A stretch of 64,000 nucleotides of DNA, taken from Blautia sp. Marseille-P3201T. Lineage in GTDB: Bacteria > Bacillota > Clostridia > Lachnospirales > Lachnospiraceae. The notes beneath the pieces are model-generated. The model was given only the letters and a program-made list of their open reading frames with translations, ran no database searches and was not told where the DNA came from. The stretch lies in assembly GCF_900120295.1 (NCBI RefSeq), contig NZ_LT635468.1:1-64000 (forward strand), written 5' to 3'. Positions 1-64,000 of the stretch are shown here, in pieces. Position numbers and translations under genes: made by a program. Each line of letters begins with the position of its first letter. The first letter of the stretch is position 1.

Positions 1-141
1 AATTGAAGTCTCTTCAATTGTATATCCCTTTTACTGTTTTTGGTTTTTCAAACCGTTTTTAAAAATGAATGTAAAAGAATTTTCGTTTTCATGTGTTTCA
101 CTGTTTAATTATCAAGGTTCCTGTCATCTGACAGCTCCGAT

Positions 142-170
142 ATTTTATCATATCGCTTTCAGCTTGTCAA
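142..170 (-). promoter_or_regulatory. Promoter P2 of leftward stable-RNA-type transcript
   Basis: On the minus strand TTGACA (170-165), a 17-base spacer and TAAAAT (147-142). Two consensus promoters 93 bases apart pointing the same way suggest a heavily transcribed RNA, probably rRNA, to the left. Confidence 0.7.
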
Positions 171-234
171 GTACTTTTTTAAAAAGTTTTTTTGCTGCCT
201 TTCGGCATCTCTGCTCTTTTGCGACAGCTAGATT

Positions 235-263
235 AGATTATCACATCTTTCCAACTTTGTCAA
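235..263 (-). promoter_or_regulatory. Promoter P1 of leftward stable-RNA-type transcript
   Basis: On the minus strand a perfect -35 TTGACA (263-258) is followed by exactly 17 bases and the -10 TAATCT (240-235). It is the upstream member of a tandem pair. Confidence 0.7.
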
Positions 264-353
264 CAACTTTTTTCTTTTATTTTACATATTTTTTACCAGC
301 AATCCGCTGATGGCATTTACTATACCATTTTCTGATGCCCATGTCAATAAAAA

Positions 354-383
354 AGCAGAAAAATTCCGCAAAATTTTCCTGCT
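354..383 (-). terminator. Bidirectional-looking terminator after cvpA
   Basis: The inverted repeat AGCAG-GAAAATT / AATTTTTC-TGCT is flanked by T-runs on both strands. It lies directly downstream of the cvpA stop codon on the minus strand. Confidence 0.7.
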
Positions 384-386
384 TTT

Positions 387-1076
387 TTATTTTATAATTC
401 CTTTTAAGAAATATAGAAATATATTCTGATCATATAAGTATCCGGTAATTGTGTTTTCTCTTATTAAATGATAAAAATTTTGTGCCCATGCAGTATTCCA
501 AAATGCCCCTATTACTAAAAAGAAAATCCAGATTATGCATATTCCTTTTACCGCTCCTAATGCAGCGCCACCTATTCTATTCATCAAACTGAGTACAGGG
601 AAAGAAAAAATTGTCCCTAAAATTTTTCCCGCAGCTCCCATAACAATACTTACAAGAAGAAAAGTCAAAATCAAACTGATTGCTCCAATAATAAAATCCG
701 TTATATACCCGGATAAACTTTTTATAAAGCCCTCTGCCAAAATATCTCCATTCTCTTTATCTGTATTTTCAGCGAATAGCAGCTTTGTTATATCCTCCGG
801 AAGAGGCAGATTTTGAATTATGTTTTTTTGTTCCTCTGTACTGTCTTGTATCTCAATTGTTTCTTTCATGTAACTTACACATTCATTTTGAATATTTTCA
901 TAAATTCTTGTTTCCTGTTTTAACATCTTTTCTATATATGGGTTGAGTATAAAACAAGCTGCCAGAGTAATAAAAATGGACAAAAAGGAAAATGCCATTT
1001 TTACCATACCTTTTTGAAAGCCGCTAAAAATATACAGCACCGGAATTGCCAGAATTATTACACTTAACCAATTCAT
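387..1076 (-). CDS. CvpA family membrane protein
   Basis: This resembles the CvpA (colicin V production) family of integral membrane proteins, whose role in Firmicutes is not settled. Hydrophobic segments are visible at the N-terminus (about residues 3-45, two helices) and in the C-terminal half (about 130-215), with a charged central loop of about 70 residues, which is the usual layout. I chose the ATG at 1076 because GAGGG lies six bases upstream; an ATG at 1088 is also in frame and directly follows the preceding stop codon. It is the last gene of a three-gene minus-strand operon with the DUF5711 and MPN-LysM proteins and is followed by a terminator. Confidence 0.8.
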   Translation of the reverse strand: MNWLSVIILAIPVLYIFSGFQKGMVKMAFSFLSIFITLAACFILNPYIEKMLKQETRIYENIQNECVSYMKETIEIQDSTEEQKNIIQNLPLPEDITKLLFAENTDKENGDILAEGFIKSLSGYITDFIIGAISLILTFLLVSIVMGAAGKILGTIFSFPVLSLMNRIGGAALGAVKGICIIWIFFLVIGAFWNTAWAQNFYHLIRENTITGYLYDQNIFLYFLKGIIK

Positions 1077-1088
1077 ATCTGCCCTCAT

Positions 1089-2249
1089 TTATTTCAAACT
1101 AATTGCATTAATTCCATTTTCAGAAATCACCATATAGCGTTTCGAAGACATTTGAAAAACATTTTTCACAGCGCCTTCATCTATGGTTCCATCAAATTTT
1201 AAAATCCCTTTTAAATTATACATTTTTACATCAGAACCATCGCACATAATAATCATTTCTTTACTGATATCAATGCTTTGATATTCGTGTTCAAATTTCT
1301 TAGAAAACATTTTCTTTCCTGAGGGTGCATAAAGCTGCATCACATATTCCTCTTTTTTGCCGCTGCCTTTTAAAACCAGCCCGAAATATTTCTCATCATA
1401 AAAGGTACTTACAATTTCTTCTTTAATTGTTTCATTTATTTTCTCTTTCGGACTTTCCGTTCCTTTAAAGATAGAATATCCATCATCTCGGATTGCCACT
1501 GCTGTTTCATTGTCTAAATAGATAATTTGCGGAATAATTGTATTTTCATATTGATAATCTGCCACAATATTATCTTCTTTTGTTTGTCCTGCATCACCAA
1601 AGTTATAAAATACCACCTTACTAATCAAACGGCTTTTTTCTACCATTAAAAAGCTGACTGCAATATTTTCACCACCGGGAGAAACAGCTATATCTAACGG
1701 ATAACCCGGATTTTCAATACGTGTCTGATTTTCCGCTATTACGCTTCCATCCGGCGCATAGTAATTAATCCACGTCTTTTCTCCATCCTCCAAAATAGCT
1801 GCCACGCCGCCTTTCTCAGTGATTTCTGCCTGCAGCACAGGAAATTTTGTTTCTATATCAGATACTTGTTTATCCTTGTTCAGAACAAACATTTTTGTTC
1901 CTTTTTTATCGTAAATGACTGCTCTTTCCCCTCGTACATCCACAGAAGGATTGCTCATTTCAAAGGTTTGATTCCATAAAATTTCCTGAGACTGAGATAA
2001 TAAATATGCACCGTCATCGCCATATTTCAAAAGACAGTCCCCCAGCGGCACATAACCTGAAGATTGAGTATCTTCATTATTTGATGAAGAAAGTATACGA
2101 TAATTATGGTACACATGATATTTAATCCCTAAAATAACAACTAATATAAAAATCAGAATTCCCAATGGAAGAAACCACTTTCTGTTCCATTTATTTTTAT
2201 ACAGCTGTATCACTTTATTATTTTCAGAAGTATATTTTTTTAAATTCAT
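1089..2249 (-). CDS. DUF5711 family membrane-anchored protein
   Basis: About 386 residues: a short basic cytoplasmic N-terminus, one strong TM segment (about residues 25-45, rich in I/L/V) and a long extracellular part with many short beta-strand repeats that could form a propeller-like fold. It matches my recollection of the DUF5711 family, which commonly sits beside cvpA in Lachnospiraceae; the function is unknown. I chose the ATG at 2249 because AAGGAAG lies six bases upstream; an in-frame ATG at 2291 lacks such a site. It is the middle gene of the operon, with its stop abutting cvpA. Confidence 0.7.
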   Translation of the reverse strand: MNLKKYTSENNKVIQLYKNKWNRKWFLPLGILIFILVVILGIKYHVYHNYRILSSSNNEDTQSSGYVPLGDCLLKYGDDGAYLLSQSQEILWNQTFEMSNPSVDVRGERAVIYDKKGTKMFVLNKDKQVSDIETKFPVLQAEITEKGGVAAILEDGEKTWINYYAPDGSVIAENQTRIENPGYPLDIAVSPGGENIAVSFLMVEKSRLISKVVFYNFGDAGQTKEDNIVADYQYENTIIPQIIYLDNETAVAIRDDGYSIFKGTESPKEKINETIKEEIVSTFYDEKYFGLVLKGSGKKEEYVMQLYAPSGKKMFSKKFEHEYQSIDISKEMIIMCDGSDVKMYNLKGILKFDGTIDEGAVKNVFQMSSKRYMVISENGINAISLK

Positions 2250-2295
2250 AAATTTCTTCCTTAATCGTATTTTTAAATAAGTATAGCACAAATTT

Positions 2296-3414
2296 TTATG
2301 GTAGTAAAATTGTTTGTCCCGGATAAATCAAATCGTTTTCCTGTATTTGATTAAGCTCACAGATTTCTTTTACTTTTTTTGCATTTCCATAATTTCTTAT
2401 GCTGATTTTAGTCAGCGTATCTCCCTGCTGAATGGTGTAGGAATTCTGAGAAGGAGCTTGTGTTTCCTGAGATTGAGTAGTTTCTTCCTCTGGTTTCTGC
2501 ACCGGAACTTCCTCCTGCATTTCTTCTGTTTCCTCCGCTTCTTCCTCCTTTATATTTTCATCCGGCATCCCATTTACCGGTGTTACTTTTACAGGTTCTT
2601 CCTGCTCCTCTTTTATACTGGCAATCGCACTTTTACTGCTCTTTACTTTCTTATAATCATTGACATAAAGCACACCTACCGCCAAAGCCGCTGCCATTGC
2701 ACAGACTCCTACTGTTTTAAATACCGGAAATTTATATTTTTCTTCTGTTTCACTTTTCATTTCCACTTTCTTGCGAAAAGTATGTACCGCAGAGTCATCT
2801 ACATCTTCTGTTTTCTTTTCCTGTTTCGCATTCTGAGCAATCAAAAAGCTTCTCATCGGCTCATTCTTCTCATAATACACATAAAATCCCGTCTGTCTCG
2901 ACATTTTTCCTTCTTCATAGCGATAAAAAGCCTCCTCTTTTTCTAAAGGCTCTCTCACCAGCAATATTTTATCATTTCCTCCAAAATGACTTAAATGCGT
3001 CTGGCAAATAACCTCATGAAGCTCCATAGAACAACCTGGTATGGATAAAAACCACCCTACCACTTCCTGCTCCGGAAAATACTCTTTATTCTTTTCATAT
3101 ACATGATTCCATATTTCCTGAGTAAATGCCAAGTGTTCCTCGCTTACCTCCATCTCTTCCAGAGCCACTGCACTCTTAACAAAAAGATAAGAACACCCGT
3201 CTTTCCAGTTGGATTGTCCCATTAAAATAGCTGCAATTCCTTTATGAGAATTTTCAGTGGCTATTCTACAAAGATAAGTATATGCATAATCTTCTATATA
3301 GATTTTTTGTGTTCCGGTAATTTCCCCTATCTGGCGTATGTTATTAGGAATACGAAAATATTCTTCATTTCCATCCGGCTTTTGTTTTTCCTTTTCATAA
3401 ACAATTTCTATCAT
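2296..3414 (-). CDS. Degenerate MPN/JAB-like domain fused to TM segment and LysM domain
   Basis: The 372-residue protein has three parts. Residues about 20-190 read like an MPN (JAB1/MOV34) domain: a GIAAILMG strand, then VVGWFLSIPG where active JAMM enzymes have VVGW(Y/F)HSHPG. Both metal-binding histidines are therefore replaced and the fold is probably catalytically dead. A TM segment follows (about 235-250), then an acidic Glu-rich linker. The C-terminal ~48 residues are a LysM domain (YTIQQGDTLTKIS ... YPGQTILLP), which binds peptidoglycan. The cytoplasmic MPN part and external LysM would bridge membrane and wall. It is first in the operon with DUF5711 and CvpA and is divergent from yyaC. 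LysM is certain; MPN is inference from pattern. Confidence 0.75.
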   Translation of the reverse strand: MIEIVYEKEKQKPDGNEEYFRIPNNIRQIGEITGTQKIYIEDYAYTYLCRIATENSHKGIAAILMGQSNWKDGCSYLFVKSAVALEEMEVSEEHLAFTQEIWNHVYEKNKEYFPEQEVVGWFLSIPGCSMELHEVICQTHLSHFGGNDKILLVREPLEKEEAFYRYEEGKMSRQTGFYVYYEKNEPMRSFLIAQNAKQEKKTEDVDDSAVHTFRKKVEMKSETEEKYKFPVFKTVGVCAMAAALAVGVLYVNDYKKVKSSKSAIASIKEEQEEPVKVTPVNGMPDENIKEEEAEETEEMQEEVPVQKPEEETTQSQETQAPSQNSYTIQQGDTLTKISIRNYGNAKKVKEICELNQIQENDLIYPGQTILLP

Positions 3415-3576
3415 AATCAGTCACCCCTTTTTGAATGAAAGGATAACATATTCCGATTGCGAAATTTAGCATATTCGGTTGCCTATTCTATTTTTTTTAC
3501 GACATTTTTTTCGGGATAAAGTTTCCAAGAAACGGACAGAATAAAAACAGTAATAAAAAGAAAGGATTTTAAGATT
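3415..3576. other. Divergent intergenic region between the MPN-LysM gene and yyaC
   Basis: This 162-base AT-rich gap must hold the promoters of both divergent genes. I see no clear vegetative -35/-10 pair for yyaC. That would fit a sporulation-sigma promoter as known for yyaC in Bacillus, but I cannot assign one. Confidence 0.4.
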
Positions 3577-4254
3577 ATGCCAAATGAAACACAGCCTGTT
3601 TACTATATAGAGAATAAAACTTCAGGAGCAGATACAAAACTGGGCACTGTACTTTTTGATTTGTTCCTTTCCTGTAAAAAAGACTTTAATGAATTGGTTA
3701 TTTTGTGTATTGGAAGTGACCGCATTACAGGAGACAGTTTAGGCCCTTTGGTAGGACACAGCCTGTCCAAAACCCCTCTCAAATCTACTTATATCTACGG
3801 AACCCTTGCACAGCCTGTTCATGCCTTAAATCTAAATAAGACCATAGGAATGTTAAAAAAGCAACACCCGCATAGTCTTATTATTGCCGTTGATGCCTCT
3901 CTGGGTTCTAAAAACCACATTGGCTTCCTAACCATTTCCGCAGGAGCTTTAGAACCGGGACTGGGCGTACACAAATCCCTGCCGTCAGTAGGTGATATCT
4001 CCATTACCGGAATTGTAAATATATCCGGAGCTTTTGATCACTTTCTTCTTCAAAGCACCCGGCTTGCCACTGTTGTGCAAATGGCGGATTCCATTGTTTC
4101 CGGCATTCTGCTTGCTCACCATCAGTACTTCGGTTCACGTGTATTCCCGGCCGTCCCTTTTTTCCAGTTGCCCTCTGAACGCACTCGAAGCTTCACAAAA
4201 TTTACGCCTCTGTCAGCCGCTGCAACTTCTTCTTTACCAAAAGGAAGAATATAA
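3577..4254 (+). CDS. yyaC: Sporulation protein YyaC (DUF1256 family)
   Basis: YyaC-type proteins are spore-associated and resemble the GPR germination protease fold. Recognisable pieces are LCIGSDRITGDSLGPLVG near residue 45, TYIYGTLAQPVHALN near 75, AVDASLG near 105 and PSVGDISITGIVN near 135. AAAGGA lies upstream of the ATG. The conserved family part ends near residue 185; the last ~40 residues are low-complexity (Ser/Thr/Pro-rich) and are encoded opposite the convergent HD-domain gene, so the tail may simply be read-through to the first stop. It indicates an endospore former. Confidence 0.85.
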   Translation: MPNETQPVYYIENKTSGADTKLGTVLFDLFLSCKKDFNELVILCIGSDRITGDSLGPLVGHSLSKTPLKSTYIYGTLAQPVHALNLNKTIGMLKKQHPHSLIIAVDASLGSKNHIGFLTISAGALEPGLGVHKSLPSVGDISITGIVNISGAFDHFLLQSTRLATVVQMADSIVSGILLAHHQYFGSRVFPAVPFFQLPSERTRSFTKFTPLSAAATSSLPKGRI

Positions 4255-4826
4255 TCTTGATATTCATAATCAGGGCCAAATACCTTTTTCACAATACTTT
4301 TAATCAGAGCATACGCACCTCTAGGGAACCAGACTTTATAATAATATCGTCCAATTTCACATGTTCCGCAGTATTTATCTGTAAGGGTAATAATCCATGT
4401 TTCCCAATGTGTGGGGGGAATTGGTGTAACAGGAAACATGTGTTTTACAATCATTTCCTCCTCCAGACTGTTTAAATGAAAATACTTTTTTGCATTATAA
4501 AGAGCCCTGTGAGGATGCGTCATAGCATGTACAGGATCCCCTGTTTTCTTTCTATGCCCTCTCCAGTCGTATAAAAATAAATCATGCAGCATTCCCGCAC
4601 GAGCTGCACTTCTGGCATCCAAATGAAAGAACTTACAAATCCGATAATTATAATAAGCCACGTTCAGACAATGCTGATAACAACTTGTTTCACAATGATG
4701 AGGAAATTTCTTCATTTTCAACACATACGGATGATGTACCAAGTCTTTGATATAGTTGTAAAACTCTTCATTTCCGGGAGAAATCGCAGTATGTTTTCTC
4801 CTCATTTTTCTTCTTCCTGCTCTCAT
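4122..4826 (-). CDS. HD-domain protein (predicted phosphohydrolase)
   Basis: 234 residues with an HD-type metal-binding pattern: H near CETSCYQHCLNVAYYNY, the HD doublet in MLHDLFLYDW, and further H and D residues in HPHRALYNAKKYF and ITLTDKY. HD proteins hydrolyse nucleotides or phosphoesters; the substrate here is unknown. I chose the ATG at 4826 because AGGGGAG precedes it. A longer in-frame ORF to 4952 would run into the promoter region of ymaF. The 3' end overlaps yyaC by 133 bases, tail to tail. Confidence 0.75.
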   Translation of the reverse strand: MRAGRRKMRRKHTAISPGNEEFYNYIKDLVHHPYVLKMKKFPHHCETSCYQHCLNVAYYNYRICKFFHLDARSAARAGMLHDLFLYDWRGHRKKTGDPVHAMTHPHRALYNAKKYFHLNSLEEEMIVKHMFPVTPIPPTHWETWIITLTDKYCGTCEIGRYYYKVWFPRGAYALIKSIVKKVFGPDYEYQDYILPFGKEEVAAADRGVNFVKLRVRSEGNWKKGTAGNTREPKY

Positions 4827-4904
4827 TGTATCACTCCCCTTTTTTTCTTTTCTGCATACTATATTATTGTAACTATTAACTATGAATAGAAAGGAATTCT
4901 TATT

Positions 4905-5246
4905 ATGGAAAATAACGAAACAAAAATCTGCTATCCCAAACAGCATAACCACGAAATAACAGGCAGTACACGCATCTCAGGATGTTGTGAATACGCTCAT
5001 AATCATAGATTTGCCACTGTTTCAGGTGATGCAATTCCCTGTGACGGAAGTCATGTTCATGAAGTAAAATTCACAACAGACTCCTGCAACGGACATCACC
5101 ACGAATTTTGCGGAACAACCGGAAAAGCCATTGATGTGGGCTGCGGCAAACATGTCCATCTGCTGAAAGGCTGTACTTCTTATGACGCGAACCATAAACA
5201 CGAGTTTATTGTTGCCACTGCCATAGAAAATCCTGTTTGCGAATAA
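4905..5246 (+). CDS. ymaF: YmaF family Cys/His-rich protein
   Basis: 113 residues with repeated His-rich units (HNHEITGSTR, AHNHRFATVSG, SHVHEVKF, GHHHEF, KHVHLLKG, NHKHEFIVAT) separated by Cys residues. This is the recurring pattern of the YmaF family known from Bacillus. The function is not established; the H-x-H and Cys spacing suggests metal binding. It is divergent from the HD-domain gene with a ~78-base gap and ends in a strong terminator. Confidence 0.8.
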   Translation: MENNETKICYPKQHNHEITGSTRISGCCEYAHNHRFATVSGDAIPCDGSHVHEVKFTTDSCNGHHHEFCGTTGKAIDVGCGKHVHLLKGCTSYDANHKHEFIVATAIENPVCE

Positions 5247-5264
5247 ACCTTCCTGTCATTTAAC

Positions 5265-5306
5265 AAAGAGGCTGTCGCATTTCTGCTTAATGTGACAGCC
5301 TCTTTT
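5265..5306. terminator. Bidirectional terminator between ymaF and transketolase
   Basis: AAAGAGGCTGTCGCAT pairs with ATGTGACAGCCTCTTTT across a short loop. The position between convergent genes and the A/T tails on both sides suit termination in both directions. The GAGGCTGT...CAT stem recurs after the tRNA-Ser gene. Confidence 0.85.
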
Positions 5307-5321
5307 CTTCTACGCAGAAAT

Positions 5322-6260
5322 TTATACAAAAGCTTTTACTTTTTCATAAATACCTGCTGCATCAATTCCATATTTTTCTAATAACTTCACTGCCGGTCCT
5401 GACTCTCCGAACACATCATTAACTCCGATACGAAGCATTTTTGTAGGTGCTTTTTCAGAAAGAACTTCTGCAACAGCGCCGCCAAGTCCGCCAATTACAG
5501 AGTGTTCTTCTACAGTCACAACTTTTCCTGTTTCCAGCGCTGCTTTTACTACTAACTCTTCATCTAACGGCTTAATCGTATGAATATTGATTACTTTTGC
5601 ATCAACACCATCTACTGCCAGTTTCTCTGCTGCCTGCAGTGCTTCATTTACACACAAACCAGTAGCAAAAATTGTAACGTCTTTTCCTTCTCTTAATACA
5701 ATTCCTTTACCAATTTCGAATTTATAATCTTCTCTATCATTAATTACCGGAACTGCAAGTCTTCCAAAACGAAGATAAACCGGACCCTCATGATGGTAAG
5801 CAGCTTCTACAGCCGCTCTTGCTTCTACATCATCAGAAGGGTTTAAAATAACCATACCCGGAATAGTTCTCATAAGAGCCATATCTTCATTACACTGATG
5901 TGTTGCACCGTCTTCTCCTACAGAAATACCTGCATGTGTTGCGCCGATTTTTACATTTAAATGTGGGTATCCCACAGAGTTACGCACCTGCTCAAAAGCA
6001 CGTCCTGCCGCAAACATAGCAAATGTACTTGCAAAAGGAACTTTTCCTGTTGTTGCAAGTCCTGCTGCAATACCTACCATGTTGCCTTCTGCAATACCAC
6101 AGTCAATGTGACGTTCCGGGAAAGCCTTCTGGAATGTAGCTGTCTTTGTAGCACCTGCCAGGTCAGCATCTAAAACTACCAGATTTTCATATTTTTTTCC
6201 TAACTCTACTAATGCGTTTCCATAACTATCTCTGGTTGCAATTTTCTTTACTTCTGACAT
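5322..6260 (-). CDS. Transketolase, C-terminal (pyrimidine-binding) subunit
   Basis: 312 residues covering the Pyr and C-terminal domains of transketolase, which moves two-carbon ketol units in the pentose phosphate pathway using thiamine diphosphate. Visible marks are DADLAGATKT near the N-terminus, CGIAEGNMVGIAAGLA (with the catalytic Glu region), FASTFAMFAAGRAFEQVRNS and GATHQC. Firmicutes often split transketolase into two genes, and the N-terminal half is immediately upstream. The start codon lies 13 bases inside that gene, suggesting translational coupling and one-to-one production. Confidence 0.93.
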   Translation of the reverse strand: MSEVKKIATRDSYGNALVELGKKYENLVVLDADLAGATKTATFQKAFPERHIDCGIAEGNMVGIAAGLATTGKVPFASTFAMFAAGRAFEQVRNSVGYPHLNVKIGATHAGISVGEDGATHQCNEDMALMRTIPGMVILNPSDDVEARAAVEAAYHHEGPVYLRFGRLAVPVINDREDYKFEIGKGIVLREGKDVTIFATGLCVNEALQAAEKLAVDGVDAKVINIHTIKPLDEELVVKAALETGKVVTVEEHSVIGGLGGAVAEVLSEKAPTKMLRIGVNDVFGESGPAVKLLEKYGIDAAGIYEKVKAFV

Positions 6261-7087
6261 AATGCTTCACCTACCTTTTCCAAGTCAGCCATTGCAATGG
6301 CAAATTCTTCATCATTTGGAGCTTTTCCATGCCATCCGGCATTATTTTCCATAAAGGAAACGTCTTTTCCCTTTACTGTTTTCATAATAATTGCTGTAGG
6401 CATTCCTTTTACTGTTTTTGCTTCATCAAAAGCAGCCTTTAACTGGTCAAAATCATTACCATCTTCCACATTAATTACATGGAAGTTAAAGGCTTCAAAC
6501 TTTTTATCAATTGGATATGGAGAACATACATCTTCGATATTTCCATCAATCTGCAAACCATTATTATCTACAATTACTGTAAGATTGTCCAGTTTTCTAT
6601 GTCCGGCAAACATAGCAGCTTCCCAAACCTGTCCTTCCTGAATTTCGCCATCACCAAGCAATGTATACACACGATAAGACTCATTACTTAACTTTGCAGA
6701 AAGCGCCATTCCTGCTGCTGCAGAAATACCCTGTCCCAAAGAACCGCTTGACATATCTACTCCCGGAATATGTTTCATATCCGGATGTCCCTGAAGATAA
6801 GAACCAATATGACGTAAAGTCACCAAATCTTCTACAGGAAAATATCCTCTGTGTGCCAAAGCAGAATATAATCCCGGTGCAGTATGACCTTTAGAAAGCA
6901 CAAAACGATCACGATCTGCCTTTTTTGGATTTTTCGGATCAATATTCATCTCTTCAAAATACAAATAAGTGAATACTTCTGTTGCGGACAAGGAGCCTCC
7001 CGGATGTCCGGCTTTTGCAGAATGGACAGCTGTTATAATTCCTTTACGAATTTCGTTAGCCATCTTCTGAAGTTCTAACTTGTTCAT
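6248..7087 (-). CDS. Transketolase, N-terminal (ThDP pyrophosphate-binding) subunit
   Basis: 279 residues forming the first half of transketolase. Diagnostic pieces are AKAGHPGGSLSATEV near residue 25, DRFVLSKGHTAPGLYSAL, and the ThDP/Mg2+ motif GDGEIQEGQVWEAA continuing to NLTVIVDNN. I chose the ATG at 7087 because AGGAGG lies just upstream. It is expressed from its own promoter (7138-7166) in the gap after the transaldolase gene and overlaps the second subunit. Confidence 0.93.
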   Translation of the reverse strand: MNKLELQKMANEIRKGIITAVHSAKAGHPGGSLSATEVFTYLYFEEMNIDPKNPKKADRDRFVLSKGHTAPGLYSALAHRGYFPVEDLVTLRHIGSYLQGHPDMKHIPGVDMSSGSLGQGISAAAGMALSAKLSNESYRVYTLLGDGEIQEGQVWEAAMFAGHRKLDNLTVIVDNNGLQIDGNIEDVCSPYPIDKKFEAFNFHVINVEDGNDFDQLKAAFDEAKTVKGMPTAIIMKTVKGKDVSFMENNAGWHGKAPNDEEFAIAMADLEKVGEALCQK

Positions 7088-7137
7088 TTCTTTCCTCCTG
7101 ATATACAATAAAAATCCCAAATCTGATTTTCCATGTC

Positions 7138-7166
7138 ATTATAACAGATGACGACAGATATGCCAA
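7138..7166 (-). promoter_or_regulatory. Promoter of the transketolase operon
   Basis: On the minus strand TTGGCA (7166-7161), 17 bases, TATAAT (7143-7138), about 50 bases ahead of the start codon. It lets the transketolase genes be expressed despite the IS inserted upstream of the transaldolase-like gene. Confidence 0.7.
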
Positions 7167-7172
7167 CCTTCA

Positions 7173-7826
7173 TTATTCACCAAATACTGCAATATAATCT
7201 TTTTTAAATTTTTCAATACCTGCATCTGTCAGTGGATGATGTAACATTTGCTCAATTACTTTATATGGTACTGTGGCAATATCTGCACCTGCAAGAGCGC
7301 AATCCGTCACATGCATCGGATGTCTTACACTTGCCGCAATAATCTCAGTTTCAATACCTGCAACAGCAAACATATCAGCAATCGTACTGATTAATTCTAC
7401 TCCGTTTGTGGAAATATCATCCAGTCTTCCAAGAAATGGTGAAACATAAGTTGCCCCCGCTCTTGCAGCTAAAAGAGCCTGATTTGCTGTAAAAATCAAA
7501 GTAACATTTGTTTTAATCCCCTCTGCTGTCAACGTTTTTACTGCTTTTAATCCCTCTGCTGTCATAGGAATTTTTACAACCATATTGGGATGAATTGCTG
7601 CGATTTCTCTTCCTTCTTTAATCATTTCTTCCGCTGAAGTAGTAGTAGCTTTCACTTCTCCACTAATTGGTCCGTCTACGATAGACGCAATTTCTTTAAT
7701 TACCTCTTCAAAATTTCGTCTTTCCTTGGCAATTAAAGACGGGTTTGTAGTCACCCCACAAATAACGCCCATATCATTTGCTTTTTTAATGTCTTCTACC
7801 TTTGCTGTGTCAATAAAAAATTTCAT
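7173..7826 (-). CDS. Transaldolase / fructose-6-phosphate aldolase family protein (TalC/MipB type)
   Basis: 217 residues, the usual size of the short transaldolase family. It starts [18 protein letters not shown] and has [11 protein letters not shown], the Schiff-base lysine region [38 protein letters not shown] and [13 protein letters not shown]. Members act either as transaldolase in the pentose phosphate pathway or as fructose-6-phosphate aldolase; next to transketolase the former is more likely. I chose the ATG at 7826 with GGAG upstream. A GC-rich hairpin and an IS110 element lie directly upstream, so its native promoter may have been displaced. Confidence 0.9.
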
Positions 7827-7841
7827 AATAATCTCCATTCC

Positions 7842-7858
7842 GCCGCCAAGTCGGCGGC
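7842..7858. repeat. GC-rich hairpin next to the IS110 left end
   Basis: GCCGCC / GGCGGC arms around a 5-base loop sit 16 bases ahead of the transaldolase start in a locally AT-rich region. IS110-type elements often insert at palindromic repeats, so this may be target-site sequence. It could also mask or stabilise the transaldolase leader. Confidence 0.5.
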
Positions 7859-7870
7859 ACAAATAGTAAT

Positions 7871-8105
7871 GAAAGTCTTTTAATCCCCCACGTTACTGAT
7901 AAAATAATTGTTAAAGAAGTTATACTACAAAGCACGGGGAGGTGAGTCGTAAAGACTTTCTTCGGTTTTAGACAGCATAATAATCAGTGTGAGTTCCATC
8001 TTTCAAGCACAAATAAGTGGCTCTTTTAGACCGTACAGTAAGAATTGTTTTAACTTCTCTGTTAAATGTGTGGTGGAGCAGTCAATGGCTTCTTTATCTC
8101 ACTTT
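7871..8105 (+). ncRNA. Candidate IS110 bridge RNA region
   Basis: The non-coding stretch ahead of the transposase contains a perfect 10-bp inverted repeat, GAAAGTCTTT (7871-7880) and AAAGACTTTC (7951-7960), enclosing C-rich and G-rich segments (TCCCCCACG, CACGGGGAGG) that partly pair. IS110-group elements are known to encode a structured bridge RNA with target- and donor-binding loops in this position. The ends and loops here are not determined; assignment is by position and structure only. Confidence 0.45.
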
Positions 8106-8121
8106 GAAAGGAGTTTTGACC

Positions 8122-9384
8122 ATGAAAGTTGTTTATCAAACCTGCTGTGGCGTCGATGTTCACAAATCTTTTCTCGTTGCCACAATCATTAAAACCATTT
8201 CCGGAGTAGAACCTTCTTACCAAAAGAAACGTTTCTCCACCTTCAACAATTCGATCCTGCAATTCAAAAATTGGCTGATTGAAAACCAATGTCGGGATGT
8301 CTGTATGGAATCTACCGGTAAATACTGGGTTCCTGTATTCAATCTCTTGGAAGACGATATCAACGTCACTATTGCCAACCCCAAATGGGTAAAAGCAGTC
8401 AAAGGTAACAAGGATGATACAAAAGATTCCAAATGGATTGGGGATTTGTTTCGATTAGGTCTGGTTCCTGGGAGCTATATCCCTTGTAAACCAATCCGTA
8501 TCTTGCGTGAATTCACAAGATATCGTTACAAGTTGACTTCCTGCCGTACCAGCGAAAAGAACAGATATCAGAATGCGCTTACTGTCTGTAATGTCGCATT
8601 AGATTCGGTTGTTTCCGATATCTTTGGGAAATCAGCTACATCTGTTATTGACTACCTGATTGAACGATCCGACAATTCCATCAACCACGAAGAAATAGCT
8701 TCCAGACTTCTCCGTTCCCTAAAGAAAAAGTCTGACAGTGTCATTGAATCCATCGAAGGGTATCAGATGACCGATTCCCAAAAATACCGTATGCGCCTCG
8801 TCCGCGCACATCTGGATTATATCACATCTACAATCAATGATATAGACACTATGCTTGATTCTTTGATTGCCCCTTATGAAAATGCTGTCCAGTTACTGTG
8901 TACCATTCCGGGTGTTGACCGTAACAGTGCAATTACTGTTATCTCCGAGATTGGTACCGATATGACTCCGTTTTCTAATTCCAAACGCCTCTGTTGTTGG
9001 GCAGGACTGACTCCCGGCAACAATGAATCTGCTGGTAAGAAGAAATCTGTCAGGATAACACGTGCCGGTGTCTACCTCAAACCTGCATTGGTGCAAGTCG
9101 CTCATGCAGCCGTGAAATCCGACAAGTCTCCTTACTATAAACAGAAATATGAACGTATTATGAAGCGCCGTGGTAAAAAACGAGCCATTATTGCCATCGC
9201 CCGGATGATTCTCACTGCTATCTATCAGATGCTGTCCACTGGTGAAGCGTGGAATCCGACCGATTTATACAAGATTGATATACCTGAACCTTTGAAAGAA
9301 AAGCAAAAGGAAAAGGCTATCAAACAGGCTAAGAAACTGCTCATCAGAGAAGGAATTCTTTCCGAATCACAATTAGCTTCCTAG
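8122..9384 (+). CDS. IS110-family transposase (DEDD recombinase)
   Basis: 420 residues. The N-terminal RuvC-like DEDD domain shows CCGVDVHKSF (first Asp at residue 12), VCMESTGKYW and DTKDSKWIGDLFR. A coiled-coil-like middle follows. The C-terminal Transposase_20 domain contains CTIPGVDRNSAITVISEIG and CCWAGLTPGNNESAGKKKS with the conserved Ser, then RGKKRAIIAIARMIL. I chose the ATG at 8122 with GAAAGGAG eight bases upstream. The frame is intact and full length, so the element may be active. Confidence 0.95.
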   Translation: MKVVYQTCCGVDVHKSFLVATIIKTISGVEPSYQKKRFSTFNNSILQFKNWLIENQCRDVCMESTGKYWVPVFNLLEDDINVTIANPKWVKAVKGNKDDTKDSKWIGDLFRLGLVPGSYIPCKPIRILREFTRYRYKLTSCRTSEKNRYQNALTVCNVALDSVVSDIFGKSATSVIDYLIERSDNSINHEEIASRLLRSLKKKSDSVIESIEGYQMTDSQKYRMRLVRAHLDYITSTINDIDTMLDSLIAPYENAVQLLCTIPGVDRNSAITVISEIGTDMTPFSNSKRLCCWAGLTPGNNESAGKKKSVRITRAGVYLKPALVQVAHAAVKSDKSPYYKQKYERIMKRRGKKRAIIAIARMILTAIYQMLSTGEAWNPTDLYKIDIPEPLKEKQKEKAIKQAKKLLIREGILSESQLAS

Positions 9385-9678
9385 CTTTTCAAAATAATAA
9401 TTTTTCAAAGGCTGCCATAAGACAGCTTATTAAAGTACGCCATTTGTTGGCTGTCCTCTACTTTCTTTCACAGTAAATACCTCCATACTGTGCCCCACAG
9501 GCAGGTTTCTTTGATATTTACAGTTTACTCTTTACTTGCAGGTTATGCAAGAGAGCCTTTTATTATAAACATTTTTATTTATTAATAATTTTCATTTTTA
9601 TTAACACTATAATACCAAAATCTTCTTGTTTTTATGTGATTAAAGAAATATTATTATTAATAATTTTTGTACTTCTAT

Positions 9679-10773
9679 TTAATTATTTTTCTTTTTCGCC
9701 TTAGCGTAGGAAGTAGTCTTACGCACAATCAGCTTTGGCTCATACTCTATATGATACGTACTTACCGGTGTCATTTCCTGAAACAACTGATTATCCGTTT
9801 CAATCTTCTTCATAATAATTTCGCAGGCATCTCTGCCCTTTAAAGGGACAAAGTGTTCGATAGTAGTCAAAGCCATAGGCATCATGCGGGAAAAAATAAT
9901 ATTGTCACATCCTATTACAGATACATCTCCGGGAACTCTATACTTTTCCTCATGTAAAGCATCCATAATGCCAAAAGCAATCATATCATTCAGCCCGGCA
10001 ATGGCTGTTACATCCTGAGTTTCCTTTAAAAGCTCTTTTGTTAAATTATAGCCAATACGATACTCAGAGTCCACGCTTGGTAAAACTTCATCCCAATGGT
10101 CATCTGCCGCTTTTATAGTTACAAACTGAGACAGTCCTTCCTTTTCAAACTCTTTTACAAATCCTTCTACTCTGCGAAAACGCTGAGCCTGACGTTTCGT
10201 AAGCGGTGGGGCAATAAATGCCACCTTCTGATGTCCCAAATCTAATAAATGCCTTGCCATAAGACTTCCGATTTTCGTATTATCCTGGTTAATCGCATCT
10301 ACTTTCACCTTATCCCGATTACTGATAACCACTAAAGGAATTTTTTCCGCAAGCTCTTCCACCTGCTCCATAAACTGATTGCTGGGATTACAAGTGTAGA
10401 TAATTCCTGCCGGAGATACACTGTGCATCATTTTCAAATATTGTTCCTCCAGTTTCAGTTCTCTTTGAGTATTGCACACAAAAACGCCATAACCATTTTC
10501 TTTTGCAACAGTTTCAATTCCCTGAAGCAGCATAACATAATAAGGATTTGTAAGAGTTGGGCAAAACACCACCAAAAGCCTGCTGTCTTTCACATTCTTT
10601 CTCTGTCGTCTTTTAGGAATTGTATACCCCAGCTCAGCTGCAGCCCGCTCTACCTTTTCTATAGTTTCTTTTGAAAAAGATACATTGTATTTCTTATTCA
10701 GCACCATAGAAACTGTTGCCTGAGAAACTCCTGCTGCTTTCGCAATATCTGTTGATGTAACTTTTTTTCTCAT
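9679..10773 (-). CDS. LacI family transcriptional regulator
   Basis: 364 residues: an N-terminal LacI helix-turn-helix ([20 protein letters not shown], hinge near residue 50) and a periplasmic-binding-protein-like sensor domain ([62 protein letters not shown]). It should bind a sugar-like effector and repress or activate carbon-metabolism genes; the target is unknown, though the transaldolase/transketolase genes beyond the IS are candidates. Its ATG overlaps the recR stop (ATGA), so it is translationally coupled to recR. Confidence 0.9.
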
Positions 10774-11369
10774 AACTCTACTCTGCCCTCTAAGGCTCTT
10801 AAAAGTGTCACTTCATCAATATATTCCAAATCTCCTCCCACAGGAACTCCACTGGCAATTCGGCTGACTTTAATTCCCGTAGGCTTAATCAACTTACTGA
10901 TGTACATTGCAGTAGTTTCCCCTTCCAGGCTGGAATTTGTAGCAATAATCACTTCTTCTATATCATTTTGTGATATTCTTTGCATTAACTCTTTTAATTT
11001 AATATCATCCGGTCCTATTCCCAACATAGGAGAAATAGCTCCGTGAAGCACGTGATAAACACCGTCAAATTTCCCCGTTTTTTCATAAGCTGCCAAATCT
11101 CTTGTATTTTCTACCACCATAATTACATTGTGATTGCGTTTAGGATTATTACAAATCGGACATATTTCCTGATCTGTAAGAGTGTAACAACATTTACAGT
11201 ATTGTACATTTGCCTTTGCATTGGTAATTGCACCTGCCAGCTGTTCCACCTGCTCTTTCGGCATATTTAAAACGTGGAACGCCAGGCGTTGTGCAGATTT
11301 TGCACCAATGCCCGGCAGTCTTGAAAATTCTTCTATGAGTTTATTAATGTGGCTGCTGTAATATTCCAT
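10770..11369 (-). CDS. recR: Recombination mediator RecR
   Basis: 199 residues, full length. The N-terminal helix-hairpin-helix reads [15 protein letters not shown], a Cys4 zinc site is seen in CKCC...CPIC (about residues 57-72), and the Toprim domain begins [12 protein letters not shown]. It loads RecA at gaps with RecF/RecO. It follows ybaB with a 1-base overlap and is part of the conserved dnaX-ybaB-recR cluster. Confidence 0.97.
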
Positions 11370-11725
11370 TAGAACGGGAAGCCTCCGCCCATACCGCCAA
11401 ATCCACCTGTTAATTTTGACATAACAGCGGCTGACTCTTCTTCCATTTTACGAAGTGCTTCATTTGTTGCAGCTACAATTAAATCTTCCAGCATTTCTAT
11501 ATCATCCGGATCAACTACTTCTTCTGCCAACTTCACTTTTAAAACTTCTTTTTTACCGGAAACAGTAACTTCTACTGCTCCACCACCTGCTGCTGCCGTA
11601 AATTCTTTTTCTTCTAAAGCTTTCTGATTTTCTTCCATCTGACGCTGCATTTTCTGCGCCTGTTTCATTAAATTGTTCATGTTTCCCGGCATCATGCCAC
11701 CTGGAAATCCTCCTCTTTTTGCCAT
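11369..11725 (-). CDS. ybaB: YbaB/EbfC nucleoid-associated protein
   Basis: 118 residues with the Gly/Met-rich N-terminus, the [20 protein letters not shown] helix, the [11 protein letters not shown] strand and [18 protein letters not shown]. It is a small dimeric DNA-binding protein co-occurring with dnaX and recR across bacteria. It ends in a Gly/Phe-rich tail ([12 protein letters not shown]). It lies 12 bases after dnaX in the same operon. Confidence 0.95.
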
Positions 11726-11737
11726 AATAATTTCCTC

Positions 11738-13357
11738 CTATTCTTCTTCCATATTTTCTACTGTAATTTCCATATTAATGTTTTTATGAATTAAATCATC
11801 TACGGAAATCTCCGCCAGCCCACTGTTTTTGTGAGCAGTTTCGCTGTTTTTCAGTATCATTTTTATTTCGACTTCTTTTCCGATTTTCTTTCTCACTGCA
11901 TTTTTCAGCATTTCCAGATTTTCGGGATTGTCAATGCAGGTCTGAGCCAGAAAGTTTTGAAACTCCACATAAAGTATTGGCTCTCCTGTATTTCCATCAT
12001 ATTTGGGTACAGAGTCTAACAGCATCTGCTGCAAAAGTCCCTTTGTATCACGGATAATGGAATTCCAGTTCTTTTTTATATACTGCAAATCCTCCGGTGC
12101 AGCCTTCTCCGGCTTTACTATTTCTTCTTCCGGGATTTGTTCCTGTACATTTTCTGTCCTTGTCTGCCCATAGTTTTCAGCCGGTACACTTTGCACCATC
12201 ACACCGTTTTTCAGTTTTTCTTCCAAAACCCGAACCCTGTCGTAAAGAGAGTCTAAATTCATCTCCATAACCGGCTGGCAAAGCTTAATCAATGCAATTT
12301 CTACCAGCACTCTTTTTTGAGAAGCATACTTTATCTGATTAGAAAGCTCCGAAAAAATGCGAATATAGCGCATAAGCGTTTCCGCATCCACCATACTGCT
12401 TTCTTCTTTCATTCTCTCCAGATTTTCCGCAGATGCATCTACCGCCTCCTCCGGATGCTCTGAAGTAGAAATCAAAAGCAGATTTCGAAGATACCAGATA
12501 AAATCTGTAACAAACTGTCCCAGCTCTCTTCCCTGAATAATAATGTCATCTAAGGTTTTAATCGTACCTGCTGTATCCTGCTGCAAAATCCGACGAAACA
12601 GACGGCTGAATACCTCTGTATCTACTGCGCCCAAATTTTCTAAAACCTTTTCATACGTCAGTTTTTCTCCCAGATAGAAAGCAATACACTGATCCAAAAG
12701 GGAAAGAGCATCTCGCATAGAACCATCCGCAGCTTTGGCAATATAACGAATTGCCTTTTCTTCAACATCATTTCCCTCTTTGTCCATCAGCTCCTGCAGA
12801 CGTGCTGCAATGGTTTCAGCTGTAATTCTCCTGAAATCATACCGCTGACAACGGGACAAAATAGTAATTGGAATTTTATGTGCTTCCGTAGTTGCCAGAA
12901 TAAAAATAACATAAGACGGCGGTTCTTCCAAGGTCTTTAAAAGTGCGTTAAAAGCTCCTGTTGAGAGCATGTGTACCTCGTCAATAATATAGACCTTATA
13001 TTTACCTGTTGTTGGACGATATGCTACCTCCTCGCGAATTTCACGAATATTATCCACACCATTATTGGATGCCGCATCAATTTCAATAACATTCATAGAT
13101 GTGCCTTCATTAATGGCTCTGCAGGTTTTACAGGTATTACAGGGGCTCCCGTCAACCGGATGTTCACAATTTACTGCTCTTGCCAGAATTTTAGCAATGG
13201 TTGTTTTACCTGTACCTCTCGTACCGCAGAAAAGATATGCATGCCCGATTCTATCAGCTTTTATCTGATTTTTTAATGTAGTTACAATATGTTCCTGCCC
13301 CTTTACATCTTCAAATTCCTGAGGACGGAACTTACGATAAAGAGCTGTATAGCCCAT
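11738..13357 (-). CDS. dnaX: DNA polymerase III subunit gamma/tau
   Basis: 539 residues. The clamp-loader ATPase has Walker A GTRGTGKTTIAKI (about residue 45), a Cys4 zinc module (CEHPVDGSPCNTCKTC), Walker B IIDEVHMLS and the SRC arginine-finger region in ILSRCQRYDFRR. Domain III follows, then an acidic tau extension. I saw no obvious programmed frameshift site, though I did not search exhaustively. AAGGAG precedes the ATG. It heads the dnaX-ybaB-recR-lacI operon and is divergent from the SRP RNA gene. Confidence 0.97.
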   Translation of the reverse strand: MGYTALYRKFRPQEFEDVKGQEHIVTTLKNQIKADRIGHAYLFCGTRGTGKTTIAKILARAVNCEHPVDGSPCNTCKTCRAINEGTSMNVIEIDAASNNGVDNIREIREEVAYRPTTGKYKVYIIDEVHMLSTGAFNALLKTLEEPPSYVIFILATTEAHKIPITILSRCQRYDFRRITAETIAARLQELMDKEGNDVEEKAIRYIAKAADGSMRDALSLLDQCIAFYLGEKLTYEKVLENLGAVDTEVFSRLFRRILQQDTAGTIKTLDDIIIQGRELGQFVTDFIWYLRNLLLISTSEHPEEAVDASAENLERMKEESSMVDAETLMRYIRIFSELSNQIKYASQKRVLVEIALIKLCQPVMEMNLDSLYDRVRVLEEKLKNGVMVQSVPAENYGQTRTENVQEQIPEEEIVKPEKAAPEDLQYIKKNWNSIIRDTKGLLQQMLLDSVPKYDGNTGEPILYVEFQNFLAQTCIDNPENLEMLKNAVRKKIGKEVEIKMILKNSETAHKNSGLAEISVDDLIHKNINMEITVENMEEE

Positions 13358-13449
13358 GTGAATTCTCCTTTTTCTTTTAATATACCTTCTCTGTGATAAA
13401 GAAGGCTTTTTCTATTATATAATATTTTATATTGCCTCACAACTTATAT

Positions 13450-13478
13450 TTGACATTTTCTTAAAAAGCCGTTATACT
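13450..13478 (+). promoter_or_regulatory. SRP RNA promoter
   Basis: TTGACA (13450-13455), a 17-base spacer, TATACT (13473-13478). The predicted start about eight bases on coincides with the 5' end of the SRP RNA. Confidence 0.85.
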
Positions 13479-13486
13479 GTTAACAT

Positions 13487-13748
13487 CGTGCAGCCGGGGA
13501 GATAGCGGTGCCCTGTACCTGCAATCCGCTAAAGCAGGGGTGATGCCAATCTGAGGGACTTCTTTTTGTGAAGCTGCCCTTTATAAGTGGCGTTGACGTT
13601 TGGGTCTTACGCAACAGAAATCTGTGAACCGTGTCAGGACAGGAATGTAGCAGCACTAAGCAGAACCTTCTGTGTGCCGTGAGGGTGCCTGGGCCGAGTT
13701 AACTGTAGAGGTAACGTTCATGAAAAAGTTTCGATGGGCGGCGCACGA
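13487..13748 (+). ncRNA. ffs: Signal recognition particle RNA, large bacterial type
   Basis: About 262 nt. The conserved SRP54-binding domain is visible: GTGTCAGGACAGGAATGTAG followed by CAGCACTAAGCAG. The 5' end CGTGCAGCC pairs with the 3' GGCGGCGCACG to close the long rod. The length implies the Alu-domain-containing form found in Bacillus and Clostridia. It lies next to dnaX, as in B. subtilis, but on the opposite strand to dnaX here. Confidence 0.93.
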
Positions 13749-13845
13749 TAAAAAATAAGCAATCTCTTATCTATTCTTTTTATATCCGCCGAATATCCGG
13801 CATCTTTTTCGCATAAACATAGAAAAAAACAATGGTGACTTTCCC

Positions 13846-14469
13846 ATGAATGATTTGCTGGTAGAAATTTTGAACACTTATGGCTATCTGGGCATTGCCT
13901 TTCTCATTATGATTGAAAACGTTTTTCCCCCTATTCCCTCTGAAGTTATCCTTACTTTCAGTGGCTTTATGACTACTTTCACCCAAATGAATTTACCCGG
14001 AGTCGTTGCTTCTGCTACTGTTGGAAGTCTTGCCGGCGCTATCCTCCTCTATGAGCTTGGAAGCATCCTTTCCATGGAAAAAATAAAGTCTCTGGTAAAT
14101 GGGCCTGTTGGAAAGGCTCTCCATCTGAATATTTCTGATATAGAAAAATCCATAAACTGGTTTGACAGCAAAGGAAACTATACTGTATTTCTATGTCGTT
14201 TTATCCCAATTGTGCGAAGTCTCATCTCCATTCCTGCCGGTATCGCACAAATGAACTTAGGGCCTTTTTTTCTTATGACAACCCTGGGCAGCCTGATTTG
14301 GAATTTTATCCTTATTTTTCTGGGCGCTGCTGCCGGTTCTTCCTGGCAAAAAGCAGCACAATATTTTCGTAATTATTCTCAGGCCGCCAAACTTGTCCTT
14401 ATTTTATTTTCTATAACAGGTCTTCTCCTTTTCCTGGGTCATCAACTTAAAAAGAAGACTTCAACCTAA
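13846..14469 (+). CDS. DedA family membrane protein
   Basis: 207 residues of the DedA/VTT family, several members of which transport or flip undecaprenyl phosphate or phospholipids. Diagnostic pieces are MIENVFPPIPSEVILTFSGF near residue 22, a Gly-rich helix with SLAGAILLYELGS, and FLCRFIPIVRSLISIPAGIAQM near 115 (conserved Arg and Pro). About five hydrophobic segments. Shine-Dalgarno GGTGA is modest. The 3' end overlaps the convergent methyltransferase gene by 23 bases. Confidence 0.9.
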   Translation: MNDLLVEILNTYGYLGIAFLIMIENVFPPIPSEVILTFSGFMTTFTQMNLPGVVASATVGSLAGAILLYELGSILSMEKIKSLVNGPVGKALHLNISDIEKSINWFDSKGNYTVFLCRFIPIVRSLISIPAGIAQMNLGPFFLMTTLGSLIWNFILIFLGAAAGSSWQKAAQYFRNYSQAAKLVLILFSITGLLLFLGHQLKKKTST

Positions 14470-15310
14470 CAAGCTGCTCAATATAGTCGGGAGTTGTTCC
14501 GCAGCAGCCTCCCACAAGGTTTGCCCCGGCATCTATAAGGCGTTTTATATGACAGGAAAATTCCTCTGCCCCCATAGAATATACTGGGTTTCCTGTATGA
14601 TCAATCACCGGATTTCCTGCATTTGGTTTTACAATTAAGGGAATTTCTATTCTTTTTCTTATATTCTCTACTACGCTCAAAAGCTGGTCCGGTCCTGTGG
14701 AACAATTAATGCCCACTGCATCTGCTCCCATTTCCTCTAAAAGTTCTACTGAGTCGTAAATGTTTCCGCCAAAAAACAGACTTCCATCTGACTCTACTGT
14801 TAAAGTGCACATAACCGGTAAATTGCACAACTCTCTGGCTGCGTCTAAAACCGCCATGGGTTCTGTGACCCCCAACATAGTTTCTGCCACCAGCAGATCA
14901 ACTCCTGCCTCTAACTGTGCTGAAATCTGTTCTCTATATGCATCCAGCAACATTTCGTATTCTGCATCCTGTCTGCCTGTAGTAGTCAAATCCCCTGCTA
15001 CCATGCAGTCAGTTCCCACTGCGCTGCGGGAAATCTGAACAAGTTGTTTATTTAAACTTTCCACCTGATTTTCCAAACCATGATTGGCAAGACTGATTTT
15101 ATTAGCTGAAAAAGTAGGCGCATAGACAATCTGACTGCCTGCCTGCTGATATGCCTGCTGAAGCTTTATAAGCGGTTCCGGGTTTTCGCAAATCCACTGT
15201 TCTGTACAAATTCCTCTTGGCATACCTGCCTTCATCAGATTTGAACCGGTTGCTCCGTCCAAGATAACAATTTCCCTGCTCGTCAATTCTCTGAATTCTT
15301 CTTTTGTCAT
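14447..15310 (-). CDS. Homocysteine S-methyltransferase family protein
   Basis: 287 residues matching the zinc-dependent methyltransferase module of MetH/MmuM/BHMT. It has ILDGATGSNLMKAGMP, TFSANKISLANHG, VGINCSTGP (first zinc Cys) and the C-terminal GGCCGTTPDYI (the Cys pair that completes the zinc site). It would transfer a methyl group to homocysteine to make methionine; the methyl donor is unknown because only this module is present. The start overlaps the tadA stop by four bases (ATGA). Confidence 0.88.
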   Translation of the reverse strand: MTKEEFRELTSREIVILDGATGSNLMKAGMPRGICTEQWICENPEPLIKLQQAYQQAGSQIVYAPTFSANKISLANHGLENQVESLNKQLVQISRSAVGTDCMVAGDLTTTGRQDAEYEMLLDAYREQISAQLEAGVDLLVAETMLGVTEPMAVLDAARELCNLPVMCTLTVESDGSLFFGGNIYDSVELLEEMGADAVGINCSTGPDQLLSVVENIRKRIEIPLIVKPNAGNPVIDHTGNPVYSMGAEEFSCHIKRLIDAGANLVGGCCGTTPDYIEQLVRLKSSF

Positions 15311-15801
15311 AATGCGTCCTCTCTTTCCTGCTCCTTTTTCTTTGCCTTCTCTTTCCGAAGTTCCTTGAAAAATCCACTAAGCATACTGCTGCACTCTTCT
15401 TCAAGAACCCCCCTTGTCACCTCTGCCTTGTGATTAAATCCATCCATCTCCAAAAGGTTTAGAACAGAACCTGCACAGCCTGCCTTGGGGTTCATGCTGC
15501 CAATCACTACTCTATCCACCCTCGCCTGTATAATTGCTCCTGCGCACATCTGGCATGGCTCTAAAGTTACATATAAAGTACATCCTTCCAAACGCCAGTC
15601 ACCCAGCTTTTTACTGGCCTTTCTGATTGCATTTATCTCTGCATGAGATACTGTATTCTTATCTGTATTTCGGCGATTATATCCTCTTGCAATAATTTTG
15701 CCTTCATATACAATCACGCATCCAATGGGAACTTCCCTTAAAGCATAGGCCTTCATTGCCTGCTTCTTGGCTTCCCTCATAAACTTTTCATCCTCTGTCA
15801 T
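15307..15801 (-). CDS. tadA: tRNA-specific adenosine deaminase TadA
   Basis: 164 residues. Zinc/catalytic motifs are HAEINAIRKASKKLG (H and catalytic E) and TLEPCQMCAGAI (Cys pair). It converts the wobble adenosine of tRNA-Arg(ACG) to inosine and is usually essential. It lies beside tRNA-Ser and close to SRP RNA and dnaX, which matches the arrangement in Bacillus. The C-terminus is Lys/Glu-rich. Confidence 0.95.
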   Translation of the reverse strand: MTEDEKFMREAKKQAMKAYALREVPIGCVIVYEGKIIARGYNRRNTDKNTVSHAEINAIRKASKKLGDWRLEGCTLYVTLEPCQMCAGAIIQARVDRVVIGSMNPKAGCAGSVLNLLEMDGFNHKAEVTRGVLEEECSSMLSGFFKELRKEKAKKKEQEREDAL

Positions 15802-15846
15802 CCCTGTCTCCTTCTGTTTCTTCTAACTCCGTTTTACATGAAAGAA

Positions 15847-15893
15847 AAAGAGGCTATCGCATGAAACAACAATCATAATGCAACAGCCCCTCC
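15847..15893 (-). terminator. Terminator of tRNA-Ser
   Basis: On the minus strand GGGGCTGTTGCAT pairs with ATGCGATAGCCTC and is followed by TTTTTC. The stem sequence resembles the ymaF/transketolase terminator at 5265-5306. Confidence 0.75.
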
Positions 15894-15898
15894 TGAAG

Positions 15899-15984
15899 CG
15901 GAGATAGTGGGATTCGAACCCACGTGCCCTTTCGGACAACCGCATTTCGAGTGCGGCTCGTTATAGCCACTTCGATATATCTCC
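15899..15984 (-). tRNA. tRNA-Ser (anticodon CGA)
   Basis: On the minus strand the 7-bp acceptor stem GGAGATA/TATCTCC closes, the anticodon stem CCGCA/TGCGG presents loop CTCGAAA with anticodon CGA (reads UCG), there is the long variable arm of class II tRNAs, and the T-loop is GTTCGAATC. The discriminator is G, as expected for Ser. CCA is not encoded. Confidence 0.95.
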
Positions 15985-15994
15985 AACGACCTAT

Positions 15995-16024
15995 ATTATA
16001 TAACTTTCCGTTCTTTATGGTCAA
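15995..16024 (-). promoter_or_regulatory. tRNA-Ser promoter
   Basis: On the minus strand TTGACC (16024-16019), 18 bases, TATAAT (16000-15995), ending ten bases before the mature tRNA 5' end. Confidence 0.7.
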
Positions 16025-16051
16025 GTAAAATTAACATTTCAAACAGGAAAA

Positions 16052-16091
16052 CAGCTTGCCCGATAAAGAATATCCTCTGTCAGGCAAGCTG
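16052..16091 (-). terminator. Terminator of the DUF6128 gene
   Basis: Perfect 9-bp stem CAGCTTGCC/GGCAAGCTG with a 22-base loop, followed on the minus strand by a short T-run. Confidence 0.75.
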
Positions 16092-16109
16092 CCGCTCTTG
16101 TATCTCTGT

Positions 16110-16952
16110 CTATTTTGTATTAACCACACGATACCAATATCCCTGAAGTTTCCCATCAGGCTGCCTTTCTCCTGTTTCTTTAAAATATGGAAATCCCAAC
16201 ATCCCTGCCATTAAAGCTTCCTGTCTTTCATAAACACCAGGTACACCCAAAATATGTTTATTATCTTCTTGTCTTATTCCCAGCAGTAAATGCCCGTATT
16301 GAGAAAAACCATGACGCAAAAACTGATTATTTAAAAGACCTCTGTCCTGACTTGCCAAAAGCTGATCATCCATCGGTGTAATCCTCTTACATTCTAATAC
16401 GCTGCCGTCTGGAAAAGGCATAAATTCCTCTGTTTCTGTTATTTCTGCCTCGGGCACAGGCGGAACAGGTTCTGTCTTCACCTCTAAACTCTTTTCCATT
16501 ATTATAGGAGGTTCTACCGCTTCCTCCTCTTGTTTTTCTTCAATTGGTACATCTGTTTCTTCCGGAAAATGAATAGCATCCAGTTGAATGGGCTGGTCAT
16601 CCCAGCCGCTTCCATAGGTTTCACCTGACTGTCCTAAAATCACCAGCCCCTTTATATCTCCGAACCCATAAGAACTATCGCCTATGTTAATCTGCGGTAT
16701 TTCCAACGTAAACTGTACATTGCTGCCTGCCAGATCACATTCTCCCAACAAAATCGCAGTACACTCTTCCTTTTCCCGCACATAACCATAAATACGGGCA
16801 GGTGCACTTTCCTGACTGCAAATTCCTGTGAGTTTATAGTCCATTCTGCAAATTCCGTCTTTTGCTTCTACACGGATGAACCCCTTTCCATTTCCTTTTT
16901 TCCCGTATGTATATTCATACACGTATGCAATAAATCTACAATATCCTGTCAT
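16110..16952 (-). CDS. DUF6128-like conserved protein
   Basis: 280 residues, no signal peptide or TM segment. The N-terminal ~110 residues are a beta-rich domain (RFIAYVYEYTYG, FIRVEAKDGICRM, YGYVREKEECTAILLGE). A Pro/Glu-rich linker follows (about 130-180). The C-terminal domain has LECKRITPMDDQLL, NNQFLRHGFSQYGHLLLGI and GVPGVYERQEALMAGMLGFP, which I recall from the DUF6128 family common in Lachnospiraceae. The function is unknown. It is a single-gene unit with its own terminator. Confidence 0.7.
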   Translation of the reverse strand: MTGYCRFIAYVYEYTYGKKGNGKGFIRVEAKDGICRMDYKLTGICSQESAPARIYGYVREKEECTAILLGECDLAGSNVQFTLEIPQINIGDSSYGFGDIKGLVILGQSGETYGSGWDDQPIQLDAIHFPEETDVPIEEKQEEEAVEPPIIMEKSLEVKTEPVPPVPEAEITETEEFMPFPDGSVLECKRITPMDDQLLASQDRGLLNNQFLRHGFSQYGHLLLGIRQEDNKHILGVPGVYERQEALMAGMLGFPYFKETGERQPDGKLQGYWYRVVNTK

Positions 16953-17032
16953 ATTTTCTCTTTTCCTTATCTTATCCCTAAAATATATGTATATAGATTT
17001 TATTTAGAACATTAAAATTTCTGTTTTTCCCA

Positions 17033-17061
17033 TTGACATTTATGCACATTGCATATATAAT
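17033..17061 (+). promoter_or_regulatory. tRNA-Pro promoter
   Basis: TTGACA (17033-17038), 17 bases, TATAAT (17056-17061): a consensus promoter 26 bases ahead of the tRNA. Confidence 0.85.
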
Positions 17062-17087
17062 ATTTTTCGTTGACAACAACTAAACAA

Positions 17088-17161
17088 CGAAGCGTGGCTC
17101 AGTTTGGTAGAGCGCTGCGTTCGGGACGCAGAGGTCGCGTGTTCGAATCACGTCGCTTCGA
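17088..17161 (+). tRNA. tRNA-Pro (anticodon CGG)
   Basis: Acceptor stem CGAAGCG/CGCTTCG, D-loop AGTTTGGTAGAGC, anticodon stem CTGCG/CGCAG with loop TTCGGGA (anticodon CGG, reads CCG), T-arm GTGTTCGAATCAC. CCA is not encoded; discriminator A at 17161. Confidence 0.95.
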
Positions 17162-17175
17162 CTACTTCTTTATAA

Positions 17176-17208
17176 AACACTGGATGTCTTAGGATTTCCG
17201 GTGTTTTT
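17176..17208 (+). terminator. tRNA-Pro terminator
   Basis: AACACTGGA pairs with TCCGGTGTT (one G-T pair) and is followed by TTTT. Confidence 0.8.
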
Positions 17209-17323
17209 GCAATTTGCACAAATATAATACCTTAGTCAAGTTTTATCTGGATTTCGTTTGCAATGCGCTATATAATAAAAGAGTTATAAATATTTGCATT
17301 ATCGCACATAGGAGAAATAGCGT

Positions 17324-17707
17324 ATGGAACAATTAAGTCTTTTTGATAGAAATCTTATGCTGGAACAAATCACTTTTTACAGTCTTTGCAGTGCAGAGGA
17401 CCGCAAAAAAGTTCTAGGTGAACTGCCTATGACATTTAGTGATTTCAGGCGTATTTCCCTGATTGCAGATTATCTGGAGTTATACGCTTTTCATGAAATG
17501 GTTTGGGATTTATATGCAGACTTTTTCATAAAAGACATCAGCTGTCTGCTGGAAAAATGTGAAAATCAACATGAAGATATTCCTTATCTTTTATCTGAGG
17601 CAAGACAATGGCTTGCTGATTTTCGCGCACAAGCCCCCAATGAAACAGTAAATTTTCTATTACGAAAGGTCTTTTCCCAAAAACTTGAAACAAGGAGTAT
17701 TTTTTAG
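17324..17707 (+). CDS. Hypothetical protein, 127 aa
   Basis: I do not recognise this family. It is predicted to be all-helical and soluble with several Leu/Tyr/Trp-rich helices (SLIADYLELYAFHEMVWDLYADFF). No TM or signal peptide. GGAGAAA lies upstream of the ATG, and the rsmF-like gene begins 23 bases after its stop, so the two probably form an operon. It may be a small partner of the rRNA methyltransferase, but that is only context. Confidence 0.65.
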   Translation: MEQLSLFDRNLMLEQITFYSLCSAEDRKKVLGELPMTFSDFRRISLIADYLELYAFHEMVWDLYADFFIKDISCLLEKCENQHEDIPYLLSEARQWLADFRAQAPNETVNFLLRKVFSQKLETRSIF

Positions 17708-17730
17708 TTTTAACAGAAAGGACTTTGTAT

Positions 17731-19110
17731 ATGAAACAGCTTCCTGAAAAATTCTTATCCCGCATGGAAACTATGCTCGGCGAAGAATTTCCTGATTTTT
17801 TAAAAAGCTACGATTTTCCCAGAAAATTTGGGTTAAGGGTGAACACAAATAAAATTTCCGTTGAAAAATTTTTGGAAATCTCTCCATTTCATCTAGAGCC
17901 TATTCCATGGATTGACAACGGATTTTTCTACAACGAAAATGACAGACCATCCAGACACCCTTATTATTTTGCCGGACTTTACTATCTGCAAGAGCCAAGT
18001 GCCATGACACCCGCCAGCCAATTCTCCATAAAACCCGGAGAATATGTACTGGATTTATGTGCTGCTCCCGGAGGAAAAGCAACAGAATTAGGTGCCAAAC
18101 TTCAGGGAAAAGGCTTTTTAGCAGCCAATGATATCAGCAATTCCAGAGCAAAAGCGCTCTTACGAAATCTGGAACTGTTTGGTATAAAAAACTCTATGGT
18201 GACAAACGAAACCCCTGCAAAGCTTGCAAAATATTTTCCGGAATTTTTTGATAAAATTCTGGTAGATGCTCCCTGTTCCGGTGAGGGGATGTTTCGAAAA
18301 GATCTCGATGTTGCCAAAACATGGGATGAAACCCGTCCGGCATTTTTTGGTAAACTGCAAAGAGAAATTATTACCCAGGCAATTTCTATGTTAAAGCCGG
18401 GAGGAAAACTCCTTTATTCCACCTGCACCTTTTCACCAATAGAAAATGAAGGTTTGATTTCTTTTGTATTGGAAAATTTCCCCGAAATGGAACTTTTAAG
18501 TCTTTCTGACTATGAAGGTTTTTCAAAAGGATGTCCTGACTGGGGAAATAATGACCCTCGTCTGGCAAAATGTGTCCGTATTTTCCCTCATCACATGGAA
18601 GGAGAAGGACATTTTCTTGCTCTCATGAAAAAAGACGGATATTCAGTTTCCAATAAAACTTCGCCGTCAGTAAAACCTGACAAAGCATCCAAAAAGCTTT
18701 TAGATGAATTTTTTAAAAATATGTCAGAACCTTTAGATTTTAGCAGAATTGATATTCGAAATGAAAATGTTTATTATCTTCCTGAAGCGGATACTGCTTC
18801 TTTAAAGGGAATTAAATTCCTTCGTAATGGACTTTTCTTAGGAGAATTAAAGAAAAACAGATTTGAACCCAGTCAGCCTTTCGCTATGTCTTTACAGATG
18901 AAGAATTTCAATAATATTATAAATCTTTCTTCCTCTGATACGAGAGTCATGCGCTATCTAAAAGGTGAAACTTTAATTCTAAACGAAGATGAAGCTTCTC
19001 AAAAAGGCTGGCATCTTGTTTGCACAGATGGTTTCCCCTTAGGCTGGGGAAAAGTTGTAGGCACAACCTTAAAAAACAAATATCCTGCCGGATGGCGTCT
19101 CCACTATTAA
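17731..19110 (+). CDS. RsmF-like rRNA (cytosine-C5) methyltransferase
   Basis: 459 residues of the RsmB/RsmF/NOP2 family. The SAM site reads VLDLCAAPGGKATELGAKL (about residue 110), with DAPCSGEGMFRKD (motif IV Cys) and STCTFSPIENE (motif VI catalytic Cys). The C-terminal part resembles the RsmF-specific extension (RsmF_methylt_CI and PUA-like), ending GKVVGTTLKNKYPAGWR. It would form m5C in 16S rRNA during ribosome assembly. I chose the ATG at 17731 (AGAAAGGA upstream) rather than a TTG two codons earlier. Confidence 0.92.
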   Translation: MKQLPEKFLSRMETMLGEEFPDFLKSYDFPRKFGLRVNTNKISVEKFLEISPFHLEPIPWIDNGFFYNENDRPSRHPYYFAGLYYLQEPSAMTPASQFSIKPGEYVLDLCAAPGGKATELGAKLQGKGFLAANDISNSRAKALLRNLELFGIKNSMVTNETPAKLAKYFPEFFDKILVDAPCSGEGMFRKDLDVAKTWDETRPAFFGKLQREIITQAISMLKPGGKLLYSTCTFSPIENEGLISFVLENFPEMELLSLSDYEGFSKGCPDWGNNDPRLAKCVRIFPHHMEGEGHFLALMKKDGYSVSNKTSPSVKPDKASKKLLDEFFKNMSEPLDFSRIDIRNENVYYLPEADTASLKGIKFLRNGLFLGELKKNRFEPSQPFAMSLQMKNFNNIINLSSSDTRVMRYLKGETLILNEDEASQKGWHLVCTDGFPLGWGKVVGTTLKNKYPAGWRLHY

Positions 19111-19213
19111 AAAGAGACTGTCTCTTTGAGTACACATCCCCAATATTGATACCTTTTATGCTCAGAAAGTGTATCAATATTTCCGGGTACTGTTTAAAGA
19201 GACAATCTCTTTT
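19109..19213. terminator. Long imperfect hairpin (105 bp) between convergent rsmF and spoVG
   Basis: AAAAAGAGACTGTCTCTTT at the left pairs with AAAGAGACAATCTCTTTTT at the right with one mismatch, and an inner pair AATATTGATAC / GTATCAATATT extends the stem, leaving a ~15-base loop. It can terminate both converging genes. The arms are far longer than a normal terminator, so it may be a MITE-like or otherwise structured insertion. Confidence 0.75.
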
Positions 19214-19235
19214 TATTTGAAGTTTCTTTTTTATT

Positions 19236-19520
19236 TTAAGCCTCTGTTTCTTCTACAGGCTCCTCCGCCAATACTTGTTCGTATTTTTCCAGAATAATAT
19301 TCTGTATTTTTTCTCTGGTTGTTGAGTTAATAGGATGTGCAATATCTCTATATTCTCCATCAGTTGCCTTGCGGCTTGGCATAGCAATAAACAGTCCCTT
19401 TTCCCCTTCAATAACCTTGATATCATGCACTACGAATTCTTCATCAATGGTGATGGAAACCACTGCTTTCATTTTACCCTCTTTTGCTACTCGTCTTACT
19501 CTTACATCTGTGATGTTCAT
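19236..19520 (-). CDS. spoVG: Septation protein SpoVG
   Basis: 94 residues with the invariant N-terminus [53 protein letters not shown] and an acidic tail. SpoVG is a small nucleic-acid-binding regulator affecting sporulation septation and many post-transcriptional targets. It lies downstream of glgD with an 85-base gap and converges on rsmF across the long hairpin. Confidence 0.97.
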
Positions 19521-19605
19521 AATGTCCTTCCCCTTTCATTGCCGCCTTTTGCAGTCGTATTTTTCTGTCTTCTATTTCGGAATTTTCTCCCGGCAGTCCT
19601 TCTGC

Positions 19606-20721
19606 CTAAAGAACATAACGATCGTTCTTCTCAACTACGATTTTAATACCGTCTTCTCCGCTGTAATAGGAATTCGCATGAATGGTATCCCTGCTTTCCA
19701 CAATACAGTTTTCAATATGTGTGTTGTCCCCTAAATATACATCATTTAAAATAATAGAATTCTTAATCACACAATTATTACCTACAAAAACTTTTTTAAA
19801 CAATACAGAATTTTCCACCGTACCATTAATAATACATCCACTGGAAATCAAACTGTTCTTTACAGCTGAACCCGGATTGTATTTTGCCGGAGGCAGATCA
19901 TCAATTTTAGACTGTATTTCCGGATACTGACGGAAGAAATATTCTCTGATTTCCGGTTTTAAGAAGTCCATATTTGTCTTATAATAAGACTCTACTGTAG
20001 CGATATTACTCCAGTAAGAATTAATCTTATATCCATAAATACGTTTCAGATTTTTATAACGAATTAAAATATCTTTAACAAAATCGTGACGATCTTCAGC
20101 ACCACATTTCTCAATTAATTCAATGAGCTGTCTTCTTCGAATAACATAAATACCGGTAGAAATCGTATTGGACTGTGCTACCATTGGTTTTTCATCAAAT
20201 TCTTCAATTCTGCAGTCCTCATTCATTTTAACGCATCCAAAGCGAGTAGCATCTTCACTCTGTACATCTGTACATACAACTGTGATATCTGCTCTTTTTG
20301 CAATGTGATATTCCAAAACCTTATTATAATCCAGCTTGTACACACAATCACCTGACGCAATTACTACATAAGGCTCATGGCTGTTTTTCAGGAAGTCCAG
20401 ATTTTGATAAATGGCATCTGCTGTACCGCGATACCAAAAACTGTTATCCGGTGTAATGGTAGGAGTAAAGGTGAATAACCCTCCTTGTTTTCTTCCGAAA
20501 TCCCACCATTTTGAAGAGCTTAAATGCTCGTTTAAAGATCTTGCATTATACTGTGTCAACACTGCTACCTTTTGAATATGGGAGTTTGACATATTACTAA
20601 GAGCAAAATCAATGCTGCGGTAGCTTCCCGCTACAGGCATAGCTGCAATCGCTCTCTTATTTGACAATTCTTTCATCCTGTAATTATTGCCGCCGGCAAG
20701 AATAATACCTATTGCTCTCAT
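19606..20721 (-). CDS. glgD: Glucose-1-phosphate adenylyltransferase subunit GlgD
   Basis: 371 residues: an N-terminal nucleotidyltransferase-like domain ([41 protein letters not shown]) and a C-terminal left-handed beta-helix ([22 protein letters not shown]). The G-G-x-R signature is altered (GGNNYRM), as in the regulatory/non-catalytic GlgD partner of ADP-glucose pyrophosphorylase in Firmicutes. It partners with GlgC in glycogen synthesis; its start overlaps the glgC stop (ATGA). Confidence 0.95.
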
Positions 20722-21992
20722 TCTGTCTCACCTTCCTTATTCAATACTTCTCCGCTAGCCAATATTCCATCCGGATAATCTTCCGGTGCAGTAATTCCCA
20801 CAATTGCCGTATTTTTTCCAATACTTACATTTGACGGAATTACTGTATTTGCTCCTACCGTCGCCAAACCAAAGGAATATACATTTGGTTTAACTTTGTT
20901 CGGTACTTCTTCTCCAATTCCCATTACTACGTTGTCACCTACGATTACATTTTCTGCAATGATTGCTTTGTCAATAACATCATGCTCACCAATCGTTGTG
21001 CCCTTCATAATAATGGAGTCACGAATAACAGCTCCTTTTTTAATTGTTACACCTGCACCAATTACAGAGTTATGTACTTCGCCGTAAACTTCTGTCCCCT
21101 CTCCGATAATACTTTTCTCGACAACAGCGTCTCCGGCAATATACTGCGGTGTGATAACATCACCTTTTGTGTATATTTTCCAGAATTCTTCATACAAATT
21201 AAATTCCGGAATAATATCAATAAGCTCCATATTTGCTTCCCAGTAAGAACCTAAAGTACCAACGTCTTTCCAATAGCCGTTATACTCATAAGCAAATAAT
21301 CTCTGTCCTTTTTCTTTGCAGTATGGGAGAATATGTTTACCAAAGTCACAGCCTGACTGATCTTTTAATGCAATCAAGGCATCTCTTAAAACCGGCCAGC
21401 TGAAAATATAAATTCCCATAGATGCCAGATTACTCTTAGGCTCTGCCGGTTTTTCTTCAAATTCTGTAATTCTTCCTGTTTCATCTGTAATTGCCAGACC
21501 AAATCTGGACGCTTCTTCCCATGGCACCGGCATACATGCAATTGTCACATCTGCTTTATTTGCCTTGTGGAAATCCAGCATAATTTCATAATCCATTTTG
21601 TAAATATGGTCACCGCCCAAAATCAAAACATAATCAGGATTGTAATTTTCCATATATGCTAAGTTCTGGTAAATCGCATTGGCAGTACCTGTATACCATT
21701 CCGTATTTGTTTTCTTTTCATAAGGAGGCAAAATGGAAACTCCCCCTACATTTCTATCCAAATCCCATGGAATTCCTATACCAATATGCGTGTTCAAACG
21801 CAAAGGCTGATACTGTGTCAGTACACCAACTGTATCTACACCTGAATTGATACAGTTGCTCAAAGGAAAGTCGATAATTCTATATTTTCCTCCGAATGTT
21901 ACTGCGGGTTTTGCTACCTTTGCAGTAAGAACGCCAAGTCTACTGCCCTGACCACCGGCCAGAAGCATCGCAATCATCTCTTTCTTAATCAT
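20718..21992 (-). CDS. glgC: Glucose-1-phosphate adenylyltransferase GlgC
   Basis: 424 residues. The catalytic domain shows [43 protein letters not shown] and [12 protein letters not shown]; the C-terminal half is a hexapeptide beta-helix ([19 protein letters not shown]). It makes ADP-glucose, the committed step of glycogen synthesis. I chose the ATG at 21992 with AGAGGTGA upstream. It heads glgC-glgD; no glycogen synthase or branching enzyme is in the window. Divergent from murC. Confidence 0.96.
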
Positions 21993-22202
21993 GCCATCAC
22001 CTCTTGTATCTTTATATGTTGCTACCATTATATCACACTACATTTGAAATGTGAACATATTTACCAATTTTTTTTCGACATTTTTATACTTTTTGTTACA
22101 TTTTACCTATCCTTAACAGGTGTTTTTCAAATAAGGGGTTTCCATTTTAAAGAAATTTGATTATAATTATAAAAAACAAAAAAATTTAAAGAAGGGATTA
22201 CT

Positions 22203-23582
22203 ATGTATCAAATTGATTTTCATAAACCGCTCCACATTCATTTTATTGGTATCGGAGGCATCAGCATGAGTGGTCTTGCGGAAATACTTTTGGGAGAAAA
22301 CTTCCCTGTATCCGGTTCTGATTCTAAAAATTCTGAGCTTACTCAGCATCTGGAAGAAAAAGGAGCAAAGATTTATATAGGGCAGAGAGCTTCTAATATT
22401 ACAGATGACATTGACCTTGTAGTATACACAGCAGCAATTCATGAGGATAATCCGGAATTTGCCTGTGCCAAAGAAAAAAATATACCTATGCTCACCCGAG
22501 CAGAGCTTTTAGGACAGATTATGAAAAATTATCAGCTTCCTATTGCAGTAGCAGGAACTCATGGTAAAACAACTACAACTTCCATGATTTCCCATGTGCT
22601 TTTAGAAGCCGAAGCTGATCCTACAATTTCTGTAGGTGGTATTCTTCCTGCCATTCACGGAAATATACGTGTAGGTAATTCAGAAACCTTCATTACAGAA
22701 GCATGTGAATATACGAACAGCTTTTTAAGCTTTTTCCCGAAAATCAGCATTATTTTGAATATTGATGCAGATCATCTGGACTTCTTCAAGGATTTAGATG
22801 ACATCCGCCATTCTTTCCGCTTATTTGCTGAAAAACTTCCTGCTGATGGTACCCTGATCATTAACGGAGACATCCCAAGTGTAGAAGAAATCACCAAAAA
22901 CCTTCCGTGTGAAGTCATTACTTATGCACTGGAAAAAGACGCACAGTACACAGCGGCAAATATTACCTTTGATGAAACTGCTCATGCTTCTTTTGATTGC
23001 CTGCATGAGGGACAGTGTATTGGCAGATTTTCTCTTTCCGTACCCGGACTGCACAATGTTTCCAATGCACTTTCTGCCATTGCCTTAGGTATAAAAGCAG
23101 GTATTGATTTAGATACCTTAAAGCGAGGTATTCTGCATTTTGGCGGAACAGACCGCCGCTTCCAGTATAAGGGGAAAGTAGCAGGTGTCACCATTATTGA
23201 CGACTATGCCCACCATCCAACAGAAATCGAAGCCACTTTAAAAACAGCAGCAAATTATCCACATAAGACAACCTGGTGTGTATTCCAACCCCATACTTAC
23301 ACACGTACAAAAGCCTTAATGGATGAATTTGCAGACGTACTGGCAAAGGCAGAACGAGTTATTCTGGCAGATATTTATGCTGCCAGAGAAACCGATAATC
23401 TGGGAATTTCTTCCTCTGATTTATGTGACAAAATCAACGAGAGAGGGGGAAAAGCTTATTATTTCCCTACTTTTGATGAAATCGAAGCATTTTTATTAGA
23501 AAATTGTATCAACGGAGATGTGTTGATAACTATGGGTGCCGGAGATGTGTATAAAATCGGCGAAAGTATCCTTGGGCAATAA
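22203..23582 (+). CDS. murC: UDP-N-acetylmuramate--L-alanine ligase MurC
   Basis: 459 residues, full length. N-terminal UDP-binding GIGGISMSGLAEILL, ATP-binding VAGTHGKTTTTSMI (about residue 118), EACEYTNSFLSF, and ILNIDADHLDFF. It attaches the first amino acid of the peptidoglycan stem. GAAGGGA precedes the ATG. It is divergent from glgC, is followed by its own terminator, and is not in an mur/fts cluster here. Confidence 0.96.
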   Translation: MYQIDFHKPLHIHFIGIGGISMSGLAEILLGENFPVSGSDSKNSELTQHLEEKGAKIYIGQRASNITDDIDLVVYTAAIHEDNPEFACAKEKNIPMLTRAELLGQIMKNYQLPIAVAGTHGKTTTTSMISHVLLEAEADPTISVGGILPAIHGNIRVGNSETFITEACEYTNSFLSFFPKISIILNIDADHLDFFKDLDDIRHSFRLFAEKLPADGTLIINGDIPSVEEITKNLPCEVITYALEKDAQYTAANITFDETAHASFDCLHEGQCIGRFSLSVPGLHNVSNALSAIALGIKAGIDLDTLKRGILHFGGTDRRFQYKGKVAGVTIIDDYAHHPTEIEATLKTAANYPHKTTWCVFQPHTYTRTKALMDEFADVLAKAERVILADIYAARETDNLGISSSDLCDKINERGGKAYYFPTFDEIEAFLLENCINGDVLITMGAGDVYKIGESILGQ

Positions 23583-23584
23583 AG

Positions 23585-23769
23585 TTATCCACACTATCCA
23601 CCAAGTCTTCCACATGTTCATACCCCTGAGCATGTGGATTTTTTTGTGCATTACACAGTTGACATAATTCGACAGCAGTTGAAGCAAAAATATGTTAAAT
23701 TCCTTATTTTTTCGACAATTACAGGTTTCCAATAAAAAACCATCCACTTTTTTATCCACATTATCCACA
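23585..23769. promoter_or_regulatory. Three perfect DnaA boxes upstream of the replication-loader operon
   Basis: TTATCCACA occurs at 23585-23593, 23752-23760 and 23761-23769, the last two abutting head to tail, in the 317-base gap between murC and the DnaD-type gene. TTATCCACA is the consensus DnaA box. The rest of the gap is AT-rich with no gene; TATACT near 23851 may be the -10 of the downstream operon. Confidence 0.75.
23610..23645 (+). terminator. murC terminator
   Basis: CCACATG / CATGTGG arms around a 14-base loop, followed by ATTTTTTT. Confidence 0.85.
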
Positions 23770-23899
23770 TTTCCCACAAATTTCTTTATCCTCTTGTGTT
23801 TTTTACTGTCGAAAAAAAAGCTGGTTCTCTTTTCAAAAGTTCTGTGCTATACTGAACTTGATTATTAAAGATAGTATGGAAATGTAAAGGAAGTGTAAC

Positions 23900-24928
23900 A
23901 TGGGACAATTTAAAGTTTATAACAGCTTTCCGGAGGAATTTACTTTTATTTCTAATTCTTTTCTGGATTTTTATATGCCGTCCGCAAATGGAGAATTTGT
24001 AAAAATCTATCTCTATCTTCTACGACATGCATCTGGAAAAGGAACTTCATTAGACTTGTCCTCTATTGCTGATGCTTTTAATTGTACAGAGGCAGATATA
24101 CAGAGAGCTCTTCGTTACTGGAAAAACTGCGGCGTGCTGGATACCGTTTTGGATGGAAGAGGAAATCTACAGGAAATTATATTCTATCCCCCGGGCGAAA
24201 AAGCGACTCCTGTTGGCGAAACTGCAGTCACTTCGGAAAAACCGATGTCTGCCGGTTTCACACTTACACCGGATAAAGTTAAGGAATTAAAAAATGACAG
24301 TGAAGTCAAACAGCTTTTATTTATTGCAGAACAGTATCTGGGAAAGAACCTCTCCTCTACAGATATGCAAACTTTATTATACTTATATGATGAGGTAAAA
24401 CTTTCTTCTGATCTACTGGAGTACCTGATTGAATATTGTGTTTCAAAAGGCAGTACCAGTATGGCATACATTAAAAAAGTAGGCCTGGCATGGGCAGAGC
24501 AAAAAATCACTACGGTTACGGAAGCAAAGGAAGAAACAAACCTCTATAATAAAAACTACTTTACCATATTAAGAGCTTTCGGCATTAAAAACCGAAATCC
24601 TCTGGATAAGGAAATCCAATATATGAATTTGTGGCTAAATCAGTATGGATTTACTTTGGAAGTTATTTCAGAAGCCTGTAATCGTACCGTTTTGGCAACA
24701 GGCAAAGCAAGCTTTTCTTATGCAGACAGTATTTTAGAAAGCTGGTTTAAAAAAGGTGTTCATCATTTATCTGATATCGATGCCTTAGACCAGAGTTTCC
24801 AACAGAAAAAAGCTGCAAAAACTGCTGCATCCAAACCTCAGCCTGCTCCACCCAAAAATAAATTTAATAATTTTCATCAGAGAAATTACAACATGGCGGA
24901 ACTTGAAAAACAACTTCTGAACAAATAA
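23900..24928 (+). CDS. DnaD-domain replication initiation protein
   Basis: 342 residues. The N-terminal part looks like a winged helix (LRHASGKGTSLDLSSIADAFNCTEADIQRALRYWKNCGVL, spanning residues about 50-90), and residues about 145-210 match the DnaD C-terminal domain (TLLYLYDEVKLSSDLLEYLI, then YIKKVGLAWAEQKI). A second DnaD-like segment may follow (about 220-300). DnaB/DnaD proteins help load the replicative helicase in Firmicutes. It lies 16 bases before the DnaI-type loader and behind DnaA boxes. Confidence 0.88.
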   Translation: MGQFKVYNSFPEEFTFISNSFLDFYMPSANGEFVKIYLYLLRHASGKGTSLDLSSIADAFNCTEADIQRALRYWKNCGVLDTVLDGRGNLQEIIFYPPGEKATPVGETAVTSEKPMSAGFTLTPDKVKELKNDSEVKQLLFIAEQYLGKNLSSTDMQTLLYLYDEVKLSSDLLEYLIEYCVSKGSTSMAYIKKVGLAWAEQKITTVTEAKEETNLYNKNYFTILRAFGIKNRNPLDKEIQYMNLWLNQYGFTLEVISEACNRTVLATGKASFSYADSILESWFKKGVHHLSDIDALDQSFQQKKAAKTAASKPQPAPPKNKFNNFHQRNYNMAELEKQLLNK

Positions 24929-24944
24929 AGTAAGGAGATTTACT

Positions 24945-25931
24945 GTGTCACTTAAAAATTTTCAATATGATGCGCTTATGCGCAGTTATAATCAGAAGCA
25001 GCTTCTTCATAAGCATGAACAGAATAACCGAATTGCACAGGCAGAAGAAAAAATGCCAAGACTGGCAGAAATTCGCAAGGAAATTGCTGCTCTGGGGCTT
25101 TTAAAAGCCCGCATTGTCCTGGGCGCTGTAAAAGAAGATGATTTTGATCTTTCCAAGAAAATACAGCAGCTTTCTAATGAGCGTACAGCAATTCTTATGC
25201 AGAACGGATACCCTGCAGATTATTTAGATATGCATTATGACTGTCCGCTTTGTAAAGATACAGGCTACATCGGCTCTGAAAAGTGTGCCTGTTTTCGCAA
25301 AGCTGCTGTTGATTTACTGTATACTCAATCCAATATTCGGAGCATCTTAAATACGGAAAATTTCAGTCATTTTTCCTTTGATTATTATTCTTCTGATTTT
25401 GTAGATGCTGCCAGCGGAATTACTTCTTTAAATTCTGCTAAAAATGCCTATGAAAAATCCTGGGATTTTATTCATAGCTTTCCCTGCGGCAATAATCTTC
25501 TTCTTTATGGGGATACTGGTGTAGGAAAGACTTATCTTACTCACTGCATTGCAAAAGAACTTTTAGATCGTTCTTTTTTTGTTTTATATTTTACTTCTTT
25601 CGATTTATTTGATTTGTTGTCTAAAAATGCTTTTGAAAAAGACACAGAGGCCGCTGATATGGCACAATTTATTTTTGACTGTGATTTGCTCATTATTGAC
25701 GACTTAGGGACTGAGCTTACCAACAGCTTTATCTCTTCTCAGCTTTTTTGCTGCATCAATGAGCGAATTATCAATAAAAAATCAACTATCATTTCTACCA
25801 ATCTTACCATGGAGGATTTTCTGGATACTTATTCAGAAAGAACTTTCTCCAGAGTAACCAGCAACTACACCATGCTGAAACTGGTCGGAAATGACATAAG
25901 GATCCAAAAAAGACTTTTAGGAGGAAAATGA
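24945..25931 (+). CDS. DnaI/DnaC-type helicase loader ATPase
   Basis: 328 residues with a GTG start and AAGGAG upstream. An N-terminal helical region is followed by a CPLCKDTGYIGSEKCACF zinc-binding-like segment (about residue 100), then the AAA+ core: Walker A LLLYGDTGVGKTYLTHCIA (about 185), Walker B LLIIDDLGTE (about 250) and an Arg-finger-like SERTFSRVTSNY. It would load the DnaB-family helicase together with the upstream DnaD protein. Its stop overlaps the prs start (ATGA). Confidence 0.9.
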   Translation: MSLKNFQYDALMRSYNQKQLLHKHEQNNRIAQAEEKMPRLAEIRKEIAALGLLKARIVLGAVKEDDFDLSKKIQQLSNERTAILMQNGYPADYLDMHYDCPLCKDTGYIGSEKCACFRKAAVDLLYTQSNIRSILNTENFSHFSFDYYSSDFVDAASGITSLNSAKNAYEKSWDFIHSFPCGNNLLLYGDTGVGKTYLTHCIAKELLDRSFFVLYFTSFDLFDLLSKNAFEKDTEAADMAQFIFDCDLLIIDDLGTELTNSFISSQLFCCINERIINKKSTIISTNLTMEDFLDTYSERTFSRVTSNYTMLKLVGNDIRIQKRLLGGK

Positions 25932-27127
25932 AAATGTCACCAATGTCACCAAAAACTGCAACCCCTTTAGATTCCCTTCCTGTAGGACGTCTGGGTATTA
26001 TTCCATTAAAAAGCTGTGAAAAGCTGGGAAACAAAGTAAATGATTACATTGTAAACTGGAGAAAAGACCGAGACCATCAGGAAAAAAATGACCTGAAATT
26101 CGAAGGCTATCAAAGAGAGTCCTATTTAGTAAACGCACAGACTCCTCGTTTTGGCTCAGGAGAAGCCAAAGGTGTTCTGGGCGAATCAGTACGTGGTGAT
26201 GACCTTTACCTTATGGTAGATGTATGTAACCATTCCCTGACTTATAAAGTTTGCGGACAGGAAAATCACATGTCACCTGATGACCATTTTCAGGATTTAA
26301 AGAGAATTATTGCAGCTGTAGGCGGTAAAGCCCGCAGAGTAAATGTAATTATGCCATTTCTCTACGAAAGCCGCCAGCATAAAAGAACAGGCAGAGAGTC
26401 TTTAGACTGTGCTCTGGCGCTTCAGGAACTGACGCACATGGGCGTAGACAACATTATTACTTTTGATGCTCATGACCCTCGTGTACAGAATGCAATTCCC
26501 CGCCACGGCTTTGAAACTGTTCAGCCTGCTTATCAGTTTATCAAAGGACTGTTTCGTGCAGAGCCTGATTTAGCTGTTGACAGTGAACACTTAATGGTTA
26601 TCAGTCCTGATGCCGGCGGTACAGGACGTGCTATTTACCTTGCAAACGTGCTTGGTGTAGATATGGGTATGTTCTATAAACGCCGTGATTATTCCACAAT
26701 TGTAGACGGAAGAAACCCAATTGTAGCTCATGAGTTCTTAGGTGCTGATGTTTCCGGAAAAAACATGATTATTATTGACGATATGATTTCTTCCGGTGAC
26801 AGTATGTTAGAAGTAGCTGCCCTTCTGAAAAAACGTGGAGCAGGCAAAATCTTTATGTGTTCTACTTTTGGTCTTTTCACCAATGGTCTGGAAAGATTTG
26901 ATGCAGCTTACAAAGAAGGTATCTTTGACCGTCTGCTTACTACTAATCTGGTATATCAGCCTGACGAATTGTTAGAAAAACCTTATTATGTAAACTGTGA
27001 TATGAGTAAATACATTGCTTTAATTATAGATACTTTAAATCACGATGGTTCTATCAGCAAACTTTTGAACCCTGTTGAACGTATCAATAAACTCCTTCTG
27101 AAACGCAACGAAAGTCTGAAAAAATAA
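25928..27127 (+). CDS. prs: Ribose-phosphate pyrophosphokinase
   Basis: 399 residues, longer than the ~315 of classical Prs, with an N-terminal extension of about 60-80 residues as seen in the Clostridia form. It has RVNVIMPFLYESRQHKRTG, ITFDAHDPRVQNAI (flexible metal/ATP segment), VISPDAGGTGRAIYLAN, FYKRRDYS and the PRPP-binding loop IIIDDMISSGDSML. It makes PRPP from ribose-5-phosphate and ATP for nucleotide synthesis. A nearby second ATG (25934) is an alternative start. Confidence 0.93.
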   Translation: MKMSPMSPKTATPLDSLPVGRLGIIPLKSCEKLGNKVNDYIVNWRKDRDHQEKNDLKFEGYQRESYLVNAQTPRFGSGEAKGVLGESVRGDDLYLMVDVCNHSLTYKVCGQENHMSPDDHFQDLKRIIAAVGGKARRVNVIMPFLYESRQHKRTGRESLDCALALQELTHMGVDNIITFDAHDPRVQNAIPRHGFETVQPAYQFIKGLFRAEPDLAVDSEHLMVISPDAGGTGRAIYLANVLGVDMGMFYKRRDYSTIVDGRNPIVAHEFLGADVSGKNMIIIDDMISSGDSMLEVAALLKKRGAGKIFMCSTFGLFTNGLERFDAAYKEGIFDRLLTTNLVYQPDELLEKPYYVNCDMSKYIALIIDTLNHDGSISKLLNPVERINKLLLKRNESLKK

Positions 27128-27209
27128 AATATCATCTTGAAATTAACAGATTTCAGGATTATAATAAAAGAAAAAGTTCATATATTTTTTCAGGTCAGGA
27201 GGTGCCACT

Positions 27210-27428
27210 ATGAAAGATAAATTTATTCCTATCTTAAGTGTTTGTACTGCGTTATTTGCAATTTTGTATGCCGGCTATGTTTATCAGGTTACACAGAGTA
27301 TTAGTCTTGTAACAATTGTTCTTTTAATTGCTGGTCTGGCACCTGCAATTCATACGGCATGGAATTATGTGAAGATTAAACTGGAAGAATACGAAAATAT
27401 GCATTTTAAACATCATTATCATTGCTAA
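27210..27428 (+). CDS. Small two-TM membrane protein, 72 aa
   Basis: Two hydrophobic segments (about residues 6-26 and 32-52) and a short charged tail ending in a His-rich cluster (HFKHHYHC). AGGAGG directly precedes the ATG. The family is not recognised. It is alone between prs and a bidirectional terminator. Confidence 0.7.
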   Translation: MKDKFIPILSVCTALFAILYAGYVYQVTQSISLVTIVLLIAGLAPAIHTAWNYVKIKLEEYENMHFKHHYHC

Positions 27429-27473
27429 TTTTTCTTCATATTATATCGGAGTCAACACCTCCTTTCTAACAGA

Positions 27474-27505
27474 AAAGGGCCTCGGCTGCATAGCCGAGAC
27501 CCTTT
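27474..27505. terminator. Bidirectional terminator
   Basis: GGGCCTCGGCT / AGCCGAGACCC with A-run on one side and T-run on the other, between the small membrane protein gene and the convergent SbcC-like gene. Confidence 0.9.
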
Positions 27506-27508
27506 TCA

Positions 27509-28972
27509 TTAAAGCCTTACAAGAGAAAATGGTATTCCTGCCTTCTCTAAAGCCTGTATTTCCCGTTTATTACTACTAAACAGAAGCACCTGAGATTTCC
27601 TTTGGCTAATATATTTCAGCGCCTGTATCAGGCGTTTTTCGTCATACATGGCAAAAGTCTCATCCAGAACCAGTGGAATATCCTCCTCCTGACATAAAAT
27701 TTCACCACATGCCAGCCGAAGGGCTAAATATACCTGTTCTGCTGTTCCATAACTAACCTGATAAAGCTGCAAACGTTTCTCCCCTGTATCCAAATATATT
27801 TCGAAATTCTCAGTTAGAAGAACTCTTTTATATTTTCCCCCCGTTATCTGTGCAAAGATTTCTGAAATTTCATCTTGAAGTTTTTGTCCTGTAAATTTCT
27901 GAAGATTTCCTGCAGCCTCCTTTATTTTGGCTTCTGCAATGGAAACAGCCTGTATTTCCTTACGTATTCTCTCTACCTGAACATAATCACTTTTTCTCTC
28001 TGCTGCTTCCTCTTTCAGATTTTCAATTTTCATTTGCCTTTCCTGAAGGCTCTCTGCCAAAATTTTTCTCCGTTCCTCTGTTTTGACTTTTTTCTCTGTT
28101 CTCTGCTTCTGCTGTTTTTTTTGTAACAGCAGCTTAGACAACCCGGAATAAAGCATGTACAGCAAAAGCGGAAGTACAATAGCCATTATCATACTTTTCC
28201 AAACTAATGTACCTAACGCTGCTCCGGCTGCAAGCAAAGCTGCCAAAAGAAAAAATCTTCCTTTTCCTGTATTCCTTTCTTCTTTTACAGGAACTTCCCC
28301 TGTGGATCTTTCTTTTAATTTTCTCCGGACGTTTTCTATTTCTTCTTCCTCATGATGAATTTTCGAAATAATTTCCCACTCCAGTTTTTCCTTCTCCAAA
28401 AGAATTTCTCTTTCTTTTTGTTCCAGCTCTTTTCTGCGTTTTTTTAAAATTTCTACTGCCTGTTCCGGATGAAAACGAAAATCTCCTGTCCCCTGAAACT
28501 CAGACAGGTAATCACGAATTTCTTTCAAAAGCCCTTCTTCTGTTCTGCTCTTTGCCTGTCCTATGGAAACTGTATTTTCATAGACATTCTCTGTGACTCC
28601 TCCCAGAAGCATATCCAAATCCCCATGTTCCACAGATAACATTTCTCCGTCAGTCTCACAAATAAGAGTTGGGACTTTCGCAAATTTTCCGAAACCTCTC
28701 TCCAGACGGAATTTTCTTTTCCCGCAGGTAAATACCATACTTCCTTCATACCAGTTTCCGTTTTCCCAGGGCATATAACGACTGTAAGTATCTGTCTTGG
28801 AAGCTTTTCCTCTGCCTCTTTTCATACCAAACAGCATACTCTGAAGAAATACGTGAATAGTGGACTTACCGCTCTCATTCTCGCCTAAAAGAATGTTTAT
28901 TCCTTCCTTTAGCTCAATTTCTTTCCCCTGAAATTTCCCAAAGTTCTTTAAAATCAGACGATTAATAATCAT
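27509..28972 (-). CDS. SbcC/YhaN-like AAA ATPase with coiled coil
   Basis: 487 residues. The N-terminus is a RecF/SbcC-type head, MIINRLILKNFGKFQGKE then Walker A LLGENESGKSTI (about residue 32). A Q-loop region and coiled coil follow (about 150-370), interrupted by a hydrophobic pair at about 230-275 that looks like TM segments, a YhaN-like trait. The C-terminus has the signature VSYGTAEQVYLALRLAC, Walker B IPLVLDETFAMYD and a final QVLLFSSNKRE strand. It is much shorter than SbcC. It partners with the metallophosphoesterase encoded just upstream (ATGA overlap), probably as a DNA-end processing complex. Confidence 0.85.
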   Translation of the reverse strand: MIINRLILKNFGKFQGKEIELKEGINILLGENESGKSTIHVFLQSMLFGMKRGRGKASKTDTYSRYMPWENGNWYEGSMVFTCGKRKFRLERGFGKFAKVPTLICETDGEMLSVEHGDLDMLLGGVTENVYENTVSIGQAKSRTEEGLLKEIRDYLSEFQGTGDFRFHPEQAVEILKKRRKELEQKEREILLEKEKLEWEIISKIHHEEEEIENVRRKLKERSTGEVPVKEERNTGKGRFFLLAALLAAGAALGTLVWKSMIMAIVLPLLLYMLYSGLSKLLLQKKQQKQRTEKKVKTEERRKILAESLQERQMKIENLKEEAAERKSDYVQVERIRKEIQAVSIAEAKIKEAAGNLQKFTGQKLQDEISEIFAQITGGKYKRVLLTENFEIYLDTGEKRLQLYQVSYGTAEQVYLALRLACGEILCQEEDIPLVLDETFAMYDEKRLIQALKYISQRKSQVLLFSSNKREIQALEKAGIPFSLVRL

Positions 28973-30030
28973 AACAATTCCTCCCCTGACTCTAAAAGTG
29001 CCTCTACGCCATATTGAAATGCCTTTTCTAAATTTTCTGTTTTTTCTTCCTTCTCAAACAGAGCAAGATATGCTTCCATAATGCTACCTTTGTAGTTTTC
29101 CTTTAACTGCTCTTTAGAATACGCCATTGTAGTTTTATCTTCCACATCTCTGATATTTCCCAGCTTATAAAAAGCATCTGTAAAAAATTCTGTATGAGCA
29201 GGCTTTTTCCCTTCCAAAAGAATGGTATAAAGATGTTCTTCTCCCTGTTCTTCGATTATCTCCCGTATTGCATTTTCTAAGGAAAATTGTGTACTCTCCT
29301 CTTTTGCCTGCACAGAAATTGTTTTGTATTCCCTTATGGATGCCGGAACAAACTCTGTATAAATTTCCCTGTTTCGAATTTCTCCTTTTATATAACCATG
29401 AGCACCTGTTTCATTCTTGTCAAGAGGTTCTAAAGAACCTGCATAAATTACTTTATTTTTCTGTAAAACCTGAGGTTTATGTATATGCCCCAGCGCTACA
29501 TAATCAAATGGTGTATAGAGAAAAGTATCTTTCGAAACAGGGATATGATTTTCATCGCCTCCATGCGCCAGCAAAATATTTACAGGCATAGGAGAAGAAA
29601 TCTGTATCTGATTATATTTTGGCTCTGAGATTTCTCTGCTGTGGTAACTGAAACCATACACACGAACACCTAAGTCAGGAAACTCCACATAGGAAAGCTC
29701 CTCCTTAGAAAGCCAGAAAACATTTTTTGCCCATGAAATTTTTTTGTAGAAAGAATTTTCTTTGATATAATCATGATTTCCTGCAATCAAAACAATTTTT
29801 GTATCAGGTATAGAAGCAAATAATGCATTTACTTCTTTTAATTCTTTTAAGAGAGGCTGTCTGTGGAATAAATCTCCGGCAATAAGAAACAGACCGGCAT
29901 TTTCTCTGCCGGCCTGCCTGATAACATTTTGAAAACTTTCCCAGATTTCTCTGCCTCTGTCATAACTCCAGGAGAAGCCTTTATCCGGCATTGCCCCCAG
30001 ATGTACATCTGCTATATGGAAAAATTTCAT
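28969..30030 (-). CDS. SbcD/YhaO-like DNA repair metallophosphoesterase
   Basis: 353 residues starting FHIADVHLGAMPDKGF (metal ligands D-x-H), then LFLIAGDLFHRQP (GD), VLIAGNHDYI (GNHD), ILLAHGGD and VALGHIHKPQVL (GHxH): the complete calcineurin-like nuclease motif set. The C-terminal ~100 residues should bind the ATPase coiled coil. It is the nuclease half of the SbcCD/YhaON-like pair. It lies ten bases after asnS, in the same direction. Confidence 0.9.
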   Translation of the reverse strand: MKFFHIADVHLGAMPDKGFSWSYDRGREIWESFQNVIRQAGRENAGLFLIAGDLFHRQPLLKELKEVNALFASIPDTKIVLIAGNHDYIKENSFYKKISWAKNVFWLSKEELSYVEFPDLGVRVYGFSYHSREISEPKYNQIQISSPMPVNILLAHGGDENHIPVSKDTFLYTPFDYVALGHIHKPQVLQKNKVIYAGSLEPLDKNETGAHGYIKGEIRNREIYTEFVPASIREYKTISVQAKEESTQFSLENAIREIIEEQGEEHLYTILLEGKKPAHTEFFTDAFYKLGNIRDVEDKTTMAYSKEQLKENYKGSIMEAYLALFEKEEKTENLEKAFQYGVEALLESGEELL

Positions 30031-30039
30031 AATACTCCT

Positions 30040-31431
30040 TTATAATTCACAGTTGTTTACAGTTCTTGGGAATGGAATAACGTCACGGATATTCTGCATA
30101 CCTGTTAAATACATAACACATCTTTCAAATCCAAGTCCAAAACCTGAGTGACGAGTAGAACCATATTTACGTAAATCCAGATAAAATCCATAATCTTCTT
30201 CGTTTAAGTTCATTTCTTTCATTCTCTGGCTTAATTTTTCGTAAGAGTCCTCTCTCTGACTTCCTCCGATGATTTCACCAATTCCCGGAACAAGACAGTC
30301 CATAGCAGCAACTGTTTTTCCGTCTTCATTCTGTTTCATGTAGAAAGCTTTGATTTCCTTTGGATAATCTGTAACAAATACAGGACGTTTGTAAACCTGT
30401 TCTGTTAAGTATCTTTCATGTTCTGTCTGTAAATCACAGCCCCAGTATACCTTATAATCAAACTTATCGTTTGCTTTTTCCAGAATTTCAATCGCTTCTG
30501 TATAAGTAACATGTCCAAATTCAGAATTCAATACATTGTTCAGTCTATCCAACAGTCCCTTATCTACAAAAGAATTAAAGAAGTTCATTTCTTCCGGCGC
30601 ATTTTCCAGAACATAGCGGATTACATATTTCAGCATAGCTTCTGCCAGCGCCATGTTGTCATCTAAGTCTGCAAATGCCATTTCCGGCTCAATCATCCAA
30701 AATTCTGCTGCGTGACGTGTTGTGTTAGAGTTTTCTGCACGGAAAGTAGGTCCAAAAGTATAGATATTACGGAATGCCTGTGCAAAAGTTTCTCCGTTTA
30801 ACTGTCCGCTTACCGTAAGATTTGTAGGTTTTTTAAAGAAATCCTGTGAAAAATCTACTTTTCCTTCTTCTGTTTTCGGAATGTCATTTAAGTCCATAGT
30901 TGTAACCTGGAACATTTCTCCCGCACCTTCACAGTCACTTCCTGTAATCAATGGTGTGTGAACATATACAAATCCCTGTTCCTGGAAGAACTGGTGAATG
31001 GCATAAGCGATTAAGGAACGTACTCTGAATACTGCCTGGAAGGTATTTGTTCTTGGTCTTAAATGAGAGATTGTTCTTAAATATTCCATAGAATGGCGTT
31101 TTTTCTGCAGCGGATAATCTGCTGCTGAGTCACCCTCTACCATAATCTCAGTTGCCTGAATTTCAAAAGGTTGTTTAGCCTGTGGTGTTGCAACTAAAGT
31201 TCCTTTTACTACAATCGCTGCTCCTACATTTAATTTTGAGATTGCCTGAAAGTTTTCCATTGTGTCATGGTATACAACCTGTAATGTTTCAAAAAAGCTT
31301 CCGTCATGAAGCACAATAAATCCGAATGTTTTAGAGTCACGGACACTTCTTACCCAACCGCCCACAGTAACTTCTTTATCCAGATATTCTTCTCTGTTTC
31401 TGTAAATCTCTTTTACTGTTGTTAACTGCAT
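30040..31431 (-). CDS. asnS: Asparagine--tRNA ligase
   Basis: 463 residues: N-terminal OB-fold anticodon-binding domain ([19 protein letters not shown]), then the class II core with motif 1 near [20 protein letters not shown], motif 2 [21 protein letters not shown] and motif 3 [17 protein letters not shown]. Sequence details (GSQRED, and the Asn-type insert with [12 protein letters not shown]) fit AsnRS rather than AspRS. No T-box is visible in the short upstream gap. Confidence 0.95.
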
Positions 31432-31535
31432 ATCTTTATCTCCTTCTTATCAATCCGTATGCTAAAAAGCTTTGCAATTTCCTTATAGTATATCTCATTG
31501 CCCTGTTCAGTGCAAGGCTAAAAAGGATAGAACAA

Positions 31536-32654
31536 TTATTTTAAGTTCTCCGGATTGAGACATTCCAATTCAGGAACTACAAATCTTCCGTCTTTGCGAA
31601 CCAGAACATCATCAAAATAAATTTCACCGCCGCCGTATTCCGGTCTCTGAATTAACACCAAATCCCAGTGGATTGCTGAATGATTACCGTTTGGCGCATC
31701 ATTTTCATAACATCTGCCCGGTGTGATGTGAATAGAGCCCTGAATTTTCTCATCAAAAAGAGTATCTTTCATAGGATTTAATACGTAAGGATTTACTCCA
31801 ATGGCAAATTCTCCTACATAGCGCGCTCCTTCATCAATGTCAAATACTTTGTTAATTCTCTCTGTATCATTGGCTGTTGCCTTAATAATCTTACCGTCTT
31901 TAAATTCCAGACAGATATTTTCATAAGTAAAGCCCTGAAATGCGGACGGTGTATTGTAGGACAGAGTTCCGTTTATAGAGTCTCTCACCGGAGCTGTAAA
32001 CACTTCGCCATCAGGAATATTGCATTCACCGCTGCATGGCACAACCGGAATATCTTTAATAGAAAATGTCAGGTCTGTTCCCGGTCCTGTAATGCGTACC
32101 TTATCTGTCTTTTCCATATATTTTACAAGAGGTTCCATTGCCTTTGCCATCTTACCATAGTCTAAAGTGCATACATCAAAGTAAAAATCTTCAAAAGCCT
32201 CCAGACTTGTATTGGAAAGCTGTGCCATAGACGCATTTGGATATCTTAAAACAACCCATTTTGTCTTTGGCACACGGATGTTTCCATGAACCGGTGTACT
32301 ATAATACTGCTCATAAAGATTTAATTTCTCAGCAGGAACATCTGACTTTTCAGATACATTATCTCCTCCGCGGATACCAATGTAGCAATCCATCTGAGAC
32401 ATTTCCTGTCCATCAATTTCTGCCATAAGCTGAAGCTGCTCTTTTGTGCAGTGCAGCAACATTTCCCTTTCTACCTGTGCATCTGTAAAATGTGGAAAAG
32501 GAATTCCCCCTGCTTCATACACTTCTTTTATCAGCTGTCTTGCCAGTGCTTTTGTTTCATATCCCACATAATGAATATAAACTTTTTCTCCCTTCTGTAC
32601 TCTGCAAGAATGGTTTACTAATACTTTTGCCAGTTTTTTAATTCTTTCATCCAT
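31536..32654 (-). CDS. M29 family aminopeptidase (AmpS/PepS type)
   Basis: 372 residues. It has VQKGEKVYIHYVGYETKALAR at the N-terminus, GPGTDLTFSIKDIPVVPCSGECNIPDGEVFTAP (spanning the first metal Glu) in the middle, and EFAIGVNPY, SIHITPGRCYENDAPNGN, SAIHWDLVL near the end (metal Glu, His, Asp), all as in M29 metallopeptidases. It removes N-terminal residues from peptides in the cytoplasm. I chose the ATG at 32654 (AGAGGG upstream); an in-frame ATG at 32681 would overlap the previous gene. Confidence 0.9.
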   Translation of the reverse strand: MDERIKKLAKVLVNHSCRVQKGEKVYIHYVGYETKALARQLIKEVYEAGGIPFPHFTDAQVEREMLLHCTKEQLQLMAEIDGQEMSQMDCYIGIRGGDNVSEKSDVPAEKLNLYEQYYSTPVHGNIRVPKTKWVVLRYPNASMAQLSNTSLEAFEDFYFDVCTLDYGKMAKAMEPLVKYMEKTDKVRITGPGTDLTFSIKDIPVVPCSGECNIPDGEVFTAPVRDSINGTLSYNTPSAFQGFTYENICLEFKDGKIIKATANDTERINKVFDIDEGARYVGEFAIGVNPYVLNPMKDTLFDEKIQGSIHITPGRCYENDAPNGNHSAIHWDLVLIQRPEYGGGEIYFDDVLVRKDGRFVVPELECLNPENLK

Positions 32655-32673
32655 AATTTTTTCCCTCTTTCTT

Positions 32674-35118
32674 TTATTCACTGATTTTTTCTAAATAACA
32701 AATGAAAACATTTCCGTTTTCTTCAAACGCTTTTGTGCTGTCATTCATTCCCATAGGAGCTGTTGTCTGCGTGGAAGGATCGTATAAGTAAGTGTTATAT
32801 CCGTCAAATCCTACTATAACCTTTGGAACTCCGCCCTCGCCTTTTACAATGACAGGTCTTTGTGCACTGGTTTGATATAAAATCTGAGAAAGTGTACAGC
32901 CTGTCATATCAATAGCCTGTCCCTGTTTTTGTATCTCTCCCTCTAATTCTTCAATACTAAGAGGTGCTTTTTTCACCGCATCAGGAATATCTCCCAAAGC
33001 AATCGTTGCCTTATCGGCTGTATTGCCTCTTTCCCACACATACTGCTGTGTTCGGTTTAACACAACGCCTGCATTGGTATCTGCTGTATTGATTGCTTCT
33101 GCCGCATTTCCATAAATCCCCCATAGTTTTCCCATGGCATATACATAATATTCTTCTTTATCTTTTTCTTTCTGCTCCATATTCAGGACAATATCCTTTG
33201 TATTTTCAGCAAATTTAGCTTCCATAACAAGGGGTTCCTGTTTGCTGCCGCCTTCGAACTGCAGTCCTATAATATTTGCCTGCCTATCTGTTGTCACAAG
33301 CGCCACAGCAAAAGTCTTATCCTGCTTATCTCTTACATTATTTAAAATCTGACTGCTGGTAACTGTTTCGTAATTTTCTCCATTCCACTGTGCCCTTACT
33401 ATCTCAAGCAAATTATCCTGAAATTTCACATCTGTTATATAATATCCGTCCTCATGGTAAGTTTTCTTTACCTCACCCTCTAAATTCTGAATTCGGATTT
33501 CATTCATGGCAAACTGTCCGCCTACAATATCACCCTCATTGGCAATACCATAGACAACATCATCATTCATAAATCCAAATATCCGAAGTTTTGTTCCTTC
33601 TTCTGCCTGAATTTTTTCCTGTTTCTGAGTTTCCATGTCCATCATGATAATGGACGTACCGTTGTTTATGTCCATACCATCCAGCCATGCTACATATCTG
33701 CCACTTTCTGATACTTTAAAACAATCGTCTTTCACATTTTCCTGCAAAATTTTATATTCTTTGTCTTCCATATGAAACTGATATAAATCCCCATTCAAAA
33801 CTCTATAGAAATATCCGTTTTTACTGATATAAGTAAACTTTTCAATCTCCTGTTTCAAAAATTCAAAGGACTTTGTACTGGAAAGGAAAAACTTTTCCTC
33901 TACCACATTCTGCTCGGCGCTGTAATGATAGATGGAAGTTCCAACACATCCTTCATGCTGTCCTCTGTTCATATAGCCATATAAAACAAAGTCCATATCT
34001 CCACTTTTTTCTACTCGTACAAGTTTAATATCATGTTGCGAATAATCATTTCTCTCATCATTACTTCCTAAATCACGGAAACTAAAGATACGGCTTAATT
34101 TATTTGTTTTTAGGTTATAAGACCATAAATCTCCCTGCTGTACAAAAGCTACGATCTGACCGGTACTGTCAGAAAGATACTGCACATCTTTATCTGTAAC
34201 GCCTAAATTTAACCGTCCTTCCGTCACAACAGACTGCTCTGTAGTCAATACCTGCTTTGCACTTCTCTGAAAATCAAGAAGTCTTATTCTGGTCTGATCA
34301 TAACGCATCCGATAAAATTCATCTACCTGATAACGCTCAATCTCACCTTTCTCATTTTCGGCAGTCATGTAATAAGTAATGGAAAGACTTCCTGTATTTG
34401 AATTAATATCTTTAATTGCCGGAATTCCGGGTCTGCTGATTTCCGGCTGTAATTCTTTCCATGTAACCATATCCAAAGTGGAGTGAATATTCAAATCATA
34501 AAAACTGTTATTCCCTCCGGAATTATCTGTTTCCAAATATATTCTTAACTCGCTTTTCCCTTCTTCTTCAAAAGTCTGCGTATAAAAACTATTCACAAAT
34601 TCAATATACTTTTCTGTGCTAAGACCTGCTCTTTGTATCAATCGTGTGTAATAATTCCAGCTTCCATGCTCTGTTTTTAATGTAAAATTCAAAGCATATT
34701 CCTGATCCATCAGAATTGATTTTTGCAAAGTAAAAGAAGCTTTTAAAGTTCCGTCTTCCTGTTCTTCAAAATGATTAATTTTATTATTTTCTATGACTTT
34801 GCTTCCATCTGAAGTACGAATTTCATACACCAGACTTTCAATTTTTTGGTTATAGGGTGTAATATTGACCTGAAGAGTCTTATCTGTTCCTAAAGGTGTA
34901 AGGGTATCTCGCATAAAATCTTCCTGCATATCATTTTTGTACCCATACATACGATTTACCTTCATACCCCCAATTTCCATTGCCATACAAGGAATGGACG
35001 CTGTCTGCAAATCGGTTTTATTATCTGTATTCTGACTGTTCATGAAGCAACTAAATCCTGCCACTCCTAAAACAAAGACAATAAACAAAATTAAAATTCT
35101 TCTTAGCTTTTTTTTCAT
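32674..35118 (-). CDS. Large exported/membrane-anchored protein of unknown function, 814 aa
   Basis: The N-terminus is a signal-anchor (KKKLRRILILFIVFVLGVAG, then SCFMNSQN); the Cys at about residue 24 is not in a clean lipobox. The remainder is extracellular and beta-rich with many short WD/YVTN-like strand repeats (LWSYNLKTNKLSRIF, YFYRVLNGDLYQFH, VAWLDGMDINNGTSIIMM), suggesting one or two beta-propellers. I recognise no named family. It follows the methyltransferase gene by 16 bases and precedes the aminopeptidase, so the three may be co-transcribed. Confidence 0.7.
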   Translation of the reverse strand: MKKKLRRILILFIVFVLGVAGFSCFMNSQNTDNKTDLQTASIPCMAMEIGGMKVNRMYGYKNDMQEDFMRDTLTPLGTDKTLQVNITPYNQKIESLVYEIRTSDGSKVIENNKINHFEEQEDGTLKASFTLQKSILMDQEYALNFTLKTEHGSWNYYTRLIQRAGLSTEKYIEFVNSFYTQTFEEEGKSELRIYLETDNSGGNNSFYDLNIHSTLDMVTWKELQPEISRPGIPAIKDINSNTGSLSITYYMTAENEKGEIERYQVDEFYRMRYDQTRIRLLDFQRSAKQVLTTEQSVVTEGRLNLGVTDKDVQYLSDSTGQIVAFVQQGDLWSYNLKTNKLSRIFSFRDLGSNDERNDYSQHDIKLVRVEKSGDMDFVLYGYMNRGQHEGCVGTSIYHYSAEQNVVEEKFFLSSTKSFEFLKQEIEKFTYISKNGYFYRVLNGDLYQFHMEDKEYKILQENVKDDCFKVSESGRYVAWLDGMDINNGTSIIMMDMETQKQEKIQAEEGTKLRIFGFMNDDVVYGIANEGDIVGGQFAMNEIRIQNLEGEVKKTYHEDGYYITDVKFQDNLLEIVRAQWNGENYETVTSSQILNNVRDKQDKTFAVALVTTDRQANIIGLQFEGGSKQEPLVMEAKFAENTKDIVLNMEQKEKDKEEYYVYAMGKLWGIYGNAAEAINTADTNAGVVLNRTQQYVWERGNTADKATIALGDIPDAVKKAPLSIEELEGEIQKQGQAIDMTGCTLSQILYQTSAQRPVIVKGEGGVPKVIVGFDGYNTYLYDPSTQTTAPMGMNDSTKAFEENGNVFICYLEKISE

Positions 35119-35134
35119 TTAAAATCCTTCCTGT

Positions 35135-36298
35135 CTATTGCTCAAACAACAGCTTCTGAAGAGTAGGCTCCACATGAAAGGCTTGTGCACATGCTTCCCA
35201 CTCTGCCTGCTGTTGTGTATCATTCTTCTTATTTTCGTTTTTTACTGCACGAATAAGTAAGTTTTTCGGCGTGTGCTCCATATCAATAAATTCTAAAATC
35301 TGTGTTTCATATCCCTTACTCTGGAGCATCTGCGCCCGAAGCCCATCTGTCAGCAAAGCAGCAAAGCGTTCTTTTAAAATTCCATATTCTAACATTGGCT
35401 GCAAAGTTTCATTGGATATCGTTCTATTTAATTCATGTTGACAGCACGGCACAGAAAGAATAACAGAAGCTCCCCATTTTACAGCCTTTGCCAATGCATA
35501 ATCAGTAGCTGTGTCACAGGCATGAAGAGTCACTACCATATCTACCTTGTCTGCTCCTTCATAAGAAGCAATATCTCCCTGAAGGAAACGAAGCTTCGTA
35601 TATCCATATTTTTCTGCCAGCTGACTGCATGTCTTAATTACATCTGCTTTTAAATCCAGCCCTGTAACACAAATATCATACCCTTTTAATTCTTTTAAGT
35701 AATAATACATTGCAAAAGTAAGATAAGATTTTCCACATCCAAAATCAATAATCTGAACTTCTCTGTCTTTCGGAAGTCTGGGCAGAACGTCTTCAATAAA
35801 CTCCAAAAATCGATTTAACTGTTTAAATTTGTCATAACGGGCATTTTTCACCTTACCGTCCTGGCTCATGACACCTAAATCCACAAGCCAGGGAACAGGT
35901 ATACCCTCTTTTAAAAGGTAATTCTTAGTTCTGTTATGAGAAAGCATAGGAGTATAATCTTCTTTGGTCATTCCCTTATTTTCTTTTACCTTAATAGTTA
36001 CTTTTCCTTTTTTGCTCACCAGCACAGATGCAGAAGCTTCTCTTGCTTCCAACTGAAGTTGTTTGAAGTTTTCCTCCATCTGCCGGATTACATATACAAT
36101 AACACGTTCTTTATCAAAGTTTTCGTGAAGTTCCTTTGCCCCTTCTGTTCTGGTCACCTGATATACCAGCTCACCTCTTAATAAGAGAGGGCGTACCTGA
36201 ATTTTTGATATTCCATCTTTCTTTCTAGCATTACTGATCACAACTTTTTTCAGCCGCTCATTTATATATTTATCTAAAAGTTCTCTTAACTTATCCAT
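35135..36298 (-). CDS. Class I SAM-dependent methyltransferase (Methyltransf_32 type)
   Basis: 387 residues. An N-terminal ~130-residue domain precedes the Rossmann core: QIIDFGCGKSYLTFAMYYYL (SAM motif I), VTGLDLKADVI, LRFLQGDIASYE, MVVTLHACDTATDYALAKA and VPCCQHELNR. This matches the Methyltransf_32 family, some members of which act on RNA; the substrate here is unknown. I chose the ATG at 36298 (AGGTG upstream) over a GTG three codons earlier. Confidence 0.85.
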   Translation of the reverse strand: MDKLRELLDKYINERLKKVVISNARKKDGISKIQVRPLLLRGELVYQVTRTEGAKELHENFDKERVIVYVIRQMEENFKQLQLEAREASASVLVSKKGKVTIKVKENKGMTKEDYTPMLSHNRTKNYLLKEGIPVPWLVDLGVMSQDGKVKNARYDKFKQLNRFLEFIEDVLPRLPKDREVQIIDFGCGKSYLTFAMYYYLKELKGYDICVTGLDLKADVIKTCSQLAEKYGYTKLRFLQGDIASYEGADKVDMVVTLHACDTATDYALAKAVKWGASVILSVPCCQHELNRTISNETLQPMLEYGILKERFAALLTDGLRAQMLQSKGYETQILEFIDMEHTPKNLLIRAVKNENKKNDTQQQAEWEACAQAFHVEPTLQKLLFEQ

Positions 36299-36411
36299 GT
36301 TTTTCACCTATATGATGTATTTCCTCTGTCCTGCACAAATGTTCGCAGGCTATTACTATTGTAAAAGCTTTACAGAAAATCCGCAACCCCAAAACAAATA
36401 GTTTTAAAAAT

Positions 36412-36759
36412 TTACTTCCATCGTTTTCTTCTGCATCTCCTTTGATACAACTCCTGGCAAAACAAAGTCCGAATAAATTCCCCTAATAAGTTCTCAGAAG
36501 TCCCCTGTGCCTGCATCTCCATCTGGCTTTCAATTTTACGGCAGACTCTTTCCAAATTCCATTTATCCGGATATTCATCATACAAGAAGCTTCCCTCATA
36601 ATCCAGCCTGTCACAGGCATCTTCTACCAATGCCTGTATCATTCCGGCTGTTTCAGGATAATATGTCTTCATAAGATTGCGTTCTTCCTCTATAGGACCT
36701 TCCTGTCTATAGAACTTTCCTTTTTTTGCTGTTTTGTAGAAAGATTTTCTCTCTTCCAT
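36412..36759 (-). CDS. Hypothetical protein, 115 aa
   Basis: A small basic, helical protein starting MEERKSFYKTAKKGKFYRQ; middle part ETAGMIQALVEDACDRLDYEG and an Arg/Lys-rich C-terminus (YQRRCRRKRWK). I recognise no family. GGAGA six bases ahead of the ATG at 36759 supports this start; the longer open frame upstream (to 36885) runs into the hairpin element and is rejected. Confidence 0.6.
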   Translation of the reverse strand: MEERKSFYKTAKKGKFYRQEGPIEEERNLMKTYYPETAGMIQALVEDACDRLDYEGSFLYDEYPDKWNLERVCRKIESQMEMQAQGTSENLLGEFIRTLFCQELYQRRCRRKRWK

Positions 36760-36820
36760 GAATAATCTCCAAATATTTCTTCCTATTAATATATGAAGGG
36801 GAAAATATATTGTTAGTGTA

Positions 36821-36934
36821 AAATATATATAAATGTCCCTATTTTTTATGCTCAGTCTGCGTTCCCTTTGAGCCTGTAGTCTCAACGGGTACTCGACAAA
36901 TTCGCTAAAAAAATAAGGACATTTTATTTATATT
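36821..36934 (-). repeat. Hairpin element copy 2 with conserved 54-nt core
   Basis: A 114-bp element with ~27-base AT-rich self-complementary arms (36821-36847 and 36907-36934) around a core (36851-36904). Read on the minus strand, the core begins CGAATTTGTCGAGTAC and contains the stem CCCGTTGAG / CTCAAAGGG. The same 54-nt core recurs at 43215-43268 with 9 differences (about 83% identical). The flanking arms differ in sequence between copies but pair in each. It lies between two minus-strand genes. Confidence 0.75.
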
Positions 36935-36995
36935 CCACAGCAATTTATTTTTAATGTAGTTTCGTAGTGAAACGCTTTTATTCTTTTAACAAGTT

Positions 36996-38000
36996 CTATT
37001 TAGAGTGGGTTTGTAGGGAAGTAAATCTTACGTCTTCTACGAAAATGGATTGTTCTTCCAGGTTCTGAAGATAGGTCAGTATATTGTCTTTTTTCCCTGA
37101 TACGCAGTAGTTTTTGCTTTCCAATGTTTTTAGTTTCTGTGCGTCCTGATATGTTTTTTCTAAAACACCGACTTCGTCTGTCCATGCTTTTCTTCCGTCA
37201 CATAACCCTAAGTCTGTCCAAAGTTCAGAATTATCCAAGAGATTTTTTAAATTTGATAGATATACTTTTTTTAATTCTTCTTCTGATAAAAGCTCTCTCT
37301 CGTCTTCTTTTTCCATACATACGGTACGGTTGCTTAACTGTAAACCACCCTGAAATTCTGCATTTGGCTGATATACCTGTATCCAGTCTATCTGAACAGG
37401 CAGATTTTGAAGCTCACTTAAAGTCTTTGCCTTGCTGTCGCTGACAACTAAGTATATCATAGCTGACTCCGGCAATTCTTCTATCTGCTCCACAATTTCC
37501 TCTTTATTACTATATGGCTGCTCAAACCGCCCGAAAATATGGGTAAAATATAATTGATTAGGCTCTATCATGTCTGTATATTTTCCACATTTTACATGAA
37601 AACCTGCGTTTGGAGTTCCCAACTGTACCTCCGACTTTCCATCTGTTACCTGTACCTGAACTTCATAATTGGCAAAGCCTTTTGGCGTAACCTCCATATC
37701 CATGATTTCTGTATAAGGTTTGGAAAGCTCCCAATAGTCCCTCATCACATTTGTATAAATTTTATCCGGCTCTTTGTTTAGCTTATAGGGATTGAAATAT
37801 AAACAATTCATGACCGGACTGATAATGGCAAAAATCAAAAGCAAGAAAATAAGCGTTGCCGAAACCGTAGTGATTATGATTTTGCAAATTCTCCTATTGA
37901 TACTCTGGTTAATCTTCTTTTCTAAATCATCTTTAAGCGGAAGCTCCTCCACAAGAGCATTTAATTCTTCATCTAATTTTTTCTCGTTCCAGTCTTTCAT
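36996..38000 (-). CDS. Membrane anti-sigma factor
   Basis: 334 residues: a cytoplasmic N-terminal helical part (WNEKKLDEELNALVEELPL), one TM segment (about residues 38-65) and an extracellular domain like the Sigma_reg_N/Sigma_reg_C proteins of Firmicutes anti-sigma factors. It should hold the adjacent ECF sigma factor inactive until an envelope signal is sensed. Its ATG directly follows the sigma gene stop codon with no gap, indicating translational coupling. Confidence 0.8.
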   Translation of the reverse strand: MKDWNEKKLDEELNALVEELPLKDDLEKKINQSINRRICKIIITTVSATLIFLLLIFAIISPVMNCLYFNPYKLNKEPDKIYTNVMRDYWELSKPYTEIMDMEVTPKGFANYEVQVQVTDGKSEVQLGTPNAGFHVKCGKYTDMIEPNQLYFTHIFGRFEQPYSNKEEIVEQIEELPESAMIYLVVSDSKAKTLSELQNLPVQIDWIQVYQPNAEFQGGLQLSNRTVCMEKEDERELLSEEELKKVYLSNLKNLLDNSELWTDLGLCDGRKAWTDEVGVLEKTYQDAQKLKTLESKNYCVSGKKDNILTYLQNLEEQSIFVEDVRFTSLQTHSK

Positions 38001-38480
38001 CTACATCCCCTCCTTCATACTGCTGATTAATTTTTTCTTTGCCCGACAACGTATCTGCCTTACATTCTCTTTTGTCAGCCCGTGAGCTTTGGCAATCGCC
38101 TCATCGCTTAATTGAAAATAAATGCTTTCCATTAAAATTTCTTTCATTTGCACCGGTAAAGCTGCAATCGCCAAAAACAAAGCTTTTCGCTCCTCCTGCT
38201 CAATCATGCCTGCTAATAAGTCTTCACCCGAACTTAAATACTCACAAAGCAGTTCTCCATTATCTAAAAGTTCCTTCTTACGTTTACGACAAAGATTGTA
38301 AAATTCATTTCTTAATACCTTTACCAGCCAGCCTTTTAAACTCCCTGTGTTTTCGTATGACAGAAATGCTTTCACAAAGGTTTCCTGAAGCAAATCTTCT
38401 GCATCTGTCCGGTTCTTGGTAAGAGACAGAGCATATAAATATACAGATTTGTGGTATTTTTCATAAATCAGTTGCCATTC
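38001..38480 (-). CDS. ECF-type sigma-70 factor (start uncertain, possibly frameshifted 5' end)
   Basis: Region 2 reads EKYHKSVYLYALSLTKNRTDAEDLLQETF in pieces (about 38462-38380) and region 4 reads LPVQMKEILMESIYF...LSDEAIAKAHGLTKENVRQ. Counting from the first canonical in-frame start, a TTG at 38393, only 130 residues are made and sigma region 2.1 is lost. The frame is open further upstream to an in-frame TAA near 38548 but contains no ATG, GTG or TTG. A strong ribosome site (GGGAGGGAG, about 38495-38504) precedes an ATG at 38482 that is in another frame and stops after four codons. The 5' limit given is therefore approximate. The gene pairs with the anti-sigma factor. Confidence 0.7.
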   Translation of the reverse strand, partial: EWQLIYEKYHKSVYLYALSLTKNRTDAEDLLQETFVKAFLSYENTGSLKGWLVKVLRNEFYNLCRKRKKELLDNGELLCEYLSSGEDLLAGMIEQEERKALFLAIAALPVQMKEILMESIYFQLSDEAIAKAHGLTKENVRQIRCRAKKKLISSMKEGM

Positions 38481-38569
38481 ATCTTTTTTATACGCTCCCT
38501 CCCTTCCTTCTATTATTAAAACATATAACGGGGAGATTTGTGACAGTTTTTATGGAAATTTCTGTAACA

Positions 38570-38611
38570 AAAAAAGAGGAAGACATTATTTTTCAAGATG
38601 TCTTTTCCTCC
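38570..38611 (-). terminator. Terminator upstream of the sigma gene
   Basis: On the minus strand GAGGAAAAGACAT pairs with ATGTCTTCCTC (two-base bulge) and is followed by TTTTTTTG. It insulates the sigma/anti-sigma pair from sdpI. The rest of the 38511-38789 gap holds no gene I can support. Confidence 0.75.
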
Positions 38612-38724
38612 ATTTCCTAAGTATGCAAAAAATGATTGCAATTTCCTTTTCTCTATTCTATAATGAAGAAAAGGAACAACCGCCCACAAGGGGTTGACCG
38701 ATTTAAAAGTGTACATAGAAAATG

Positions 38725-38758
38725 CCACCCTAAACCGTTCAAAGTTTTATGAGGGTGG
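38725..38758 (-). terminator. Terminator of the sdpR-sdpI operon
   Basis: CCACCCT / AGGGTGG stem with a 20-base loop, followed by CATTTTCT on the minus strand, 30 bases after the sdpI stop. Confidence 0.65.
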
Positions 38759-38789
38759 TATTTCTATGCTTTAGATTATCAGTGACAAA

Positions 38790-39434
38790 TCAAATCCCTT
38801 TCTTATAAAGTACAAAAGAGTATGCCATCGGCACAACTGCAATCATAACAATCACCACAAACAACACTCCTGTCATCTTGAAAAATCCATTGATACAAAA
38901 CAGAATACCGCCGATAATAAACAACCATGAAGCCATACGATGTGTTTTATTCCAGTTTGCTTCGCTGCTTAACGTCCATGGAATTTTAATTCCAACCGTA
39001 TAATTTTGTTTGATTTTGTGCATATAGTTTCCGATAACGATAAATAAAATTCCCATAAGAAAATTGATTACCATTCCAATATCAACGGAATAGCCAAGAG
39101 CCATTGCATAAGTTGACATCATCGTAATTAAGGAAATAATGGGAACAAGCCATAAAATAAAGGTAAACATCTTTTTATTGATGTTTCTCTTTTTTGGGTC
39201 ATTGGATGTAATAAGGAAGCAAAACCACTGTAATGCCAACATCAAGAGAGGCATTCCAAAAACAGTCATAGGTTTGCTGCTCCATCCGTTTGCCTGATTA
39301 TCTGTGCCAAAATGTGTTGCAATCTCACTTGGGAGTTTATCCCACAAAACAACTCCTATAATCATAGGAAGTAATATCATAATTGATGTTATTATCATAA
39401 TTCCTTTATATTCACTTTTCTTCATCATTTTCAT
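38790..39434 (-). CDS. SdpI-family membrane protein
   Basis: 214 residues, about six TM segments. The N-terminal DUF1648 motif reads LPSEIATHFGTDNQANGWSS and the SdpI part reads GIKIPWTLSSEANWNKTHRMASWLF. In Bacillus, SdpI gives immunity to the SdpC killing peptide and helps sequester SdpR at the membrane; here no sdpC toxin gene is visible. It overlaps the sdpR-like regulator gene by 23 bases. Confidence 0.9.
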   Translation of the reverse strand: MKMMKKSEYKGIMIITSIMILLPMIIGVVLWDKLPSEIATHFGTDNQANGWSSKPMTVFGMPLLMLALQWFCFLITSNDPKKRNINKKMFTFILWLVPIISLITMMSTYAMALGYSVDIGMVINFLMGILFIVIGNYMHKIKQNYTVGIKIPWTLSSEANWNKTHRMASWLFIIGGILFCINGFFKMTGVLFVVIVMIAVVPMAYSFVLYKKGI

Positions 39435-39696
39435 CTTCCTTTCTTAGCTGCGCTAACCACGCCATAATTTCTTCTACTACCGAGGTATTCAAATCATAAT
39501 AAACAAAATTTTTCTCCTTTTCTTCCCATACCAGTCCTGCCTTTTTTAAAACATTTAAGTGATTGGAAATTGTTGCACCGGTTATGTCAAAGTGACTGGC
39601 GATTTCTCCTGCGGACATCCTCCCTTTCTTTAACATTTGTAAAATTTCTCTCCTGACAGGATTAGATAATGCTTTAAACGTATCTGCAAAACTCAT
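39412..39696 (-). CDS. ArsR-family autorepressor, SdpR type
   Basis: 94 residues with an ArsR winged helix: LSNPVRREILQMLKKGRMSA, EIASHFDITGATISNHLNVLKKAGLVWEEK across residues about 10-60. It lacks the Cys metal site of arsenic sensors and matches the SdpR group that represses its own operon with sdpI. A 38-bp near-palindrome sits directly upstream. Confidence 0.9.
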   Translation of the reverse strand: MSFADTFKALSNPVRREILQMLKKGRMSAGEIASHFDITGATISNHLNVLKKAGLVWEEKEKNFVYYDLNTSVVEEIMAWLAQLRKEDENDEEK

Positions 39697-39720
39697 CTGT
39701 TCACCTCCCCTTCTTGTAAG

Positions 39721-39758
39721 TATTTAGAAAATAATCTAATTAGATATTTTTCTAAATA
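39721..39758 (-). promoter_or_regulatory. Palindromic operator of the sdpR-sdpI operon
   Basis: TATTTAGAAAA and TTTTCTAAATA arms flank a central TCTAATTAGA; the whole 38 bp is a near-perfect dyad 24 bases upstream of the regulator start. This is a fitting binding site for the ArsR-type autorepressor. Confidence 0.7.
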
Positions 39759-39805
39759 GTAGCAGATTTTTTTAATTCTGTCAACAAAAATCGTAAACAG
39801 AAAAA

Positions 39806-39839
39806 GAGCCATTATATTCTCCCGAATATAATAGCTCTT
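39806..39839 (-). terminator. Terminator of the Na/Pi cotransporter gene
   Basis: GAGCTATTATATTC / GAATATAATGGCTC-type stem followed by TTTTTC on the minus strand. Confidence 0.85.
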
Positions 39840-39852
39840 CCTATCCTATTCC

Positions 39853-41493
39853 CTATGCACTTACCTTTCCAAGTCCCATCTCCTGACCAATATTTAAAAT
39901 ATGATCACCAATTCGCTCAAAGTCTGTAAGCATCTCTGCGTAAATAATACAGCCTTCTTCTGAACAAGTTCCTTTCTGCATACGAACTAACTGTTTCTTT
40001 CTGTAGTCCTCTGTCATATCATCAATCTTCTGTTCAATATCCTCAATGGCTTTTACATTTTCCATTGTATTATCTTTAATCTGACCTAAGAAATCTAATG
40101 CCTTAGCACAGATATCACGCATTTCATCTATCTCTTCTTTAACTTCATCAGAGAAAATAATACCCTGACTTTCAATCAGATTTGTATACTCACAAATATT
40201 CATGGCATGATCACCAATTCGTTCTACATTACCACAAACCTTAAACAAAGCACTGATGTACTGAGAGTCGCCCGGATTACTTTCGTTTACCAGAACTTTA
40301 GAAATATATTTGGAAATTTCCTTATTCAGATAATCGATATAATCTTCACGCTCTCTTACTTCTTCTAAAAGCTCTTTCTTTCCTTCTTTTACACAGAGGA
40401 AACTGCTGTCTACATTCTGTTTTGCCATATCAATCATACGATGTAACTCGTTTTTAATACCTGTCAGAGCAATGGCAGAAAGACCAATCTGTGTATCTCT
40501 TTTTGTTTCCATTGGATGAATAAACTCCATGTGCATAACGCCATCCAGCTCTTCCTTTTTCTCCGGAAGAATTTTTACTGCCAATTTTGCAAGGTATGTT
40601 CCGAATGGAATTAATAATAAAGTAGTTACAATGTTAAATAATGTATGCATATTTGCAATCTGTGCAGATACGTTTCCCGGTGTAAAGCTTTCTACCAAAG
40701 ATGTCAGTGGTGTCAGCAGACATACAATCGTGAAAATTGTTGTACCGATAATATTAAATAACAGGTGAATAACTGTTGTACGTTTTGCATTTCTGCTTGT
40801 ACCGATTGCTGCTAATACAGCAGTAATACAAGTACCGATGTTTTGTCCGAACAATACAAATACTGCATTGGGCAGTCCAATCAATCCGCTGGATGCAAGA
40901 GCCTGTAAAATACCTACCGATGCAGATGAAGACTGAATAAGTGCTGTAAAAATCATACCTGCTAAAATTCCCAATACAGGATTAGAGAATTTGGTCATAA
41001 GAGAAACAAAAGCTTCAGATTCTCTTAAAGGCATCATTGCGCCGCTCATCATTTCCATACCGATGAACAAAATACCAAGACCTGCTACAATTAAACCATA
41101 GTGGTGTACTTGCTGTTTCTTAACAAAGACAATGGCAGCTACACCAAAGAAAGCAAATAACGGTGCTAATGCGCCTATGTCAAGAGCAATGAGCTGTCCT
41201 GTTATGGTCGTACCAATGTTCGCACCCATAATAATCCAAACAGCCTGCTTTAACGTCATCATTCCTGAGTTAACAAATCCAACTACCATAACCGTGGTTG
41301 CGGATGAAGACTGAATAACTGCAGTAATACCTGCACCTACTAAAACTCCTAAAAAACGATTTGCTGTAAGCTTTTCCAAAATCTGTTTCATACGGTTTCC
41401 GGCAGCTGCCTCTAAACCGTTGCTCATCATCTGCATTCCGTAAAGGAATAATGCCAGACCACCCAAAAGGCTGAAAAAATCTGTAATTTTCAC
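39853..41493 (-). CDS. Na+/phosphate cotransporter family protein (NptA/PNaS) with PhoU-like domain
   Basis: 546 residues. The membrane part contains the two inverted PNaS repeats with the QSSS signature (VIQSSSATTVMVVG near residue 60 and LIQSSSASVGILQAL near 200), LFLYGMQMMSNGLEAAAG and FGQNIGTCITA. The C-terminal ~200 residues form a PhoU-like helical domain (ALFKVCGNVERIGDHAMNICE ... FERIGDHILNIG). It imports phosphate with sodium. The start is a GTG at 41493 with GGGAGG six bases upstream. Confidence 0.92.
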   Translation of the reverse strand: MKITDFFSLLGGLALFLYGMQMMSNGLEAAAGNRMKQILEKLTANRFLGVLVGAGITAVIQSSSATTVMVVGFVNSGMMTLKQAVWIIMGANIGTTITGQLIALDIGALAPLFAFFGVAAIVFVKKQQVHHYGLIVAGLGILFIGMEMMSGAMMPLRESEAFVSLMTKFSNPVLGILAGMIFTALIQSSSASVGILQALASSGLIGLPNAVFVLFGQNIGTCITAVLAAIGTSRNAKRTTVIHLLFNIIGTTIFTIVCLLTPLTSLVESFTPGNVSAQIANMHTLFNIVTTLLLIPFGTYLAKLAVKILPEKKEELDGVMHMEFIHPMETKRDTQIGLSAIALTGIKNELHRMIDMAKQNVDSSFLCVKEGKKELLEEVREREDYIDYLNKEISKYISKVLVNESNPGDSQYISALFKVCGNVERIGDHAMNICEYTNLIESQGIIFSDEVKEEIDEMRDICAKALDFLGQIKDNTMENVKAIEDIEQKIDDMTEDYRKKQLVRMQKGTCSEEGCIIYAEMLTDFERIGDHILNIGQEMGLGKVSA

Positions 41494-41633
41494 TTTGTTC
41501 CTCCCATTTTGCTTTAACAAAATTTTTATTCTTTTTTTAAGCTTTCCTTACATTTATACCTTTTATGGGAGAATACTGCAAGACGTTAAGCGAAAATTTT
41601 ACATTGTTTTACATAGATTTAACATTAAAATAA

Positions 41634-42011
41634 CTATGCACCCATTCCCACAAACACACCAAGTATATAAGGAACCAGCCAAATCAACCATACTACAATG
41701 CTGAATTTGTGGAAATTCTCCAGTTTTGTACGCTCCTGACCTTTAAAAACAACAGTTGCCCATACCGCATGAAACAACATAAGAAGAATTGCCAAAGCTC
41801 CGGTAATTCCATGAGGACTGAAAAGACTGCCGCCTTTAGCCATGGAAGACATAATGGTTGTTCCTGTCGTGTCAAAAACAAGTCCCATCCAGAAAATAAA
41901 CAGATGTGGTTTTTTCAAAATGCCACTTTTTCTCTCTGAAAATACACCTATTGTATAAAATACCAGTGCCAGCGTAATTGTGATAATTGCCATTATTAAT
42001 TTTGTACTCAT
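41634..42011 (-). CDS. HsmA family (TIGR03987-like) membrane protein
   Basis: 125 residues, four TM segments: starts MSTKLIMAIITITLALVFYT, then SERKSGILKKPHLFIFWMGL, DTTGTTIMSSMA and HGITGALAILLMLFHAVWA. It resembles the HsmA/TIGR03987 group of small membrane proteins, which I associate with TetR-controlled efflux or resistance operons; the function is uncertain. It is divergent from the TetR gene, with its own operator-overlapped promoter. Confidence 0.75.
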   Translation of the reverse strand: MSTKLIMAIITITLALVFYTIGVFSERKSGILKKPHLFIFWMGLVFDTTGTTIMSSMAKGGSLFSPHGITGALAILLMLFHAVWATVVFKGQERTKLENFHKFSIVVWLIWLVPYILGVFVGMGA

Positions 42012-42028
42012 TTTTCTACCTCCTTAAT

Positions 42029-42070
42029 TGAACATTGTTCATTATAATTTCAATTTATCCTATTGTCAAT
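42029..42070 (-). promoter_or_regulatory. hsmA-like gene promoter with TetR operator
   Basis: On the minus strand TTGACA, 17 bases, TATAAT, then immediately the palindrome TGAACAATGTTCA (42041-42029). Confidence 0.85.
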
Positions 42071-42091
42071 ATCGTTTTTTATTGATTTTTA

Positions 42092-42132
42092 TTGACTTCT
42101 TTTTTTAAAAAGCATATAATGAACATTGTTCA
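42092..42132 (+). promoter_or_regulatory. tetR-type gene promoter with matching TetR operator
   Basis: TTGACT (42092-42097), 17 bases, TATAAT (42115-42120), directly followed by the palindrome TGAACATTGTTCA (42120-42132). The same 13-bp dyad sits at the same position of the divergent promoter, so one regulator should control both genes. Confidence 0.85.
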
Positions 42133-42167
42133 AATAAAGAAAATGCAAAATGCAAGGAGTTTTATAT

Positions 42168-42731
42168 ATGAATACAAATCAAACATTACATGATAAAATT
42201 CTTACTGCCAGCAAAGAAATTGCCGCAGACAAGGGTTTTCACGCTATTAATATCAGAGCTGTGGCTGCTAAAGCAGAAATTTCTGTAGGCTCTGTATACA
42301 ACTATTTTCCCGATAAATTAACTTTACTACAGGCTACCATTGCTGATATCTGGTGTGATGTTTTTTATCGTACAGGACAATGTACTGCTTTAAACTCTTT
42401 TCATGACTGTCTGCTCTGGTTCATCGTATCTATTGACAAATGCAGCTCTCAGTATCCCGACTTCTTTCCTTCTCATGCCGCCTGTTTCAGAAAAGCCGAT
42501 GACATAGAAGAAAATCGTGAAAAAATGAATGAATACATGGCTCATATTCATAATGGAATGAAACTTATTCTGCAAAAAGATAAAAAAATAAAAGCCGGAG
42601 TATTCTCTGAAGCTTTTACCGAAGATGATTTTATTGATTTTGTATTTTCCAATATTATTTCTGGACTAAGCGGAAAGGATAAGTCTTGTTCCTTCCTGCT
42701 AAAACTAACCGATAAACTGTTATATGACTAA
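42168..42731 (+). CDS. TetR/AcrR family transcriptional regulator
   Basis: 188 residues: N-terminal TetR helix-turn-helix (KILTASKEIAADKGFHAINI, VAAKAEISVGSVYNYFPDKLTLL) and a helical ligand-binding domain. I chose the ATG at 42168 (AAGGAG upstream) over one at 42150. It should bind the two identical TGAACATTGTTCA operators and repress itself plus the divergent hsmA-like gene. It is followed after nine bases by a membrane protein gene. Confidence 0.9.
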   Translation: MNTNQTLHDKILTASKEIAADKGFHAINIRAVAAKAEISVGSVYNYFPDKLTLLQATIADIWCDVFYRTGQCTALNSFHDCLLWFIVSIDKCSSQYPDFFPSHAACFRKADDIEENREKMNEYMAHIHNGMKLILQKDKKIKAGVFSEAFTEDDFIDFVFSNIISGLSGKDKSCSFLLKLTDKLLYD

Positions 42732-42740
42732 GGAGGTTCT

Positions 42741-43154
42741 ATGATTTCTAAAAAATATTTATTATTTCTCGCCGGAATTGTGTGGTCTATTGCCGGCTAT
42801 AACGTGCTTCATATTGGTTTACAGGCTTATATGGGTTACTTATCACCTGTCCTGTTTTTTGGTTCTGCTCTGGTGTTTCTGTTCTTCCAGTTTATGATAT
42901 TTGGAAAACTGGTAAAAAAACATACAAAACGTATTAAGGGCTATCAGGAAGCCAAAAAATGGTTCTGGAATTTCTTTGATTTAAAATCCTTTCTGATTAT
43001 GGCATTTATGATAACGGGAGGAATTCTTATTCGCAGCCTGAGCCTGTGTCCGGAATGGTTTATCGCCTTCTTCTACACCGGACTGGGGGCATCCCTGTTT
43101 CTTGCAGGGCTTACCTTCTTTTACCAATTCTTTCACTTGCGCACCGAAATTTAA
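42741..43154 (+). CDS. Four-TM membrane protein, 137 aa, in tetR operon
   Basis: About four hydrophobic segments (residues 5-25, 33-55, 80-98, 103-125) and a basic loop KLVKKHTKRIKGYQEAKK. The family is not recognised. AAGGAGG overlaps the tetR stop. Under the same TetR-controlled promoter, so it is probably part of the same stress or efflux response as the HsmA-like protein. Confidence 0.7.
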   Translation: MISKKYLLFLAGIVWSIAGYNVLHIGLQAYMGYLSPVLFFGSALVFLFFQFMIFGKLVKKHTKRIKGYQEAKKWFWNFFDLKSFLIMAFMITGGILIRSLSLCPEWFIAFFYTGLGASLFLAGLTFFYQFFHLRTEI

Positions 43155-43165
43155 GATGTAATAAA

Positions 43166-43317
43166 AAAGGAGATGCACATTAGGTAATAATCAGAACTAA
43201 TTATACAATTTTAACGAATTTGTTGAGCACACTTTGAGATTACAAGCTCAAAGTGAGCGCAAACTGAGTTTAAAATGTATAATTAGTTCCGGATATACGC
43301 TTAATATACATCTCCTA
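43166..43317 (+). repeat. Hairpin element copy 1 with conserved 54-nt core
   Basis: A 152-bp element between two convergent genes. Outer arms AGGAGATG...AACTAATTATACA (43169-43212) pair with TGTATAATTAGTT...CATCTCCT (43275-43316). The core (43215-43268) starts CGAATTTGTTGAGCAC and forms the perfect stem CACTTTGAG / CTCAAAGTG around an 8-base loop. The core matches 36851-36904 read on the other strand. It may act as a bidirectional terminator, a structured RNA or a small palindromic mobile element. Confidence 0.75.
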
Positions 43318-43322
43318 TTTTC

Positions 43323-44690
43323 TTATATAATCATAGTAATTACACGGAAAGCAAACAATGCGCATACCACGTACATGATCGGATGAATTTTCTTAATCTG
43401 ACCTGTACAAACTTTAATACCAAACCATGCCAGCATACCAAACATAATTCCATTTGCAATAGAATATGTAAGAGGCATGATTAAAAATGCCAGATATCCG
43501 CCTACGCAGTCTGCGGTATCTCCTTCAAAGTGCATCTTTTTAATAGATGACGCCATGAAAAATCCTACAATAATCAGCGCCGGAGCTGTTGCAAATCCCG
43601 GAATTGCAAGGAAAATCGGTGACAGAAACAGAGAAACTAAGAACATAAAGCCTGTTGTCATAGCTGTAAGACCTGTCTTTCCTCCTTCTGCAACGCCTGC
43701 ACTGGACTCTACAAAGCTTGTAATGGTAGAAGTACCCATCATAGAACCTGCTACTGTACCTACCGCATCTGCCATAAGCACACGTCCTACACGGGGAAGT
43801 TTGCCGTCTTTATCCAGAAGATTTGCTTTATCGGCAACGCCGATAACTGTTCCGATTGTATCAAACATATCTACAAATAAGAATGAAAATACAATAATTA
43901 CAAACTGTGATAAGTTTTCTCCAATCCAGCCAAAGTCAAATTTAAAGAATGTCGGCGCAATGGACTTTGGAATAAAGGAAGATGCTGTAAAAGACGGAAT
44001 TAAAGAAAGAGCTCCCGCTTCCGGCTCTACTACATACCATCCTATCATTTCTGCGCCAATACCTAAAAGCCAGGTAATGAGAATTCCCCACAAAATATAT
44101 CCTTTCACCTGGAAATGGTACATGATTGCGGTAATCAATACACCAATTAAACATAACGCTACTCCCGGCTCAGAAAAATCGCCTAATTTTACCAGAGTAG
44201 AGTCATCTTTCACAACAATGCCTGAGCCCTGAAGCCCAATAAATGCAATAAATAAACCAATACCTGCTGTAATTCCGTATTTCAGATTTGCCGGAATTGC
44301 ATTTACAATACTTTCTCTTACTTTAAAGAAAGATAAAAGAATAAAAATAATCCCCTCTACTAAAACTGCCGCAAGCGCAACTTTCCAAGGATCATCCATC
44401 CCCTTTAAGTCACCCCCACACACGGTAAACGCAAAATATGCATTTAATCCCATTCCTGCAGAAAGGGCAATAGGATAATTGGCCCAAAAAGCCATAATAA
44501 ATGTTGCCAGAGCAGATGCCAATGCAGTTGCTGTGAAAACTGCCCCGGAATCCATACCACATGCCGGATTTCCTAACAGACTTGGATTTACGGCCAGAAT
44601 ATACGCCATTGTAAGAAATGTTGTCATACCAGCCATAATCTCTGTTTTCACAGTGGTATTATGCTCTTTGAGTTTAAAAAATTTCTCCAT
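43323..44690 (-). CDS. NCS2 family purine permease (guanine/hypoxanthine type)
   Basis: 455 residues, about 12-14 TM segments. It has MAGMTTFLTMAYILAVNPSLL at the N-terminus, ALSAGMGLNAYFAFTVC, GLFIAFIGLQGSGIV, LFVDMFDTIGTVIGVA (conserved D-x-x-D-T-x-G-T) and STITSFVESSAGVAEGG, all typical of the PbuG/AzgA branch. It imports hypoxanthine/guanine/adenine by proton symport. No purine riboswitch is visible in the ~60-base leader; AGGAGG-like RBS precedes the ATG. Confidence 0.92.
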   Translation of the reverse strand: MEKFFKLKEHNTTVKTEIMAGMTTFLTMAYILAVNPSLLGNPACGMDSGAVFTATALASALATFIMAFWANYPIALSAGMGLNAYFAFTVCGGDLKGMDDPWKVALAAVLVEGIIFILLSFFKVRESIVNAIPANLKYGITAGIGLFIAFIGLQGSGIVVKDDSTLVKLGDFSEPGVALCLIGVLITAIMYHFQVKGYILWGILITWLLGIGAEMIGWYVVEPEAGALSLIPSFTASSFIPKSIAPTFFKFDFGWIGENLSQFVIIVFSFLFVDMFDTIGTVIGVADKANLLDKDGKLPRVGRVLMADAVGTVAGSMMGTSTITSFVESSAGVAEGGKTGLTAMTTGFMFLVSLFLSPIFLAIPGFATAPALIIVGFFMASSIKKMHFEGDTADCVGGYLAFLIMPLTYSIANGIMFGMLAWFGIKVCTGQIKKIHPIMYVVCALFAFRVITMII

Positions 44691-44750
44691 GTTTTTCCTC
44701 CTAAAATATGAAATGCTGCAACCTATTCATTCTATTAGGAAAAACAACTT

Positions 44751-44778
44751 TCGTCAAGCAATCTGAACGATTTGACGA
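44751..44778 (-). terminator. Probable mntP terminator
   Basis: TCGTCAA / TTGACGA stem with a 14-base loop and AAGTTGTTTTTCC after it on the minus strand. Confidence 0.55.
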
Positions 44779-44794
44779 ATTATTAGGCTTTTTG

Positions 44795-45370
44795 TCAAAA
44801 AATTCCTTTTATAAAAATTTCTATTCCAATCAAAATTAAAATCAAACCCCCAAAAATCTGAGATTTTCCTGCCATTCTGTTGCCGAATTTTCTCCCAATC
44901 AGAACTCCGATTGCACAGATAAGAAAAGTAACTGCTGCAATGACAAATACCGCCAGAAGCATCATGCCCCAATTATATTCTGCAATGGTAAAACCAACAG
45001 ATAAAGCATCAATAGAGGTAGCAATTCCCTGTACAATAATTTCCGTTGCTCCCACAGTCTTTGCCTGTTGTGTATCTCCCTCTTCATGTCGACCTTCAAA
45101 AATCATTTTTCCACCAATATAGGTCAGCAAGATTAAAGCTATCCACGGTATCCACTTTTCAAAAGCCGTAAAATACTGCACAATGGTATGAACACACAGC
45201 CATCCAAGAAAAGGCATAACTCCCTGAAACACGGCAAAAACTCCTGCCATCCCATACATCTTGCGTTTTCTCATTGCAGGTTCACTCAGACCATTTGCCA
45301 TAGAAACCGAAAAAGCGTCCATGGCAAGCCCTACTCCCAACATTATATTATTCAATAAAAACGGTATCAT
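44795..45370 (-). CDS. mntP: Manganese efflux pump MntP
   Basis: 191 residues, six TM segments. The N-terminal MLGVGLAMDAFSVSMANGL and the repeat-related VQGIATSIDALSVGF carry the two conserved Asp residues of MntP. It exports Mn2+. I chose the ATG at 45370 with AGGAGG upstream. It is preceded by a yybP-ykoY Mn2+ riboswitch, which matches its role. Confidence 0.95.
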   Translation of the reverse strand: MIPFLLNNIMLGVGLAMDAFSVSMANGLSEPAMRKRKMYGMAGVFAVFQGVMPFLGWLCVHTIVQYFTAFEKWIPWIALILLTYIGGKMIFEGRHEEGDTQQAKTVGATEIIVQGIATSIDALSVGFTIAEYNWGMMLLAVFVIAAVTFLICAIGVLIGRKFGNRMAGKSQIFGGLILILIGIEIFIKGIF

Positions 45371-45479
45371 GTTCTTCCTCCTGTTGTAAAAATAGTTTTT
45401 GATTTCCTCAGAAAATTTGAGTGCGTTAGCACGAGTTTTGCAGATAAAACATCTATAAGCAGCCAAGAAAAATAAAAAA

Positions 45480-45511
45480 ACTCCAGTACAGCGCCTTTGC
45501 TATACTCGAGT
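45480..45511 (-). terminator. Second terminator in the mntP leader
   Basis: ACTCGAGTATAGC / GCTGTACTGGAGT stem followed on the minus strand by TTTTTTTATTTT. It lies between the riboswitch and the mntP start, downstream of the riboswitch's own terminator. Confidence 0.8.
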
Positions 45512-45537
45512 CTTCTAAATACTTTACTTATTCAATA

Positions 45538-45659
45538 AAAAAAGACGCATGTATAGCCTGACAGTTACACATGAGTCTTGCAATTTAAAGCAAGCCAGAC
45601 CATAAAGTCAGTATGTTGACTTGCTGCGTTTTCTTACGCCTGCTACTCCCTCAAGGAAA
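45538..45659 (-). promoter_or_regulatory. yybP-ykoY manganese riboswitch with terminator
   Basis: On the minus strand the aptamer starts CCTTGAGGGAGTAGCAGGCG, continues with GCAAGTCAACATAC and ends near TTGCAAGACTC, which is the arrangement of the yybP-ykoY (Mn2+) class. The expression platform is a hairpin AGACTCATGTGTA / TACATGCGTCT (45543-45578) followed by a T-run. Mn2+ binding should prevent termination and switch on mntP. Confidence 0.88.
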
Positions 45660-45670
45660 TCACTTTTCAT

Positions 45671-45699
45671 ATTATAAGCTTTTTCCTTAGGAGAAGCAA
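45671..45699 (-). promoter_or_regulatory. Promoter of the Mn riboswitch/mntP transcript
   Basis: On the minus strand TTGCTT (45699-45694), 17 bases, TATAAT (45676-45671), about ten bases before the aptamer. Confidence 0.75.
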
Positions 45700-45725
45700 G
45701 GCTTTTTTCATTTTACAAAAAAGTT

Positions 45726-46484
45726 CTACAATACCGATTTCACCAGCATCTTTGTATACTCGTCTTTTGGATACATAATTACTTCATCCGGCGTTCCCTC
45801 TTCTACAATTTTGCCGTCTTTCATAACCAATACACGGTCGCAAAACATCTGCACCAATGCCAGATTATGACAGATAAAAAGATACGCAAGATTTCGTTCC
45901 TTTTTCAGCTCCCTTAAAAGCTCTATCATCTGCTGCTGCACAGTCACATCCAAAGCGCTGGTTGCTTCATCGCAAATTACAATTTGAGGTTTTACCGCCA
46001 ATGCTCTGGCAACAGCAGCTCTCTGGCACTGACCTCCGCTCACTTCATGAGGATATCTCTCATAAAATTCCGAAGAAAGACCGCATTGTTGCAGCAAACA
46101 TAAAGCTTCCTTCTTCGCCTCTTTTTTTGAAAGCCCTTGATTTCGCAGGCTTTCTCCAATTCCGTCACCTAAGCTTCTTCTGGGATCAAAAGAGGTAACC
46201 GGTGATTGAAAAACCATCTGAATATCTTTATAATAAGTACGCAATTTTTTCCCTTTTATCTCTGTAACATCCTGTCCGTCTAAGAAAACACTGCCCTCCG
46301 TAGCATCAATAAGACGGGAAATTATCCTTGCCAATGTACTTTTTCCGCTTCCCGACTCTCCTACAATTCCCAAAGTTTCTCCCGGATAAAGCTGAAAACT
46401 CACATGGTCTACTGCTGTAAAGTCAGACTTTCCTTCTGTAACAAATGTTTTTGTTAAATTTTTTATTTCTAAAACCGGTTTCAT
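45726..46484 (-). CDS. Nickel/peptide ABC transporter ATP-binding protein (NikE/DppF type)
   Basis: 252 residues. Walker A IVGESGSGKSTLARII, Q-loop MVFQSPVTSFDPRRSLGDGI (the FDPR feature of DppF/NikE/OppF), ABC signature HEVSGGQCQRAAVARAL, Walker B IVICDEATSALDV, and the switch His in FICHNLALV. It is the last gene of the seven-gene importer/methyltransferase operon; its ATG directly follows the upstream ATPase stop codon. Confidence 0.92.
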   Translation of the reverse strand: MKPVLEIKNLTKTFVTEGKSDFTAVDHVSFQLYPGETLGIVGESGSGKSTLARIISRLIDATEGSVFLDGQDVTEIKGKKLRTYYKDIQMVFQSPVTSFDPRRSLGDGIGESLRNQGLSKKEAKKEALCLLQQCGLSSEFYERYPHEVSGGQCQRAAVARALAVKPQIVICDEATSALDVTVQQQMIELLRELKKERNLAYLFICHNLALVQMFCDRVLVMKDGKIVEEGTPDEVIMYPKDEYTKMLVKSVL

Positions 46485-47267
46485 CTATGCCCTCCGCAAC
46501 TTTGGCACTGCTGCCAGCAATTTTTGTGTATATTCCTTCTCCGGGTTATTTAATATTTTGGCAGCTTCTCCGTATTCAACTATGTGCCCGTCTTTTAGAA
46601 CCAAAACCGTATCTGCCATTGCCGATACGACTCCGATATCATGCGTTACCAGAATAATTGCCGTTCCAAAAATCTCTCTAAGCTGAAGCATTTCCTGTAC
46701 GACCTGACGCTGCACTGCCACATCCAATGCACTGGTGGGTTCATCTGCCAAAAGTATCTGCGGCTGCATAAGCATTGCAAGGACAATCCCCACTCTCTGG
46801 TTCATTCCGCCGGATAATTCAAAAGAATAGCTATCCCAAATCCGTTCTCCGTCCTTAAAATTCAACTTTTCAAACAATTCCAGCGCCTTTTCCTTCGCCT
46901 CTGCCTTACTTATTTTTCTATGTGCACACATACTTTCATATATTTGCTCTCCAATAGTTCGAATAGGGCACAAAGAAGCGCCTGCATCCTGAAAAATCAT
47001 GCCGATTTTTTCTCCTCTGATTTGTCGCAGCTCTCCCTCCGGTAAATCAGGAATATCTTTTCCCTCAAACCAGATATCGCCCTTTGTCACCATTCCTCCG
47101 TTTCCAATAAGTCCCATCGCAGCCTTTAACAGGGTACTTTTTCCACTGCCTGACTCTCCCACAATTCCCAAGATTTCTCCTTCATGGAGGGCAAAGCTGT
47201 TATCATGTATGACCGCTTTTCCGTTAAAACAAACTTCCACGGATTGATAGCTTAATATTTCCTTCAT
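46485..47267 (-). CDS. Nickel/peptide ABC transporter ATP-binding protein (NikD/DppD type)
   Basis: 261 residues. Walker A IVGESGSGKSTLLKAAMGL, Q-loop MIFQDAGASLCPIRTIGEQI, signature FELSGGMNQRVGIVLAM, Walker B ILLADEPTSALDV and VTHDIGVVSAMADTVLVL. I chose the ATG at 47267 with AAGGAG upstream. It pairs with the NikE-type ATPase to power the importer. Confidence 0.92.
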   Translation of the reverse strand: MKEILSYQSVEVCFNGKAVIHDNSFALHEGEILGIVGESGSGKSTLLKAAMGLIGNGGMVTKGDIWFEGKDIPDLPEGELRQIRGEKIGMIFQDAGASLCPIRTIGEQIYESMCAHRKISKAEAKEKALELFEKLNFKDGERIWDSYSFELSGGMNQRVGIVLAMLMQPQILLADEPTSALDVAVQRQVVQEMLQLREIFGTAIILVTHDIGVVSAMADTVLVLKDGHIVEYGEAAKILNNPEKEYTQKLLAAVPKLRRA

Positions 47268-47295
47268 AGTGCTTCTCCTTCCGACAGAAACCATT

Positions 47296-48876
47296 CTATT
47301 CTGCCGGTGCTAAATCTACCGTAATTTCATAAAAATCACATGGATGAGCGGTAAGTCCTGTTACATTTGCCTTGCTAATCATGCTCATCTTTAAGTGAGA
47401 ACAAAATACAAAAGCATTATCATCCAAAATTGTCTGCTGCATCTCTACTGCCAGCTCTCCTCTGCGTTCTGTGTCAACGGTTTTTGCCATTTCTGCCTCT
47501 AACTGTTCTAATTTGTCACTGTGGTAATGACCATTGTTTACTTCTGATCTGTCCAGACAATGTGTCGTAAAGAAATATTCCGGATCTCCGGTAGGCGCTG
47601 TTACCATAGCGCTGGCATATACGTCCCATGCAGAAGAGTCTGCTCGAATACTGTTATGGTCTGCTGTGCTGTTAATTACAACGTCCATACCAATCTCCTT
47701 TAACGTAGCCTGCACGGCTTCTGCCAGCAATGGAAGCTCCTGACGGCTTGGATAAGTAAGCCAACGGATTTTCAAATCTTGTCCGTCTTTTTCACGAATT
47801 CCGTCTCCGTCTAAATCCACCCATCCGGCTTCCTCCAGCACCTTCTTTGCCTCCTCGGGATTATAACTTTCTGTTGTAACCGCATCTCCGCCAAAAGAGA
47901 AGTTTTCCGGATAAGTTCCCACTGCCGGATAACCGTTTCCGTCTAATAAGGTATTTACAAAGCCTTCTTTATCAATTCCCATAGCAATCGCTTTACGCAC
48001 TGCTGCATCTTGGATAATCGGACTTTCAAAATTCATGTGAGCAAAAAATGCACGACTTGTGGCACAGCTTGAGAAAGTATATTCATCATTTTCAAACAAT
48101 GGATAGCTTGCGTAAGGCATACCGTAGGCAGCATCTATTTCACCGGACTGCAATGCCATGGTAAGGGTATCTCCGTCTGAAATAGTACGAACGGTAATCT
48201 CATCATATCCCGGTTCTCCGTTCCAATATTCCTCATTCTTTACCAATTTAAGTTCTTCTCCCGATACCAGAGACTCTGCTTTATACGGTCCTGTACCCGC
48301 TACAATTCCGTCCGCTGTCACTCCTGCCGCAACGTCTACGATACAACCGTATGGATCGCTGAGATAGTTTAATAATGTTGGTTTTGGCTCTGTTGTCTTA
48401 ATCGTAACAGTTTGTCCCTCTGCCGTAATCGTATCAATCATTAAATCGCCTTTTGCACGCTCATGTACTTTGACTAAATCCTCCAGACACTCTTTTACAG
48501 CCTGACCATCCACAGCTCTTCCGCTGGTAAATTTCACATTATCCTGCAATGTGATTTTCCAAGTCAGTTCATCTACATTCTCATAGCTTTTTGCCAGCCA
48601 AGGCTGGATTTCCATGTTGTCTGAATATTTAAAAAGTGTCTCTCCGATACCATATCGAATACAAGCCCATCCGGAATAGGTATTATGTGGGTTCACGTCA
48701 GGTTCTTCATTTTCAGGATTAAAGGTGGTATCTCCGAATACAAACGTCTTTTTTCCTGTTTCCGCTGTTTTTTCCGTATCTGCTTTCTTGGTATCTCCGG
48801 AAGAACAGCCTGCCAAAAGCCCTGTTCCCATGCACACTGCCAAAAACAATGCGGATATTTTTTTCATTTTTCTCAT
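47296..48876 (-). CDS. Family 5 substrate-binding lipoprotein of NikA/DppA/OppA-type importer
   Basis: 526 residues. A lipoprotein signal with lipobox LLAGC (Cys near residue 24) is followed by a Ser/Lys/Glu linker and the SBP_bac_5 fold: LFKYSDNMEIQPWLAKSYE, WKITLQDNVKFTSGR, GTGPYKAESL, AVRKAIAMGIDKEGFVNTLL. The pattern is nearest to nickel/opine-type binders in my judgement, but the ligand cannot be read from sequence. GGAG precedes the ATG. It is outer-face anchored and delivers substrate to the two permeases. Confidence 0.9.
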   Translation of the reverse strand: MRKMKKISALFLAVCMGTGLLAGCSSGDTKKADTEKTAETGKKTFVFGDTTFNPENEEPDVNPHNTYSGWACIRYGIGETLFKYSDNMEIQPWLAKSYENVDELTWKITLQDNVKFTSGRAVDGQAVKECLEDLVKVHERAKGDLMIDTITAEGQTVTIKTTEPKPTLLNYLSDPYGCIVDVAAGVTADGIVAGTGPYKAESLVSGEELKLVKNEEYWNGEPGYDEITVRTISDGDTLTMALQSGEIDAAYGMPYASYPLFENDEYTFSSCATSRAFFAHMNFESPIIQDAAVRKAIAMGIDKEGFVNTLLDGNGYPAVGTYPENFSFGGDAVTTESYNPEEAKKVLEEAGWVDLDGDGIREKDGQDLKIRWLTYPSRQELPLLAEAVQATLKEIGMDVVINSTADHNSIRADSSAWDVYASAMVTAPTGDPEYFFTTHCLDRSEVNNGHYHSDKLEQLEAEMAKTVDTERRGELAVEMQQTILDDNAFVFCSHLKMSMISKANVTGLTAHPCDFYEITVDLAPAE

Positions 48877-48905
48877 TTGTTCTTTCTCCTTTTCTAAATA
48901 TTTTC

Positions 48906-49769
48906 TTATTTTCTGCTATTACGGGGATCTAAATAATCCCTTACAGTATCTCCCAAAAGATTAAAAATAACTACAATAATAAAAATCGCAATTCCCGGTC
49001 CGATGATTACCCAAGGATAGGTTTGCAGCATGCTTCTTCCACCGCTCATCATATTCCCCAGTTCGGCAACCGGAGGCTGTGCTCCCAATCCCAAAAAGGA
49101 TAATCCTGCCAGCTCCATCAGCATTGTTCCGATATCCAGCATAGCCGTAACTAAAATCGGTCCTATACAATTCGGCAGAATATGCTTCACTATCACCTGT
49201 ATGGAATTATTTCCGGCAAGCTTTGCGGCAGCAATATAATTGACGCTCTTTTGTGCCAGCGTCTGACTTCTGGCAATTCTGGCATATTTAGGCCAACTGA
49301 TAACTGCCAATGCCAATACCGCATTATGTAACCCTCCGTTTAATAATGCTGCAATGGCAAGTGCAAAAACCAAACCCGGAAATGCCAGACATACATCGGA
49401 AATACGCATGATTACGGAGTCCCAAATACCTCCATAATAACCGCATAAGACGCCTACCGCAGTTCCAATCACCGTGATAATCACCACCAGAGAAAGCGTT
49501 GCCAAAACACTTGTCTGAAGCCCTACAAGAATACGTGAAAACATATCCCTGCCAAACCTGTCTGTTCCGGCAGGATGTGCCGCACTTGGCGGGCGCAATG
49601 ACATGGCAGTATCCTGTGCATTTGGATCATAGGGGCAAAGCTGCTGTGCAAAAATAGCAACCAAAAGCAACGCCAGCGCTAAAATCAGGAAAATAATCAA
49701 TCTGGTTTTCGTATGATTTTTCTTAATCTTCTGTTTTCGAACAGATGGCACTCTATTCTCTACGCTCAT
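48906..49769 (-). CDS. ABC transporter permease (NikC/DppC type)
   Basis: 287 residues with a cytoplasmic basic N-terminus, six TM segments, the NikC/DppC marker HPAGTDRFGRDMFSRILVGLQTS in pieces near residue 65 and the EAA loop YIAAAKLAGNNSIQVIVKHILPN near 185, ending LLGDTVRDYLDPR. Its start overlaps the NikB-type permease stop (ATGA). Confidence 0.92.
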   Translation of the reverse strand: MSVENRVPSVRKQKIKKNHTKTRLIIFLILALALLLVAIFAQQLCPYDPNAQDTAMSLRPPSAAHPAGTDRFGRDMFSRILVGLQTSVLATLSLVVIITVIGTAVGVLCGYYGGIWDSVIMRISDVCLAFPGLVFALAIAALLNGGLHNAVLALAVISWPKYARIARSQTLAQKSVNYIAAAKLAGNNSIQVIVKHILPNCIGPILVTAMLDIGTMLMELAGLSFLGLGAQPPVAELGNMMSGGRSMLQTYPWVIIGPGIAIFIIVVIFNLLGDTVRDYLDPRNSRK

Positions 49770-50710
49770 GCTTTTTCACCTCCTAATCGAATTCTTGGAT
49801 CCAGAACACGGTAGGAAAGGTCTGTGATTAAATTCACACATACATAAATAATTGCCATCCACATAACATACGCCTGTATCATGGGATAATCCCTCATATT
49901 GATAGCATCTACCGCCAATTTACCTACTCCGTCCCACAGGAAAATGGACTCCACAATAGCTGTACCGCCCAGCAAGCTTCCGATAGAAAGAGTCAGTAAA
50001 GTAAGAATTGTCACTAAGCAGGCTCTTAAAACACTTTTCCACAAGGTAACCGAGAAGCGCACGCCCCTTGCTTTTGCGCCAATTACATAATCCTTGCTCA
50101 GTTCATCTAAAACCGCAGCCCTCACCTGTCGAAGGTACTTCGCAGACATGGCAATAGCAAGTGTAAAGCTGGGCAGCGCAACACTTTTTATGCTTACTTC
50201 CGTAGCGATAACCGGAAAAACCTTCATACGGATTGCAAAAAAATACATAAGCAGCAACGCCACAAAAAAGTTCGGCATACTGTTGCCTATGAAACTGCAA
50301 ACACGAATAAGGTAATCTGTAAAACGATTTTGCTTTACAGCAGCCAATACTCCCAAAGGAACAGAAATAATTATAGTAAGCAAAATGGAAACCACTGTAA
50401 GCAGTAAGGTTGCCGGAAGCTTAGAAATAAAGGTTGGGAAAACTTCTTTCCCTGATATGTAGCTGGTTCCCATATCTCCCTTCAATAAATTTCCAAGCCA
50501 TACAAAATACTGTGTTAAAAATGGTTTATCCAAGCCTAATTCCGCCCTTGCCTTATCCATTACTTCTTCTGAAACCACCATACCTGTATTTTCCATCTTT
50601 TGCATTACTGCGTCACTTCCTGCAAGACGCATCATCCCAAAGGATAAGAAAGTGATTACCAGCAAAATAGGAATTAGCTGTAACAGTCGTTTGACTACAT
50701 ATTTTTTCAT
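49766..50710 (-). CDS. ABC transporter permease (NikB/DppB type)
   Basis: 314 residues, six TM segments. N-terminus KKYVVKRLLQLIPILLVITF, then FLTQYFVWLGNLLKGDMGTS (family marker), and the EAA loop YVIGAKARGVRFSVTLWKSVL, ending LSYRVLDPRIRLG. I chose the ATG at 50710 (AAAGGAG upstream). It follows the deacylase-methyltransferase fusion by one base after that gene's stop. Confidence 0.92.
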   Translation of the reverse strand: MKKYVVKRLLQLIPILLVITFLSFGMMRLAGSDAVMQKMENTGMVVSEEVMDKARAELGLDKPFLTQYFVWLGNLLKGDMGTSYISGKEVFPTFISKLPATLLLTVVSILLTIIISVPLGVLAAVKQNRFTDYLIRVCSFIGNSMPNFFVALLLMYFFAIRMKVFPVIATEVSIKSVALPSFTLAIAMSAKYLRQVRAAVLDELSKDYVIGAKARGVRFSVTLWKSVLRACLVTILTLLTLSIGSLLGGTAIVESIFLWDGVGKLAVDAINMRDYPMIQAYVMWMAIIYVCVNLITDLSYRVLDPRIRLGGEKA

Positions 50711-50711
50711 T

Positions 50712-52406
50712 CTACTCTCCTTTCCGCACATAAATCATAAAAAGAGGATCCGGATTGTAAAATTCATCTTTCTCTATATAAATTCTCTGGCTCACATGAA
50801 AATCAATCTTCAATTCTGCCGCCCCCAGTTTGCCAAGAGTTCCTACATCCCATGCAGGACGCTGATAAGAACTGATGGGAAGCTGTCTCTTAATTTCCTC
50901 ACACTCCTGCAAAAGTTCAAATCCCAACTGGTTATGCGCATGATTTTGAGGTAACTGAGAAGTATCAGAGCAATCACTTATTCCATAATTGGCATCAAAA
51001 TTCAAAAGACAGCCGCCTTTTTTCAAAACTCGCAGCCATTCACTGTATGCCCTTTCTGCATCCGGCAATGTCCATGTAAGGTTTCTGGAAATGACCATGT
51101 CAAAAGCTTCATCTGCAAATTCTAAATTTTCTGCATCCATAACCTGAAATGTGCAATCTGCCTTTTCCTCTTCTGCCAATTCCTTTGCTCTTGTTATCAT
51201 ATCCGCTGTCAAATCCACACCGATAACCTCGTGTCCCTGCTGCGCCATTAAAATAGTAAAAAATCCTGAACCACAGCCTACATCAAGAATTTTCAATTTT
51301 TTCTCTGGAACATATTGCAAAATTTCCTTCAGCCATCTTTGGGCTATATCATCGTGCAATTCTGCACGCCTTTGTTCCTGAAAACTGTCGCTTCTCTTTG
51401 TCCAATATTCTGTAATTTTCTGCTTTCTGTCATCAGACTCTTTGGAGATTTTTCCATAAGCAATCATAGGACCGCCTTCTTTTACCTGTAAGCTTCCTGT
51501 CTGATACAGAATAACTCCGTCATATTCTGCCCTGCTGACTTCCAGAACTCTGCCTTCATAATCCTTGACTACACCAAGCACTTCTCCCTGCCGTATCATT
51601 TCTCCCGGCTTTTTATAGGGATACCACATTCCCATTTTTGTGGCTGCCTGATAGCTGACATCTGTCACTTCAAGAGGGTAATAATTTCTATAATCCTTCT
51701 GTCCCAAATATACCCCCAGACAGCACAGAATATTTCTGACATCTCTTCTGGTAGAATGGGCTTCTTCCTTTGTCCATCCTCCCATCTGTCCTCTCTCAAT
51801 TAAAACAGACGGTATACCCAGACAAGCGGCATAATTATAACATCCTCCCATTGCTACGCCAGAGCGTACCATGTATGGCACATCTGCCTGCTCTGCCATT
51901 TTCCTTGAAATTTCTACTACATCCGGTTCTGCTATACCTGCATAATAAATGTATGGCGTTAATTGTTCATAGCTGTCCCCGCTATGTAAATCAATATAAA
52001 AGTCCGCACAAGGAAACAGTTCTTTTTCTATGGCATACGCTAATCGTTCCATTTGGCTTCCTGTTTCTTTCCCCGGAAATACTCTGTTTAAGTTCACGCC
52101 ATCTTCAAATCCTTCACTGCCGCTGCGCATTTCAAATGCCTGTCGATTGACTACCTTTATAATTACAACCGTACCGACGATTTTCTCAATTTTCAAATGC
52201 TCTGCCAGTTCTATGGAAGATTGTATTCCCACATATTCCGCTCCATGAATACCGGCTGTAATCAGCACGGTCTTTCCTGACTTTTCACCGTTTAAAACGG
52301 TTATCGGCAGTTCAAATTCGCCATTTCCGATTAAAATATAACCACTTTTCTTTTCGCCCGTCTCTACCTGAAAATCCCCGAGGCAAAACGTTTTGTTTCT
52401 CTCCAT
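50712..52406 (-). CDS. Fusion: AstE/AspA-type metallo-deacylase + class I methyltransferase
   Basis: 564 residues. Residues 1-~225 are an M14-like zinc deacylase: ITAGIHGAEYVGIQSS (zinc His, Glu), GVNLNRVFPGK, FYIDLHSGDSYEQ (zinc His) and SVLIERGQMGG (catalytic Glu). Residues ~225-300 form the barrel domain of the AstE-like branch (KKPGEMIRQGEVLGVV). After a linker, residues ~325-564 are a Methyltransf_11 domain: YWTKRSDSFQEQ, LDVGCGSGFFTILMA, VMDAENLEFADEAFDMVISR. This fusion is unusual. It would hydrolyse an acyl-amino-acid-like amide and methylate a product or related molecule. The 1-kb N-terminal and 0.7-kb C-terminal parts are in one uninterrupted frame. Confidence 0.88.
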   Translation of the reverse strand: MERNKTFCLGDFQVETGEKKSGYILIGNGEFELPITVLNGEKSGKTVLITAGIHGAEYVGIQSSIELAEHLKIEKIVGTVVIIKVVNRQAFEMRSGSEGFEDGVNLNRVFPGKETGSQMERLAYAIEKELFPCADFYIDLHSGDSYEQLTPYIYYAGIAEPDVVEISRKMAEQADVPYMVRSGVAMGGCYNYAACLGIPSVLIERGQMGGWTKEEAHSTRRDVRNILCCLGVYLGQKDYRNYYPLEVTDVSYQAATKMGMWYPYKKPGEMIRQGEVLGVVKDYEGRVLEVSRAEYDGVILYQTGSLQVKEGGPMIAYGKISKESDDRKQKITEYWTKRSDSFQEQRRAELHDDIAQRWLKEILQYVPEKKLKILDVGCGSGFFTILMAQQGHEVIGVDLTADMITRAKELAEEEKADCTFQVMDAENLEFADEAFDMVISRNLTWTLPDAERAYSEWLRVLKKGGCLLNFDANYGISDCSDTSQLPQNHAHNQLGFELLQECEEIKRQLPISSYQRPAWDVGTLGKLGAAELKIDFHVSQRIYIEKDEFYNPDPLFMIYVRKGE

Positions 52407-52422
52407 ATATTTGTATCTCTCC

Positions 52423-53205
52423 CTATTTTACAGCAACAATCATAAATCCCGGTGTTGACGCATAGTTAATTTTCTCCTCTGCATTCCACACACGTTCTCC
52501 TACGGTAGTATCTGCGGAAACCATTTTAAAACCACATTCTAGCAAAACAGCTAAATCCCACTGAGGACGTTTTACTTTTCCCATAGGCAGGCATCTGGAG
52601 ATATCCTCCATCATATCGCCCTCCTCATAAGCGCCATGGTCTTCTACACCTGCTTTTACCGTATTTAAGCGGTCCTGCTGATATTCCTTTTCCTTCTCTT
52701 CATCAAACAGATAAGAATACCAATTTGCATCAAAATTCAAAAGTATTCCGTTTGGTTTTAAAACTCGCTTCCATTCTTTATACGCCTCTGCCGGCTTTGG
52801 TAAATTCCATGTCAGATTTCTGGTTACGATTACATCAAACGTATTATCTTCAAAGTCCAGCTTCTGTGCATCCATACAAAGGAACTCTATACTATCCGCC
52901 AACTCCCCTGCATTATGCTTTGCTTCTTCCAACATTCCTTCGGAGCTGTCAACAGCCGTCATCTGATATCCTCTTTTTGATAAAATAATAGAATAAAAGC
53001 CCGGACCTGTTCCAATATCTAAAATTTTCATCTTACTGCAAGCTTCTCCCTTGGGAAAATAGGAAATCAGTTCATTCGCCCATATATCTTCCCAGCCATC
53101 CGCCAGATTTTTCTTAATTACATCTGTATAAGATGATGCACGCCTTGTCCAATATGCTTCAATAGATGGCTGCAATTCATTTTCATGGTATATCATTTCA
53201 TTCAT
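52423..53205 (-). CDS. Class I SAM-dependent methyltransferase, paralogue of the fused domain
   Basis: 260 residues: YWTRRASSYTDVIKKN at the N-terminus, ILDIGTGPGFYSIILSK (SAM motif I), MTAVDSSEGMLEEAK, LCMDAQKLDFEDNTFDVIVTR, NLTWNLPKPAEAYKEWKRVL and LLNFDANWY. The C-terminal methyltransferase of the downstream fusion shares YWT(K/R)R, FDVIVTRNLTWNLP-like and LLNFDAN segments, so the two are paralogues in one operon. It is the first gene of the importer operon. Substrate unknown. Confidence 0.88.
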   Translation of the reverse strand: MNEMIYHENELQPSIEAYWTRRASSYTDVIKKNLADGWEDIWANELISYFPKGEACSKMKILDIGTGPGFYSIILSKRGYQMTAVDSSEGMLEEAKHNAGELADSIEFLCMDAQKLDFEDNTFDVIVTRNLTWNLPKPAEAYKEWKRVLKPNGILLNFDANWYSYLFDEEKEKEYQQDRLNTVKAGVEDHGAYEEGDMMEDISRCLPMGKVKRPQWDLAVLLECGFKMVSADTTVGERVWNAEEKINYASTPGFMIVAVK

Positions 53206-53288
53206 ATCAATCTCTTTCCCATATTCTATATATGTAAATTCATGTATATTTTCGTCATTCAGTATACAATAAACTAAAAAACTGTATA

Positions 53289-53436
53289 AGCCCCCTAGGG
53301 GGATATTGCAAACAAGAATTCTACTTTGCAGAATTCTCCGCCTGCGGTGGGTTGCTTCAGCAACATGATACCTATCTGCCGCAGTGCACTCCTTGCGGAG
53401 CAGTTTTTATTTCATAGGACACAATTTCCTATAAAA
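53289..53436 (-). repeat. Dense multi-hairpin intergenic element
   Basis: On the minus strand, from right to left in the window: TATAGGAAATTGTGTCCTAT hairpin (about 53415-53436), CTCC-GCAA-GGAG with a GNRA-type loop (53400-53389), CTGCGG/CCGCAG (53384-53379 with 53347-53342) enclosing GTTGC-TGAA-GCAAC (53364-53351), GAATTCT/AGAATTC (53336-53316) and the palindrome CCCCCTAGGGGG (53302-53291). It lies between the metal exporter gene and the methyltransferase gene, upstream of a TATACT. It may be a leader RNA of the importer operon or a dispersed repeat; I favour a repeat because the sequence looks familiar from related genomes, but this is recollection. Confidence 0.6.
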
Positions 53437-53446
53437 TAAAAAAGCT

Positions 53447-53510
53447 GTTATATTAAGCAGTACCAAAATCTGAATATTGCTTAATACAACAGCTTCTTCT
53501 ATAATACAAT
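53447..53510 (-). terminator. Terminator of the metal exporter gene
   Basis: AAGCTGTTGTATTAAGCA pairs with TGCTTAATATAACAGCTT, followed by TTTTTTATTTT on the minus strand. Confidence 0.85.
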
Positions 53511-54374
53511 TCCTGTTAATTCAATGAGAATTCCCCAGAAAACACTGACTCCGTAAAGCAAAGCCGCAATCTGTAAATTTTCTTTCACATTTCTGTTGCT
53601 CTTAAACAACACCAAAATTCCCACGCCTGCCCCGGCAAGTAAGCCCGCTATCAGCTGTCCCACTCCCAGAATACCGCCTAAATACATCTGGGTAATAATC
53701 ACAGACGCAGCACAGTTTGGTATCATTCCGATAAGCGCTGCCAGAAATACTCCTATAATCGGCTGGCGACTTATCAGCCCTCCAATTCTGTCTGCTCCGA
53801 TACTTTCCACACAAAATCCAATGGCTGCGGAAACCAGAAAAATAAACAGTACAATCTGCAAAGTATGCCAAAGAGCTGATTTTAAAATACTTCCCTGTTC
53901 ACAGTGACAGTGCTCACTTTCACACAAGTCATGAATATCCTTTTCATGATGGTCGTGATGATTATGAGGACTCTTCTCATATTTTCTCCACAAAAAATCA
54001 ATACTGAAGCCGGACACAATACCAATTCCTACCTTCATGGCAAGCACCTTAAATATCACACTCAGACTGACTGCCTCTGATATAAAAATCGGAAGCATTT
54101 CATCGGATGTGGAAAGAAAAATTGCCAAAAGTGTTCCTACTGATATTACACCGCCTGCATAAAAGCCTGAGGCTGCCGCCGAAAATCCGCACTGGGGAAA
54201 AGCCCCCAGAACACCGCCCATAAAAGGTCCGAATTTCCCGGCTTTTTTAATCATACTTTTGGATTTTTCTTTTGTTTTATGTTCAAGGTACTCCATTAAG
54301 AAATACGTAAGAAACAAAAAAGGAATTAGCTTTACCGTATCCAGTAAGGCATCTACTAATACATCCACAATCAT
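53499..54374 (-). CDS. Putative heavy-metal exporter (ArsP_2-like, PF11449 type)
   Basis: 291 residues, about eight to ten TM segments with an internal repeat: FMGGVLGAFPQCGFSAAASG in the first half and LAALIGMIPNCAASVIITQM in the second. Between them is a cytoplasmic His/Cys/Asp-rich loop (HNHHDHHEKDIHD, CESEHCHCE) that should bind metal. This is the layout of the putative 10-TM heavy-metal exporters; the metal is unknown. Confidence 0.82.
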   Translation of the reverse strand: MIVDVLVDALLDTVKLIPFLFLTYFLMEYLEHKTKEKSKSMIKKAGKFGPFMGGVLGAFPQCGFSAAASGFYAGGVISVGTLLAIFLSTSDEMLPIFISEAVSLSVIFKVLAMKVGIGIVSGFSIDFLWRKYEKSPHNHHDHHEKDIHDLCESEHCHCEQGSILKSALWHTLQIVLFIFLVSAAIGFCVESIGADRIGGLISRQPIIGVFLAALIGMIPNCAASVIITQMYLGGILGVGQLIAGLLAGAGVGILVLFKSNRNVKENLQIAALLYGVSVFWGILIELTGIVL

Positions 54375-54452
54375 GGTAAAAACTCCTTATTCTAAAACTT
54401 TAACCACAGAGTTTGAATTTACCACAAATTCTGTGAAAATACAACCCTACCT

Positions 54453-55727
54453 TTACTCCAGCATAATTTTAATAATTTCTTCATTGGTTCCCTTCATTCC
54501 GTCTTTGCCTAATCTACCTACACTTTTTAAGGTATCTTCAATGCCTTTCTTTACAATTCCGTCACCGCCGTAGAACTGCTGTCCCTGCATATACATATTA
54601 TAGCCTAAAATTCCCGCTTCAACGGCAAAGGCAATTTTTCCGGCACAGGAAGCCTTTGCGCCGTCACAAATAATGCCCGATACAATCGCCAAGGCATTTA
54701 CCACTGTATGAATAACCGCTTCATAATCTCCCCCTGACAAATAAGCAATGCCTGCTCCTGCCGCCGCTCCTGCATTTACAGCGCCACAATAGGCAGACAG
54801 TCTTCCAATGGGGGTTCTCTGATGAATAGCCGTTAAATTAGACAGCGCCAGCGCACGATATAACTGCTCCTCTGTGCTTTTTAATTCCTTTGCATAAGTA
54901 ATTACAGGAACAGAAACCGTAATTCCCTGATTTCCACTTCCTGAGTTAATAATAACCGGCAATTCGCAGCCATTCATTCTGGCATCGGAACCTGCTGCTG
55001 CCATAGCTGCTGCTCTGGATTTCAGACTGTTGGCATCGCTGGAAAGAATAACCTTCCCGATATTTGCACCATAATCGGACTGCAAGCCCTCCTCTGCAAT
55101 CGCCATATTATAGGCAATCTGTCTGTCCAAAAGTTCTTTAATGTCAGCTAAATCCACATGATTAACATAATCCCAGATATCCTTCATATTCAACAGCTCG
55201 TACTTTGCTGTGTCAGACGGCATGTCATTCAAACAGTCGGAGCTTTTCAAAATTCGGTGATTATGTTCCACCAAAACTACATTTGTATGAGAATTAATAA
55301 TATGTACCTTTGCATAATCCTCACCTTTATACAGAGTAATTACAATATCAAAAATAAAGCCTTCGTCAAGATGCTCAACAATGATTTCCTTCTCCTGCAT
55401 AAATTTCTCAATATTTTTTATATCCTCTTTTGAAACGTCTGCAATAACTTCCAACTCTTTATCCGGATTTCCTGCTACAATTCCTGCGGAAACCGCTGCC
55501 GGAATACCCTTCAAATGCCCTGTATTCGGCACAATTACAGACTTTACGTTTTTAATAATACTTCCGCTTGTCTGCACCAAAACTTTGTCCGGAAGGTCAT
55601 TTAATTCCCTTCTCGCAATAGATGCCGCATACGCTAAAGCAATAGGCTCTGTGCAGCCCATTGCAGCCATCAGCTCCTCTTTTAAAATTTCTGTATATGC
55701 GCTATAAATTTCCTTCTTCTGTTCCAT
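54453..55727 (-). CDS. L-cysteine desulfidase / UPF0597 family (CyuA-like)
   Basis: 424 residues. N-terminal MAAMGCTEPIALAYAA (Fe-S Cys), VQTSGSIIKNVKSVIVPN, GIPAAVSAG, then NSGSGNQGITVSVPV, GIICDGAKASCAGKIAFA (further Cys ligands) as in the [4Fe-4S] L-cysteine desulfidases. It breaks cysteine into pyruvate, ammonia and sulfide. A weak hairpin (CACAGAATTTG / CAAACTCTGTG, about 54407-54436) follows the stop. Confidence 0.88.
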   Translation of the reverse strand: MEQKKEIYSAYTEILKEELMAAMGCTEPIALAYAASIARRELNDLPDKVLVQTSGSIIKNVKSVIVPNTGHLKGIPAAVSAGIVAGNPDKELEVIADVSKEDIKNIEKFMQEKEIIVEHLDEGFIFDIVITLYKGEDYAKVHIINSHTNVVLVEHNHRILKSSDCLNDMPSDTAKYELLNMKDIWDYVNHVDLADIKELLDRQIAYNMAIAEEGLQSDYGANIGKVILSSDANSLKSRAAAMAAAGSDARMNGCELPVIINSGSGNQGITVSVPVITYAKELKSTEEQLYRALALSNLTAIHQRTPIGRLSAYCGAVNAGAAAGAGIAYLSGGDYEAVIHTVVNALAIVSGIICDGAKASCAGKIAFAVEAGILGYNMYMQGQQFYGGDGIVKKGIEDTLKSVGRLGKDGMKGTNEEIIKIMLE

Positions 55728-55761
55728 ATTCTGCTTCCTTTGTTTTGATTTCTGTTTTTTA

Positions 55762-56400
55762 CTATTCTACCATGATTTTCTCTAACTGACTATTGAGTTC
55801 TTCATAAAATCTGCCAATATGAAGCCCATCCACCAAAGCGTGGTTGCAAAGCACGGATACCGGAAGAACAATCCGCCCGTCCTTTTGGGAATATTTCCCC
55901 CATGTAATTCTGGGATTACTGTCTGCCGGTGTAGGAACCGGCTGGGTCAGAGATGTATAGGACACCCACGGCAAGGTAGAAATAAAGAAAAATTCTCTCG
56001 CTTCTTCTTCATCTTCTTCAATACCATGTCCCTTTTTTGCTTCCTCCTGTTTCTGAACGGCATAAGGCAAATAATCCTGAAATCCCATATCCGAATTAAG
56101 TGTACAGTAACAGTAGCTTCCGTCTTCCAATGCTACCGTATGTGAAGTTCTGCAATTATCGTACTCTATAATTTGGTGATTTACTATTCGCTGTCTGAAT
56201 TCCTTTATCTGATTTGCCGCCCTTGCTGCACAATAGCAAAAGGTAAGAAAAAATGGCAGCTCTTTTTCTTTTATATAAGAAAGAAAAGAAGTAATATCCA
56301 CTTCTGACGTTACTCCCACGTAAGGATACATCATACTGTCAAAATATGAAAAATGACTTTTTCTGGGGTACTTTTCCATATCAATAAAATGAAAACTCAT
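55762..56400 (-). CDS. CatA-like O-acyltransferase
   Basis: 212 residues of the chloramphenicol acetyltransferase fold: DSMMYPYVGVTSEVDITSFL at the N-terminus, PFFLTFCYCAARAANQI, FISTLPWVSYTSLTQP, PRITWGKYSQKDGRIVLPVS in pieces, and the catalytic HxxxDG in NHALVDGLHIGRFY. Family members in commensal Firmicutes are often not resistance determinants, so the acceptor is unknown. It stands alone with short gaps to its neighbours. Confidence 0.85.
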   Translation of the reverse strand: MSFHFIDMEKYPRKSHFSYFDSMMYPYVGVTSEVDITSFLSYIKEKELPFFLTFCYCAARAANQIKEFRQRIVNHQIIEYDNCRTSHTVALEDGSYCYCTLNSDMGFQDYLPYAVQKQEEAKKGHGIEEDEEEAREFFFISTLPWVSYTSLTQPVPTPADSNPRITWGKYSQKDGRIVLPVSVLCNHALVDGLHIGRFYEELNSQLEKIMVE

Positions 56401-56418
56401 TTGTACTGTCTCCTCCCT

Positions 56419-56937
56419 TTAGTCTATAACCTCTTCCTCATAATGCAGAATTTCCTTAGTAACAGCATCTACTTCCACGTCAATTTCTTTATTGCCGTCA
56501 CGAATTTCAATTTCATATCGAATACTTCCGTCATCTCTGTCCAGCTCGCATCTTACTACACTGCCTGCTCCGCTGCGTGCCAGTGCAGCTTCCTTTGCCT
56601 CATCTTCTGTAATAAGTTCCTCGCTGCTTTGCGGCTGAGAGTTCTCCTGTGAAGGTCCCTCTGACGGCTGGCTTCTTAATCGGTTATCTTCCAATTCACT
56701 TTTTAAAACCTCACCTGTATTTCCATCGATTTCTACCTCACATCGGTTTGGTCCGTTATCGATAGTAAATTCGTATACTACTCTGCCGTCATCTTTGTCT
56801 GTATTAGACTGTATAATATCTCCCTGAAATTCTTTTAATGCTGCCTCTTTTGCTTCTTCCATTGAAATTTTTGCTTCTTTTGTTCCACATCCGCCCAGCA
56901 GCATTACTGCAAGTAAACCCAATGCTAATTTTTTCAT
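56419..56937 (-). CDS. PepSY-domain lipoprotein
   Basis: 172 residues. The signal peptide ends in lipobox LLGGC (Cys 17). Two PepSY repeats follow: ISMEEAKEAALKEFQGDI...YEFTIDNGPNRCEVEIDG and LITEDEAKEAALARSGAG...YEIEIRDGNKEIDVEVD, separated by a Ser/Gln/Pro linker. PepSY domains often inhibit or bind proteases; here it is simply an extracellular lipoprotein of unknown partner. Confidence 0.9.
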   Translation of the reverse strand: MKKLALGLLAVMLLGGCGTKEAKISMEEAKEAALKEFQGDIIQSNTDKDDGRVVYEFTIDNGPNRCEVEIDGNTGEVLKSELEDNRLRSQPSEGPSQENSQPQSSEELITEDEAKEAALARSGAGSVVRCELDRDDGSIRYEIEIRDGNKEIDVEVDAVTKEILHYEEEVID

Positions 56938-56990
56938 CTGCTTTCCTCCTGGTCTTCCCTAAAATTTTTCTATTATAACTATTGTACCCA

Positions 56991-57491
56991 TTAGACGCTT
57001 TTCCATGACCGGTTTATGCTGTTTTCTCTTTCTAAATTCAACAGATATCTTTTTGCCTCCACACCACAGGCAAAGCCTGAGATGTCTCCGTTCTTACGAA
57101 TAACTCTGTGGCAGGGAACAACAATCATAATGGGATTTCTGCCATTTGCCTGTCCGATTGCCCGCACTGCTTTCTGGTTTCCTATTGCAACGGCAATATC
57201 CTCATAACTTCTTGTTTCTCCATAAGGAATTTTCTGTAATTCTCTCCACACTGCCTTTTGGAATTCAGTGCCTTGCCCATTTACCGGCAATTCAAAAGCT
57301 TTGCGTTTTCCTGCAAAATATTCGTTCAGCTGCCGATAAGCCTCGTACAGAAAATCCGAATGACGCTCAAGGCTTTGACCATTCAAACTTCCTCCATCCT
57401 GATTGTTTAAATATAAACGTGTAAGCTGATTGTTCTGCTCACAAATGGTTAAACGTCCAATAGGACTTTGAAAGGTATAACTGTTTTCCAT
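56991..57491 (-). CDS. ogt: Methylated-DNA--protein-cysteine methyltransferase
   Basis: 166 residues. The catalytic motif MIVVPCHRVI (nucleophile Cys) and the helix-turn-helix region FQKAVWRELQKIPYGETRSYEDIA, AVRAIGQANGRNP are complete. It removes O6-alkyl groups from guanine in a suicide reaction. I chose the ATG at 57491 with GGAGG upstream. Separate Ada-type regulatory domains are absent. Confidence 0.94.
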   Translation of the reverse strand: MENSYTFQSPIGRLTICEQNNQLTRLYLNNQDGGSLNGQSLERHSDFLYEAYRQLNEYFAGKRKAFELPVNGQGTEFQKAVWRELQKIPYGETRSYEDIAVAIGNQKAVRAIGQANGRNPIMIVVPCHRVIRKNGDISGFACGVEAKRYLLNLERENSINRSWKSV

Positions 57492-57525
57492 ATTAACACC
57501 TCCGGTCATTTTCATAGAGTATCTT

Positions 57526-58395
57526 TTATTCTTTTCGACTGTCTAAAATCTCTTTTATCGTCTCTTCGCTTTCTTCCAATTCCTCCGCAATCTCAGTTAT
57601 GGTTTTTCCTTTTCTTAGCTTTTTCTCTGCAAGTTTCCAAAGCATATCACGCTTTCCTGCTTTTCTTCCTTCTTCCCAAGCCTCTTCCCGCTCTTGCTTT
57701 ATATGCCTTTCCTGATCATATTCAAATATGCTCATATTCTTTGCCTCCGCTCGATTTTTTTCCAGAAATTCTTTGAGAATTCCTTCCTGAATACACTCCT
57801 CTATGGCTCTCTCAACTGCTTCTTCCAGTTCCATCGTTTCTGTATATTCCCGCACTCTTGCCGTATATTCTGCATATTCCCACAGAGTATGGCTCATCTC
57901 CATCAGTTCCTTATTATGTCCGCTATTTACATTCAGCATTACTGCTTCCAATTCTAAACTACATTCCTCGTTTATGGTATACAAATCAGATAATTTCAAT
58001 ATCTGCCTGTCCGGCTGCTCGTCCTTCCCATTATAAAAAATCACAAAACGTGGCGGTGGCAGCTCTATGGCTTTTGTTCCATATAAATTAGCGTCTTTCG
58101 TCATAGACGAATATAGTGCGGAAATATAAAGCAGAAATCGAAGAGGTAAATTTGGACTGTATGTAGACTGATGCTCATATAGAGATAGTCTGGCATCTAT
58201 AAGAAAAGAAATATCATTCCTTATAGCCATATAGATAGCATTCTCCAATGTATTAATCTCCAACATTTCCGGATTAGTATAATGTTTACCGCTAACTGCA
58301 TTATAAAGCTCCAATAAATGCTCCTTGTCTTCAAACAGCATAGCAAAGATAGTCGCTTTGTATGTTCTGTTCGGAATACTGTTTAATGTTTTCAT
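57526..58395 (-). CDS. Rpn family PD-(D/E)XK recombination-promoting nuclease
   Basis: 289 residues. The nuclease core runs FAMLFEDKEHLLELYNAVSG, then DISFLIDARLSLYEHQ (Asp and E-x-Q active-site pattern), LPLRFLLYISALYSSM and PPPRFVIFYNG, as in the Lachnospiraceae branch of Rpn proteins. The C-terminal third is a Glu/Lys-rich helix with AWEEGRKAGK and an HTH-like TITEIAEELEESEETIKEIL. Rpn proteins are abundant, variable and linked to phage defence or recombination. I chose the ATG at 58395 with GGAGG upstream. Confidence 0.85.
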   Translation of the reverse strand: MKTLNSIPNRTYKATIFAMLFEDKEHLLELYNAVSGKHYTNPEMLEINTLENAIYMAIRNDISFLIDARLSLYEHQSTYSPNLPLRFLLYISALYSSMTKDANLYGTKAIELPPPRFVIFYNGKDEQPDRQILKLSDLYTINEECSLELEAVMLNVNSGHNKELMEMSHTLWEYAEYTARVREYTETMELEEAVERAIEECIQEGILKEFLEKNRAEAKNMSIFEYDQERHIKQEREEAWEEGRKAGKRDMLWKLAEKKLRKGKTITEIAEELEESEETIKEILDSRKE

Positions 58396-58711
58396 AAAAT
58401 CACTGCCTCCTTTTTGTATTTGCAGGAGACTTTCTGAAATCACTTATTCCTAATCATTTCTGATATGTCTGTATTATCCTTTACAGCACATGCTTAAAAT
58501 CTCTCTGCACTTTTCCTTTTTACTGTGAATAAAAGCATTGAGATTTTCCTTGATATGCTGTTAGATTTTCAGACACGGTTTGATACCGCAACAGATATAT
58601 TAGACTATCGAAAATATAATGCTTTGGAAGTATTGTAGCACATTATAGCAGGAATTTCCACAGACTTTTTCAACTTCTCTTATTTTATACAATCTCTAAA
58701 TTTTTAGAGCC

Positions 58712-58763
58712 AAAATAGAACCACACTCCCATTTTTTACAAATCGGCTTGTGGTTCTATTTTT
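58712..58763. terminator. Bidirectional terminator
   Basis: AAAATAGAACCACA pairs perfectly with TGTGGTTCTATTTT, with A/T runs on both sides. Confidence 0.85.
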
Positions 58764-58821
58764 ATGTTCGCAATTCCTTTTCCCCATTTTCTCTTTCATT
58801 TCACCTTTTTCTCCCCAACAG

Positions 58822-58851
58822 AAAAACCCCGGAAACCTTACGGTTCCGGGG
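58822..58851 (-). terminator. Terminator downstream of the tuf remnant
   Basis: On the minus strand CCCCGGAACC / GGTTTCCGGGG around GTAA, followed by TTTTT. A strong terminator fitting the end of a highly expressed gene such as tuf. Confidence 0.9.
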
Positions 58852-58987
58852 TATCTTACGCTTGGACACAATGTATCTTTCGATACTCTATATTTTATTC
58901 TAATTAACTAAGGTAGTTCTTTTCGCCCTGCTCAAAGAACGGCTTTCTCACTAAATTCGTGCTATGCACTCATTAAGTGTTCAATGC

Positions 58988-59042
58988 CTACTCGATGATA
59001 GAAGCAACACGACCTGATCCTACAGTACGTCCACCTTCACGA
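58988..59042 (-). pseudogene. tuf: 3' remnant of elongation factor Tu gene (tuf)
   Basis: On the minus strand the last 17-18 codons translate as REGGRTVGSGRVASIIE and stop (TAG, 58990-58988), the invariant C-terminus of EF-Tu. Homology ends at the Arg codon: the preceding bases give TAT instead of Ile and an in-frame TGA lies one codon further up, so the rest of the gene is missing. It sits exactly at the boundary of the defence island, so it probably marks an integration or rearrangement junction. Confidence 0.9.
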
Positions 59043-59167
59043 TATCAGACTGGCGTATTGCGGTGTGCAAATGATGATTTTTCGTGTGATTTGTGGGGGA
59101 AAGTCCGGATTTTCCACTGTATCCGTGTGGTTTTTGGGGATTTTGTTATCATGGTGTTATCACTGAC
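59043..59167. other. Junction spacer between tuf remnant and CBASS operon
   Basis: 125 bases with no gene and no clear terminator for the CBASS operon. Confidence 0.5.
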
Positions 59168-59995
59168 TTATCTTTTATAAACGACAATTCCCTTATTATT
59201 AAATTTTCTTATTCCATCCCTTTCTTGCTGGAAAACTCTTACTTCATTAAAATTATCTCTTCCTCCAAGTTTAAAAGCACTGCTGGCAATATTCTTTGTA
59301 TTTAATGGATTAGTTGTGGCATAAACATTTACTTTTTTTATATTATTATTTAAGCTCCTGACTTCATTAACAACGCACCTTACTAATTCAGGACTATCAT
59401 ATCTGTTAACATCATTAGTATTATTACGCGATATTAATAATGTCGGTATATTTTTCTTTATTTCCGGTAATTGGCTCAATGAAAGAGGATATGTATCAGA
59501 AATCATTACATTCACTTCATCTGTTTCATGCGAAAAATTTGATTTACTTACTGAAATGGTATCATTTTCTTTTTTATCAAACTCTCCGCAATTATATTTA
59601 TCGAACGTATCATTCAGCACCAGTTTAAATTGCATATATATCGGCACCTGAATAAGGTTACATTCCGAGTACCCCAATATCTTTGAACATATCCGATACC
59701 ACCCATATCTGTACTGTTTATAATAGTTTCCTCTATTAAACATATATGTTTTATTCCACTTTCTAATTATAAACAATACTACTATTAAAAAGAAAACACC
59801 AATTGCCCAATCTCCACCTTTCCAGGCAAAGTAAAAAATATAATCACATATTTTTTGTGACGCTTCCAGCTTAGGCGGGGTCTTTATTAACTCTGTAATT
59901 TTAAATATTCTCGGAGCAAAGAACACACCAACAAGCAACAGAAGTTGTAATATTGGTCTGATATTATTTTTTATCCTTTCATAAATTGATTTCAT
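59168..59995 (-). CDS. Putative CBASS membrane effector with two TM segments, unclassified
   Basis: 275 residues. TM1 at about 13-31 (ILQLLLLVGVFFAPRIF) and TM2 at about 62-79 (WAIGVFFLIVVLFII), then a ~190-residue soluble domain. That domain shows alternating strands and helices (EVNVMISDTYPLSL, TLLISRNN, ELVRCVVNEVRSLNNNIKKV, NVYATTNPLN, ASSAFKLGG, NEVRVFQQERD), a Rossmann-like pattern that could be a small SAVED/CARF-like ligand sensor. I do not recognise a named Cap effector. It overlaps cap3 by 17 bases, has GAGG upstream and is the last gene of the CBASS operon. The expected role is cyclic-nucleotide-gated membrane disruption; this is inference from position and topology. Confidence 0.72.
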   Translation of the reverse strand: MKSIYERIKNNIRPILQLLLLVGVFFAPRIFKITELIKTPPKLEASQKICDYIFYFAWKGGDWAIGVFFLIVVLFIIRKWNKTYMFNRGNYYKQYRYGWYRICSKILGYSECNLIQVPIYMQFKLVLNDTFDKYNCGEFDKKENDTISVSKSNFSHETDEVNVMISDTYPLSLSQLPEIKKNIPTLLISRNNTNDVNRYDSPELVRCVVNEVRSLNNNIKKVNVYATTNPLNTKNIASSAFKLGGRDNFNEVRVFQQERDGIRKFNNKGIVVYKR

Positions 59996-60464
59996 TCCAT
60001 TTTACCTCACATATTTTTTTCGGGCAAAGCTTTCCTTTTTGCATTCTCCATATGCTGAATGCTTTACATCCGGCAATGATATGATATTGTACCCCTTTAG
60101 GATCTTCTTTACCAATACGTTTCCAATTTTTTAAATCTATAATTGAATAATGTGGTATATCTTCCGGATGTGTATGCCATTCCCCCCAATATGCATACAC
60201 ACCATTATTTTCATTATACAATTTTTCAAAATATTTTAAATGCCCTTCATCTTTTCTGGTATATCTGGTTCTGGTACATATATCATTTTTTAATGGTTTA
60301 GATATATACTCAAGAATTATATTTTCATTATTCAGATTTTCCCGTCCGACTATAATTCCACCTTTCTCTGGATCATAATCATTCTTCTGGATCTGACTAT
60401 ATATTTCTTCCAATATTTGATCGCATATCTTTATTTTTCTGTTTTTACTTTCCGTTACAATCAT
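59979..60464 (-). CDS. cap3: CBASS Cap3: JAB/MPN isopeptidase
   Basis: 161 residues from the ATG at 60464 (a GTG four codons upstream is also possible). The complete JAMM motif is present: Glu in PEKGGIIVG, then WHTHPEDIPHYSIID with H-x-H-P and the S-x-x-D. Cap3 removes Cap2-attached targets from the CD-NTase, by analogy with deubiquitinases. The reading frame overlaps the end of cap2 by 20-32 bases. In contrast to the MPN domain at 2296-3414, this one is intact. Confidence 0.92.
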   Translation of the reverse strand: MIVTESKNRKIKICDQILEEIYSQIQKNDYDPEKGGIIVGRENLNNENIILEYISKPLKNDICTRTRYTRKDEGHLKYFEKLYNENNGVYAYWGEWHTHPEDIPHYSIIDLKNWKRIGKEDPKGVQYHIIAGCKAFSIWRMQKGKLCPKKICEVKWNEINL

Positions 60465-62190
60465 TACATACACCACAATTAATATTTACAAATTGCTTAC
60501 CAGTCAATATTTTAATCTGTTCCTGTTGTCGCAAATATCGGCCAGATGTTTCCAGATTATGTTTTTCCAGATAGTCACTATCTCCTTTTAAAGATATCAG
60601 TAAATTGTCATCGAGGTTTTCTTCAAAAATATTTTTGACCATCTTTAAACAAAGTAACATTGTTTTTAGTGAAACCAAATTTCCATATGGCACGTAAGTC
60701 TTTCCACACCCTCCCGCACTTTCCGTTATAATCTGTCCCCTCATGCAGTACGATGTTTTGTCATATAGTTCTCCTGTTTCTTCATCCCGGTCAAAAAAAC
60801 ACTCATAACATCCACAATTTCCATATTTTATATATGCAGCATGATTTCCAATACCATATACTTCATTCCACAAATAAACAACCGGCACTTTGATTTTGTT
60901 ATTTTGTATCCATGAATTAATCCAACGATTTAAATTATGATTTCCTGCCGCTGAGATAATCAGATTATAGTCTTCAAAATTAATATCTTCTTCTGTAATT
61001 GCATCTTCAATTCTTTCCGCCAACGTCGTTATCTTTACTTCCGGAATATTTTTTTGTATATATGTGTTCAAAGCTTCGCACTTGTAACGATTAACATATT
61101 CCATTCCCAACACATGCCTGAATATATTTTCTTCCGTCAACTTCTCATAATCAACAATAGTAAGATCCTCATATCCTGCTTTTGCGAGCTCGCATATAAC
61201 ATGTCCACCAATCGAACCGCAGCCTATTATAAGTATTCTGTTTTTATAGTTTTCGCTGTCCTGTTCTGTTACACGCTTCATCAAAAACTTTTTATCAGCT
61301 CTTTCCATAAGCAACGGCTGCAGTTCTTCTACTTTTTCCAGAGAAGTCTCTTTTAACATGCCACCTTTTATATACATTCCTACAAGATGTGTCTGTCCTG
61401 ATGGCTGATGAATTTCAAACACAACAATTCTATCTTGTCGAGAACGTGGCATAATTGAAGCAAGTTCTCCCTCCGGCACAAAATGTAAAAGAGCATTCAA
61501 ATAATCTATCGACAGTTTTTTTCTTATGTCCGGTGGAAAAATATATTTTTCAGAATATATTACAAAATATGCTATATTCATGACCGGCGTTTTTTCCAGA
61601 TTCCAACGTTTTAAACTTTCAACATTTTCTCCAATATAAATCGGTGCTTTTTTGCATCTCTTTATATACTCTATCTGTTTTTCTTTTTTCCTTTTGGAAC
61701 TTTTTTTAATGCCCCCTTTTACGATACGATTTTTTCTATCTGTTTCCACTGCCAAATGTGCAATTCTGCAATCTTTCAGTTGAGCCCAGTATAATTCAAA
61801 TTCATTTATAAAATCGTTTTTATTTTCTCCAGAAAAACCTTGTTTTAAAATTGTCTGTGCACGCAATAATGATTGCATCATAATTCCAAGTAAATTCTGA
61901 TCTATCAAAATACCTTCCGTTTCAAACAAACACAGTTTTCCTTTATTATCTATATGCGGCATATAAACAAGTTCATTATAATCTGCAACATATATATCCA
62001 CTAAATCTCTATACCATTTTTCCGGAACTGCTATATATACAACAAACGATTCTCTTTCATTTATTACCAGTTCTCCCTGCAAAACTGTCTGATAGACATT
62101 TTCAAATAATTTAGCCTCTTTTATAATGCTTACATTTTTTATAACATCACTTTCCTGTAAGATTCGTTTGAGTTCTTCTGGTGAAAACAT
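60445..62190 (-). CDS. cap2: CBASS Cap2: E2-E1 fusion (ubiquitin-transfer-like)
   Basis: 581 residues. The N-terminal E2-like domain has its catalytic Cys at 87 (HIDNKGKLCLFE). A linker/IA domain follows (about 150-300). The E1/ThiF adenylation domain begins LIIGCGSIGGHVICELAKAGY (about 320) with IVDYEKLTEENIFRH, and its catalytic Cys is 495 in SAGGCGKTYVPYG. Zinc cysteines are visible in NCGCYECFF (459, 461, 464) and in the C-terminal NCGVCNDC. Cap2 primes the CD-NTase by conjugating its C-terminus to targets. It begins one base after the CD-NTase stop. Confidence 0.93.
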   Translation of the reverse strand: MFSPEELKRILQESDVIKNVSIIKEAKLFENVYQTVLQGELVINERESFVVYIAVPEKWYRDLVDIYVADYNELVYMPHIDNKGKLCLFETEGILIDQNLLGIMMQSLLRAQTILKQGFSGENKNDFINEFELYWAQLKDCRIAHLAVETDRKNRIVKGGIKKSSKRKKEKQIEYIKRCKKAPIYIGENVESLKRWNLEKTPVMNIAYFVIYSEKYIFPPDIRKKLSIDYLNALLHFVPEGELASIMPRSRQDRIVVFEIHQPSGQTHLVGMYIKGGMLKETSLEKVEELQPLLMERADKKFLMKRVTEQDSENYKNRILIIGCGSIGGHVICELAKAGYEDLTIVDYEKLTEENIFRHVLGMEYVNRYKCEALNTYIQKNIPEVKITTLAERIEDAITEEDINFEDYNLIISAAGNHNLNRWINSWIQNNKIKVPVVYLWNEVYGIGNHAAYIKYGNCGCYECFFDRDEETGELYDKTSYCMRGQIITESAGGCGKTYVPYGNLVSLKTMLLCLKMVKNIFEENLDDNLLISLKGDSDYLEKHNLETSGRYLRQQEQIKILTGKQFVNINCGVCNDCNGK

Positions 62191-62191
62191 C

Positions 62192-63253
62192 TTAATCTAC
62201 TCCTGATGCACTTGTTGAAGGTATAAAATTCATTTGTTTTTTGGCTGCATTTTTCTTTTCCGGAATCGGGAAATCATCTCCAAAAATTTTACTCAGCATC
62301 TTACACTGTTCCACTTCATCTGTTTCACTTTTTACAGCTTCCAGATCATCAACCAAATCATCAATCTTTTCTTTAAAATCTGTCATATAATTATCTGACA
62401 TCTTTCTGAAGAGATTAACATCGGATTCAAAGTTCAATGAAGAAGGCAAATTGTATTCTATAGTATATATTAATCGTCCATTTTCATTCACTTCTTTAAA
62501 CACAAACAGCTTTTGAATTTCTTTTGCAAAACTAATCACAGCCTGTAAATCATCATAACAATATTTTTCTTCTATATAATCATATTTTTTTGAAGCTTCA
62601 AAATGATCTACAGCAATTAACGTAATTGCTATGCTTGGTGGTTCTGCATTTCCCGAACTACTGAATTTCTTATTTTTCCAACGTTTTATATATCTTACTA
62701 CTCTGCGAAATTGTTCGCGATCTTCTTTGTTATCATCACCTTTATATTTATCATTAACATATTCTACAAGCCCGACCGGATCAGATTTCTCCCAGCATGT
62801 TTCTTCTGAATCCCTGTTTTTTCCACGTGCAAGATATAACTGACTGTCAGAATCATCTTTGTCTTCATAAACGTAAGTAACTAAATCCACATGATATGCA
62901 GCTTCGCCATCTTTCTTGTATGTTACTGTCACACATGGTTTTTTTATTTTTGCGCCGTACTCAGTATGATTTTTTAACAGATCTCTTATTTTCTCTTTCA
63001 GGTCCATTGGTTCATAATCATCACGATTAACATGAAAACGTAAACCTACATCTATATCATATTCTTTATCCAGTGGTTCAACCCCCAGATGCATACTATA
63101 ACTTCCCTGATTGTACTCATCAAATGCAGGCATATCGTCATCATTTCTTAATATACCTAATAAAATATCTCTTTTTTCTTTCAGTTCACTTTTAACGTCA
63201 TAATCCATTTTTATTACTTTGTTAAATTCTTTAAAATATGTCTGCAAACTCAT
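62192..63253 (-). CDS. CBASS CD-NTase (cGAS/DncV-like oligonucleotide cyclase)
   Basis: 353 residues. The nucleotidyltransferase core has NQGSYSMH (G50-S51), the metal pair YDIDVGL (D66, D68) and the third acid YHVDLVTYV (D123). The C-terminal part is helical, as in OAS/DncV-type cyclases, and ends in a disordered tail NFIPSTSASGVD, the probable Cap2 conjugation site. On phage infection it would make a cyclic di- or trinucleotide that activates the effector; the product cannot be told from sequence. AAGGAAGGAG lies eight bases upstream and overlaps the CIRCE operator. First gene of the operon. Confidence 0.92.
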   Translation of the reverse strand: MSLQTYFKEFNKVIKMDYDVKSELKEKRDILLGILRNDDDMPAFDEYNQGSYSMHLGVEPLDKEYDIDVGLRFHVNRDDYEPMDLKEKIRDLLKNHTEYGAKIKKPCVTVTYKKDGEAAYHVDLVTYVYEDKDDSDSQLYLARGKNRDSEETCWEKSDPVGLVEYVNDKYKGDDNKEDREQFRRVVRYIKRWKNKKFSSSGNAEPPSIAITLIAVDHFEASKKYDYIEEKYCYDDLQAVISFAKEIQKLFVFKEVNENGRLIYTIEYNLPSSLNFESDVNLFRKMSDNYMTDFKEKIDDLVDDLEAVKSETDEVEQCKMLSKIFGDDFPIPEKKNAAKKQMNFIPSTSASGVD

Positions 63254-63269
63254 TTTCCGCGCTCCTTCC

Positions 63270-63296
63270 TTAGCACTCTCTTTTGTTGAGTGCTGA
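63270..63296 (-). promoter_or_regulatory. CIRCE element (HrcA operator) in the CBASS leader
   Basis: The + strand reads TTAGCACTC, nine bases (TCTTTTGTT), GAGTGCTGA. The CIRCE consensus is TTAGCACTC-N9-GAGTGCTAA; 17 of 18 arm bases match, with the exact 9-base spacer. It starts about two bases after the predicted transcription start and overlaps the ribosome site, as HrcA operators do. Confidence 0.88.
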
Positions 63297-63304
63297 TAAT
63301 TATC

Positions 63305-63333
63305 AGTATATCATTCTTTTCCGATTAAAACAA
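63305..63333 (-). promoter_or_regulatory. CBASS operon promoter
   Basis: On the minus strand TTGTTT (63333-63328), 17 bases, TATACT (63310-63305), followed within ~10 bases by the CIRCE element and then the CD-NTase ribosome site. Confidence 0.8.
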
Positions 63334-63359
63334 GTTACACTAATCACTGAATTTTTTTT

Positions 63360-63809
63360 TCAAATCTCCAAGCTATATTGTTCATTCTGCAAATAATCCT
63401 CCAGTTGATGCAATTTATCTTCTCGGAATTCTTCATCTTTTTTCATTTTCTTTATTGTGCATTCCCACACAATTACTACTTTGACTTTTTTACGCATCAA
63501 TTCTTTTCGAACATATTCATCCCTCTTTATATTTGCGTCAAACTTTTTCTGCCAGAATTCTACCCTTGATTTTGGCATGTAAGCATATTTGCATCCCTCG
63601 TGCCTGTGCCAGAAACACCCATGTACAAAAATTGCTGTATTGTATTTTCTCATGTATATATCCGGATGCCCCGGCACACTTTTTGAATTCACGCCATATC
63701 TGTAACCTCTGGCAAACAATAATTTTCTCAGATATATTTCCGGCTTCGTATTCTTGGAATGTATCGCTGCCATATTTTTGCTACGTTCTTCTGGACTCTT
63801 GATGTCCAT
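63360..63809 (-). CDS. vsr: Very short patch repair endonuclease Vsr
   Basis: 149 residues: SPEERSKNMAAIHSKNTKPE at the N-terminus, GHPDIYMRKYNTAIFVHGCFWHRHEGCKYA (catalytic Asp, zinc Cys/His) in pieces around residue 50-75, and VVIVWECTIKK. Vsr nicks T:G mismatches left by deamination of 5-methylcytosine, so a cytosine methyltransferase is expected nearby, probably beyond the window edge. It starts one base after the restriction-enzyme-like stop codon. Confidence 0.94.
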   Translation of the reverse strand: MDIKSPEERSKNMAAIHSKNTKPEIYLRKLLFARGYRYGVNSKSVPGHPDIYMRKYNTAIFVHGCFWHRHEGCKYAYMPKSRVEFWQKKFDANIKRDEYVRKELMRKKVKVVIVWECTIKKMKKDEEFREDKLHQLEDYLQNEQYSLEI

Positions 63810-63810
63810 A

Positions 63811-64000
63811 TTATCCCTCGATTTCCTGTATATACTTCACAAAACGTGCAATGGTCCAGATTCTGTCCCGTCTGTCTTTCGGATAAGATACAATATATGG
63901 TTCCGGAACTACTAATACTACATTTTCAGCCTGCATCTCATCCATCTGTGCTCCTGAGATTCCCTGTTGTAACGTACAAAGATATTTGGGTGAATCTTTT
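63811..64000 (-). CDS. Partial: C-terminus of a restriction-endonuclease-like protein
   Basis: Only the last 62 codons are in the window; the gene continues past 64000. The visible sequence includes KYLCTLQQGISGAQMDEMQ, VVLVVPEPYIVSYPKDRRD and IARFVKYIQEIEG. LVVP followed by a basic/aromatic stretch, and the LTLQxGIS-like strand, resemble the C-termini of EcoRII-type and related type II restriction enzymes, fitting the adjacent Vsr. The identification is tentative. Confidence 0.6.
   Translation of the reverse strand, partial: KDSPKYLCTLQQGISGAQMDEMQAENVVLVVPEPYIVSYPKDRRDRIWTIARFVKYIQEIEG

Follow-up and report, generated by a model that had tools for sequence, protein, structure and literature searches.

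The CBASS operon and its promoter

We analysed a 64,000-nucleotide stretch of Blautia sp. Marseille-P3201T (positions 1 to 64,000 of contig NZ_LT635468.1, hereafter the window), whose right-hand end carries a CBASS operon with an inverted repeat at its promoter. The features at this locus are as follows, with contig positions given where a feature reaches past the window.

58816 to 59041, no strand assigned: left end of the CBASS-bearing integrative mobilizable element, repeated at contig 73490-73646
59168 to 59995, minus strand: SUa-2TM effector (membrane effector), 275 aa (PF18179, 185 bits; PADLOC 2TM effector, 291 bits)
59979 to 60476, minus strand: Cap3-type JAB protease, 165 aa (PF14464; PADLOC JAB)
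60445 to 62190, minus strand: Cap2-type E1-E2 fusion, 581 aa (PF00899 and PF14461; PADLOC E1-E2 PDLC00831, 633 bits)
62192 to 63253, minus strand: CD-NTase (DncV-like cyclase), 353 aa (PF21654 and PF18144; PADLOC Cyclase PDLC00795, 369 bits)
63262 to 63269, minus strand: ribosome-binding sequence GGAAGGAG, directly after the CIRCE, read from the sequence
63270 to 63296, minus strand: CIRCE, a candidate HrcA operator, TCAGCACTC-AACAAAAGA-GAGTGCTAA on the coding strand, with 1 mismatch in 18 arm bases
63305 to 63310, minus strand: -10 box TATACT, 8 nt upstream of the CIRCE, by consensus match only
63328 to 63333, minus strand: -35 box TTGTTT, 17 nt from the -10 box, by consensus match only
63360 to 63809, minus strand: Vsr mismatch endonuclease (PF03852), beside an EcoRII-type R-M set
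contig 63811-64983, strand not given: EcoRII (PF09019/PF09217), mostly beyond the window
contig 64984-66141, strand not given: C-5 methylase (PF00145), beyond the window

Judged by its domain content, the operon is a complete type II CBASS, comprising a CD-NTase, E1-E2 (Cap2), JAB (Cap3) and the cognate SUa-2TM effector. Past the EcoRII and C-5 methylase genes lie a Mob_Pre relaxase in two frames, a VapE-like gene, a tyrosine integrase and an HTH_3 gene, the last of these at contig 72439-72972, about 9 kb away from the CBASS. The relaxase, at contig 66638-68094, is split into two frames here, and a single 486-aa frame is present in two other genomes that carry the element (G028 and G1039, see below). 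No CapW, CapH/CapP or CapK/CapS gene was found beside the operon promoter, where the neighbouring genes are Vsr, EcoRII and the C-5 methylase.

Read along the coding strand, the promoter region runs TTGTTT-N17-TATACT, 8 nt, the CIRCE, GGAAGGAG and the ATG at 63253. Compared with the TTAGCACTC-N9-GAGTGCTAA operator, the inverted repeat agrees in 17 of 18 arm bases and has the exact 9-base spacer, just as an earlier sequence-only reading of this DNA had claimed, and it is the sole match at up to three mismatches in the 64 kb (mean of 0.03 matches over 100 shuffles). That reading had additionally placed the repeat from about +3, which agrees with the promoter-like boxes 8 nt before it; with the transcription start deduced from these boxes, the repeat would begin near +2/+3. 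By consensus match only, the geometry is that of a sigma-A promoter whose operator lies at the transcription start or shortly beyond it.

CIRCE sites and hrcA in the genome and the family

Searching the whole 2.94-Mb genome (10 contigs) at up to three mismatches, we found exactly four CIRCE places, with none in the backwards control. The three besides the window site match perfectly and stand upstream of hrcA-grpE, groES-groEL and htpG (with hrcA, groES and htpG confirmed by Pfam). The hrcA gene that the sequence-only reading had asked to be confirmed in the host is present (PF01628, 228 bits), and of 17 further genomes searched, 16 also gave a PF01628 match. The exception is G553, host of the CD-NTase locus L019 described below, in whose 98% complete genome no hrcA was found by PF01628 despite CIRCE sites ahead of groES, htpG and hsp20; an assembly gap or a divergent hrcA is possible.

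On a CIRCE score matrix, the window site reaches 31.1, inside the canonical range of 19.0-35.1 given by 132 distinct other sites, although the comparison is somewhat circular because the matrix was built from sites within three mismatches. The best background score was 2.8 in 330 kb, apart from the CBASS sites and with one locus present in the background twice.

Across the family, CIRCE at up to two mismatches was found in 80 of 80 genomes searched (backwards control: two sites in total). From the 370 places in these genomes, we classified the four of the window's own genome and 84 others, made up of 71 sites listed for 16 genomes plus one, the first, from each of 13 others, with labels assigned by blastp against reference proteins from the same loci (Pfam agrees on the reference proteins, including ClpB, Hsp20 and Lon). 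Using this approach, 77 of the 84 precede hrcA (22), groES (17), htpG (15), hsp20 (16), clpB (6) or lon (1), and six precede htpG, hsp20 or clpB at a longer distance (labels by eye), so that 83 of 84 lie ahead of chaperone or heat-shock protease genes, with a single exception. The 14 genomes of the window's genus hold 66 CIRCE sites (one in the backwards control), 22 of which were classified. When the genus genomes are taken together with the CBASS hosts, 54 of 55 CIRCE rows, some of them the same site in two loci, are labelled as chaperone or protease sites; the remaining row is about 80 bp away from an htpG site. Since chaperone or protease genes stand behind nearly all sites read, CIRCE marks such genes very specifically in this family, and the CBASS sites are conspicuous.

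Two further observations concern the heat-shock sites themselves. CIRCE (two mismatches) lies ahead of lon in five genomes of the window's genus (L229, L342, L343, L344 and L355), with the Lon domain of L229 confirmed by Pfam. At many hsp20 and clpB CIRCE sites of the family (L204, L206, L217 and others), TTGACA is found inside the repeat, and the -35 box may overlap the operator there, unlike at groESL and hrcA in the genome of the window.

Recurrence of CIRCE ahead of defence genes

We compared CD-NTase loci from four overlapping sources, namely GTDB contigs (6 loci) and genomes of the family (397 genomes; 6 hits, one of them the window), of the order (392 genomes; 7 hits) and of the class (341 genomes, searched with PF21654; 14 hits), which together yield 27 distinct loci when G108/L009 and the window are each counted once. 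CIRCE was sought within 150 nt upstream of the CD-NTase start; the start codons of L015, L017 and L023 are possibly off, and some CD-NTases of the PF21654 class set are not first in their operon, placing the operon promoter outside the 150-nt test, with at least 1.3 kb upstream scanned.

A CIRCE just upstream of the start was found in five of these 27 loci: the window (one mismatch), L006 (two), L009 (one), L017 (three) and L019 (three). None was found within 150 nt upstream in the other 22, where the best candidate had seven mismatches. Each of 399 shuffled palindromic motifs gave no hits over the 27 loci, nor did any spacer from 0 to 24 other than 9, and we rejected a chance palindrome on these two controls. 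Conservation of the motif ahead of homologous CBASS operons, on which the sequence-only reading had staked its proposal, thus held in part: the recurrence is far beyond chance, but most loci lack the motif, including the fairly close relatives L007 (75% identical), L008 (71%) and L014 (63%).

Judged by CD-NTase identity and flanks, the CIRCE-bearing loci are distinct rather than a single locus copied. Their CD-NTases are 78% (L006), 62% (L009) and 26% (L017) identical to that of the window, and L019 comes from another family of the same order. The flanks are unlike where readable, with type I R-M genes and a phage-type integrase near L006 and an aldo/keto reductase gene near L009. Genes for E1-E2, JAB and SUa-2TM are common to L006, L009 and L019, and L017 stops at a contig edge inside an E1-E2-like gene. 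In a tree of 26 CD-NTases (the partial gene of L023 being counted among the 27 loci and left out of the tree), CIRCE presence needs four changes, of which well-supported branches force three, and shows no significant clustering (132 of 500 label shuffles were as low as four changes), which indicates that CIRCE was gained or lost several times ahead of CD-NTases; the window has L006 as its sister, at modest support (86/68).

Outside the 150-nt test, one more site was found in 125,105 further bases of the 26 non-window loci, in L168/L274 (three mismatches). In L274 (6648-8980, G936) it follows TTGAAA-N17-TATACT, and an HNH-SAVED effector gene begins 16 nt after it, with a CD-NTase next. This locus, from another order of the class, may be an additional instance; its operator score is weak (13.3). 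The CIRCE scores at the other CBASS loci are 32.0 (L009), 24.2 (L006), 20.4 (L019) and 12.7 (L017); L017 and L274 score below every canonical site, and five of the seven defence sites fall within the canonical range. The best choice of a promoter script ends 7-10 nt before the CIRCE in the window, L006, L019, L274 and the AAA ATPase locus described next. In L009 and L017 the script's first choice lies elsewhere, with boxes found by eye 4 and 7 nt before the CIRCE tying with it in score, so the promoter evidence for these two loci is weaker.

The seventh defence site is the sole exception among the 84 classified family sites. Located in G028, a genome of the window's genus, it reads ATAGCACTC-N9-GAGCGCTAA (two mismatches, score 19.2), follows a perfect TTGACA-N17-TATAAT and lies 36 nt before a 517-aa AAA_15 ATPase (L271:7819-9435, G028 C67). 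Like the AAA ATPases AriA (PARIS), OLD and GajA, this protein matches the AriA (PDLC02979, 286 bits) and OLD/GajA models; unlike AriA, it has no AriB-like partner in sight, as its strand encodes no further protein of at least 100 aa between it and a convergent gene downstream. Beside it lie an NgoBV-type endonuclease, a methylase and Vsr.

By blastn, the G028 and window islands have 6.7 kb of backbone in common (92.9% identity), and their left ends match as well (90%); from this likeness, they are one integrative mobilizable element, with the ATPase in the same cargo slot as CBASS. In the terminal repeats of the element, stretches of 61 bp (93%) and 90 bp (78%) match, and the copy at contig 73490-73646 lies at the 3' end of tuf (EF-Tu by Pfam). 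A third copy, in G1039 (93.3%), lies beside tuf by eye and has other cargo and no CIRCE; an R-M set together with a CIRCE-headed defence-like gene is found in two of the three copies read. No promoter similarity beyond the CIRCE is evident by eye between the window and G028 copies, and no CIRCE at up to four mismatches was found in eight other relaxase regions (several on short contigs). Across 250 genomes, there is one further relative of the ATPase (G157, 69%, on a 4.9-kb contig), which lacks CIRCE, so that the CIRCE-ATPase case rests on a single genome. Nor was CIRCE found at three ATPase relatives read of 265 plasmid records, and no close ATPase relative was found in IMG/VR.

For the CD-NTase itself, we rejected carriage by phages, with no relative of the window's protein in 50,697 phage records and no close relative in IMG/VR, and by plasmids, where the relatives in 135 records are all below 60% identity; no CIRCE was found in the five plasmid CD-NTase relatives read (best 6-7 mismatches). 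Among 48 genomes of G553's family, no second CD-NTase of the same kind was found (the one hit is G553 itself). In viral contigs from IMG/VR (loci L024-L146), exact or one-off CIRCE sites lie ahead of the contigs' own GroES-like (14 of 134 sites) and HtpG-like (2) genes, and many Hsp20-like genes stand behind viral CIRCE sites by eye. A tblastn search of these 123 viral CIRCE loci with 26 CD-NTases found no CD-NTase.

Proposed control by HrcA and its meaning

Based on these comparisons, the repeat ahead of the window's CD-NTase is most likely a working HrcA operator, through which HrcA would repress CBASS and release it together with the chaperones when GroEL is occupied, leaving a suicide system loaded under folding stress. 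Counting in favour of HrcA control are the position of the genome's other three CIRCE sites at chaperone genes along with the presence of hrcA; the five CD-NTase loci with CIRCE between promoter-like boxes and ribosome site, with shuffles and other spacers at zero; and the differing flanks, with CIRCE otherwise at chaperones, ClpB and Lon and its lone exception at a defence-like gene in the same element slot. Counting against it are the 22 loci without CIRCE, the lack of clustering on the tree, the weak L017 and L274 sites, the tied boxes of L009 and L017, and G553. For CIRCE-headed mobile defence genes, the most likely reading is that HrcA represses them and that they would be freed when GroEL is overloaded.

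HrcA is reported to bind CIRCE with its binding enhanced by GroE, and its proposed release is titration of GroE by misfolded protein (PMC8533110 and PMC3842655, both in excerpt). By analogy with this known biology, from which repression, GroEL dependence and stress release of CBASS are all carried over, HrcA kept active by GroEL/GroES would sit just downstream of the CBASS transcription start and hold the operon low. With GroEL occupied by misfolded or newly made proteins, whether through heat, toxic stress or a phage making capsid protein in bulk, HrcA would fail and CBASS would be made together with the chaperones, loading the suicide system at times when folding capacity is stressed; killing itself would still need activation of the CD-NTase. 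The coupling of abortive infection to proteostasis stress that the sequence-only reading had proposed would likewise follow from known HrcA biology, and we are least sure that phage infection itself triggers the release of CBASS by HrcA. In L. lactis, groESL expression rose more than twofold when one arm base was replaced (PMC4585701, in the portion available), so that one to three mismatches may weaken control.

It is quite possible that the repeat is a real HrcA operator which only keeps a toxic operon low, tied to general growth stress, and that phage does not release CBASS. Speaking against so limited a role is work on phiX174 in E. coli, a host not known to have HrcA. That infection provokes heat shock more strongly than any other host response, and several phages depend on GroEL/ES for their morphogenesis (PMC8125068, in part). 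On the other side, regulators of immune operons may serve to limit toxicity (PMC13373217), CapW-controlled CBASS protected while repressed, without needing induction (PMC9122588), and expression of hrcA and heat-shock genes was lower, not higher, in phage-carrier C. jejuni, which its authors relate to phage-made chaperones (PMC4534711), going by the available parts of these three papers; the last two results also count against the preferred reading.

An RNA hairpin in the 5' leader, acting mainly on mRNA stability or translation rather than as a DNA operator, is improbable: the repeat does fall within what would be the leader, immediately ahead of the ribosome site, and base pairing between its arms is possible, as read from the sequence, but the CIRCE letters are kept and not pairing alone, shuffled palindromes and other spacers gave no hits, and the genome encodes in hrcA a DNA repressor known for exactly this sequence. 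More improbable still is that CBASS simply came to lie behind a pre-existing chaperone promoter or that the repeat is a chance palindrome, since, although the window's spacer is identical to that of the clpB CIRCE in G040, there is no likeness to the G040 clpB promoter outside CIRCE (by eye), the upstream neighbours (Vsr beside the R-M set of EcoRII and C-5 methylase) led us to reject a landing behind a chaperone gene, and a chance origin fits neither the recurrence in dissimilar contexts nor the shuffle control.

With HrcA control of CBASS as the preferred reading, the locus can be set beside known systems. Like the HrcA/CIRCE class I heat-shock regulon, it has a 9-N9-9 operator between promoter and ribosome site and hrcA in the genome, but the genes downstream form an anti-phage abortive-infection operon rather than encoding chaperones or proteases. 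Like type II CBASS, it has the CD-NTase, E1-E2, JAB and 2TM effector in one operon, but its promoter is adjoined by Vsr and R-M genes rather than a Cap regulator and has the site of a host-wide repressor instead. According to the available sections of PMC13373217, the three described Cap regulator families (CapW/BrxR, CapH+CapP and CapK+CapS) likewise repress the transcription of immune operons until stress relieves it, but they are encoded beside the operon and all answer to DNA damage, whereas HrcA is encoded elsewhere and reports protein folding; other defence regulators exist, such as RptR (PMC12255303, in excerpt). CBASS and HrcA/CIRCE are both known, and the wiring between them appears to be new: none of the literature matches listed, from a search whose coverage leaves most subscription papers and bioRxiv outside, links CIRCE or HrcA with CBASS, and one apparent match, PMC10359306, proved false.

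A broader proposal, which we regard as doubtful, is that mobile elements of Lachnospiraceae and their kin repeatedly put suicide-type defence (type II CBASS, the AriA/OLD-like ATPase and possibly HNH-SAVED CBASS) under HrcA, with capsid-occupied GroEL as the alarm that would load the defence, and that CIRCE-headed GroES/Hsp20 of phages could quiet this alarm.

A chaperonin-dependent repressor would add a second input to immune operons, namely protein-folding stress besides DNA damage. HrcA control would also account for the regulation of a mobile defence operon that carries no regulator of its own and would instead borrow a repressor found in nearly every host tested. Collectively, the recurrence of this putative switch ahead of defence genes suggests that trouble with protein folding raises the cell's phage alarm, and predicts that the CBASS level would follow GroEL load and that phages bringing chaperones may dampen it.
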